Below are positions 1-33,576 of a stretch of DNA of 33,576 nucleotides, in pieces. Every line of letters begins with the position of its first letter. Within the stretch, counting starts at the first letter, position 1. Both the position numbers and the translations under genes were made by a program. The stretch is taken from assembly GCA_016223025.1 (NCBI GenBank), contig JACRPU010000123.1, forward strand, positions 1 to 33,576. The letters run 5' to 3'. The notes under the pieces were generated by a model. The model saw nothing but the letters and a program-made list of their open reading frames with translations. It was not told where the DNA came from and ran no database searches. Source of the DNA: Nitrosomonadales bacterium. GTDB lineage: Bacteria; Pseudomonadota; Gammaproteobacteria; Burkholderiales; Gallionellaceae.

Positions 1-88
1 ACCACGCCAGAAACTCGGCGTAGTTGCGCGGGTAATCGGCCCCGGCTTTGGGATGGCTCTTTTGTTTGGAGGTGTGCGTTGATTCCAC
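1..88 (-). CDS. Transposase, probable IS1595 family, 5' end only (runs off the window)
   Basis: Reading the minus strand from a GTG at 88-86, an open frame of 29 codons continues past the window edge and encodes ESTHTSKQKSHPKAG followed by ADYPRNYAEFLAW. The pattern HPKAG-x-DYPRN-x-x-EF-x-x-W resembles the N-terminus of IS1595-family transposases, recalled from family knowledge and not from a search. An in-frame TAA lies just upstream of the GTG, which limits the start. Base composition just upstream (89-180) is more AT-rich than the flagellar genes, fitting an IS edge. The alternative is an unrelated small protein. Whether the element is intact cannot be judged from this fragment. Confidence 0.55.
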   Translation of the reverse strand, partial: MESTHTSKQKSHPKAGADYPRNYAEFLAW

Positions 89-127
89 TGCTTAATTGTA
101 GCATTACCGTAATTACGTGAATACCCC
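89..127. mobile_element. Probable terminal end of the insertion sequence
   Basis: Read on the minus strand, the stretch begins GGGGTATTCACGTAATTACG and leads into the transposase start about 40 bp later. A G-run at the tip and a non-coding lead of this length are typical of IS ends of this kind. The matching inverted repeat lies outside the window, so the boundary near 127 is a guess. Confidence 0.3.
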
Positions 128-217
128 ATAAGAAAAATGACGGTAACATAAAAAATGTAGCGCATCGAGAGAGCGGCTTCCCGTTCCTGGTTCCGCTCGT
201 CCGGCTTGGGGCTGTAC

Positions 218-997
218 ATGTTCGGAAAAAAAGAAATCCCGCTAAAAATCGAGCTGTTTTCCGGCGGCGAGGACAGCCCGTTTCTCATCCGATCAAAAAC
301 GGAAATCCATTTCATCCTGCACGAAATCGCCCGGAAAGGTACGCGCTCTGCGCTGTATTATGACGCGGGGAACGATTTCATCCTGACCACTCTGCTCGAC
401 GTCGGCGAACGGGGTATCTGGCTGGAGCCGGGGCCCAACGCGCAGGATAACCGGCGCGCGCTGCACAGCGACAAGATCATTTTTGTCAGCTCGCACCAGG
501 AGGTGAAAGTGCAATTCGAGGCGCACCGCATCGAAGCCGCGCCGTTCAACGGCCGCGAAGCATTTCGCCTGCCGCCGCCGGAAGCGCTGCTGCGCCTGCA
601 GCGGCGCGATTACTACCGCCTGCTCGCCCCCGCCAGAAACCCTCTCAAATGCGTCATACCCGTAGTTCCGGCCGCTGCGGCAAAGCCGGGCGCGCCCGCG
701 CCTCGGCGCGAAGCGGTCATCATGGATATCAGCGTGGGGGGAGTGGCGCTGGTGTGCGCGGAGCGCGAAACCGGGTTGCAGCCGGGGAAAACCTACCCCG
801 GCTGCCAGATTTTCCTGCCCGGTGCCGGCATGCTGACCGCCACCATACGCGTAAAGAATGTCATGGAAATCACCGCGCGCGACGGCACGGTCAACAGGCA
901 CGCCGGCTGCGAGTTTCTTCACCTGGATGGCAGGATGGCGATACTGTTGCAGCGTTACATTACCGGGCTGCAAACCGGCATTCCCGATCAGCGGTAA
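218..997 (+). CDS. ycgR: YcgR-like flagellar brake protein with PilZ domain
   Basis: A 259-residue cytoplasmic protein that should bind cyclic di-GMP and slow the flagellar motor. Residues about 1-120 look like the YcgR N-terminal beta domain; the C-terminal PilZ domain is marked by the RxxxR motif RDYYR (about 130-134) and the DxSxxG motif in DISVGG (about 170-175), the two c-di-GMP-binding signatures. I chose the ATG at 218, preceded by a GGGG tract, over an in-frame TTG at 206. The gene converges on fliE with only 3 bp between stop codons. Its upstream region is short and borders the IS edge, so its native promoter may have been displaced. PilZ assignment is firm; the YcgR name rests on domain order and neighbourhood. 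Confidence 0.87.
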   Translation: MFGKKEIPLKIELFSGGEDSPFLIRSKTEIHFILHEIARKGTRSALYYDAGNDFILTTLLDVGERGIWLEPGPNAQDNRRALHSDKIIFVSSHQEVKVQFEAHRIEAAPFNGREAFRLPPPEALLRLQRRDYYRLLAPARNPLKCVIPVVPAAAAKPGAPAPRREAVIMDISVGGVALVCAERETGLQPGKTYPGCQIFLPGAGMLTATIRVKNVMEITARDGTVNRHAGCEFLHLDGRMAILLQRYITGLQTGIPDQR

Positions 998-1000
998 AGG

Positions 1001-1339
1001 TCATACCTGCATGTTCATAATGTCGTTATAGGCGGCAATCACCTTGTTGCGCACCTGCACGGTGGTCTGGAAGGCCAGGTTGGCTTTCTGCATGTCTATC
1101 ATCACATCGCTCAGGCTGACCTTGTCGTCGCCCAGCACAAAAGCTTGTTGCGCGGAAGCGGCCCGGTTTTGCGTCTGCGCCACACTATCCAGCGAGGATT
1201 TCAGCGCGGCGGCGAAATCCGTGCCGGCGGTCGGCTCCGCTGCCGTCCCCGCCGTTATCTTTGCCGCCGCTCCGCCCTGCGCGGCGGCCATCGCGGCGCG
1301 CATCTGGCCCAGCAAATCTCCCATTCCGGAAACACTCAT
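1001..1339 (-). CDS. fliE: FliE, MS ring-rod junction protein
   Basis: A 112-residue protein that joins the FliF ring to the proximal rod and is among the first substrates of flagellar export. The conserved C-terminal half is clear: KVSLSDVMIDMQKANLAFQ followed by VQVRNKVIAAYNDIMNMQV, the usual FliE ending. The N-terminal half is Ala-rich, as in other members. The ATG at 1339 is preferred over a GTG at 1366 because a G-run lies 4 bases before it and family members begin near this point. It is a single gene divergent from fliF, the arrangement also found in enteric bacteria. The 155-bp fliE-fliF gap should hold both promoters; no sigma-28 site is visible there. Confidence 0.95.
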   Translation of the reverse strand: MSVSGMGDLLGQMRAAMAAAQGGAAAKITAGTAAEPTAGTDFAAALKSSLDSVAQTQNRAASAQQAFVLGDDKVSLSDVMIDMQKANLAFQTTVQVRNKVIAAYNDIMNMQV

Positions 1340-1494
1340 GGCTACCCCCGTTTTCGCAGGTTGCACCTTAGCAGGAGCCCGGAAAAGCTAACGCGGGAAA
1401 AGCAACCGGAATCCGCCGCTTTTCGCGGCACCGCTTGCGGCTTGCACAACGATAATACCCGTGGGTAAATGTCTCGAAAATCGCGGCGGCAAAC

Positions 1495-3120
1495 ATGGCT
1501 GAAAACAACTTCGCTCCCCCTATGACACAAACGCTCGGGGGCTTCAACGCCCGGCAGATTCTCGTGCTGATGGTCGCTGTCGCCACCACGGTCTCGTTGC
1601 TTGCCGGCATATGGCTGTGGGGGCAAACCCCAGATTACCGCGTGCTGTACGGCAACCTTTCCGACCGCGACGGCGGCTCGGTCATCGAGTCGCTGCAGCA
1701 GCTCAACGTGCCCTACAAGTTCGCGGAGGGCGGCGGCGCCCTGCTGGTTCCGGCCAACCAGGTGCATGAGGTGCGCCTGCGCCTGGCTTCGCAGGGGCTG
1801 CCCAGGGGTGGCGCGACCGGGTTCGAGCTGATGGAAAACCAGAAGTTCGGCACCAGCCAGTTCCTCGAACAGGTGAACTACCAGCGCGCGCTGGAAGGCG
1901 AACTGGCTCGCTCGATGCAGACGCTGGCCGCCGTGCAGGGCGCGCGCATCCATCTGGCCATCCCGAAACCGTCGGTGTTTGCCAAGGAACAGCAAAAACC
2001 CAGCGCGTCCGTGGTGCTGGCGCTCTATCCCGGCCGCGCGCTGGATCCGGGGCAAATCAACGGCATCGTTCACCTGATATCGAGCAGCGTGCCGGACATG
2101 CCGGCCAAAAACGTGACCGTGGTGGACCAGAGCGGCGCGCTGCTCAGTTCGGCCAGGGAGGGCGGCGGCGCGCCGCTGGATGCCAGCCAGCTCAAGTATG
2201 TGCGGCAAATCGAGCAGGATTACATCCGCCGCATCGAAGCCATCGTCGCGCCGCTGGTCGGCGCCCGGAATGTCCGCGCGCAGATCACCGCCGATATTGA
2301 TTTCGCGCAAACCGAGCAGACCGCCGAAATTTACAAGCCCAACCAGGACCCGAAAGACTCCTCCGTGCGCAGCCAGCAGAAAGTAGAATCGCTCAATGGC
2401 GGCGACCAGAACGCCGCCGGTGTGCCGGGCGCCTTGCCGAACCAGCCTCCGGTTCCGGCCACCGCTCCCATCGTCGCGGCGGCAGGCGAGACAGCGCCCG
2501 CTTCGGGCGCTCCTCCCGGCACCGGCGCGCACAAGGAATCCACCGTCAATTATGAGGTGGACCGCACCATCCGCTACACCAGATTGCCGGTGGGCAGCAT
2601 CAAGCGTCTCTCCGCTGCGGTCGTGGTAAACCATCGCACCGTCGCGGACAAGAGCGGCAAAACCAGCTCCAAGCCGCTCAGCGATGCCGAGAAAACGCAA
2701 ATCATCGAGCTGGTCAAGGAGGCGATGGGGTTTGACGCCAACCGGGGCGACACGCTGAATGTGCTGAACAGCCCGTTTAATGTGGACAAGGAAGAGCCTG
2801 CCGCAGAAATCCCCGCCTGGAAGCAGCCGGAAAATATCGCGCTTGCCAAGGAACTGGTAAAGTATCTGCTGATCGCGGGCCTGCTGCTGTTCATCGCGCT
2901 CAAGATTCTCCGCCCGTCGTTCAACAGCATTGTGGCGTCGCTGCAGCGCATGGAAGCGGAAAATGCCGCCGCGAGAGAAAGCGCGACTACGGTTGCCGCA
3001 GCAGCAGAACAGGGCGCGCCCTCTCGTCAGGACGGCGTGACCGGGGCAAAGCAACTGGCGCAGCAGGATCCCAAGCTGGTGGCCAGCGTAGTCAAGCAAT
3101 GGGTGGGCGGCGATGAGTGA
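1495..3120 (+). CDS. fliF: FliF, flagellar MS ring protein
   Basis: A 541-residue inner-membrane protein that forms the MS ring, the platform for the switch and the export gate. TM1 lies at about 20-42 (ILVLMVAVATTVSLLAGIWLW) region, followed by the secretin/FliF-type ring-building domain starting DYRVLYGNLSDRDGG. The middle has a Pro/Ala-rich low-complexity stretch (about 300-350), usual for the family. TM2 is about 455-475 (YLLIAGLLLFIALKIL). The cytoplasmic tail that binds FliG ends QWVGGDE. The ATG at 1495 gives a normal family start. It is the first gene of the long fli operon, and its last 8 bp overlap fliG, implying coupled translation. Confidence 0.97.
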   Translation: MAENNFAPPMTQTLGGFNARQILVLMVAVATTVSLLAGIWLWGQTPDYRVLYGNLSDRDGGSVIESLQQLNVPYKFAEGGGALLVPANQVHEVRLRLASQGLPRGGATGFELMENQKFGTSQFLEQVNYQRALEGELARSMQTLAAVQGARIHLAIPKPSVFAKEQQKPSASVVLALYPGRALDPGQINGIVHLISSSVPDMPAKNVTVVDQSGALLSSAREGGGAPLDASQLKYVRQIEQDYIRRIEAIVAPLVGARNVRAQITADIDFAQTEQTAEIYKPNQDPKDSSVRSQQKVESLNGGDQNAAGVPGALPNQPPVPATAPIVAAAGETAPASGAPPGTGAHKESTVNYEVDRTIRYTRLPVGSIKRLSAAVVVNHRTVADKSGKTSSKPLSDAEKTQIIELVKEAMGFDANRGDTLNVLNSPFNVDKEEPAAEIPAWKQPENIALAKELVKYLLIAGLLLFIALKILRPSFNSIVASLQRMEAENAAARESATTVAAAAEQGAPSRQDGVTGAKQLAQQDPKLVASVVKQWVGGDE

Positions 3121-4108
3121 TGCGGGCATCGAAAAGAGCGCGATTCTGCTCATGTCGCTGGGCGAGAACGAAGCGGCAGAAGTGCTCAAGTTTCTCGAAC
3201 CCAAGGAGGTGCAGAAAATCAGCTCCGCAATGGTGGCGCTGAAAAATGTTTCGCGCGAGAAAATCGCCAGCGTGTTCGACGAGTTCCACCAGTTCGCCTC
3301 GGACCGCACCACCGTCGGCATCGCCAATAACGAATATATCCGCAACATGCTGACCAAGGCGCTGGGCGACGACAAGGCCGTCAGCCTGATAGACCGCATC
3401 CTGCAAAACAGCGATACCAGCGGCATCGAGAGCCTGAAATGGATGGAGCCGGGCGCGATTGCCGAACTGATCGCCAGCGAGCATCCGCAGATCATCGCCA
3501 CCATCCTGGTACACCTCGAAGCGGACCAGGCCGCCGGCGTTCTGGGCCTCCTCGGCGAGCGCGCCCGCAGCGACGTGCTGCTGCGCATCGCCACGCTGGA
3601 CGGGGTGCAGCCCGAGGCGTTGCGCGAGCTGAACGACGTGCTGACCAAGCTGCTGACCGGTAACGCCGTCAGCAAGAAACGCATCAAGGGTGGCACGCGC
3701 ACCGCAGCGGAAATTCTCAACTTCATGGGCGGCACCCAGGAGGAAGCGATACTCGAATCGGTGCGCGGCTACGATGCCGATCTCGCGCAGAAAATAATTG
3801 ACGAAATGTTCGTGTTCGAGAATATTCTGGATATTGACGATCGCGGCATCCAGATGATCCTGCGCGAGGTACAGTCCGAATCCCTGATCGTCGCGCTCAA
3901 GGGGGCGGGCGAGGAATTGCGCGAGAAGATTTTCAAGAACATGTCGCAGCGCGCCGGCGAAATGTTGCGCGAAGACCTGGAAGCGAAAGGCCCTGTCAAG
4001 GTCAGCGAAGTGGAAGCGGAACAAAAAGAAATTCTCAAGATCGTGCGCCGCCTGTCGGATGAAGGACAGCTCTCGTTAGGCGGACGCGGCGAGGAGGCGT
4101 ATGTCTGA
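3113..4108 (+). CDS. fliG: FliG, motor switch protein
   Basis: A 331-residue rotor protein that binds FliF through its N-terminus, FliM through its middle domain and the stator through its C-terminus. The middle-domain EHPQ motif is present (EHPQIIATILVHL, about 123-135). The C-terminal torque helix region is intact: DEMFVFENILDIDDRGIQ then ILREV, carrying the charged residues that meet the stator. Length matches the family (about 330). It overlaps both neighbours by 8 bp (ATGAGTGA with fliF and ATGTCTGA with fliH), so FliF, FliG and FliH are probably translated as a coupled set. Confidence 0.98.
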   Translation: MSDAGIEKSAILLMSLGENEAAEVLKFLEPKEVQKISSAMVALKNVSREKIASVFDEFHQFASDRTTVGIANNEYIRNMLTKALGDDKAVSLIDRILQNSDTSGIESLKWMEPGAIAELIASEHPQIIATILVHLEADQAAGVLGLLGERARSDVLLRIATLDGVQPEALRELNDVLTKLLTGNAVSKKRIKGGTRTAAEILNFMGGTQEEAILESVRGYDADLAQKIIDEMFVFENILDIDDRGIQMILREVQSESLIVALKGAGEELREKIFKNMSQRAGEMLREDLEAKGPVKVSEVEAEQKEILKIVRRLSDEGQLSLGGRGEEAYV

Positions 4109-4721
4109 TCTGGCAACACCCAAGGAGCGGCTCACCGCCTACCAGCGCTGGGAGTTGCCGGCCTTTGACGCGGCGGGAGCAAGAAACGGAAGCGCCGCCG
4201 CCCCCATGCCCACCGCAGCCGAGCTGGAGCAAGCCCGACGGCAGGCGCACGAAGCAGGTTACCGGGAGGGCTACGCCGAGGGCGGGCAACGGGCAGCCAA
4301 GGAAGCGCAACGCATGTCGCAGATGCTGGACGCGCTGAACCTGGAATTGCAGCGGATAGACCAGCAGGTCGTGCAGGGGCTGCTGGATCTGTCGCTGGAA
4401 ATTTCCCGGCAAGTGCTGCAGCAGGCGCTCAAGGTCAAACCGGAACTGCTGCTCGACGTGGTGCGCAGGGCCGTCAGCGAACTGCCGCTTTTCAACCAGC
4501 ACGCCCATCTGGTGCTGCACCCGGACGATGCGGAGCTGGTGCGCGCACGCATGGGCGAGCAGCTCGGTCACACCGGCTGGAAAATCATCGAGGACGATCA
4601 AATGGAACGGGGAGGCTGCCGCCTGGAAACCGCGCACAGCCAGATTGACGCCACGCTGGCCACGCGCTGGCAACGGGTGGCCGCGTCCGTCGGGCAGGAC
4701 AGCACATGGCTGGCGCCCTGA
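4101..4721 (+). CDS. fliH: FliH, regulator of the export ATPase
   Basis: A 206-residue cytoplasmic protein that dimerises, binds FliI and links the ATPase to the C ring. The N-terminal part is Ala-rich, followed by the Gly-repeat segment [12 protein letters not shown] and a long helix. The C-terminal half resembles the V-ATPase subunit E-like fold ([20 protein letters not shown], then HPDDAEL and GGCRLET). The FliH family is weakly conserved, but position between fliG and fliI with overlaps of 8 and 16 bp makes the call secure. Confidence 0.94.
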
Positions 4722-6124
4722 CAGATTCCGGGGGCCACGCCCGGCGCTGGTGGGCCTGTTTGCAGGACAGCCGGGAAGCGGTCGCGCAGTGCAAATCCCT
4801 GCTGGTCAGCGGTCGCCTGACCAAGGTGACCGGGCTGGTGATGGAGGCGGTCGGCCTGAAAATGGCGGTGGGCGGAACCTGCGTTATCGAATTGCCCAAC
4901 CACAGCGTCGAAGCGGAAGTGGTCGGTTTTTCCGGCGAAAGATTGTTTCTCATGCCCGAAAATGACGTGCATGGCCTGATACCCGGCGCGCGCGTGGTGC
5001 CGCTGGAACCGGCGCGCGTTCCGGTGCTCGGCGGCAAGCGCCGCACGCGGCGGCGCGCGGCGGATCGCACGCGCCACCTGCCGGTGGGCGACATGCTGCT
5101 GGGCCGCGTGCTGGATGGCGCCGGGCGCCCGCTGGACCCGCTCGGCCCGGTGCCGGAAGAAGACTCCGCGCCGCTGCAGAGCCGCCCGATCAACCCGCTG
5201 GAACGCGCCCCGATCAAGGAGGCGCTGGATGTCGGCGTGCGCGCCATCAACAATCTGCTCACCGTCGGGCGCGGCCAGCGCATGGGGCTGTTCGCCGGCA
5301 GCGGCGTGGGCAAGAGCGTGCTGCTCGGCATGATGGCGCGCTATACCGGCGCCGATGTTATCGTGGTCGGGTTGATCGGCGAGCGCGGGCGCGAAGTGAA
5401 GGAGTTCATCACCGACATTCTGGGCCGCGAGGGCATGGCGCGCTCGGTGGTGGTCGCCGCCCCGTCCGACACCAGCCCGCTGATGCGCTTGCAGGGCGCC
5501 GCCTACGCCACCACCATCGCCGAATATTTCCGCGACCGGGGCAGGCATGTGCTGCTGATCATGGATTCGCTCACCCGCTATGCCATGGCGCAACGCGAAA
5601 TCGCGCTGGCGATCGGCGAGCCGCCCGCCACCAAGGGTTACCCGCCTTCCGTGTTCGCCAGGCTGCCGCAACTCGTGGAGCGCGCCGGCAACGGTGCGGA
5701 AGGCGGCGGCTCGATTACCGCGTTCTATACCGTGCTGACCGAAGGCGACGACCCGCAGGATCCCATCGCCGACAGCGCGCGCGCCATCCTGGACGGCCAC
5801 ATCGTGCTGTCGCGCCGCCTGGCCGAGCAAGGCCATTATCCCGCCATAGATATCGAGGCCTCCATCAGCCGCGCCATGAATCATCTGGTTTCCGAACAGC
5901 ACTTCGACTTGGTACAATATTTCAAGCACCTGTACGCGCACTACCAGCGCAACCATGACCTGATCAGCGTGGGAGCCTATGTCAAAGGCAGCGACCCCTT
6001 GCTGGACGAGGGAATCGCGCTGTATCCGCAGATGGAACAGTTCCTCAAGCAGGGCATGTTCGAGCGCGAGGAGTTCGGCAACGGGGTGGCGTCGTTCAAC
6101 AGGCTGTTTGACAAAACGCGCTGA
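4706..6124 (+). CDS. fliI: FliI, flagellum-specific export ATPase
   Basis: A 472-residue ATPase of the F1-beta/T3SS SctN family that unloads chaperones and primes substrates for export. Walker A is GSGVGKS (about 198-204), the catalytic glutamate lies in GERGREV (about 225-231), and Walker B is LLIMDS. The Arg-rich stretch [16 protein letters not shown] at about 110-125 precedes the conserved LPVGD...[14 protein letters not shown] block. It starts inside fliH (16-bp overlap) and is followed by a 158-bp gap holding a structured repeat before fliJ, the first real break in the operon. Confidence 0.98.
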
Positions 6125-6128
6125 GACT

Positions 6129-6263
6129 TTGTGAAAAATTCGACGCGAGCGAAGTCGGGTTGGATGCGGCTGGAGCGCAGCCGCCGGAATGGTCAGGGAA
6201 ATACATGAGGATGGCGAGCACCACCCGCATCCATGATGCCGGGCGCAGTAGAATTTTTCACAA
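6129..6263. repeat. Structured dispersed repeat, copy A (MITE/REP-like), fliI-fliJ gap
   Basis: Perfect 13-bp inverted ends TTGTGAAAAATTC (6129-6141) and GAATTTTTCACAA (6251-6263) bound the element. Inside, the boxes GCGAGC and GCGCAG occur twice in the same orientation (6145/6175 and 6214/6243), each pair enclosing an arm; TGGATGCGG (6161-6169) in the left arm pairs with CCGCATCCA (6225-6233) in the right arm. Positions 6145-6261 align without gaps to 26342-26458, with 86 of 117 identical by my hand count. It fills most of the gap between two co-transcribed genes. No coding capacity for a transposase, so it would be mobilised in trans if mobile. Confidence 0.85.
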
Positions 6264-6282
6264 GCTCCGAGGCGCATAGATC

Positions 6283-6744
6283 ATGACCAAACCCTTCCCC
6301 CTGCAACCGCTGGTGCATCTGGCGCACCAGAAGAACGATGCCGCCACGCGCAAATTCGGCAAACTCAACCAGCAGCAGCAGGCCGCCCAAGCCAGGCTGG
6401 AAACATTGCTGCAATACCGCAGGGACTATCAGGCGCAGTTTCAGGAGGCGGTGCAAACCGGCATGGGCCAAACCGACCTGCGCAATTTCCAGAATTTCAT
6501 CCTGCGCCTGGACGAAGCCATCGCCCAGCAGCGGGAAACTGTCGAGCGGGCGCTCAGCTCGATGCAGGCGGGGCGCGACGAGCTGGAAGACACCCAGCGC
6601 AAAATGAAATCCTTCGACACACTGGCGCAACGCCATGCGGAAAGCGAAAAAAAACTTGCGGCAAAATCCGAACAGCGCCTCCAGGACGAGCACACCGGTC
6701 GCCATGCCACTTTCAAGGCCACCTCCGCACAAAACGAAAGCTGA
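6283..6744 (+). CDS. fliJ: FliJ, export chaperone-escort/ATPase stalk protein
   Basis: A 153-residue, almost wholly helical, coiled-coil protein (Gln/Glu/Lys/Arg-rich, few Gly or Pro), as expected for FliJ, which sits in the FliI hexamer pore and contacts FlhA. The N-terminus FPLQPLVHLAHQKNDAATRK is typical of the family, and the C-terminus has the charged LAQRHAESEKK segment. GAGG lies about 10 bases before the ATG at 6283. fliK follows after 14 bp. Confidence 0.93.
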   Translation: MTKPFPLQPLVHLAHQKNDAATRKFGKLNQQQQAAQARLETLLQYRRDYQAQFQEAVQTGMGQTDLRNFQNFILRLDEAIAQQRETVERALSSMQAGRDELEDTQRKMKSFDTLAQRHAESEKKLAAKSEQRLQDEHTGRHATFKATSAQNES

Positions 6745-6758
6745 CCACCGGAGCACTC

Positions 6759-7880
6759 ATGCAAAACCTGCCCGTTTCCGGCGCCCCATCCGCCGCCCCG
6801 CAAACATCGGCCCAGCCGGACGGTGTCGTTGACCGCCCGGCGGAGCCGTTTGGCAGCGTGCTGGCCCGCTGCCAGGAATCTGCAGACGGTGGAGCGATTG
6901 CGCCTTCCCCGACGGGCGGCACATCCGCCGCAAACGGTTCCGGCGATAACCATTCCGGCAATGTGCCGGACGTAACCGGCGATAGGCTGGCAACGCCATT
7001 ACCGGTCGCCGACAGCATAAATGCCGGTGCGGCGACCGTCGAAGGAGCGAGCCTGCCCGAACGCGCTGCGGATCGGGGTGGCATTCTTGCAGACGCCGTG
7101 CTGGCTGCGTTGCAGACCGCAGCACCGCCGGCACAGACGGGTGCCCTGCCGTTCAAGCCGGAGGCGTCTATCGGGAGCGGCGGGACGCGATACACCGCGC
7201 CGCCGCATTTCCGCGCTCAGGACTACAGCGGCGCCGCATTTGCCGGTTCCCGGCCAGGCGCCATCCGGAGCGAGGTCTTCCCGGCGGCGCCGGGAATGCC
7301 CGGCAGCGATGCTGCCCCCCCTTGGCTGCTCCATGCTGATTCCAGCGAGCGGTTTACCTCGCCGACCACACTGCCCGATGCGGCGGCTGCGACCGCACCG
7401 CCACAAACCGGAGCGTCGCCAAATGCCGGCGGCCCCATCGGGGCAGCGCAGAACCGCATGGGCACACCGCTGGCAAACCCTGCCTGGGGAGAAGAGTTCG
7501 GCCAGAGAATCATCTGGATGGTCACGCAGCGGGAACACACTGCCGAGCTGCACCTCAATCCGCCCGATCTGGGGCCGCTGGATGTGGTGCTCAGCGTCAG
7601 CGGCGATCAGGCCACCGCCCTGTTCACTTCGCCGCATGCGGCGGTGCGCAGCGCCGTGGAGCAGGCGCTGCCTAAACTTCGCGAGATGCTGGCCGATAAC
7701 GGAATTATGCTGGGCAACGCCACGGTGGGCGACCAGCCACCCGGTGAGCGTCATGCGGGGACGGGCGGGCAGCAGAAAGTGTGGCACGGCGCGGAAGCTG
7801 TTCCGGCTGGCGGCACCCAGTCCGGCTTGGCGGCCTGGCACGGGCGCCGCCAGGAAGGAATGGTGGATACCTTTGTCTGA
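6759..7880 (+). CDS. fliK: FliK, hook-length control protein
   Basis: A 373-residue exported ruler protein that switches FlhB specificity when the hook is complete. The first two thirds are low-complexity (Ala/Pro/Gly/Thr-rich), normal for the ruler part. The conserved C-terminal switch domain is at about 248-330: AELHLNPPDLGPLDVVLSVS, then AVRSAVEQALPKLREMLADN. PPDLG corresponds to the PxxLG motif that contacts FlhB. A GGAG lies before the ATG. It is followed by a 107-bp gap, longer than most in the operon. Confidence 0.95.
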   Translation: MQNLPVSGAPSAAPQTSAQPDGVVDRPAEPFGSVLARCQESADGGAIAPSPTGGTSAANGSGDNHSGNVPDVTGDRLATPLPVADSINAGAATVEGASLPERAADRGGILADAVLAALQTAAPPAQTGALPFKPEASIGSGGTRYTAPPHFRAQDYSGAAFAGSRPGAIRSEVFPAAPGMPGSDAAPPWLLHADSSERFTSPTTLPDAAAATAPPQTGASPNAGGPIGAAQNRMGTPLANPAWGEEFGQRIIWMVTQREHTAELHLNPPDLGPLDVVLSVSGDQATALFTSPHAAVRSAVEQALPKLREMLADNGIMLGNATVGDQPPGERHAGTGGQQKVWHGAEAVPAGGTQSGLAAWHGRRQEGMVDTFV

Positions 7881-7987
7881 CCGGTCTTGCCGCAAGCAGT
7901 AAGGTGGGGGAAATTCCCCGCATTGTTCCGGTTATCATCCCGGCGGGGTTTCTCCGATAATCCAGATCGAACAACAAGGGAACAGCA
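7881..7987. other. fliK-fliL gap, no certain signal
   Basis: A 107-bp spacer inside the operon. It contains the short palindrome GGGGAAATTCCCC (7907-7919), too tight to be a hairpin terminator, and a CCGATAA (7954-7960) resembling part of a sigma-28 -10 element but without a matching -35. A promoter here is possible but not shown. Confidence 0.3.
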
Positions 7988-8659
7988 ATGGCCAAAACTG
8001 AAAAACCCGCACCCGCCAGCCATGGCAAGGGCGCGGACGCGGGCGCAGCAGAAGGCGCCGCGAAACCCAAAAGCAAGAAACCGCTGCTCATCGCCGCCGG
8101 CGTGCTGGTATTGGCGATAGCCGGCGGTGCGGGCTGGTATTTCACCAAAGGCAACAGCAGCCACGGCGATTCTGCCAAGAAAACGCCTTCCGCAAAACTG
8201 GAACAGCCGAAATTCATTCCGCTGGATGCGTTCACGGTCAACCTGCAGCGCGAAGAAGGAGACCAGTTTCTGCAAGTCGGCATCACGCTGAAAATTGACG
8301 ATCCCACCCTGGAAGAAAAAATCAAGCTGGCCATGCCGGAAATCCGCAGCCGCCTGCTGCTGCTGCTATCCGGCAAGCGCGCCTCGGAGCTGGCGCCGGT
8401 GGACGGCAAGAAAAAACTAGCCAAAGAAGTCATCGCGGAAGTCAACGGCGCTCTCGGGCTGCGCAAAGCGCCCGCAAAACCCAAAAAGGCCGCCGCACCC
8501 AAGAGCGAGGAACACGGCGCGGATGACGCGCATCAGGACGCCGCTTCCGCCCCTGCGGAAGAAGCGGCGGCGGAAGAAGAAGCTCCCGCCGAACCTGCGG
8601 AAGAGCCGGTCGCGGCCGACATATTGGACGTGCTGTTTACTTCTTTCATCATCCAGTAA
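7988..8659 (+). CDS. fliL: FliL, basal-body stator-associated protein with a long acidic insertion
   Basis: A 223-residue single-pass membrane protein that surrounds the stator and supports torque. The N-terminal cytoplasmic tail is followed by TM at about 32-53 (LLIAAGVLVLAIAGGAGWYF). The periplasmic stomatin-like domain includes DAFTVNLQREEGDQFLQVGITL and ends with the family's usual VLFTSFIIQ. Most FliL proteins are about 140-190 residues; here residues 157-211 are an added low-complexity run, first Lys/Ala/Pro then Glu/Ala/Pro, placed between the last helix and the terminal strand. The gene lies 7 bp before fliM. Confidence 0.95.
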   Translation: MAKTEKPAPASHGKGADAGAAEGAAKPKSKKPLLIAAGVLVLAIAGGAGWYFTKGNSSHGDSAKKTPSAKLEQPKFIPLDAFTVNLQREEGDQFLQVGITLKIDDPTLEEKIKLAMPEIRSRLLLLLSGKRASELAPVDGKKKLAKEVIAEVNGALGLRKAPAKPKKAAAPKSEEHGADDAHQDAASAPAEEAAAEEEAPAEPAEEPVAADILDVLFTSFIIQ

Positions 8660-8666
8660 CGAAGCC

Positions 8667-9665
8667 ATGAGCAAGGATTTTCTTTCACAGGAGGAAGTGG
8701 ACTCGCTGCTGAAGGGGGTCTCGGGCGAAAGCGACGAGCCGGCTCGGCCCGCCGAACCGGAAGGCGGCATCCAGCCTTACAATCTCGCCACGCAGGAACG
8801 GATCGTGCGCGGGCGCATGCCCACGATGGAGCTCCTCAACGAACGCTTTGCGCGCCTGTTCCGGATCTCCTTGTTCAACCTGATGCGGCGCACGGCAGAA
8901 ATCTCGGTGGGGTCCGTCCGCATCCAGAAGTTCGGCGATTTCATCCGCAACCTTCCGGTGCCCGCCAATATCAATCTGGTTCAGCCCAAGCCGCTGCGCG
9001 GCAACGCGCTGTTCATTTTTGATCCCAACCTGATTTTCCTGGTGGTGGACAACATGTTCGGCGGCGACGGGCGCTTCCACACCCGCGTCGAGGGGCGCGA
9101 GTTCACCCAGACCGAACACCGCATCATCCAGAAGCTGCTCGGCGCGGTGTTCGAGTCTTACGGGAAAGCGTGGCAGGCCGTCTATCCGGTCGAGTTCGAG
9201 TTCGTGCGCTCCGAAATGAACCCGCAATTCGCCAACATCGCCACGCCAAACGAGGTCGTGCTGGTCACCACTTTCGAGATCGAGCTGGGCGGCGCGGGCG
9301 GGTCGTTCCATACACTCCTGCCGTATGCCATGGTGGAGCCCATCCGCGAGCTGCTCTACAGCGCCATGCAGGGCGACCACCTGGTGGCGGACAAGCGCTG
9401 GCTGCATATGCTGTCCAGGCAGATCCAGTCCGCCGATGTCGAGTTGAACGCGATCCTCGGGGAGGCGCGCGTCACCTTCGATCAGGTGCTGAAGATGAAG
9501 AGCGGCGACACCATCCCGCTGGACGTCCGGGAGAATATCGTGGCGCAGGTTGACGGCGTGCCCATCATGGAATGCAAGTATGGGGTGTCCAACGGCCAGT
9601 ATGCGTTGCGGGTGGAAAAAATGCTGGCCGCAACTGCGGGCGATGGAGGCAAACATGGCGGATGA
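8667..9665 (+). CDS. fliM: FliM, motor switch protein, CheY-P receptor
   Basis: A 332-residue C-ring protein. The start at 8667 is set by the universal N-terminal CheY-binding peptide (LSQEEVDSLLKGV, residues 5-17); a longer in-frame start inside fliL would add 48 basic, non-homologous residues. The CheC-like middle domain and the C-terminal FliN-like domain (DVRENIVAQVDGVPIMECKYG) are complete. Presence of the CheY-binding peptide implies a chemotaxis system elsewhere in the genome. It overlaps fliN by 11 bp. Confidence 0.97.
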   Translation: MSKDFLSQEEVDSLLKGVSGESDEPARPAEPEGGIQPYNLATQERIVRGRMPTMELLNERFARLFRISLFNLMRRTAEISVGSVRIQKFGDFIRNLPVPANINLVQPKPLRGNALFIFDPNLIFLVVDNMFGGDGRFHTRVEGREFTQTEHRIIQKLLGAVFESYGKAWQAVYPVEFEFVRSEMNPQFANIATPNEVVLVTTFEIELGGAGGSFHTLLPYAMVEPIRELLYSAMQGDHLVADKRWLHMLSRQIQSADVELNAILGEARVTFDQVLKMKSGDTIPLDVRENIVAQVDGVPIMECKYGVSNGQYALRVEKMLAATAGDGGKHGG

Positions 9666-10053
9666 AAGCACGGAAATCAGCGCGGACGACTGGAGCGCCG
9701 CAATGGCCGAGCAATCTGCAACCGCACCGCAGGCGCAGCCCCATGTTTTCGAACAGTTCGGCGGCGGAAGCGGGCAGGGGGCAGCGCACAACGATCTCGA
9801 TATGATCATGGACATACCGGTGCAGCTCACGGTGGAGCTCGGGCGCACCAAGATGCCGATCAAAAGCCTGCTGCAACTGGCGCAGGGGTCGGTGGTCGAG
9901 TTGTCCGGGCTGGCGGGCGAACCCCTGGACGTGCTGATTAACGGTTTCCTGATCGCGCAGGGAGAGGTCGTGGTGGTAAACGACAAGCTCGGCATCCGGC
10001 TCACCGATGTCATCACCCCTTCGGAGCGCTTGCGCCGCCTCAGCAGCCGCTGA
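9655..10053 (+). CDS. fliN: FliN, motor switch protein
   Basis: A 132-residue C-ring protein that also docks FliH. The SpoA domain fills the C-terminal half: MDIPVQLTVELGRTKMPIK, then LAQGSVVELSGLAGEPLDVL, then LIAQGEVVVVNDKLGIRLTD. The N-terminal 50 residues are acidic and flexible. The start at 9655, inside the end of fliM, is preceded by a strong GGAGG and gives the usual FliN length. The longer in-frame opening upstream is shadow sequence within fliM. Confidence 0.97.
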   Translation: MADESTEISADDWSAAMAEQSATAPQAQPHVFEQFGGGSGQGAAHNDLDMIMDIPVQLTVELGRTKMPIKSLLQLAQGSVVELSGLAGEPLDVLINGFLIAQGEVVVVNDKLGIRLTDVITPSERLRRLSSR

Positions 10054-10054
10054 A

Positions 10055-10519
10055 ATGAAATATCCAGCCAATTCGCGGGTTACCCGTTACTGTCTGGCCG
10101 CCCTCCTGGTTGCACCTCATCTGGCTGCGGCGCAACAGGCGGCGCGCCCCGCCTACACCCCTCCCCCGGCGGCGGTATCTTCCGGTGATGTGGCGCAAGT
10201 CGTCATCAGTTTGCTGCTGGTGCTGGCGGCGGTCGTGCTGGTCGCATGGATACTCAAACGCATCAATATGCCGCAGCATGGCGGCGGCAATCTGCTCAAG
10301 GTGGTCAGCGGCGTGGCGGTAGGGCAGCGCGAACGCATCGTGCTGGTGGAAATCGCCGACACCTGGCTGGTGGTAGGCGTGGCTCCCGGCCAAGTGCGCG
10401 CGCTGCACAGCATGCCCAAGGCGGAGGCGCCAGCCCTGCAAACAGACGCACCGACCGTTGCCGACGGCAAATTCCAGAGTTGGCTGAAGCAGGTGATGGA
10501 GAAGCGCAATGCGGTTTGA
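10055..10519 (+). CDS. fliO: FliO, export-gate assembly factor
   Basis: A 154-residue membrane protein that helps build the FliP ring. It has a signal-like segment (about 8-26, ending AAAQQ), one TM at about 47-67 ([19 protein letters not shown]), and then a FliO-type cytoplasmic domain with [20 protein letters not shown] followed by [13 protein letters not shown]. The ATG at 10055 lies one base after the fliN stop and is preferred to an upstream start inside fliN. The last 11 bp overlap fliP. Confidence 0.93.
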
Positions 10520-11255
10520 CAAGCGGATAGCGGCGGCACTGCTGCTTGCCCTGGTTCCGGCGGCATATGCCGCGAACACCGGCCTGCCCGCCCTTACCAG
10601 CACTCCGGCTCCCGGCGGCGGACAAACGTACTCGCTCAGCCTGCAAACCCTGCTGCTGCTCACCTCGCTGAGTTTTTTGCCGGCCGTGTTGCTGCTGATG
10701 ACCGGCTTCACCCGCATCATCATCGTGCTGTCGCTGTTGCGCTCTGCCATCGGCACGCCTTCTTCCCCGTCCAACCAGGTGCTGGTCGGTCTGGCTTTGT
10801 TCCTGACCTTTTTCGTGATGTCGCCGGTGCTCGATAAAATCTATAACGACGCCTACCTGCCCTACAGCGAGAACAAGCTCACGCCGGAACAGGCGTTTGA
10901 CAAGGGCAGCGCGCCGCTCAAAGCCTTCATGCTGCGGCAGACGCGCGAAGCGGACCTGGCCCTGTTCGTGCGGATTTCCGAAACTGAGCCGCCGGAAAGC
11001 GCGGACAAGGTGCCGCTCAAGATACTGGTTCCGGCCTATGTGACCAGCGAGCTGAAAACCGCCTTCCAGATCGGCTTCGTGGTGTTTATCCCTTTTCTCA
11101 TCATTGACATGGTGGTGGCCAGCGTGCTGATGTCCATGGGCATGATGATGGTGTCGCCCGCGATCATTTCGCTGCCGTTCAAGATCATGCTGTTCGTGCT
11201 GGCCGACGGCTGGAACCTGCTCATCGGCTCTCTGGTGCAAAGTTTTTACACTTGA
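10509..11255 (+). CDS. fliP: FliP, export gate core protein
   Basis: A 248-residue protein; five copies form the core of the export channel. A cleavable signal peptide (residues 1-21, ending PAAYA) precedes the family signature: [19 protein letters not shown] and [21 protein letters not shown]. The second conserved block [19 protein letters not shown] is intact, as is the [20 protein letters not shown] segment. The usual family text around LRNALGTQQTPPNQ is here [14 protein letters not shown], a modest divergence. The 150 bp after the stop hold a hairpin and a heptamer tandem array before fliQ. Confidence 0.97.
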
Positions 11256-11263
11256 AAACAGTT

Positions 11264-11315
11264 GTAAGTCGTTAGCGGGTAGTTAATTACCGCCCCCTGC
11301 CGGCTAACGACTTAC
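11264..11315. repeat. Inverted repeat (hairpin) in the fliP-fliQ gap
   Basis: Perfect 13-bp arms GTAAGTCGTTAGC (11264-11276) and GCTAACGACTTAC (11303-11315) with a 26-base spacer. The right arm runs into the heptamer tandem array, so the arms are built of the same heptamer unit. There is no U-tract after it, so it is not a standard terminator. Confidence 0.85.
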
Positions 11316-11394
11316 GACTTACGACTTACGACTTACGGCTTACGACTTACGACTTACGACTTACGACTTACGACTTACGACTTACGACTTACGA
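11304..11394. repeat. Heptanucleotide tandem repeat, 13 units of CTTACGA
   Basis: Thirteen contiguous 7-bp units fill 11304-11394: 11 are exactly CTTACGA, the first is CTAACGA and the fifth is CTTACGG. It ends 11 bases before the fliQ ATG (11406). A 7-bp unit changes spacing, not reading frame, because it is intergenic. Such arrays are prone to slipped-strand length change. Confidence 0.97.
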
Positions 11395-11405
11395 CCAAAT
11401 AATTT

Positions 11406-11675
11406 ATGACCCCGGAAAGCGTAATCACACTTGGCCGCCAGGCGCTGGAACTGACCCTGCTGGTATCTGCCCCGCCGTTGCTGGCGGCGCTGGTGATCGG
11501 ATTGGTAATCAGCATTTTCCAGGCCGCCACGCAGATCAACGAGATGACCCTGACGTTCATTCCCAAACTGGTTGGCATGTTCGTCATGCTGATCGTTGCC
11601 GGCCCGTGGATGACCGGCATGATGGTGGACTACATCCAGCGCCTGTTCGCCAGCATCCCGTGGCTGATCGGGTAA
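11406..11675 (+). CDS. fliQ: FliQ, export gate protein
   Basis: An 89-residue two-TM protein of the export gate (four copies around FliP/FliR). Conserved text: MTPESVITLGRQALELTLLV and ISIFQAATQINEMTLTFIPK. The start is unambiguous, but the leader is unusual: the heptamer array occupies the position of a ribosome binding site and no purine-rich SD is visible in the 11 bases between array and ATG (CCAAATAATTT). Translation may depend on local structure or coupling; see findings. Confidence 0.96.
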   Translation: MTPESVITLGRQALELTLLVSAPPLLAALVIGLVISIFQAATQINEMTLTFIPKLVGMFVMLIVAGPWMTGMMVDYIQRLFASIPWLIG

Positions 11676-11700
11676 CGGAATCCGGGTGCCCGGCCCCGCC

Positions 11701-12489
11701 ATGATTAGCGTCACCAGCACGCAGTTATCCGCCTGGCTCGCCCTGTTCCTCTTTCCGTTCGCGCGCATCCTGGCTCTGGTTGCCAGTGCGCCCATACTGG
11801 GCAACCGCCAGATTCCGGTGCGCGTGAAGATCGGCTTGTCGCTGCTGCTGACTTTCATCATCGCGCCGACCGTGGCGGTTCCCCCCGATATTGAAGCGGA
11901 TTCTGCGCTGGGTCTTTTCATGCTGGCGCAGCAGTTGCTGGCCGGCCTGGCAATGGGTTTTGCCATGCGCCTGATTTTTACTGCGGTGGAAATGAGCGGG
12001 GATATTGCCGGAATGCAAATGGGGCTCGGTTTCGCCAGTTTTTATGACCCGCAGAACGCGACCTATACGCCGGTGATCGCACAATTTCTCGGCATCATTG
12101 CCGCGCTGGTATTTCTCGGCATGGACGGGCATTTAACCATGCTGGCCGCGTTGAGCGAGAGCTTTCGCGCTTTCCCCATCAGCCCCGCCGCACCAGGTGC
12201 GGCGGGGCTGCATACCCTCGCCGCCTGGGGCGGCAGTATATTTCTGTATGCCCTGCAACTGTCCATGCCGCTGATCGGAGCATTGCTGATCGCCAACATG
12301 GCGCTCGGCATCCTGGCGCGCAGCGCGCCGCAACTGAACATTTTCGCCATCGGCTTTCCTGTCACCCTGGCCATCGGATTCGCCGCGCTGGCGCTGGCGC
12401 TACCCTACCTTGCTCCGCTGCTGGGCAACATAACGCAAGCCAGCATGGAAACCGCGCTGCGTATCATGCAACAGTTGGGCAACCGGTAG
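11701..12489 (+). CDS. fliR: FliR, export gate protein
   Basis: A 262-residue membrane protein, a single copy closing the FliP/FliQ helical gate. Multiple TM segments and family text such as PILGNRQIPVRVKIGLSLLL, QMGLGFASFYDP and LIANMALGILARSAPQLNIF are present. I chose ATG 11701 (MISVTSTQLSAWL, the usual family beginning) over GTG 11686, which is 5 residues longer and has a slightly better purine tract; either is possible. It is the last gene of the operon; the 140 bp to the convergent flgL 3' end contain no convincing stem plus T-run. Confidence 0.93.
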   Translation: MISVTSTQLSAWLALFLFPFARILALVASAPILGNRQIPVRVKIGLSLLLTFIIAPTVAVPPDIEADSALGLFMLAQQLLAGLAMGFAMRLIFTAVEMSGDIAGMQMGLGFASFYDPQNATYTPVIAQFLGIIAALVFLGMDGHLTMLAALSESFRAFPISPAAPGAAGLHTLAAWGGSIFLYALQLSMPLIGALLIANMALGILARSAPQLNIFAIGFPVTLAIGFAALALALPYLAPLLGNITQASMETALRIMQQLGNR

Positions 12490-12629
12490 ATGTGGTGTCG
12501 CCTGGGGGAGAATATTCCGTTTGCCTTCAATAGCATCAGCCATGCCGGGGCGGCGGGAGGAATTACCAAAATGCGCAGTGCCAAAACGCAAACTTCTGAT
12601 TGCCGCTGACGCTGCCGGATGCCACGGCC
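12490..12629. other. Convergent fliR/flgL intergenic region
   Basis: The 140 bp between two converging operon ends. I see no strong hairpin followed by a T-tract on either strand, and no ORF resembling a protein family. Rho-dependent ending or antisense read-through is possible. Confidence 0.4.
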
Positions 12630-13874
12630 TCACAGGTAGTTGAACAGTGACATGTCGGACACCAGCTTGAAGGATTTCTGCGATGCCTGCAGGATGATCT
12701 GCTGCTGGTTCAGGTCGCTGATCGCCCGGTTATAATCCACATCCTGCAATTGCGACAAGGTTTGCTTGAACTGCAGGCCCATGTCTTCCCCGGTGATCTG
12801 CAGGGCGTCCAGTTCGCGCAGGCGGGAGCCCAGCGATGCGCGCACGGTCAGTACGTTTTCCAGCCCGCGCTCTAGGCCGTTCAGCGCCCTGCCGAGGCTG
12901 TTGGTGAGTTGCGCCGCCGACCCTCCGCCATTCAGCGCCGAGACCAGATCCGAAATGGTCTGGAAGATGCTCTCGTTCGTGCTGGGGGCAACGGTGAAGG
13001 TATCGCCGTTGGCCGGGCTGCCGGAAATATCGAACCGGATGCCGTTAAAGCTGATGGCCTGCCCGCTGGCATAGGGTGCTGCCACGGGCAGCAGCAGGGG
13101 CGGCGAAGGCTGTCCCGCCGTTGGAAGGGGGGCTCCCAACGCATCCGCCCCCGTCACCGAGTAGGTCGTCACGCTGCCCGTCACGCTGAAGGTGAGGGTA
13201 TAGTGATTGCCCAGTTGCGCGGCGGTAGGGGGCGGGCTCGCAAGGTCGCCCTGGCCGATAACGCCGCTGCCGGTGTTCGCGGCTGCCGCCTGCGTGGCAA
13301 ATGTGCCGTTGCCGTTCCTGATGCGCATGAAAATATCCGCACCCGAATCGGTGGCGGGCATCTGCCGGGTGCTGCCGACCTGGATCAGGCGCTGGCCGTC
13401 ATCCGCCATGTACTGGAAACCCGCAGTGTCGAGGACAAAGGGTTGCGTTTTGCCCTGAAAACCGGAAAAAAGATAGTTGCCGGTACCGTCCGTGCTGTTT
13501 GCCAGGCCCAGCAATTCGTCCAGGCGTCCACGCAAATCCGTCGCCAGCACCTGCCTGTCAGCGGCGGTTAGCGCCCCGTTGCCCGCCTGAATCGCCGAAG
13601 TTCTGACATCCTGCAGCAATGTCGTGACGCTTTGCAGTGTCCCTTCGGACAGGGAAACGAGATGTTTCGCTTCGTTCCGGTTGGCGGCATATTGCGTGTT
13701 GGTGGCGTCGGACTGCGCCACTTCCAGCGCGCGCGCGGCGCCTGCCGGATCGTCGGCGGGAGTCAGTATGCGCCGCCCGGTGGCGACCTGCTGCTGGGTA
13801 TGCAGGAGCTGCGTTTGCTGCTGGTTTAGCGCGGCGACGTTGGACTCGTAAATGGTGCTTGAGCTGATGCGCAT
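12630..13874 (-). CDS. flgL: FlgL, hook-filament junction protein
   Basis: A 414-residue exported protein (HAP3) linking FlgK to the filament. The N-terminal flagellin-like helix (MRISSSTIYESNVAALNQQQ) and C-terminal helix (NRAISDLNQQQIILQASQKS) are typical. Salmonella FlgL is about 317 residues; the excess is a beta-rich module at about 199-297 (ANTGSG... to NGIRFDISGSPANGDTFTV) that resembles a module in the neighbouring FlgK. Its start is 7 bp after the flgK stop. It is probably transcribed with flgK from the sigma-28 promoter at 15865-15891. Confidence 0.96.
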   Translation of the reverse strand: MRISSSTIYESNVAALNQQQTQLLHTQQQVATGRRILTPADDPAGAARALEVAQSDATNTQYAANRNEAKHLVSLSEGTLQSVTTLLQDVRTSAIQAGNGALTAADRQVLATDLRGRLDELLGLANSTDGTGNYLFSGFQGKTQPFVLDTAGFQYMADDGQRLIQVGSTRQMPATDSGADIFMRIRNGNGTFATQAAAANTGSGVIGQGDLASPPPTAAQLGNHYTLTFSVTGSVTTYSVTGADALGAPLPTAGQPSPPLLLPVAAPYASGQAISFNGIRFDISGSPANGDTFTVAPSTNESIFQTISDLVSALNGGGSAAQLTNSLGRALNGLERGLENVLTVRASLGSRLRELDALQITGEDMGLQFKQTLSQLQDVDYNRAISDLNQQQIILQASQKSFKLVSDMSLFNYL

Positions 13875-13881
13875 GGCAGGC

Positions 13882-15828
13882 CTACCTTCCCAGGCTGATT
13901 ATCGTGTCAAACATGTCGTTGGCTATTTGCATCGCTTTGCCGGCAGCCTGGTATGCGCGCTGGTAGCGCAGCAAATTGGCGGCTTCCTCGTCGAGATTTA
14001 CTCCGGAAAGCGATTGCTGTTCCTTGACGACCAGATTGACCATGCTGGTTTGCGCCAGGCTGGTCACTTCCAGTTCGCGTGTCTTGTTGCCGATCAGGCT
14101 GACCAGTTGGCTGTACGCGCTCTGATAGGAAGCGGTTCCTCCCGCGAGAGTATTCTGTGTCTGCAGGCCGGCCAGCAATAACGCATTGCGGTTGTCCGTC
14201 GTCGCCCCGGTATTGGGCCCCACCGTAAAGGTATCCCCGGCTGCCGGTGCGCCGCTGATCTGAACCGTCCAGCCGTTGTAGGAAATGTTCGCCCCCGCCG
14301 TATAGGCTGCGGTAACCGGGGAGCCGGGCACGCCGGTACCCGTCACGGTAAAGGAGGTGGGCGAGGTGAATGCGATCGTTACCGGTTGTTGCAGGTTCAG
14401 ATCTGTGGCCGGGTGGATCGGATCGGCTGTGACCGGGGTTGGATTGATAGCGCCGACGCTGATTTTTCCCGTGCCGGTATTGGCCAGCGTGGCGTTGCTG
14501 CGAACGGGCGCAGCCGCCGCAATCTTGGTGGGGTCGCCGATGACAACGGCAAAATCGCGCGCCCCGTTGGCCGTGGGGCGTATCGCATACACATCGCCCG
14601 CCACGCCTCCCGCAGTGGAGCTGATCGTGAGACCGTCCACCGTTTGCGGCAGCGTGGCATACGTGGTAACCGTATTATCCGAAAGGCGCGTCAGGGTGTA
14701 GCCGGCTGCGGCGCCGTTGTATTGCAGCGAATAATCGCTGCCGGTCAACGCGGAATAGCTGGCGACGCCGGCGCTGACAACTGCGGTGCTGCCGTTCAAT
14801 GCATTATTGGTGCTGGGGTTTACTGCCGGTACCGGCTGGACAAACAGGTTTTCGCCCAGCGCCCCGTTCAAGTCCTGGCCCAACTGGTGCTGGGTGTTCA
14901 ACGTGCCCGCCACCCCAATCGCCACGCGGCCCAGCAGGTTCTGCGCCGCGTCCAGCGTGTTGTCGCGAAACTCGATCAGGCCGCCGAGCTGGCCGCCCTG
15001 CAGGGCGCTCTGCTGCAGGCGGATGATTGATCCGGAAGCGGCATCGCTATAGGCCACGTCGAGCTGGGTCGGATCGGTGAGCGACTGGATGGCTTGCAGG
15101 CTGAACGACTGAGACCCCACCACCAGCGACTGCCCGTTGCCGATGAATACGTTGTAGGTGCCGTCGTTCTGCTTGATGACCCCCGCTTTGATTTCCTTGT
15201 TCAGCAGGGTGACGAGCTGGTCGCGCTGGTCCAGCAAGTCATTGGGGGGTTGGCCGGTAGCGTTCTGCGCCAGCAGGATGTTGCTGTTGAGCGCCGCAAT
15301 CTGCCTGGCAAGGCTGTTGATGGCCGTCACGCTGTTGCCGATCTGGCTGTTCACGCCGTCGTTCAAGTCGCTCAAGCGACGGTTAAGCGACTGGAACCGG
15401 GTTGCCAGAAACTGTGCGCTGCTGAGCATGGCTTGTCGCGCGGGCACAGATTCCGGCGTGCTGGATACATTGTTTACCGCATTGAAAAAATCCTGAAGCG
15501 CGGGCGACATGCCGGAATTCGGATCCGCCAGCACGTTGTCAATTTGTTTTACCTGGGTGAAATAGGTATCGAGATGCGCGGCCTGACCCTGTTCCGCCAG
15601 AACCTGCCCGGCAAGAAACTCGTTGTAAACGCGCTTGACCGTAACCACGTCCGCGCCCTGGCCGAGAAATCCGGAGCCGGTCTGCTGGGGCAGGCGTGCG
15701 CCAATCTCGACTTCCTGGCGGTTAAAGCCGGGAGTGTTCGCGTTGGCGATATTATGCTCGGTCGTCAGCAGCCCGATTTGGGCTGCATTAAGCGCGCTGA
15801 CGCCGATCCCGTAAATGCCGCTTCCCAT
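13882..15828 (-). CDS. flgK: FlgK, hook-associated protein 1
   Basis: A 648-residue exported protein joining hook to FlgL. The N-terminus has the rod/hook motif NIANANTPGFNRQEVE (about 26-41); the C-terminus ends with the usual NLLRYQRAYQAAGKAMQIAN helix. The variable middle has two beta modules ending in related text (about 359-419 and 449-539; the second ends SYNGWTVQISGAPAAGDTFTV). It is larger than Salmonella FlgK (553). GAGGAAG precedes the ATG, and a near-perfect sigma-28 promoter lies about 37 bp upstream, marking flgKL as late genes. Confidence 0.97.
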   Translation of the reverse strand: MGSGIYGIGVSALNAAQIGLLTTEHNIANANTPGFNRQEVEIGARLPQQTGSGFLGQGADVVTVKRVYNEFLAGQVLAEQGQAAHLDTYFTQVKQIDNVLADPNSGMSPALQDFFNAVNNVSSTPESVPARQAMLSSAQFLATRFQSLNRRLSDLNDGVNSQIGNSVTAINSLARQIAALNSNILLAQNATGQPPNDLLDQRDQLVTLLNKEIKAGVIKQNDGTYNVFIGNGQSLVVGSQSFSLQAIQSLTDPTQLDVAYSDAASGSIIRLQQSALQGGQLGGLIEFRDNTLDAAQNLLGRVAIGVAGTLNTQHQLGQDLNGALGENLFVQPVPAVNPSTNNALNGSTAVVSAGVASYSALTGSDYSLQYNGAAAGYTLTRLSDNTVTTYATLPQTVDGLTISSTAGGVAGDVYAIRPTANGARDFAVVIGDPTKIAAAAPVRSNATLANTGTGKISVGAINPTPVTADPIHPATDLNLQQPVTIAFTSPTSFTVTGTGVPGSPVTAAYTAGANISYNGWTVQISGAPAAGDTFTVGPNTGATTDNRNALLLAGLQTQNTLAGGTASYQSAYSQLVSLIGNKTRELEVTSLAQTSMVNLVVKEQQSLSGVNLDEEAANLLRYQRAYQAAGKAMQIANDMFDTIISLGR

Positions 15829-15864
15829 TTTTTCTTCCTCGACACACAGTACGAACTGGTTTTG

Positions 15865-15891
15865 TTATCGGCAACCAGCCGGGTTACTTTA
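15865..15891 (-). promoter_or_regulatory. Sigma-28 (FliA) promoter for flgKL
   Basis: On the minus strand: -35 TAAAGTAA (15891-15884), an 11-bp spacer CCCGGCTGGTT, and -10 GCCGATAA (15872-15865). The known enteric consensus is TAAAGTTT-N11-GCCGATAA, so the -10 is perfect, the -35 matches 6 of 8, and spacing is exact. Transcription should start about 30 bp before the flgK ATG. Confidence 0.92.
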
Positions 15892-15922
15892 GTTTCATCC
15901 TGAATTCCTCGGTTGATGGGTT

Positions 15923-15950
15923 TGTAGGTGCGAATAAATTCGCACCTACA
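15923..15950. repeat. REP-like palindrome in the flgJ-flgK gap
   Basis: Perfect 13-bp arms TGTAGGTGCGAAT (15923-15935) and ATTCGCACCTACA (15938-15950) separated by AA. It lies between the flgJ stop side and the flgK promoter. The motif TGTAGGTGCGAAT is one I recall as a dispersed palindrome in various proteobacteria (not verified here). No T-run follows, so terminator function is doubtful. Confidence 0.8.
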
Positions 15951-15970
15951 GATGCGACATAACGCGAGCT

Positions 15971-16819
15971 TCATGTTAACGCATTGATAATGCGCATGAC
16001 CCTCACCAGTTTACCGGCATAATCCGGGTCGGTCGCATATCCGGCGCGCTGCAAGGCATAAGCCGCGCCGGACGCGGTTTGCCCTTCCTGCAACATCTGG
16101 GCATAGCGGGGGTTATCGCTTAACAGCCTCGCATAATCGCCGAATGCCTCGGCGTAAGAACCATAGGCGCGGAAATTTTCTGTTTGCTTGACGGGCGCCC
16201 CATCGCGGTATTCGGTGGTCCTCACATGCGCCACTTTGCCGTTCCAGTTGCAGCCGGCCTTGATGCCAAACAGGTTGAAACTGTTGCCGCCATCCGGCAG
16301 GAGGATTTCACGCTGGCCCCAGCCGCTCTCCAATGCTGCCTGCCCCAGTATCAGGGATGCGGGAACCCCGGTTTCGCGGCTCGCCTGGTCGGCATACGGC
16401 ATCAGACGGCGCACAAAATCCTGCTGCAGATTCTCGCGGTACGCCGCGGGTAATGCATCGGCGCGGCGAAGCTGCATTGCACCGGTTTGAAGCGGGCCAT
16501 TCGCGGCATCCCGCTCCCGTGACCGGCTCAACTGTTTCACCATCAGGTCGGCCAGCCCGACGCCACGGTTGGCCATGCTCTGCGCCAGTTGCTGGTCCAG
16601 CATCCCGGTGAACATCCGGGTCTGCTCGCTATCGAACGCGCCTTCCTGCGGGGTCGCTTCGCGCATGCTCTTCAGCACCAGGCCCATGAACACCGCCTCG
16701 AACTGTTGCGCGGCGGCTTTCAGGGCCTGGTCTGGCGAATCTCTGGCCTGTGCGCGCAACTGGTCCAAACTTTGCGCGCTGGCCGCCAAACCTGCGGAAA
16801 TCCCCGTCGGAGCAATCAT
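15971..16819 (-). CDS. flgJ: FlgJ, rod-cap scaffold and peptidoglycan hydrolase
   Basis: A 282-residue two-domain protein. The N-terminal rod-binding domain (about 25-95) contains AAAQQFEAVFMGLVLKSMRE. The C-terminal glucosaminidase/muramidase domain (about 125-282) contains ASLILGQAALESGWGQRE, with the catalytic Glu in ALESGWG, and SFNLFGIKAGCNWNG. It is therefore the bifunctional form, which digs its own hole in peptidoglycan. The ATG at 16819 matches family starts; a longer in-frame opening to 16939 reads through palindromic repeats and is rejected. Confidence 0.95.
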   Translation of the reverse strand: MIAPTGISAGLAASAQSLDQLRAQARDSPDQALKAAAQQFEAVFMGLVLKSMREATPQEGAFDSEQTRMFTGMLDQQLAQSMANRGVGLADLMVKQLSRSRERDAANGPLQTGAMQLRRADALPAAYRENLQQDFVRRLMPYADQASRETGVPASLILGQAALESGWGQREILLPDGGNSFNLFGIKAGCNWNGKVAHVRTTEYRDGAPVKQTENFRAYGSYAEAFGDYARLLSDNPRYAQMLQEGQTASGAAYALQRAGYATDPDYAGKLVRVMRIINALT

Positions 16820-16853
16820 TAACGCGGATCTCGCGCAGCGAGGGCATACCGTA

Positions 16854-16876
16854 CCCCTCTCCTTCCGGGAGAGGGG
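16854..16876. repeat. CCCCTCTCC hairpin repeat in the flgI-flgJ gap
   Basis: Arms CCCCTCTCC (16854-16862) and GGAGAGGGG (16868-16876) with a 5-base loop, followed by GGGGTGAGGG (16882-16891). Such C-rich/G-rich hairpins are commonly dispersed in proteobacterial intergenic space. It may act as a stem that separates flgI from flgJ on the mRNA. Confidence 0.75.
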
Positions 16877-16895
16877 GAACGGGGGTGAGGGAAAT

Positions 16896-16943
16896 GCACA
16901 TGGCGCAGACGATTCATCATTCGGGGTGGCCTGCGCCATGTGC
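16896..16943. repeat. 13-bp inverted repeat just downstream of flgI
   Basis: Perfect arms GCACATGGCGCAG (16896-16908) and CTGCGCCATGTGC (16931-16943) with a 22-base spacer, starting 3 bp beyond the flgI stop codon. It is a separate stem from the adjacent CCCCTCTCC hairpin. Confidence 0.85.
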
Positions 16944-16945
16944 GT

Positions 16946-18040
16946 TCAGATAACTTCCAGTTCCGCCCGCAACGCGCCGGCAGATTTCATTGCCTGCAAA
17001 ATTGCCAGCAAGTCCTGCGGCGTTGCGCCGATGGAATTCAGCGCCTTTACCACTTCGCTCAGCGACACCCCTTTTTTCAGCATCACCACGCCCCCCTTGT
17101 CGGACTGAACATCGATGGTGGTTTTTTCTGTCTTGACTGTCTTGCCTCCGGAAAGGGCGTTAGGCTGGCTGACTGCGGTATCGGTGTTGATGACAACCGT
17201 CAGGTTGCCGTGCGAAATCGCGCAATTGTCCAGCGCAACGGCCTGGTTCATCACCACCGAGCCGGTGCGCGCGTTGATGATGACGCGCGCCAGCCCCGGC
17301 GCCGGCTCCACCAGCAGATTTTCTATCTGCGACAGGAAGGCCACCCGCGCATTCCCTCCCGGCGCGCGTACCTGGATCATCCGCGCGTCCAGCGCCGATG
17401 CCGTGTCCGGCGCGACTTTCTCGTTGATGGTGTTTACTACCCGCGTGGCAGTCGTGAAATCGGAAGTGTTCAGTTCGAGATAGATATACTCGCCCTGCCC
17501 CAACACGGTCGGCACGACGCGCTCCACTGTCGCGCCGCCGGGGATGCGCCCGACGCTCAAATGGTTGACCTGCACCTTGGCGCCGCCCGCCGACGCCCCC
17601 GCGCCGCCGACCAGCATGTTACCCTGCGCCATCGCATACACCAGACCGTCCGCACCCTTCAGCGGGGTCATCAGCAGCGTCCCGCCGCGCAGGCTTTTTG
17701 CGTTGCCAATGGAAGAAGCCGTGATATCTATCGTTTGCCCGGCGCGCGCGAATGGCGGCAATGTCGCCGTCACCACCACCGCCGCCACGTTTTTCAGTTG
17801 CAGGCTGGTGCCCGGCGGCAGGCTGACGCCCATCTGCGACAGCATGCTGACCACGCTCTGCACGGTAAACGGCGTTTGCGTGGTCTGGTCGCCGCTGCCA
17901 TCCAGGCCGACAACCAGGCCGTAGCCGATCAACTGGTTGTCGCGCACCCCCTGGATGCTGGTCAGTTCCTTGATGCGCTCGGCGGATGCCGCCGCAGGAA
18001 ACAGCAAGGCCAGCGCGAACAGAAAAAGTATTTTTTTCAT
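16946..18040 (-). CDS. flgI: FlgI, P-ring protein
   Basis: A 364-residue periplasmic protein forming the bushing in the peptidoglycan layer. It has a signal peptide (residues 1-20, [20 protein letters not shown]) and the family N-terminus [20 protein letters not shown] then [13 protein letters not shown]. The C-terminal text [20 protein letters not shown] is typical. AAGGAG lies 6 bases before the ATG. Export is by the Sec pathway, unlike the rod proteins. Confidence 0.98.
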
Positions 18041-18058
18041 GACAAACTCCTTTGCAGG

Positions 18059-18077
18059 GCGCTTTTATTAAAAGCGC
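18059..18077. repeat. Palindrome in the flgH-flgI gap
   Basis: GCGCTTTTATTAAAAGCGC is a perfect palindrome around a central T, in the 89-bp spacer between flgH and flgI. It could form a small stem in the mRNA just upstream of the flgI ribosome binding site. Confidence 0.75.
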
Positions 18078-18129
18078 GGCAGCGCCGCGACAACATCTCC
18101 GATCCCTGTCTCCTGTTACCCGCCCCCTG

Positions 18130-18831
18130 TCAGAACGGCAGCACTGAAAGGAACAGCCGCCCGAACATGCTCAGGATCGCGGAGTGATCCACGTTACTGG
18201 CACCCTTGTATTCGAGGTGGACATCGGCCACCTGGGCGGACTGTACGGTATTGCTGCCGGTAAGGGTGGCGGGGTTGACCACGCCGGAAAACCGGATGAA
18301 TTCGTCCGACTGGCCGATCGCCACCTGTTTCTCGCCGCCAACCATCAGGTTTCCGTTGGGCAGCACATCGGTCACGGTGACGGTAATGGTTCCGGTAAAA
18401 GTGTTGCTTCCGGCGGCATCGCTCTTTTTGGCCAGTTTGCCGCTCGATTTTCCGGCTGTTCCGAGGGAACCCAGCAGCACGGCTGGCGTGGCGTCCGTTG
18501 CGCTGCTTCCGTGCAGGTTCCCCGTAATGTTCGGGGTCGTCACCGAAACGCTGCCGCTGTGCTCCGCGTTGCTGCTGGTTTTTTCGCTGGCCGAGGTTGC
18601 CTCGGAAATGACGATGGTCAGGGTATCGCCCACATTGCGCGCGCGCCTGTCTTCGAATAGCGGGCGCTCATTCACCCCCGCCTGGAAAATGGCACCGTTC
18701 TGGAACGCAGCCTGCTTCTGCGCGGCAGGCAACGCCGACATCGGTTGCAGGATGCGCGTGGAAGGCGTGCTGGCGCATCCCGCCAGTACCGCCAGCGCCG
18801 CGCATGCAAGCAAGCCAGACAAGTTACGCAT
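18130..18831 (-). CDS. flgH: FlgH, L-ring lipoprotein
   Basis: A 233-residue outer-membrane lipoprotein forming the L ring. The signal peptide ends in lipobox LAGC, with Cys19 as the lipidated residue. The family block LFEDRRARNVGDTLTIVISE and the C-terminal INxxTxxGSNTVQSAQVADV-like segment (NPATLTGSNTVQSAQVADVH) are present. The gene lies 16 bp after flgG and 89 bp before flgI. Confidence 0.97.
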   Translation of the reverse strand: MRNLSGLLACAALAVLAGCASTPSTRILQPMSALPAAQKQAAFQNGAIFQAGVNERPLFEDRRARNVGDTLTIVISEATSASEKTSSNAEHSGSVSVTTPNITGNLHGSSATDATPAVLLGSLGTAGKSSGKLAKKSDAAGSNTFTGTITVTVTDVLPNGNLMVGGEKQVAIGQSDEFIRFSGVVNPATLTGSNTVQSAQVADVHLEYKGASNVDHSAILSMFGRLFLSVLPF

Positions 18832-18847
18832 GAAATTCCCCGGCGGG

Positions 18848-19630
18848 TTAAATCTGCGACAATTTCTGCAACATCTGATCCGAAACGGTAATCGCCTTGG
18901 AATTGATCTCGTAGGCGCGCTGTGTCTGGATCATGTTCACCAGTTCCTCCACCACGTTCACGTTGGAGGTTTCCACGTAACCCTGGCTCAATCCGCCGGT
19001 GCCGTTTGTGCCCGGCACATTGGTGCCGGGCGTACCGGAGGAAGCCGTTTCGACATACAGGTTTTCTCCCTGGCTTTGCAGGCCGGACGGATTGATGAAC
19101 GAGGCAAGTTGCATGCTGCCGATTTGTACCGGGGCTGCGGCTCCCGGTTGCGTCACCGTCACCACTCCGTCGCGGCCAATCGTGACACTGGTGGCATTGG
19201 CCGGAATGGTCATGGCGGGCTGCACCACGAACCCGCTGGAAGTAACCACTTGCCCCTGGCTGTCGGTCTGGAACGAGCCGTCGCGCGTATAGGCGGTGGT
19301 GCCGTCCGGCATCAGCACCTGAAAAAAACCAGGCCCCTGGATCGCCACATCCAGCTTGTTGCCGGTCTGTTGCAGGTTGCCCTGGGTATGGATGCGCTCG
19401 ACGGCAATGGGCCGCACCCCGGTGCCGACCTGCAAGCCCGACGGTATCTGCGTCTGCTGCGACGACTGCGCGCCCGGCTGGCGCAGGGTCTGGTACAGCA
19501 GGTCTTCAAATACTGCGCGCGAGCGCTTGAAACCGGTGGTGCTGACGTTTGCCAGGTTGTTGGCAACCACATCCATCTGCGTCTGCTGCGCGTCCAGGCC
19601 GGTTTTGGAAATCCACAGGGAGCGAATCAT
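18848..19630 (-). CDS. flgG: FlgG, distal rod protein
   Basis: A 260-residue exported axial protein. The start [20 protein letters not shown] and [20 protein letters not shown] match FlgG closely, and the C-terminus [20 protein letters not shown] then NSKAI is standard. The ATG at 19630 has GGAAGGG 6 bases upstream; the 24-residue in-frame extension upstream runs into repeat sequence and is not supported. It is separated from flgF by 105 bp, longer than other rod-gene gaps. Confidence 0.98.
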
Positions 19631-19658
19631 GGTTAAGCCCTTCCAGTTGTTAGACGCA

Positions 19659-19731
19659 AGTCGTAAGTTGTCAGTTAAACCAAAACCCCGCGCAGCGGAC
19701 AACGCCAGCTACCAACTAATAACTTGCGACT
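19659..19731. repeat. Imperfect inverted repeat related to the fliP-fliQ heptamer element
   Basis: Arms AGTCGTAAGTTGTCAGTT (19659-19676) and AACTAATAACTTGCGACT (19714-19731) pair over 18 bases with 3 mismatches and a 37-base spacer. The left arm reads as degenerate heptamers AGTCGTA-AGTTGTC-AGTTAAA, the same unit as the CTTACGA array on its other strand. It fills most of the flgF-flgG gap. Confidence 0.7.
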
Positions 19732-19735
19732 GCCT

Positions 19736-20476
19736 TTAACTGATGTTCAATATCGAGCTGGCCTGTTTTGCGTTGTTGTCGGCGCTTTGCAGCATTTTCA
19801 TCTGCATGTCGAACTGCCGCGCCAGCGAAATCATGTTGACCATTGCCTCCACGGCATTCACGTTGCTGCTCTCCAGGCTGCCGGACACCACCTTCACTCC
19901 GGCATCCGCCTCGGCGGGGTTGCCGTCCCGGGTGCGGAACAGCCCGTCTGCCCCGCGCACCATCTGCTCCTGCGGCGGGTTCACCAGCTTGATGCGGCCC
20001 ACCACCACCACTTGGCTGGGCTTGGGGCCGCTGGGCACGGTAGAAATCGTTCCGTCCCCGGCGATGGTGATTTCTGTGTCCGGAGGAATGGCGATCTGGC
20101 CGCCGTCCCCCGCAACCGCGAGGCCGCTGCGGGTTTGCAGTATCCCGTTGGACGAAATCTGCATGCTGCCGTTGCGGGTGTAGGCCTCGCCGCCATCTTC
20201 CAGTTGCACGGCGATCCAGCCCTGGCCTTGCACCGCCACATCCAGCCCGCGCCCGGTCGGCTGCATCACCCCTGGGGTGAAGTCTGCGCCTGCGGTGGAA
20301 TCCACCACGAACGCGCGCGTCGGCAAACCTGCGCCAACCAGCGGCACGGCGCGGAAGGTGTGTACTGCGGCGCGGTAGCCGGGAGTGCCGATGTTGGACA
20401 AACCTTGCGCCACGGTCGCCTGCTGTTGCAGGACATGGGACGCGCCCGTCATGGCGGTGTAGATCAGCCTGTCCAT
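19736..20476 (-). CDS. flgF: FlgF, proximal rod protein
   Basis: A 246-residue exported axial protein. MDRLIYTAMTGASHVLQQQA and LSNIGTPGYRAAVHTFRAVP match FlgF; the C-terminus SNVNAVEAMVNMISLARQFD then MQMKMLQSAD is typical. GAGGGAAG lies upstream of the ATG. It starts 21 bp after the flgE stop. Confidence 0.97.
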   Translation of the reverse strand: MDRLIYTAMTGASHVLQQQATVAQGLSNIGTPGYRAAVHTFRAVPLVGAGLPTRAFVVDSTAGADFTPGVMQPTGRGLDVAVQGQGWIAVQLEDGGEAYTRNGSMQISSNGILQTRSGLAVAGDGGQIAIPPDTEITIAGDGTISTVPSGPKPSQVVVVGRIKLVNPPQEQMVRGADGLFRTRDGNPAEADAGVKVVSGSLESSNVNAVEAMVNMISLARQFDMQMKMLQSADNNAKQASSILNIS

Positions 20477-20497
20477 GTCAGTATTCTTCCCTCAACC

Positions 20498-22063
20498 TCA
20501 GCGCAGGTTGGTAATGGTTTGCAGGATTGCATCCTGCGCCTTGATGGTCTGGGCGTTGGCCTGATACACGCGCTGCGCGGTAATCATCTGCACCAGCTCT
20601 CCGGTCAGGTCCACGTTGGAATCTTCCACCGCCGAAGATTGCAGCACGCCCAGGCTGCCGGCGCCGGGGGTGCCCACCAATGCCATGCCCGAAGCGGAAG
20701 TGTCCGCCCATTCATTGTTGCCCAGCGGCTGCAGGCCCTGGAAGTTGGCGACATTTGCCAGCACGATCTGGCCCATGGGCATGGATTGCCCGTTGGAATA
20801 GCGCCCTTGGATGGTGCCGTCCGCAGCGGTGCTGAAGCCGCTCAACTGGCCGGAGGTATAACCCGTCTGGCTCAGTTTGGTGACGCCGAACAACGCGCCG
20901 AACTGGGTGGTGGTGGCGCAATCGAAAGTCAGGTTCATGGTTGCGGCGCCGGGCGGCGTATAAGACGCCGCCGCGAGCACGCCGCCCGCCGGCGTTGACT
21001 GGATGCCGGAAGTGGTGAACCCCAGCGTGCCCATGGCGGTGCCCGCCACCGGCACCGATACGCCGTCCATGGTCAGATACACGTTCCAGGTGTTGGCGGA
21101 AATTCTCTGGAAATACAGGGTGGCCACATGGCTGTTGCCCAGGCTGTCATAGGTCGTCAGCGAGGTAGAACTGTTGAAGGTTGCCGGGTTGGTCTGGCTG
21201 AACAGCGTGGTTCCGGCGGTCACTACGGGCGCGCCCCCGAACAGGTTGGCGGCGGCGTTGCCGGCCGGGGCCGACACGGATGAAGTGGCGCCCGCCGCAG
21301 AGGCGGATGTCACGGTGAGGACGCTGCCTGCTGCCGTTACCGTCACCGATTTGCCTGCGGCCACCAGCGCGGGATCGGCGTTTACCGCCGTTTGCACGGC
21401 GGCAGCCAGGGCCGCCGCAGAAGCGTAGGTGGCGTTCGGGATGGTTACCGCGCCGGAAGCGGTGCCATCCACCGTCACGTTCAGCGTATCGTTGCCCGCC
21501 CCGATGACCAGGGTTCCCACGGCTGCGCTGCCCGTTACATTGCCCTGAGTCAATGCCGAAGGAAAGTCCGAGCGCGCGTCCAGATTCAAGCCCACGGTGA
21601 CTGCGGCCGAAGCCTGCGGCGCCAGGGCGGCGGTGGATATGGACAGCGGCCCGAGCGGCAGGGTGGCGCCGGTGATCTGATCCACGGGGTAACCCGTCAG
21701 TTTATGGCCCTGGCTGTTGACGATGAAGCCATCCTTGTCCAACTGGAATTGCCCGTTTCTGGAATAGACAATCGAGTTGTTCTTGTCCATGCGGAAAAAC
21801 CCCTGCCCGTTGACCGCCATGTCGAGCGAGTTGCTGGTGGAGGTGATGTTTCCCTGCCCGAACTGCTGCGCGATGATCGCCAGTTGGGTGCCAAGCCCGG
21901 ACTGCGTCCCGACCGACCCGCTCATCGCGCTGGCGAACACATCCGAGAACTGCGCCTGCGAACCCTTGAAGCCGACCGTGCTGGCATTGGCAACATTGTT
22001 GCCGATCACATCCAGATTCTTTGCTGCCGCGTTTAACCCGCTGAGACCTTGCTGAAAACTCAT
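20498..22063 (-). CDS. flgE: FlgE, hook protein, enlarged
   Basis: A 521-residue exported protein that polymerises into the hook. MSFQQGLSGLNAAAKNLDVI and NNVANASTVGFKGSQAQFSD define the start, and the C-terminus ends NVDLTGELVQMITAQRVYQA. Salmonella FlgE is about 403 residues. Much of the excess lies at about 175-285, an Ala/Thr/Val-rich segment with GNDTLNVTVDGTASGAVTIP and AAALAAAVQTAVNADPAL, resembling a flagellin/hook IN motif. The conserved core resumes at about 296 (FNSSTSLTTYDSLGNSHVAT). The ATG at 22063 has a good GGAG; the 8-residue upstream extension is unlikely. Confidence 0.97.
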   Translation of the reverse strand: MSFQQGLSGLNAAAKNLDVIGNNVANASTVGFKGSQAQFSDVFASAMSGSVGTQSGLGTQLAIIAQQFGQGNITSTSNSLDMAVNGQGFFRMDKNNSIVYSRNGQFQLDKDGFIVNSQGHKLTGYPVDQITGATLPLGPLSISTAALAPQASAAVTVGLNLDARSDFPSALTQGNVTGSAAVGTLVIGAGNDTLNVTVDGTASGAVTIPNATYASAAALAAAVQTAVNADPALVAAGKSVTVTAAGSVLTVTSASAAGATSSVSAPAGNAAANLFGGAPVVTAGTTLFSQTNPATFNSSTSLTTYDSLGNSHVATLYFQRISANTWNVYLTMDGVSVPVAGTAMGTLGFTTSGIQSTPAGGVLAAASYTPPGAATMNLTFDCATTTQFGALFGVTKLSQTGYTSGQLSGFSTAADGTIQGRYSNGQSMPMGQIVLANVANFQGLQPLGNNEWADTSASGMALVGTPGAGSLGVLQSSAVEDSNVDLTGELVQMITAQRVYQANAQTIKAQDAILQTITNLR

Positions 22064-22083
22064 GGCGTTCTCCTCACGTTTCT

Positions 22084-22770
22084 TCACATGACCCGTTTGA
22101 CATCAGACAAGGCGAACCCGCCCGCTCCACCGACGTCCAGAGTCGCGCCTCTCGCGCCCGGTATGACGGCGTTGACCACACCGAATGCCAGGGTGGCGGC
22201 GGTTGAACGGTTTCCTGCCAGCACCCCCTCCGCTGTAAAGCGGTAAGCCCCATCTGCGGCAGGCGCGCCCGCATCGGTCATGCCGTCCCAACCCAGCGGC
22301 AGCACGCCGGATTTCTGCGCCCCCAGTTGCAGCGTGCGCACGAGACTGCCTGCGGCATCCTGGATTTTCACCGTCACGCTGTCGGCGGGCAATGCCAGTT
22401 CGATCCCGCCCAGCGCCTGCCCGTTGGCCAGATTCAGGGTGGCCCCCGGAACCAGGACGCCGCGTCCGATCATGCCGGCAGCCGACACGGACTGCTCCGC
22501 CGCCATGCTGTCGCTCAACGCCTGCAAGGTGGAATTGAGCTTGTCAATGCCGCTCACCGTGCTGAGCTGCGCCATTTGCGAGGTGACCTGGGCATTGTCC
22601 ATCGGGTTCAGCGGATCCTGGTTTTTCATCTGCGTGACCAGCAGCTTGAGGAACCGGTCCTGCGTGTCGTCCGCGGTGCTGGCGGGCTTCTTTGCCAGCG
22701 AGCTGTTTGCCGCGTTGAGCGCATCAATCGTCTGCGCGGGGGAAGCGGTATCACGGGTTGCGGTAATCAT
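22084..22770 (-). CDS. flgD: FlgD, hook cap/scaffold protein
   Basis: A 228-residue exported protein that caps the growing hook. The family block DTQDRFLKLLVTQMKNQDPL followed by NPMDNAQVTSQMAQLSTVSG is clear. The C-terminal half contains the FlgD Ig-like and Tudor-like folds (VTVKIQDAAGSLVRTLQLGA, then LGWDGMTDAG). AGGAG precedes the ATG. It lies 13 bp after flgC and 20 bp before flgE. Confidence 0.97.
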   Translation of the reverse strand: MITATRDTASPAQTIDALNAANSSLAKKPASTADDTQDRFLKLLVTQMKNQDPLNPMDNAQVTSQMAQLSTVSGIDKLNSTLQALSDSMAAEQSVSAAGMIGRGVLVPGATLNLANGQALGGIELALPADSVTVKIQDAAGSLVRTLQLGAQKSGVLPLGWDGMTDAGAPAADGAYRFTAEGVLAGNRSTAATLAFGVVNAVIPGARGATLDVGGAGGFALSDVKRVM

Positions 22771-22783
22771 GGCGCTCCTTCCG

Positions 22784-23188
22784 TTATTGGCCGATGGTCA
22801 GGGTCTTGAGCAGCAAGCTCTTGGAGGCGTTCATCACGTCCACGTTGTTCTGATAAGAGCGCGAAGCCGAAATCATGTTGACCATTTCATCCACGACGTT
22901 GACATTCGGCAGCGTGACATAGCCCTGCCCGTCGGCCATGGGATGTTTGGGGTCGTAAACTACTTTCATCGGTGCGGCATCCTCCACTACCGCCGCCACC
23001 TTTACGCCCGCTCCCGCCTGCCCGCCCATCGGCGTGGCGCTGAACACCACCTGTTTGGCGCGATAGGGTTTGCCGTCCGCGCCGGTGGTGCTGTCGGCAT
23101 TGGCCAGGTTGCTCGCCACCACGTTCAGCCGCTGCGCCTGCGCGGTCATGGCGGAACCGGAGATGTTGAATATGTTGAATAGCGACAT
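22784..23188 (-). CDS. flgC: FlgC, proximal rod protein
   Basis: A 134-residue exported rod protein. [20 protein letters not shown] and [20 protein letters not shown] then PYRAKQVVF are family features; the C-terminus [20 protein letters not shown] is typical. ATG 23188 is preferred over a GTG three codons upstream because GGGGTGA is well placed and FlgC proteins begin with MSLF. It starts 5 bp after the flgB stop. Confidence 0.97.
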
Positions 23189-23193
23189 GGCGA

Positions 23194-23598
23194 TCACCCC
23201 TGTACCGCGATCAGCACACTCTTGATTTCTTCGCTGACAAACCGCACGCCGGCTTCATAGCGCATGGCGTTTTCGGCAAATTGCGCGCGCTCGACGTCCA
23301 TGTCCACCGTGTTGCCGTCCGCGCTGGGCTGCACGGCGTTGCGGTACCTCACGGGCGCGCCCGGCACGCTTTCGCCGCTCGTTCCGCCCAGGTGGCGCGG
23401 CGCGGTTGCCGCCAGCGGCAGCTTCGCGGCGCTTCCCGACAGCGCGCCCTGCAAGGCGCCGGCAAAATCAATATCCCTGGCCTTGTAGTTCGGGGTGTCG
23501 GCGTTGGCGATATTGGAAGCGAGCAGTTCCTGCCGTGCCGCGCGCAGGCCGAGCGCAACCCGGTGAAACTGCAGCATGCCGTCAATTTTTCCGCTCAT
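23194..23598 (-). CDS. flgB: FlgB, proximal rod protein
   Basis: A 134-residue exported rod protein, the first gene of the flgBCDEFGHIJ(KL) run. [20 protein letters not shown] is the conserved N-terminal motif, and the C-terminus has [21 protein letters not shown] strong CGGAGG lies before the ATG at 23598. It is divergent from flgA; the 152 bp between them should contain both early promoters, but no sigma-28 match is visible. Confidence 0.97.
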
Positions 23599-23750
23599 CT
23601 TTTTCCTCCGCTTGCCGCCCCACTATCGCCATGACGCACATGCTAAGCGCAAATGCGCCACGTCGAACGAGCGATTAGGGCGTGAAAATCCGCGTTATTT
23701 CCCGCCTTGAAAAGCTTCCATCCTTGCCGCCGGAAGCAGACAATACGATC
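23599..23750. other. Divergent flgB/flgA control region
   Basis: A 152-bp region that must contain the promoters for flgB (minus) and flgA (plus). I find no TAAAG-N11-GCCGATAA match and no good -35/-10 pair that I would defend, in line with early genes that depend on an activator encoded elsewhere. The part from 23682 could also be coding if flgA starts at its upstream GTG. Confidence 0.45.
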
Positions 23751-24467
23751 ATGAAAAAATCTATTCTGGCTCCGCCCGTCTGGCTGCTCGCCGCCTTGAC
23801 CACCTGGGCGCTGACCGCGTGGGCGGCGCCGCAGCAAAGCCATGCCGGAATACGCGCGGCGATAGCCGATTTTGCGCGCGCGCAGACGTTGGATCTGCCC
23901 GGGCAGGTTACCGTCAAAACAGGCGAAATTGACCGCCGCATCGCGCTGCCTGCCTGCCCGGAACTGGAACCGTTTCTCCCGCCCGCCGGGCGGTTGCTCG
24001 GCAACATTACGGTGGGAATACGCTGTCCGACCGTAAACGGCTGGACACTGTTCGTGCCGGTGCAGATCAAAGTTCAAGCGAATCTGCTCATCGCCGTCAG
24101 GCCGTTGCAGCAGGGACAGATGTTGCGCGCCGAAGACCTTGTCGGCCGGAACGGCGAACTGTCGCAACCGGGCACTCTCACCGATCCGGCGCAGGCTGTC
24201 GGCAAGGTGCTCAAATTCGGCGTCGGGACCGGCCAAGTATTAAATCGGGACATGTTGCGCGCGCCCTACGTCGTGTCGCAAGGCCAGACGGTGCAACTCC
24301 AGATTGAAGGGGGCGGCTACCGGATACACTCTGAAGGGCAGGCGCTGAACAACGCGGCGGAAGGGCAGAGCCTGCGCATAAAAGCGGTGTCCGGCCAGGT
24401 GATAAGCGGCATGGCAAGATCGGATGGCAGCGTAGAGATACTCCAACCAGCGGTCGGGCCGATGTGA
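23751..24467 (+). CDS. flgA: FlgA, P-ring assembly chaperone
   Basis: A 238-residue periplasmic protein that helps FlgI assemble. The ATG at 23751 gives a proper signal peptide (MKKSILAPPVWLLAALTTWA then LTAWAA, cleaved before PQQ); a GTG at 23682 would add 23 residues in front of it and is less likely. The SAF domain includes LIAVRPLQQGQMLRAEDLVG, and the C-terminal domain ends VSGQVISGMARSDGSVEILQ. No strong ribosome binding site is seen close to 23751, so start confidence is moderate. Confidence 0.92.
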   Translation: MKKSILAPPVWLLAALTTWALTAWAAPQQSHAGIRAAIADFARAQTLDLPGQVTVKTGEIDRRIALPACPELEPFLPPAGRLLGNITVGIRCPTVNGWTLFVPVQIKVQANLLIAVRPLQQGQMLRAEDLVGRNGELSQPGTLTDPAQAVGKVLKFGVGTGQVLNRDMLRAPYVVSQGQTVQLQIEGGGYRIHSEGQALNNAAEGQSLRIKAVSGQVISGMARSDGSVEILQPAVGPM

Positions 24468-24727
24468 GGGCCTGTTCGCCTCCGGGCAATGCACGGCTTG
24501 TCTGCGGCTATTTCTGCGCAAAGGGGAAGCAAAGCAGAGGCACCAGGTTTTGCGGTGTAATTTCATGTAGATACAGCGGATGGCCATGCCAGACCCACTA
24601 CTCTTTTGACTGCCATGCCGCGTATTGTATGAGTGGGGGTGCTGGTGTATAAAGGCCGCGTGCCTTGTTAAAGTTTCGCACCGGGCTGCCGAAGTCAATG
24701 CCAACCGAGTGAGGAAAGGTGATAGCC
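24468..24727. other. flgA-flgM gap with a sigma-28 promoter
   Basis: The 260-bp gap is the longest inside the flgAMN group. A 62-codon open frame (24464-24652) has no family resemblance and is Cys-rich noise. The only supported signal is the sigma-28 promoter at 24669-24695. GCCATGCC occurs twice (near 24590 and 24613), of unknown meaning. Confidence 0.5.
24669..24695 (+). promoter_or_regulatory. Sigma-28 (FliA) promoter for flgMN
   Basis: -35 TAAAGTTT (24669-24676), 11-bp spacer CGCACCGGGCT, -10 GCCGAAGT (24688-24695). The -35 and spacing match the enteric consensus exactly; the -10 matches the GCCGA half only. It lies about 30 bp before the flgM start, the same arrangement as the Salmonella class 3 flgM promoter. 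Confidence 0.85.
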
Positions 24728-25045
24728 GTGAAAATCGAGAAATCCCCCAAACCGCTGCCTGTTGCCCCAACCGGGGAGGGGCAGGCGCGCGCACCGACCG
24801 CGAAACCTGCCGCCGCTTCCCCGCAGCCTTCCGCCGCCAGCGGCACCAGCGTGCATCTGGGCACCACCTCCGCGCATTTGTTGAGCATGGAAGCCAGCAT
24901 GGCGAACGCGCCCGTGGTGGATTCGACGAAAGTTGCGGAAATCAAACAGGCCATCAGTGATGGCCGTTTTCAGGTGAACTCCGAGGTGGTGGCAGACCGC
25001 CTGATCGAGACGGTGAAAGACCTGATCGCCTCGCAGAAACCATGA
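24728..25045 (+). CDS. flgM: FlgM, anti-sigma-28 factor
   Basis: A 105-residue protein that binds FliA and is exported once the hook is finished, releasing late gene expression. The N-terminal half is Pro/Ala/Thr-rich and likely disordered; the conserved sigma-binding C-terminal half is [20 protein letters not shown] followed by [13 protein letters not shown] prefer GTG 24728 because GAGGAAAGG (24711-24719) is 8 bases before it; a GTG at 24719 overlaps that tract. Its stop overlaps the flgN start by 4 bp (ATGA). Confidence 0.93.
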
Positions 25046-25542
25046 CACCGCTTCGGATGGGCAAGGCCTCACCGCCCGCAATGGCAGATCTATCTTCCCG
25101 TCTGTATGCGGAACGCGATGCCCTGGGTTCGTTCATCGCGTTGCTCGAAACCGAACAGGAAGCCTTGCTCGGCGGAGATACCGAGCGTCTGCTGGCGTTA
25201 TCGGAAAGCAAGGTTCGCGCGACCGGCGAACTGGTCAAACTGGCGGAGGCGCGCAGAAATGATCTGCATGCGTGCGGTGCCGCAATGGGAGCGGACGGCG
25301 CGGCGGCATGGTTGCAGGCCCACGCCGCAAACCTGCTGCCGGCATGGCGCAGCATCAAGCAATTGGCCGGAGAAGCGCGACACCTGAACCGCACCAACGG
25401 TGCGCTGATTCAGTCCAGGTTGCGCCATAACCAGCAGGCGCTGGTGGTATTGCAAAATGCCGCCCGCAACGCCAACGGTCTGTATGGCCCGGATGGGCAA
25501 CCGCACATGGCAACCACGGGCCGCATCCTGGGCAGCGTCTGA
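25042..25542 (+). CDS. flgN: FlgN, export chaperone for FlgK/FlgL
   Basis: A 166-residue mostly helical cytoplasmic protein. [20 protein letters not shown] and [20 protein letters not shown] match the FlgN family; [20 protein letters not shown] is the usual C-terminal segment. It is translationally coupled to flgM. Its stop is only 8 bp from the convergent motD stop. The N-terminal 13 residues before MADLSSRL are probably real given the ATGA coupling, but a start at 25081 is possible. Confidence 0.93.
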
Positions 25543-25550
25543 AGGAAAAG

Positions 25551-26306
25551 CTATTGCGCGGGCGGCTCGACTGCGGGCGACAAGACGGTTACGGTGACCC
25601 GGCGGTTGCGGGCGCGCCCCTCTGCGGTATCGTTGGATACAATCGGACGGTTGGCGGCGGAACCCACTGCGGTCAACCGGGATGCCGCCACTCCGTGCTC
25701 GATGAACAACCGCACCACGCTGCTGGCGCGAGCCGAAGACAGTTCCCAGTTGGAAGGGAAGCGCGCGTTTCTGATCGGCGTGTCGTCGGTATACCCTTCG
25801 ACCTCGATGCTCTGATCTCCTTGCCCCAGTATCTGCGCCACCCTGGCCATGGTTTTTATCGAGCCGCTTTGCAGCTCCGCCTCTCCCTGGTTGAATAGCG
25901 CGCTGGCATTGATTTCCAGCACCACTCCCCGGCTGGTGCGGGTGATGCTGACCAGGCCGCTCGCGATCTGGGCCGCCATGGCCTGGCCGAAGTCGCTGGC
26001 GACTCCCTGCATGTACTCCTGCTGTTTGCGCATCCGTTCCAGCAGCCGCGCATTCCTGCGATCCACCAGCGACTTCAGCAATGTATCCTGTTCGCCGCCG
26101 GATTCTGACGCTTCCTGCCGGGTTGTTCCCTGCTTGCCGAATGCGGTCGTCAGCGCCTCGCTGAACACCTTGTATTTTTCAATGTTGACCGCGGAAATGG
26201 CATACATCACCACAAAGAACGCGAACAGCAGGGTAATGAAATCGGCGTAGGAAATCAGCCATCGCTCGTGGTTTTCGTGTTCCGGCCGTTTGGGGCGACG
26301 CGCCAT
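25551..26306 (-). CDS. motD: MotD/MotB-family stator protein
   Basis: A 251-residue stator subunit that anchors to peptidoglycan. RRPKRPEHENHERWLISYAD then FITLLFAFFVVMYAISAVN is characteristic of MotD, the second MotB paralogue known from Pseudomonas; Asp22 in SYADFITLL is the expected proton-binding residue and the single TM follows. The C-terminal OmpA-like domain has IEVEGYTDDTPIRNARFPSN, ELSSARASSV and NRPIVSNDTAEGRARNRRV. Linkage to fliA and a MotC-type partner supports MotD over MotB. It is 158 bp from motC, and that gap is filled by structured repeat copy B. Confidence 0.93.
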   Translation of the reverse strand: MARRPKRPEHENHERWLISYADFITLLFAFFVVMYAISAVNIEKYKVFSEALTTAFGKQGTTRQEASESGGEQDTLLKSLVDRRNARLLERMRKQQEYMQGVASDFGQAMAAQIASGLVSITRTSRGVVLEINASALFNQGEAELQSGSIKTMARVAQILGQGDQSIEVEGYTDDTPIRNARFPSNWELSSARASSVVRLFIEHGVAASRLTAVGSAANRPIVSNDTAEGRARNRRVTVTVLSPAVEPPAQ

Positions 26307-26325
26307 ATCGCGGGCTCTCAGAGAC

Positions 26326-26458
26326 TGAAAAAAAACTCGTCGCGAGCGCGGGCGGGCCGGGTGCGCCCGGAGCGCAGCCCCCGGAATATATATAGAAATA
26401 CTTGGGGAGGGCGAGCACCGGGCAACTCCGGCCTGTCAAGCGCAGCAGAATTTTTCAC
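26326..26458. repeat. Structured dispersed repeat, copy B, motC-motD gap
   Basis: The core 26342-26458 aligns gaplessly with 6145-6261. The boxes GCGAGC and GCGCAG again occur twice (26342/26372 and 26411/26440). Its left arm has GGCCGG (26355-26360) pairing with CCGGCC (26428-26433), and GCCC (26365-26368) pairing with GGGC (26420-26423), in the same register as the different arms of copy A. The right end GAATTTTTCAC (26448-26458) is identical to copy A; the left end is a degenerate TGAAAAAAAACTC. The flanks CTCAGAGAC and GTCTCTCAG add a further near-inverted repeat outside. Confidence 0.83.
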
Positions 26459-26464
26459 GGTCTC

Positions 26465-27205
26465 TCAGGCGAGATAGCCCTGCAACTTGTTCTCGATGAA
26501 GCGCGGGTTTTCGCCGCCGGCTATGGCCGCCAGCCCGTCCACCAGAATTTCGCGCATCATCACCTGTTGCGCGATCAGTATCTTGAGCTTGCCGGCCATG
26601 GGCAGAAACACCAGGTTCGCCAGGCCCACGCCATAAATGGTGGAAATGAATGCGACCGCAATGCCCTCGCCCAGTTTCGATGGCTCGCCCAGGCTCTGCA
26701 TGACATGCACCAGGCCGAGCACCGCCCCGATAATGCCGATGGTGGGCGAATACCCGGCAGCCGATTCCCACACGCGCACCGATTGCCAGCGCAACTGCTC
26801 GTAACTGTGTATATCCACTTCCAGCACCTCGCGGATTTTTTCCGCGCTGTTGCCATCCACCAGCAGTTGCAGCCCTTTTTTCACGAACGGGTCGCGGCTG
26901 CCGGCGATCTGCGGCTCCAGCGCCAGCACTCCGTCCCTGCGCGCCAGGCCGCTCCATGCGGCGATCTGGTACACCAGCTTTTGCGCGGGCAACGGCGGCG
27001 TGACGAACACCCAGCGCCCCATCCCGATACCCGTCAGGAAAACCTTCAGCGGGTTTTGCAGCATCACCGCACCCAGCGTGCCGCCGAACACGATGAGGAA
27101 GGCGGCGCCCTGGAACAGGATGGAAATCGAGCCGCCTTCGAGCAGTTGCCCGCCCACGATGCCGCCGAGGCCGAGCAGCAAACCGGCAATGCTGAGCTTG
27201 TCCAT
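26465..27205 (-). CDS. motC: MotC/MotA-family stator protein
   Basis: A 246-residue proton-channel stator subunit with about four TM segments. GGTLGAVMLQNPL, KKGLQLLVDG, and GYSPTIGIIGAVLGLVHVMQ followed by GIAVAFISTIYGVGLANLVF are MotA/MotC features, the latter holding the conserved channel prolines. The text is closer to MotC than to enteric MotA as I recall them. The start ATG shares its A with the fliA stop (TGATG on the minus strand), which fixes it; a 19-residue upstream extension is not needed. It should pair with MotD. Confidence 0.93.
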   Translation of the reverse strand: MDKLSIAGLLLGLGGIVGGQLLEGGSISILFQGAAFLIVFGGTLGAVMLQNPLKVFLTGIGMGRWVFVTPPLPAQKLVYQIAAWSGLARRDGVLALEPQIAGSRDPFVKKGLQLLVDGNSAEKIREVLEVDIHSYEQLRWQSVRVWESAAGYSPTIGIIGAVLGLVHVMQSLGEPSKLGEGIAVAFISTIYGVGLANLVFLPMAGKLKILIAQQVMMREILVDGLAAIAGGENPRFIENKLQGYLA

Positions 27206-27915
27206 CAATGGCCCTTCAGCGCGTTGCGCAAGCGGGCGACCGCCTGGCTGTGCAACTGGCACACGCGCGACTCGCTCACGCCCATCACCTCGCCGATTTC
27301 GCGCAGGTTCATGTCCTGCTCGTAATGCATGCCCATCAGCATGCGCTCGCGCTCCGGCAAAGTGCCGATCGCCTTGATCAGCGCTTCGCGGAAATGATCA
27401 TCCTGCAACAGCGCGAGCGGATCGGCGTCGCTGTCGAAATTGTAGCGATCCAGGAAGTTCTCGTCGTCCTCGCCGTGGAAGTCCTCGTAATACAGAAGTT
27501 GCGCGCCGCGCGATTCGAACAGCATCTGCTGGTATTCGTCCAGCGGCATGCCCAGTTCCCTGGCGACCTCCGATTCGTTCGGGTGCCTGCCCAGCCGCTG
27601 CTGCAATTTGCTCAGCGCCTGCTCGATGCGGCGCATGTCCCGGCGCAGGCCGCGCGGCATCCAGTCGGACTGGCGCAACTCGTCCAGCATGGCGCCGCGG
27701 ATGCGTTGCGAGGCGAAGGTTTCGAATTGCGCGCCGCGCAATTCGTCGTATCTTCCGGCGGCCTCCAGCAACCCCATCATGCCGGCCTGGATGATGTCGT
27801 CCACCGATACGCTGCTGGGCAGCCGCGCCATCAAGTGATAGGCGATACGTTTGACCAGCGGCGCATATTCCCTGAGGCACTGCTCCTTGTCGCTCGATCC
27901 GTTTGCGGTATACAT
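27205..27915 (-). CDS. fliA: FliA, sigma-28 factor
   Basis: A 236-residue flagellar sigma factor. Region 2 (SVDDIIQAGMMGLLEAAGRY and FETFASQRIRGAMLDELRQS), region 3 (LGRHPNESEVARELGMPLDE) and region 4 (LPERERMLMGMHYEQDMNLR then EIGEVMGVSESRVCQLHSQA) are all present. Its predicted targets in this window are the promoters before flgK and flgM, and FlgM is its predicted inhibitor. Its own promoter, in the 124-bp gap after flhG, shows no sigma-28 match. Coupling to motC (TGATG) puts the stator in the same transcript. Confidence 0.98.
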   Translation of the reverse strand: MYTANGSSDKEQCLREYAPLVKRIAYHLMARLPSSVSVDDIIQAGMMGLLEAAGRYDELRGAQFETFASQRIRGAMLDELRQSDWMPRGLRRDMRRIEQALSKLQQRLGRHPNESEVARELGMPLDEYQQMLFESRGAQLLYYEDFHGEDDENFLDRYNFDSDADPLALLQDDHFREALIKAIGTLPERERMLMGMHYEQDMNLREIGEVMGVSESRVCQLHSQAVARLRNALKGH

Positions 27916-28039
27916 GGCGCCCTAAGAGACTATTCCATCCGCCGCCCCCACCATCAACCTCCCCTGCGGAAGAAGGAAATCAACCCCTTTTTCTTGCGGA
28001 AGATAAAGCGGCGATGAAGAAAGGCATGGGTCATGATTG
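27916..28039. promoter_or_regulatory. flhG-fliA gap with spaced direct repeats
   Basis: The 124-bp gap includes TGCGGAAGA at 27965-27973 and again at 27995-28003, 30 bp apart (about three helical turns), and 50-90 bp upstream of the fliA start. That geometry would suit a regulator binding one face of DNA, but no protein is identified and the repeats may be chance. Confidence 0.3.
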
Positions 28040-28924
28040 TTAATAAGCTGCCAGCGCGACATCCGGTGAACGGGAACGTCCCGCCAGCCGTTGCGCCACA
28101 TCGGGCAGGCCAGCCGCCTGCCGGTTTCCGGCATCGGGCAGCAACATCAGGTTGCGTCCGAGTTTTTCAAACGCGAATGCGGACGGTGCTGCCGGAAAAG
28201 CTTCCAGAACCGACCGGCGCAATTGTGTCGCACATTGGAGCATTTCATCAACCGGAACAAACCCCAGATATTCTACACGCACGCGCAAGTGGCGGCGCGC
28301 CACCTGCTCCATGTTGCCAAACACTGTTTGCGCTTCCCGCTCATCGCGCGCCTTGTTGACCGCAACCATGAAGCGCTGCCGCCCGTCGCGTGCGGCCAGG
28401 CGCTTGATCAGGGCATAACTTTCCGTGATGGCGGCGGCGGTGGCATTCAGCACCAGCAGCAGCGGCTGGCCCGGGGCAAGAGAAAACGGGTAGGCGCACG
28501 GCGCAGTATCCACCAGCACGATTCCGGCGCCGCGCGATGCCTCCGCCAGGCAAGCCAGCAGGTTCTCGCGCTCGGTCGCGGAAAATTGCGGCAGCGACCG
28601 GATGGCGCGTGCGGCGGGAAGGATGCGCACCCCCTGGCGGGAATGCAGCACGATTTCGCGCCACGCCATGTCGCGCCGCACCGCGCTCAGCAAATCGTGG
28701 CGCGGCTTGAGCCCGAGCATGTTGGCCGCATTGCCGTGCGACAGGTTTTCGTCCAGCACCAGCACGCTCTCGCCCGATTGCGCCAGGGCGGTGGCGAGAT
28801 TCACCGTCACGCTGGTCGCCCCGAGCCCGGCGCGCGCAGCCGCCACCATGACCACGCGCGCCGGATCGCGCAGCAACAGGCGGCGCAATCCTTCCGCCTG
28901 GTCGGATGCGCGTTCAGGAGGCAT
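28040..28924 (-). CDS. flhG: FlhG (FleN)-like MinD-type ATPase with degenerate P-loop
   Basis: A 294-residue MinD/ParA-fold protein that in other bacteria limits flagellar number with FlhF. The N-terminal DQAEGLR (residues 8-14) matches the DQAxxLR motif known to stimulate FlhF GTPase. The deviant Walker A, usually GKGGVGKT, is here ARAGLGAT (about 30-37): K31 is Arg and the invariant K36 is Ala (codon GCG at 28819-28817). Switch segments VLVLDENLSHGN and IVLVDTAPC remain. It overlaps flhF by 11 bp. The fold call is firm; normal ATP-dependent dimerisation is doubtful. Confidence 0.9.
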   Translation of the reverse strand: MPPERASDQAEGLRRLLLRDPARVVMVAAARAGLGATSVTVNLATALAQSGESVLVLDENLSHGNAANMLGLKPRHDLLSAVRRDMAWREIVLHSRQGVRILPAARAIRSLPQFSATERENLLACLAEASRGAGIVLVDTAPCAYPFSLAPGQPLLLVLNATAAAITESYALIKRLAARDGRQRFMVAVNKARDEREAQTVFGNMEQVARRHLRVRVEYLGFVPVDEMLQCATQLRRSVLEAFPAAPSAFAFEKLGRNLMLLPDAGNRQAAGLPDVAQRLAGRSRSPDVALAAY

Positions 28925-30089
28925 AGTGCATTTCCCGCGCCGCGCCCGCTCCCGCCATCAGCGCGGGAAACTCCAGTTCCTGCAAGGCAAACGGCGCAGT
29001 CTTGGCTGCCGGTCGGAAGACGCGGTGCAGCAGATAGTCCAGGTTAACCTCGTGCAGGTCCTCCGGCACGCGCTGCCCGTTGGTGACGTAATGCAGCGCC
29101 AGCTTGTGGCGCACCGCCACGTCCAGCACCGCCCCCAAAGTCACCGCCTCGTCCAGCTTGGTGGGGATGCAGCCGATCACGCCTGCGCCGGAATACATGC
29201 GCACCACGTCATCCAGGGTGTCGCCGCTGCTGGTGGCGTTGAGCAGCAGCAGGCGCCGCACGCCGGTTGCATCGAACATTCCGGTTTGCGCGGTTACGCG
29301 GCTGTCGCGCTGCCCCATGCCGATGGTGTCCACCAGCACCAGATGCTTGTGTTTCAGCGCCGACAGGGTGAGGCGCAGATCCTCGGTATCGCGCACCGCG
29401 TGTACCGGCACGCCGAGTATCCTCCCGTAGATGCGCAACTGCTCGTGCGCGCCGATGCGGTAGCTGTCGGTCGTCAGCAGCGCGACCTTGCCGGCGCCGT
29501 AGCGCACCACCGCGCGCGCCGCCAGCTTGGCCGCTGTGGTCGTCTTGCCGACGCCGGTAGGGCCGATCAGCGCAACCGCTCCCCCGCGCGCCACCACATC
29601 CTCTTCCGGCGCGGCCACCCGCAGGTTGTGCCCCAGTACCCCGCTCACCCATGATGAGTCTGCATGGGGAGGCATCTTGTCGAGCAAACGGCGCGACAGC
29701 GCCGGGCTGAGGCCCGCCGTCAGCATGTCGCGCAACATGCGCGTGCGCTGCGGGTTGCGCTGCTGCATGTCGGCCCAGGACAGGCTCGCGATCTGCTCCT
29801 GCATCATGTCGCGCATAAACTTGATTTCGCTGAGAATATCCTGCTGTTCCGGTTGCGGGGGGCGGGGATCGGGTTCCGGGTTCCGGGCTCCGGATTCCGG
29901 GCGCCTGGAGCTCGGCTGCGGCTGTCCGGGCTGCATCATCCCGGCAAGCTCCTCGCCGGCCAGGGCAACGATCTCGACCTCATCGCCCACCTTGCGGTTG
30001 GACAGGATGACCGCATCTCCGCCCAGCTCGTCGCGCACCATCCGCAACGCCTCGCGCGGGCTCTTTGCGGTGAATTTCTTCGCGTTCAT
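28914..30089 (-). CDS. flhF: FlhF, SRP-type GTPase for flagellar placement
   Basis: A 391-residue GTPase that marks the (usually polar) site of flagellum assembly. The N-terminal B domain starts MNAKKFTAKSPREALRMVRD. The NG domain has G1 GPTGVGKTTTAAK, the DSYRIGAHEQLRIYGRILGV block, G3 DTIGMGQRD and G4 TKLDEA. The B-to-N linker includes a Pro/Arg segment (about 62-78) coded by short CCGGGTT-like repeats at 29872-29901. It overlaps flhA by 4 bp (ATGA) and flhG by 11 bp, so the three are coupled. Confidence 0.97.
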   Translation of the reverse strand: MNAKKFTAKSPREALRMVRDELGGDAVILSNRKVGDEVEIVALAGEELAGMMQPGQPQPSSRRPESGARNPEPDPRPPQPEQQDILSEIKFMRDMMQEQIASLSWADMQQRNPQRTRMLRDMLTAGLSPALSRRLLDKMPPHADSSWVSGVLGHNLRVAAPEEDVVARGGAVALIGPTGVGKTTTAAKLAARAVVRYGAGKVALLTTDSYRIGAHEQLRIYGRILGVPVHAVRDTEDLRLTLSALKHKHLVLVDTIGMGQRDSRVTAQTGMFDATGVRRLLLLNATSSGDTLDDVVRMYSGAGVIGCIPTKLDEAVTLGAVLDVAVRHKLALHYVTNGQRVPEDLHEVNLDYLLHRVFRPAAKTAPFALQELEFPALMAGAGAAREMHYAS

Positions 30090-32170
30090 GCCCTACCCCC
30101 CACCATCGAGGTCACGCGCACCGCCTTGAAATCCGGCACCTCTTCATGCGAAATGACCTTGAGCTGGGGCAGCGCGCGCTTCAGGAAGCGCGCCAGCAAA
30201 TCGCGCAACTGCCCCGGCACCAGCAGCACGGCGGGCAGGCCGAGCCGCTCCTGGCTCTGCGCCGCGCTGCGCGCCTCGCGCAGCAGGGTGTCGGCCAGCC
30301 CTGGCTCGATGGCGGGATGGCTGCCGCCGGTCTGCATGGCCTGCATCAGAATATATTCCAGCTCCTTGTCCATGCCGATGACTTGCAGTTCCTGCGCCGC
30401 AGGGTAGAGCTGCTGCACGATGGCCGGGCCCAGCGCCACCCGCACCAGGGCGGTGAGCTGGTGCGCGTCCTGGGTCTTGGCGGCGTGCTCCGCCAGCGTT
30501 TCCAGTATGGTGCGCATGTCGCGGATATGCATGCCTTCGTCGAGCAGGTTCTGCAACACCTTCTGCACCGTGGCGAGCGGCAGCAGCTTGGGCGCCAGGT
30601 CTTCGGTCAGCTTGGGCAGCAGCTTGGCGAGATGGTCCAGCAGTTGCTGCAATTCCTGGCGGCCCAGCAGTTCGGCGGCATGGGTCTGGATCAGGTGGCT
30701 CAAATGGGTGGCAACGACGGTGCTGGCATCCACCACGGTGTAGCCCATCCCCTGCGCCTGCTCGCGCATGGCTGCTTCCACCCAGACGGCGGGCAGGCCA
30801 AACGCCGGGTCGCGCGTCGCCACGCCCGGCAAAGTGCCGCTGACGCTGCCGGGGTTGATCGCCAGATACATGTTGGGAAATGCCTCCGCCGCGCCGATTT
30901 CCGCGCCCTTCAAAGTGATGCGGTAGGCGTTCGGGCGCAGATCCAGGTTGTCGCGGATATGGATGGCGGGTGGCAGAAACCCGATGTCCTGGGCAAATTT
31001 CTTGCGGATACCCTTGATGCGGCGCAACAGGTCGCCGTCCTGCGCCTTGTCCACCAGCGCGATCAGGCGGTAACCCACTTGCAGCCCCAGCACGTCCACC
31101 GGCGACACATCCTCCCAACTGGCCTCCGGCGCTTCCGCCGCCGGCGCGGCAACGCTCTCGGTCGCCGGTTGTTCCACGGTCGCCCTGGCGCGCCGCATGA
31201 TGAAATAAGCCAGCCCGCCCAGGCACCCTGCCAGCAGCAGGAAAGCGAAATTCGGCATGCCGGGAATGAGCCCCATCATGCCGATGATGGCCGCCGTCAA
31301 CATGAGCACCTGCGGGTGGCTGAACAACTGTCCGATGAGTTGCTGGCTGATATTCTCTTCGGTGGAGACGCGGCTGACCACCAGGCCCGCCGCAGTGGAA
31401 ATCACCAGTGCGGGAATCTGCGCGACCAGCCCGTCGCCGATGGCCAGCAGGGTGTAGTTGTTGGCGGCGGTGGCCAGATCCAAGTTGTGCTGGAATACCC
31501 CCACGATCAGCCCGCCGACGATGTTGATGAAAATGATGATGATGCCCGCAACCGCATCGCCGCGCACAAATTTGCTGGCACCGTCCATGGAACCGTAAAA
31601 ATCCGCTTCCTGCGCGATGCTGGCGCGCCGCCGCCGCGCCTCGTCCTCGCCGATCAGCCCGGCGTTCAGGTCGGCATCAATCGCCATCTGCTTGCCGGGC
31701 ATGGCATCCAGGGTAAAGCGCGCGCCCACTTCCGCGATCCGCCCCGCGCCTTTGGTAATCACCACAAAGTTGATGACCACCAGGATGGCAAACACCACGA
31801 TGCCGACGGCGTAATTGCCGCCCACCAGGAAATGGCCGAACGACTCGATCACCTTGCCTGCGGCGGCAGGGCCGGTATGGCCGTGCAACAGCACCACGCG
31901 GGTAGAAGCCACGTTGAGCGACAGGCGCAGCAGGGTGGTAATCAGCAGCACCGTCGGGAAAACGGCAAAATCCAGCGGCTTGGTGGTGTTCATGCTCACC
32001 AGCAACACCATCACGGCCAGCGCGATGTTGAAAGTGAACAGGATGTCGAGCAGGAGCGGCGGCAGCGGCAGCACCATCATCGCCAGAATCAGCACGATCA
32101 ATACCGGCCCGGCCATGCTGCCCATGCCGGCGCGCTTGAGCAGATTTTGCAGCGTCAATAACAGGTTCAT
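30086..32170 (-). CDS. flhA: FlhA, export gate protein
   Basis: A 694-residue protein with about eight TM segments in the first 330 residues, and a large cytoplasmic domain that receives substrate-chaperone complexes and drives proton-coupled export. The family signature GARFTLDAMPGKQMAIDADL followed by NAGLIGEDEARRRR is intact. A flexible linker (about 325-350) joins the cytoplasmic domain, which begins near VSPVDVLGLQVGYRLIALVD. Length is standard. It overlaps flhB and flhF by 4 bp each. Confidence 0.98.
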   Translation of the reverse strand: MNLLLTLQNLLKRAGMGSMAGPVLIVLILAMMVLPLPPLLLDILFTFNIALAVMVLLVSMNTTKPLDFAVFPTVLLITTLLRLSLNVASTRVVLLHGHTGPAAAGKVIESFGHFLVGGNYAVGIVVFAILVVINFVVITKGAGRIAEVGARFTLDAMPGKQMAIDADLNAGLIGEDEARRRRASIAQEADFYGSMDGASKFVRGDAVAGIIIIFINIVGGLIVGVFQHNLDLATAANNYTLLAIGDGLVAQIPALVISTAAGLVVSRVSTEENISQQLIGQLFSHPQVLMLTAAIIGMMGLIPGMPNFAFLLLAGCLGGLAYFIMRRARATVEQPATESVAAPAAEAPEASWEDVSPVDVLGLQVGYRLIALVDKAQDGDLLRRIKGIRKKFAQDIGFLPPAIHIRDNLDLRPNAYRITLKGAEIGAAEAFPNMYLAINPGSVSGTLPGVATRDPAFGLPAVWVEAAMREQAQGMGYTVVDASTVVATHLSHLIQTHAAELLGRQELQQLLDHLAKLLPKLTEDLAPKLLPLATVQKVLQNLLDEGMHIRDMRTILETLAEHAAKTQDAHQLTALVRVALGPAIVQQLYPAAQELQVIGMDKELEYILMQAMQTGGSHPAIEPGLADTLLREARSAAQSQERLGLPAVLLVPGQLRDLLARFLKRALPQLKVISHEEVPDFKAVRVTSMVGGRA

Positions 32171-33327
32171 CGGGCGCTTCCCGGTTGGATAATCGGTGTT
32201 GCGGGGTCAAGCTGCGGCGGCACCGGCAGATCATGCGGAATATCCGGCATGGCACCGCCTTCGTTGCGGTAGCGGCGCAACTGGTACACATATGCCAGCA
32301 CCTCGGCCACTGCGGTATACAGCGCTTCGGGTATGGTTTCGCCCAGGCCGGTATGCTTGTGCAGGGCGCGCGCCAGCGGAGGTGCCTCAAGTATCGGCAC
32401 CTTGTTCTCGACCGCGATCTCGCGGATGCGCGCGGCAAGCAGGTGCGAACCTTTCGCCACCACGACTGGAGCCTTCATGCCGCGCTCCCGGTAACGCAAT
32501 GCCACGGCATAGCGGGTCGGGTTGGTCACCACCACGTCGGCGGTCGGAATTTCCGCCATCATGCGGCGGCGCGCCATCTCGCGCTGCATACTGCGAATGC
32601 GCCCCTTGATCTGCGGGTCGCCTTCGGTTTCCCTCGATTCCTGGCGCACTTCCTCCTTGGTCATTTTCAGCTTCTTGCTGTGCTCCCACAGTTGAAACGG
32701 CACATCCACCGCCACAATCAGCAGCATGCCGCCCATGATGGCGGCGAACGTCATCCACATCAGTTGCCCCAGTTGCGGTATGGCCAGCGCTGCCGGTTGC
32801 GCCGCCAGCATCAGCACCTCTTCCTTGTTGTACCAGATCGCCCACGCGCCGATTCCGCCCACCACCAGCGATTTGCCGACGGCTTTGCCCAGCTCGATCA
32901 GCCCGTGTGCCGAAAACATGCGACCGATGCCGGAGAGCGGATCGAGTTTTGAAAAATCCGGTTGCAGCGGCTTCGCGCTGAACATCCAGCCGTTCAGCAG
33001 CAGCGGCGACAGCGCCGCCGTGACGAACAGCAGCAGCAGCAACGGCAGAAAAGCCATCAGGGTCTCCAGCGACAGGGTATACAGGCGCGGCAACAGCAAA
33101 CCGGGATCGAAAGCCGCCCCGGCCCCGAGGGTGAGGCCGTCGCGCAGCAGTCTGGTGAGCTGCGCGGACAGCGCGGCTCCCATCAACCACAGCCCGGCGC
33201 CGCCCGCCAGCAGCACGGCAAAAGTGGACAACTCGCGCGAGCGCGCCACCTGGCCCTCGTCGCGCGCCTGGTCCAGGCGCCGCTGCGAGGGTTCTTCCGT
33301 CCGTTCGAGATCGCTGCCTTCCGCCAT
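32167..33327 (-). CDS. flhB: FlhB, export switch protein, with NPTR in place of NPTH
   Basis: A 386-residue export-gate protein that self-cleaves to switch from hook to filament substrates. Four TM segments lie in residues 35-210 and the cytoplasmic domain follows (KMTKEEVRQESRETEGDPQI and KGRIRSMQREMA). The autocleavage motif, NPTH in well-studied FlhB, reads N269-P270-T271-R272 (Arg codon CGC at 32514-32512). The scissile Asn-Pro pair is kept. The ATG at 33327 has AGGAG upstream; an 8-residue longer GTG/other start is disfavoured. It is the first gene of the flhBAFG-fliA-motCD run. Confidence 0.97.
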   Translation of the reverse strand: MAEGSDLERTEEPSQRRLDQARDEGQVARSRELSTFAVLLAGGAGLWLMGAALSAQLTRLLRDGLTLGAGAAFDPGLLLPRLYTLSLETLMAFLPLLLLLFVTAALSPLLLNGWMFSAKPLQPDFSKLDPLSGIGRMFSAHGLIELGKAVGKSLVVGGIGAWAIWYNKEEVLMLAAQPAALAIPQLGQLMWMTFAAIMGGMLLIVAVDVPFQLWEHSKKLKMTKEEVRQESRETEGDPQIKGRIRSMQREMARRRMMAEIPTADVVVTNPTRYAVALRYRERGMKAPVVVAKGSHLLAARIREIAVENKVPILEAPPLARALHKHTGLGETIPEALYTAVAEVLAYVYQLRRYRNEGGAMPDIPHDLPVPPQLDPATPIIQPGSAR

Positions 33328-33576
33328 AACCTGCTCCTGCTGCGGCAGCACACAGCCGGTTCGGGAGTTGCCGCAACAACCGCCCTTGCGCCGACCGGGA
33401 CCATCCCGGCCGCAATGGCGCGATTGTCATGGCAATTACTGAAGTTTAGACACACGCCGCTCCCTGCCGCCCCGAATTTTCCACGGCGGCGAGGCACGAC
33501 AAACACAAAACACAACGATCCGACACCGGCAAACGCGATGCCGCACACCTCAACACTGCAAACGCTGATCCTGACC
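33328..33576. other. Upstream region of flhB, promoter not identified
   Basis: The 249 bp to the window edge contain no ORF with family resemblance. A promoter for the flhB run is expected here. The best sigma-28-like string on the minus strand, TAAACTTC-N7-GCCATGAC near 33447-33425, has a spacer four bases too short and is not accepted. Confidence 0.4.

Follow-up and report, generated by a model that had tools for sequence, protein, structure and literature searches.

The described systems that come closest to the repeat analysed here are MITEs of the IS5 type (IS1031 and IS427 groups), the REPIN elements, the Correia element (CREE) of Neisseria, ERIC, and the catalogued small RNA sX9 (RF02228). 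In REPIN/RAYT systems an invariant GTAG or GGAG tetranucleotide precedes the hairpin, and target-site repeats are not expected from the RAYT mechanism. ERIC is similar to our element in size, pairing, terminal repeats and dispersion. Within the IS427 group, IS1237 carries IS1031-like residues and is described with a duplicated TAA at its target (PMC2516522). For sX9, one report lists it among the most prevalent sRNAs (PMC9029176), a second gives its genes as up under copper (PMC10924375), and a third predicts it in two Herbaspirillum strains (PMC6337395).

The window, by which we mean the whole analysed stretch of 33,576 nucleotides of contig JACRPU010000123.1 from a Nitrosomonadales bacterium, contains two copies, A and B, of an imperfect hairpin that is probably a non-autonomous, MITE-like element of about 143 bp, mobilised in trans and built around a strand-specific folded core. 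The features on which this reading draws are listed below in order of position; R1 denotes a covariance model built from 28 elements, and G001 is the nearest relative of the host and the sole genome of the same genus in our sample.

4706-6124, plus strand: fliI-type ATPase gene (Pfam ATP-synt_ab, T3SS_ATPase_C); A starts directly after its stop codon
6122-6124, plus strand: left target-site copy of A, TGA, which is the fliI stop codon (sequence)
6125-6267, plus strand: element A, 143 bp, imperfect hairpin over its full length (R1 match, RNA fold, flanking repeats, empty site in G001)
6125-6141, plus strand: left terminal inverted repeat of A, pairs with 6251-6267
6141-6250, plus strand: core of A, matched by R1 at 89.4 bits, E 2e-23
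6145-6150, 6175-6180, 6214-6219 and 6243-6248, plus strand: boxes GCGAGC, GCGCAG, GCGAGC and GCGCAG of A
6251-6267, plus strand: right terminal inverted repeat of A, pairs with 6125-6141
6268-6270, plus strand: right target-site copy of A, CGA, one mismatch against TGA (sequence)
6283-6744, plus strand: fliJ, 3' of A (Pfam FliJ)
25551-26306, minus strand: motB-like gene, downstream of B in the direction of transcription (Pfam MotB_plug, OmpA)
26318-26320, plus strand: left target-site copy of B, TCA (sequence)
26321-26464, plus strand: element B, 144 bp, imperfect hairpin over its full length, in the same orientation as A (R1 match, RNA fold)
26338-26447, plus strand: core of B, matched by R1 at 94.3 bits, E 8e-25
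26342-26347, 26372-26377, 26411-26416 and 26440-26445, plus strand: boxes GCGAGC, GCGCAG, GCGAGC and GCGCAG of B
26465-26467, minus strand: right target-site copy of B, TCA; read as TGA on the minus strand, it serves the motA-like gene as stop codon (ORF end, sequence)
26465-27262, minus strand: motA-like gene, its stop codon abutting B (Pfam MotA_ExbB)

The gapless alignment of 117 bp between 6145-6261 and 26342-26458, on which the original prediction was based, holds 85 identities, where about 86 had been counted, and the module spacing GCGAGC-N24/N23-GCGCAG is present in both copies as claimed. The repeat is thus real, but its proposed unit was too short: because the paired outer stems are part of the element, the unit extends over 6125-6267 and 26321-26464, the limits of A having been set from the flanking repeats and the empty site in G001. 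RNA of either strand folds into a single long hairpin, with energies of -61.4 kcal/mol (plus) and -53.1 kcal/mol for the two strands of A, -67.7 (plus) and -62.1 kcal/mol for those of B, and z-scores of -3.7 to -4.6. The four boxes had been read as paired protein-binding sites, a reading that found no support: judging from the predicted folds, the boxes face each other inside the hairpin and look like two internal-loop motifs that point in opposite directions. A BLAST search with A against the whole host genome recovered B (E 7e-16) and, on contig C29, a further copy (E 3e-38); the minimum free energy fold of the latter within its context is not a full-length hairpin. Rfam models at gathering score gave no match on the whole window. 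Elsewhere in the window, a tandem array of heptamers (CGACTTA-like) lies at 11287-11409, with an inverted trace at 19645-19675.

Both copies are clean insertions at stop codons, A between fliI and fliJ and B between the motA-like and motB-like genes. Empty sites in relatives had been suggested as a check of the original prediction, and for A, the copy for which this was tested, one was found: the site is cleanly empty in the nearest relative (FliI identity 92%), which has the same fliI stop codon and a fliI-fliJ gap of 12 nt, compared to 158 nt in the host. Among the 26 FliI loci compared, one of which is cut off before the stop codon, the element occurs in the host's locus only, and the remaining 24 show no element in the sequence printed 3' of the stop codon.

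Relatives of the element are widespread. Of 80 genomes covered by a DNA search, 25, including that of the host, contain them, and R1 matched six places in the host genome and 89 places across ten other genomes. Counting the host in each case, R1 matches occurred in 34 of 48 genomes of the family and 43 of 299 genomes of the phylum. Such a collection of copies by covariance model was another check proposed at the outset, where a lack of further copies, or copies with unpaired arms, had been named as counting against the repeat; many more copies were found, with arms that do pair. Scanning named genomes with a pattern returned at least 116 stretches, many of them from metagenome assemblies, under titles that include Gallionella, Sideroxydans, Thiobacillus, Herbaspirillum, Polaromonas, Xanthomonas melonis, Rhodanobacter and Rudaea, as well as two contigs of Chlorobium ferrooxidans, a member of another phylum. 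The copies in the contigs titled Chlorobium ferrooxidans (L186 1297-1406 and L197 5446-5554) have their own kinds of ends. Against plasmids, A gave just one weak Deinococcus match and the relative L096 one Comamonas match, and the relative L089 found no match among phages. Six of 87 viral loci (L366, L393, L394, L406, L407 and L412), all contigs of a viral collection, carry the family core beside its ends. Literature searches with the box sequences returned nothing on this repeat among the titles listed, searches with the loop sequences returned unrelated papers only, combinations with the term MITE returned none, and the end sequences brought up a single paper; for sX9, the three reports named above were accompanied by unrelated ones only. 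A Xanthomonas oryzae primer given in one paper contains one of the family's end sequences (PMC4853030).

Counts over individual elements refer to a combined set of 160, two of which are one and the same locus fetched twice; these were excluded when ends and strands were counted, and kept in the gene-context counts. The first part of the set came from 82 matches in 79 loci, of which five were dropped (three copies of known loci and two extra low-scoring matches), with the nested copy L028 added by hand, and the second from 85 matches, of which three were dropped, in 78 searched loci of the 80 listed.

Contig C7 of genome G254 holds a tandem array at 364058-364412, with three consecutive R1 matches whose starts are spaced by 121 and 125 bp. 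On host contig C21 (L005 1503-1562), a short derivative of about 60-70 bp keeps both ends and the outer boxes, and the inner core is absent. In L028 (from about 1592), L053 and L031, the hairpin gives way to other sequence at nearly one shared position, directly behind GAGGATGG (GAGGGTGG for L053); the remainder of the element returns about 100 bp further along in L028. The bacterial locus L072 (918-1019) gave matches below the cut-off to the Rfam miRNA family mir-Ro6-3 on both strands, and may represent another palindromic repeat.

As in MITEs, the element is short, non-coding, multicopy and dispersed (about 143 bp, six host copies), and it has terminal inverted repeats and a target-site duplication. 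Of 157 distinct elements, 107 have outer ends whose pairing reaches the set score, and the other 50 are without a clear outer stem. We tried 13 end positions for identical flanking 3-mers and found more than in permutations at four of them, with 14 of 158 versus 4.1, 14 versus 4.0 and 17 versus 4.5 (each 0/300), and 9 versus 3.1 (2/300); the TA-rich class of ends (TACATAGCG...) adds to this excess, and in that class a repeat is indistinguishable from the palindrome. TNA flanks both sides near the stem end in 34 elements, 19 of which agree in N. Within the class of ends that start with G, which was defined after the rows were seen, N agrees in 17 of the 19 elements with TNA on both sides, L085 and L212 being the two that differ. 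Ends of the class CAGGCTG... are flanked by TTAG or CTAG repeats in four copies (L038, L042, L071 and L115). The core is found inside several classes of ends, and so is conserved whichever ends carry it.

The placement at stop codons seen for A and B recurs across the family. With gene calls taken as simple, uncurated open frames, 34 of 148 gene ends have their stop codon 14-18 nt from the core, compared to 7.4 expected if the distribution were flat over -5 to 60. These edge stop codons lie on the 3' side 28 times and on the 5' side six times over all rows, or 27 and five times where both neighbouring genes were called. Taking dnaA as the origin and rounded genome sizes in ten genomes, the element runs against replication in 57 cases and with it in 32 (p 0.011); we rejected a model based on the replication strand, the signal being weak and perhaps owed to the way in which genes are oriented.

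A search for a partner transposon with the same ends found no IS among the listed loci that were inspected, in genomes of which several are drafts, namely 30 from the host's own genome, nine from genome G295 and 30 from three other genomes, and none among the 87 viral loci with four end patterns. The three other genomes each contain 54-121 end sites, compared to 15-21 for a control pattern; in 27 of their 30 end-pattern loci an inverted partner lies within 220 bp and is the element itself, and R1 matched 21 of the 23 of these loci that were submitted to it. Inverted partners within 220 bp occur at six of 30 loci of the host's own genome and two of nine in G295. A crude IS test yielded five candidates in the genomes and five among the viral loci, none with matching flanks.

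The covariation that the original prediction drew from two copies extends to 84 distinct sequences. In an alignment of these that was fitted to the covariance model, and so leans towards it, 97.3% of 1989 cells are standard pairs, and pairing falls to 25-44% when the partners are slid by one to three columns. Changes on both sides occur in 15 of 24 pairs, and the covariation score is 0.343 versus 0.101 in shuffles, none of 500 shuffles scoring as high. A first MAFFT alignment, made without model fitting and read with a structure derived from that same alignment, likewise showed double changes that preserve the pairing at 15 of 24 pairs. The internal loops and boxes are conserved and unpaired throughout the alignment.

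To ask which strand folds, we compared G.T with A.C oppositions on the plus strand. In the outer stems, which lie outside the model, G.T occurs 78 times versus 17 for A.C over 94 distinct end pairs; per element, 48 favour G.T, six favour A.C and 40 are ties. After clustering of related ends, with each position taken once per cluster, the count is 66 versus 18, and the clusters divide 27 to three with 14 ties. Pairs in the covariance alignment give 45 versus 17, a count that may lean with the model and that omits one pair whose commonest form is G.T. A crude count over the inner arms by a simple aligner reverses the sign (G.T 143, A.C 210) and is confounded by conserved mismatched columns. RNA of the plus strand is the more stable in 111 of 155 elements and the less stable in 42. 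Since G.T is far above A.C in the outer stems, the fold of one strand, the plus strand, appears to be selected. The original prediction had proposed selection or a mobility requirement for a folded RNA or a cruciform DNA; selection on a folded strand and mobility are both supported, by the many further copies with pairing arms, the target repeats and the empty site of A. A cruciform, symmetric in DNA, is the less probable form, since G.T exceeds A.C on one strand, which is also the better folding of the two in 111 of 155 elements.

Template switching can yield compensatory changes, and since the whole element is a quasi-palindrome, a non-selective repair process that copies arm onto arm could in principle give apparent covariation without function. 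We regard it as improbable: mismatched internal loops and asymmetric boxes persist that such repair should erase, their conservation in unpaired form argues against simple palindrome repair, and a process that treats both DNA strands alike would not be expected to raise G.T above A.C on one of them. The X. melonis copy is matched by R1 at 92.7 bits and, on the opposite strand, by an overlapping sX9 match at 94.4 bits, well past the gathering score, and sX9 spans the element from the terminal loop through one arm to the element end. Six of 17 scanned loci reach the sX9 gathering score, and H. rhizosphaerae UMS-37, one of the two Herbaspirillum strains named in the sX9 prediction (PMC6337395), carries the element at L155 with an sX9 match of 57.4 bits. 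The element could thus be a host RNA, either a hairpin in mRNA 3' ends or an sX9-like sRNA, with copies kept for regulation, termination or mRNA stability; the prevalence of sX9 (PMC9029176) and the copper induction of its genes (PMC10924375) would suit this, as would the genes whose ends lie no more than 30 nt from the core, which read the minus strand 53 times and the plus strand 25 times. We nevertheless consider this explanation unlikely. Most of these genes would transcribe the minus strand, but the G.T over A.C signal is on the plus strand. In the catalogue, sX9 is a small RNA gene, with 76 nt on the strand opposite to the element. A and B have no sX9 match up to E 10, and the host copies on contigs C14 and C20, at 34.2 and 34.8 bits, stay below the cut-off of 44. 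In tandem gene settings the element lies in gene orientation 30 times and in the opposite orientation 38 times, and the copy at the fliI site is found in the host alone among the relatives compared.

Among mobile repeats, a REPIN-like element, dependent on a hairpin-recognising single-strand transposase of the RAYT type, would account for a short, palindromic sequence in many copies with no partner IS seen and a plus-strand bias, and many copies do have GTAG at the first box. This tetranucleotide is not invariant, as GTCG, GTTG and GTGA also occur there, and target-site repeats are present, so we consider such an origin doubtful. REPIN/RAYT and ERIC share with our element that they are short, palindromic and multicopy with no visible autonomous copy; they were set apart by the target-site repeats and the variable GTAG. 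Membership in a known palindromic family such as CREE or ERIC is very improbable, although these resemble the element in size, in pairing over the full length, in having terminal repeats and in the dispersion of their copies. CREE in particular is a short palindromic repeat with terminal inverted repeats, with 211 end-pattern sites in one genome, and its published ends were found in six of 399 genomes of the order. Its ends differ, however (TATAGTGGATTAA), and no kinship was detectable by covariance model or sequence profile: R1 with default filters gave no match up to E 10 in 30 loci, 25 of which have a delimited CREE, and the family's sequence profiles reported no CREE, while reporting shuffled controls at up to 3.3 bits. 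CREE was accordingly dropped as a relative, its core showing no detectable similarity to ours in sequence or structure.

IS5-type MITEs of the IS1031 and IS427 groups share the terminal inverted repeats, the TNA-type repeats of 3 nt, and the non-coding, dispersed character of our element. They differ from it in that no partner IS was found here, a structured core is common to several classes of ends, and the pairing is strand-specific; the type of target repeat is the single tie of the element to the IS5 family. In the MITE-like reading that we favour, a DDE transposase of the IS5 type, supplied in trans, would move the element, as the TNA repeats fit the IS1031 and IS427 groups. The inner part, GCGAGC...GGAGCGCAG...TGAGGAT...CGAGCACCG...GCGCAG, would be retained because the plus strand must fold, and this fold would act in RNA or, in the course of transposition, in single-stranded DNA. 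Several observations sit less easily with this reading. Several kinds of ends with one core are unusual for a simple MITE, symmetric ends leave the excess of edge stop codons on the 3' side unexplained, and the right target copy of A carries one mismatch. To these come the 50 elements that have no clear outer stem, the lack of an IS with matching ends among the loci inspected, the incomplete hairpin of the C29 copy and the reversed sign of the crude inner-arm count. It is possible, although we hold this only tentatively, that the element is a selfish, folded, strand-specific cassette that has spread through Pseudomonadota and into Chlorobium inside differing transposon ends. The plus strand of such a cassette would have to fold, as RNA or single-stranded DNA, for copying and placement at stop codons, and sX9 would be half of its complementary strand and no independent regulatory gene.

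Taken as a MITE-like element with a folded core, the repeat brings a previously unplaced sequence and a catalogued sRNA together into one widespread mobile family of clear anatomy. Annotation pipelines may be entering as sRNA genes what are in fact mobile-element copies. If the fold of the plus strand is needed for movement, the family would show an unusual mix, in which target repeats like those of DDE transposons are combined with a strand-specific hairpin. Repeats of this kind can settle at stop codons and leave operons unbroken, as they have done here among flagellar and motor genes.
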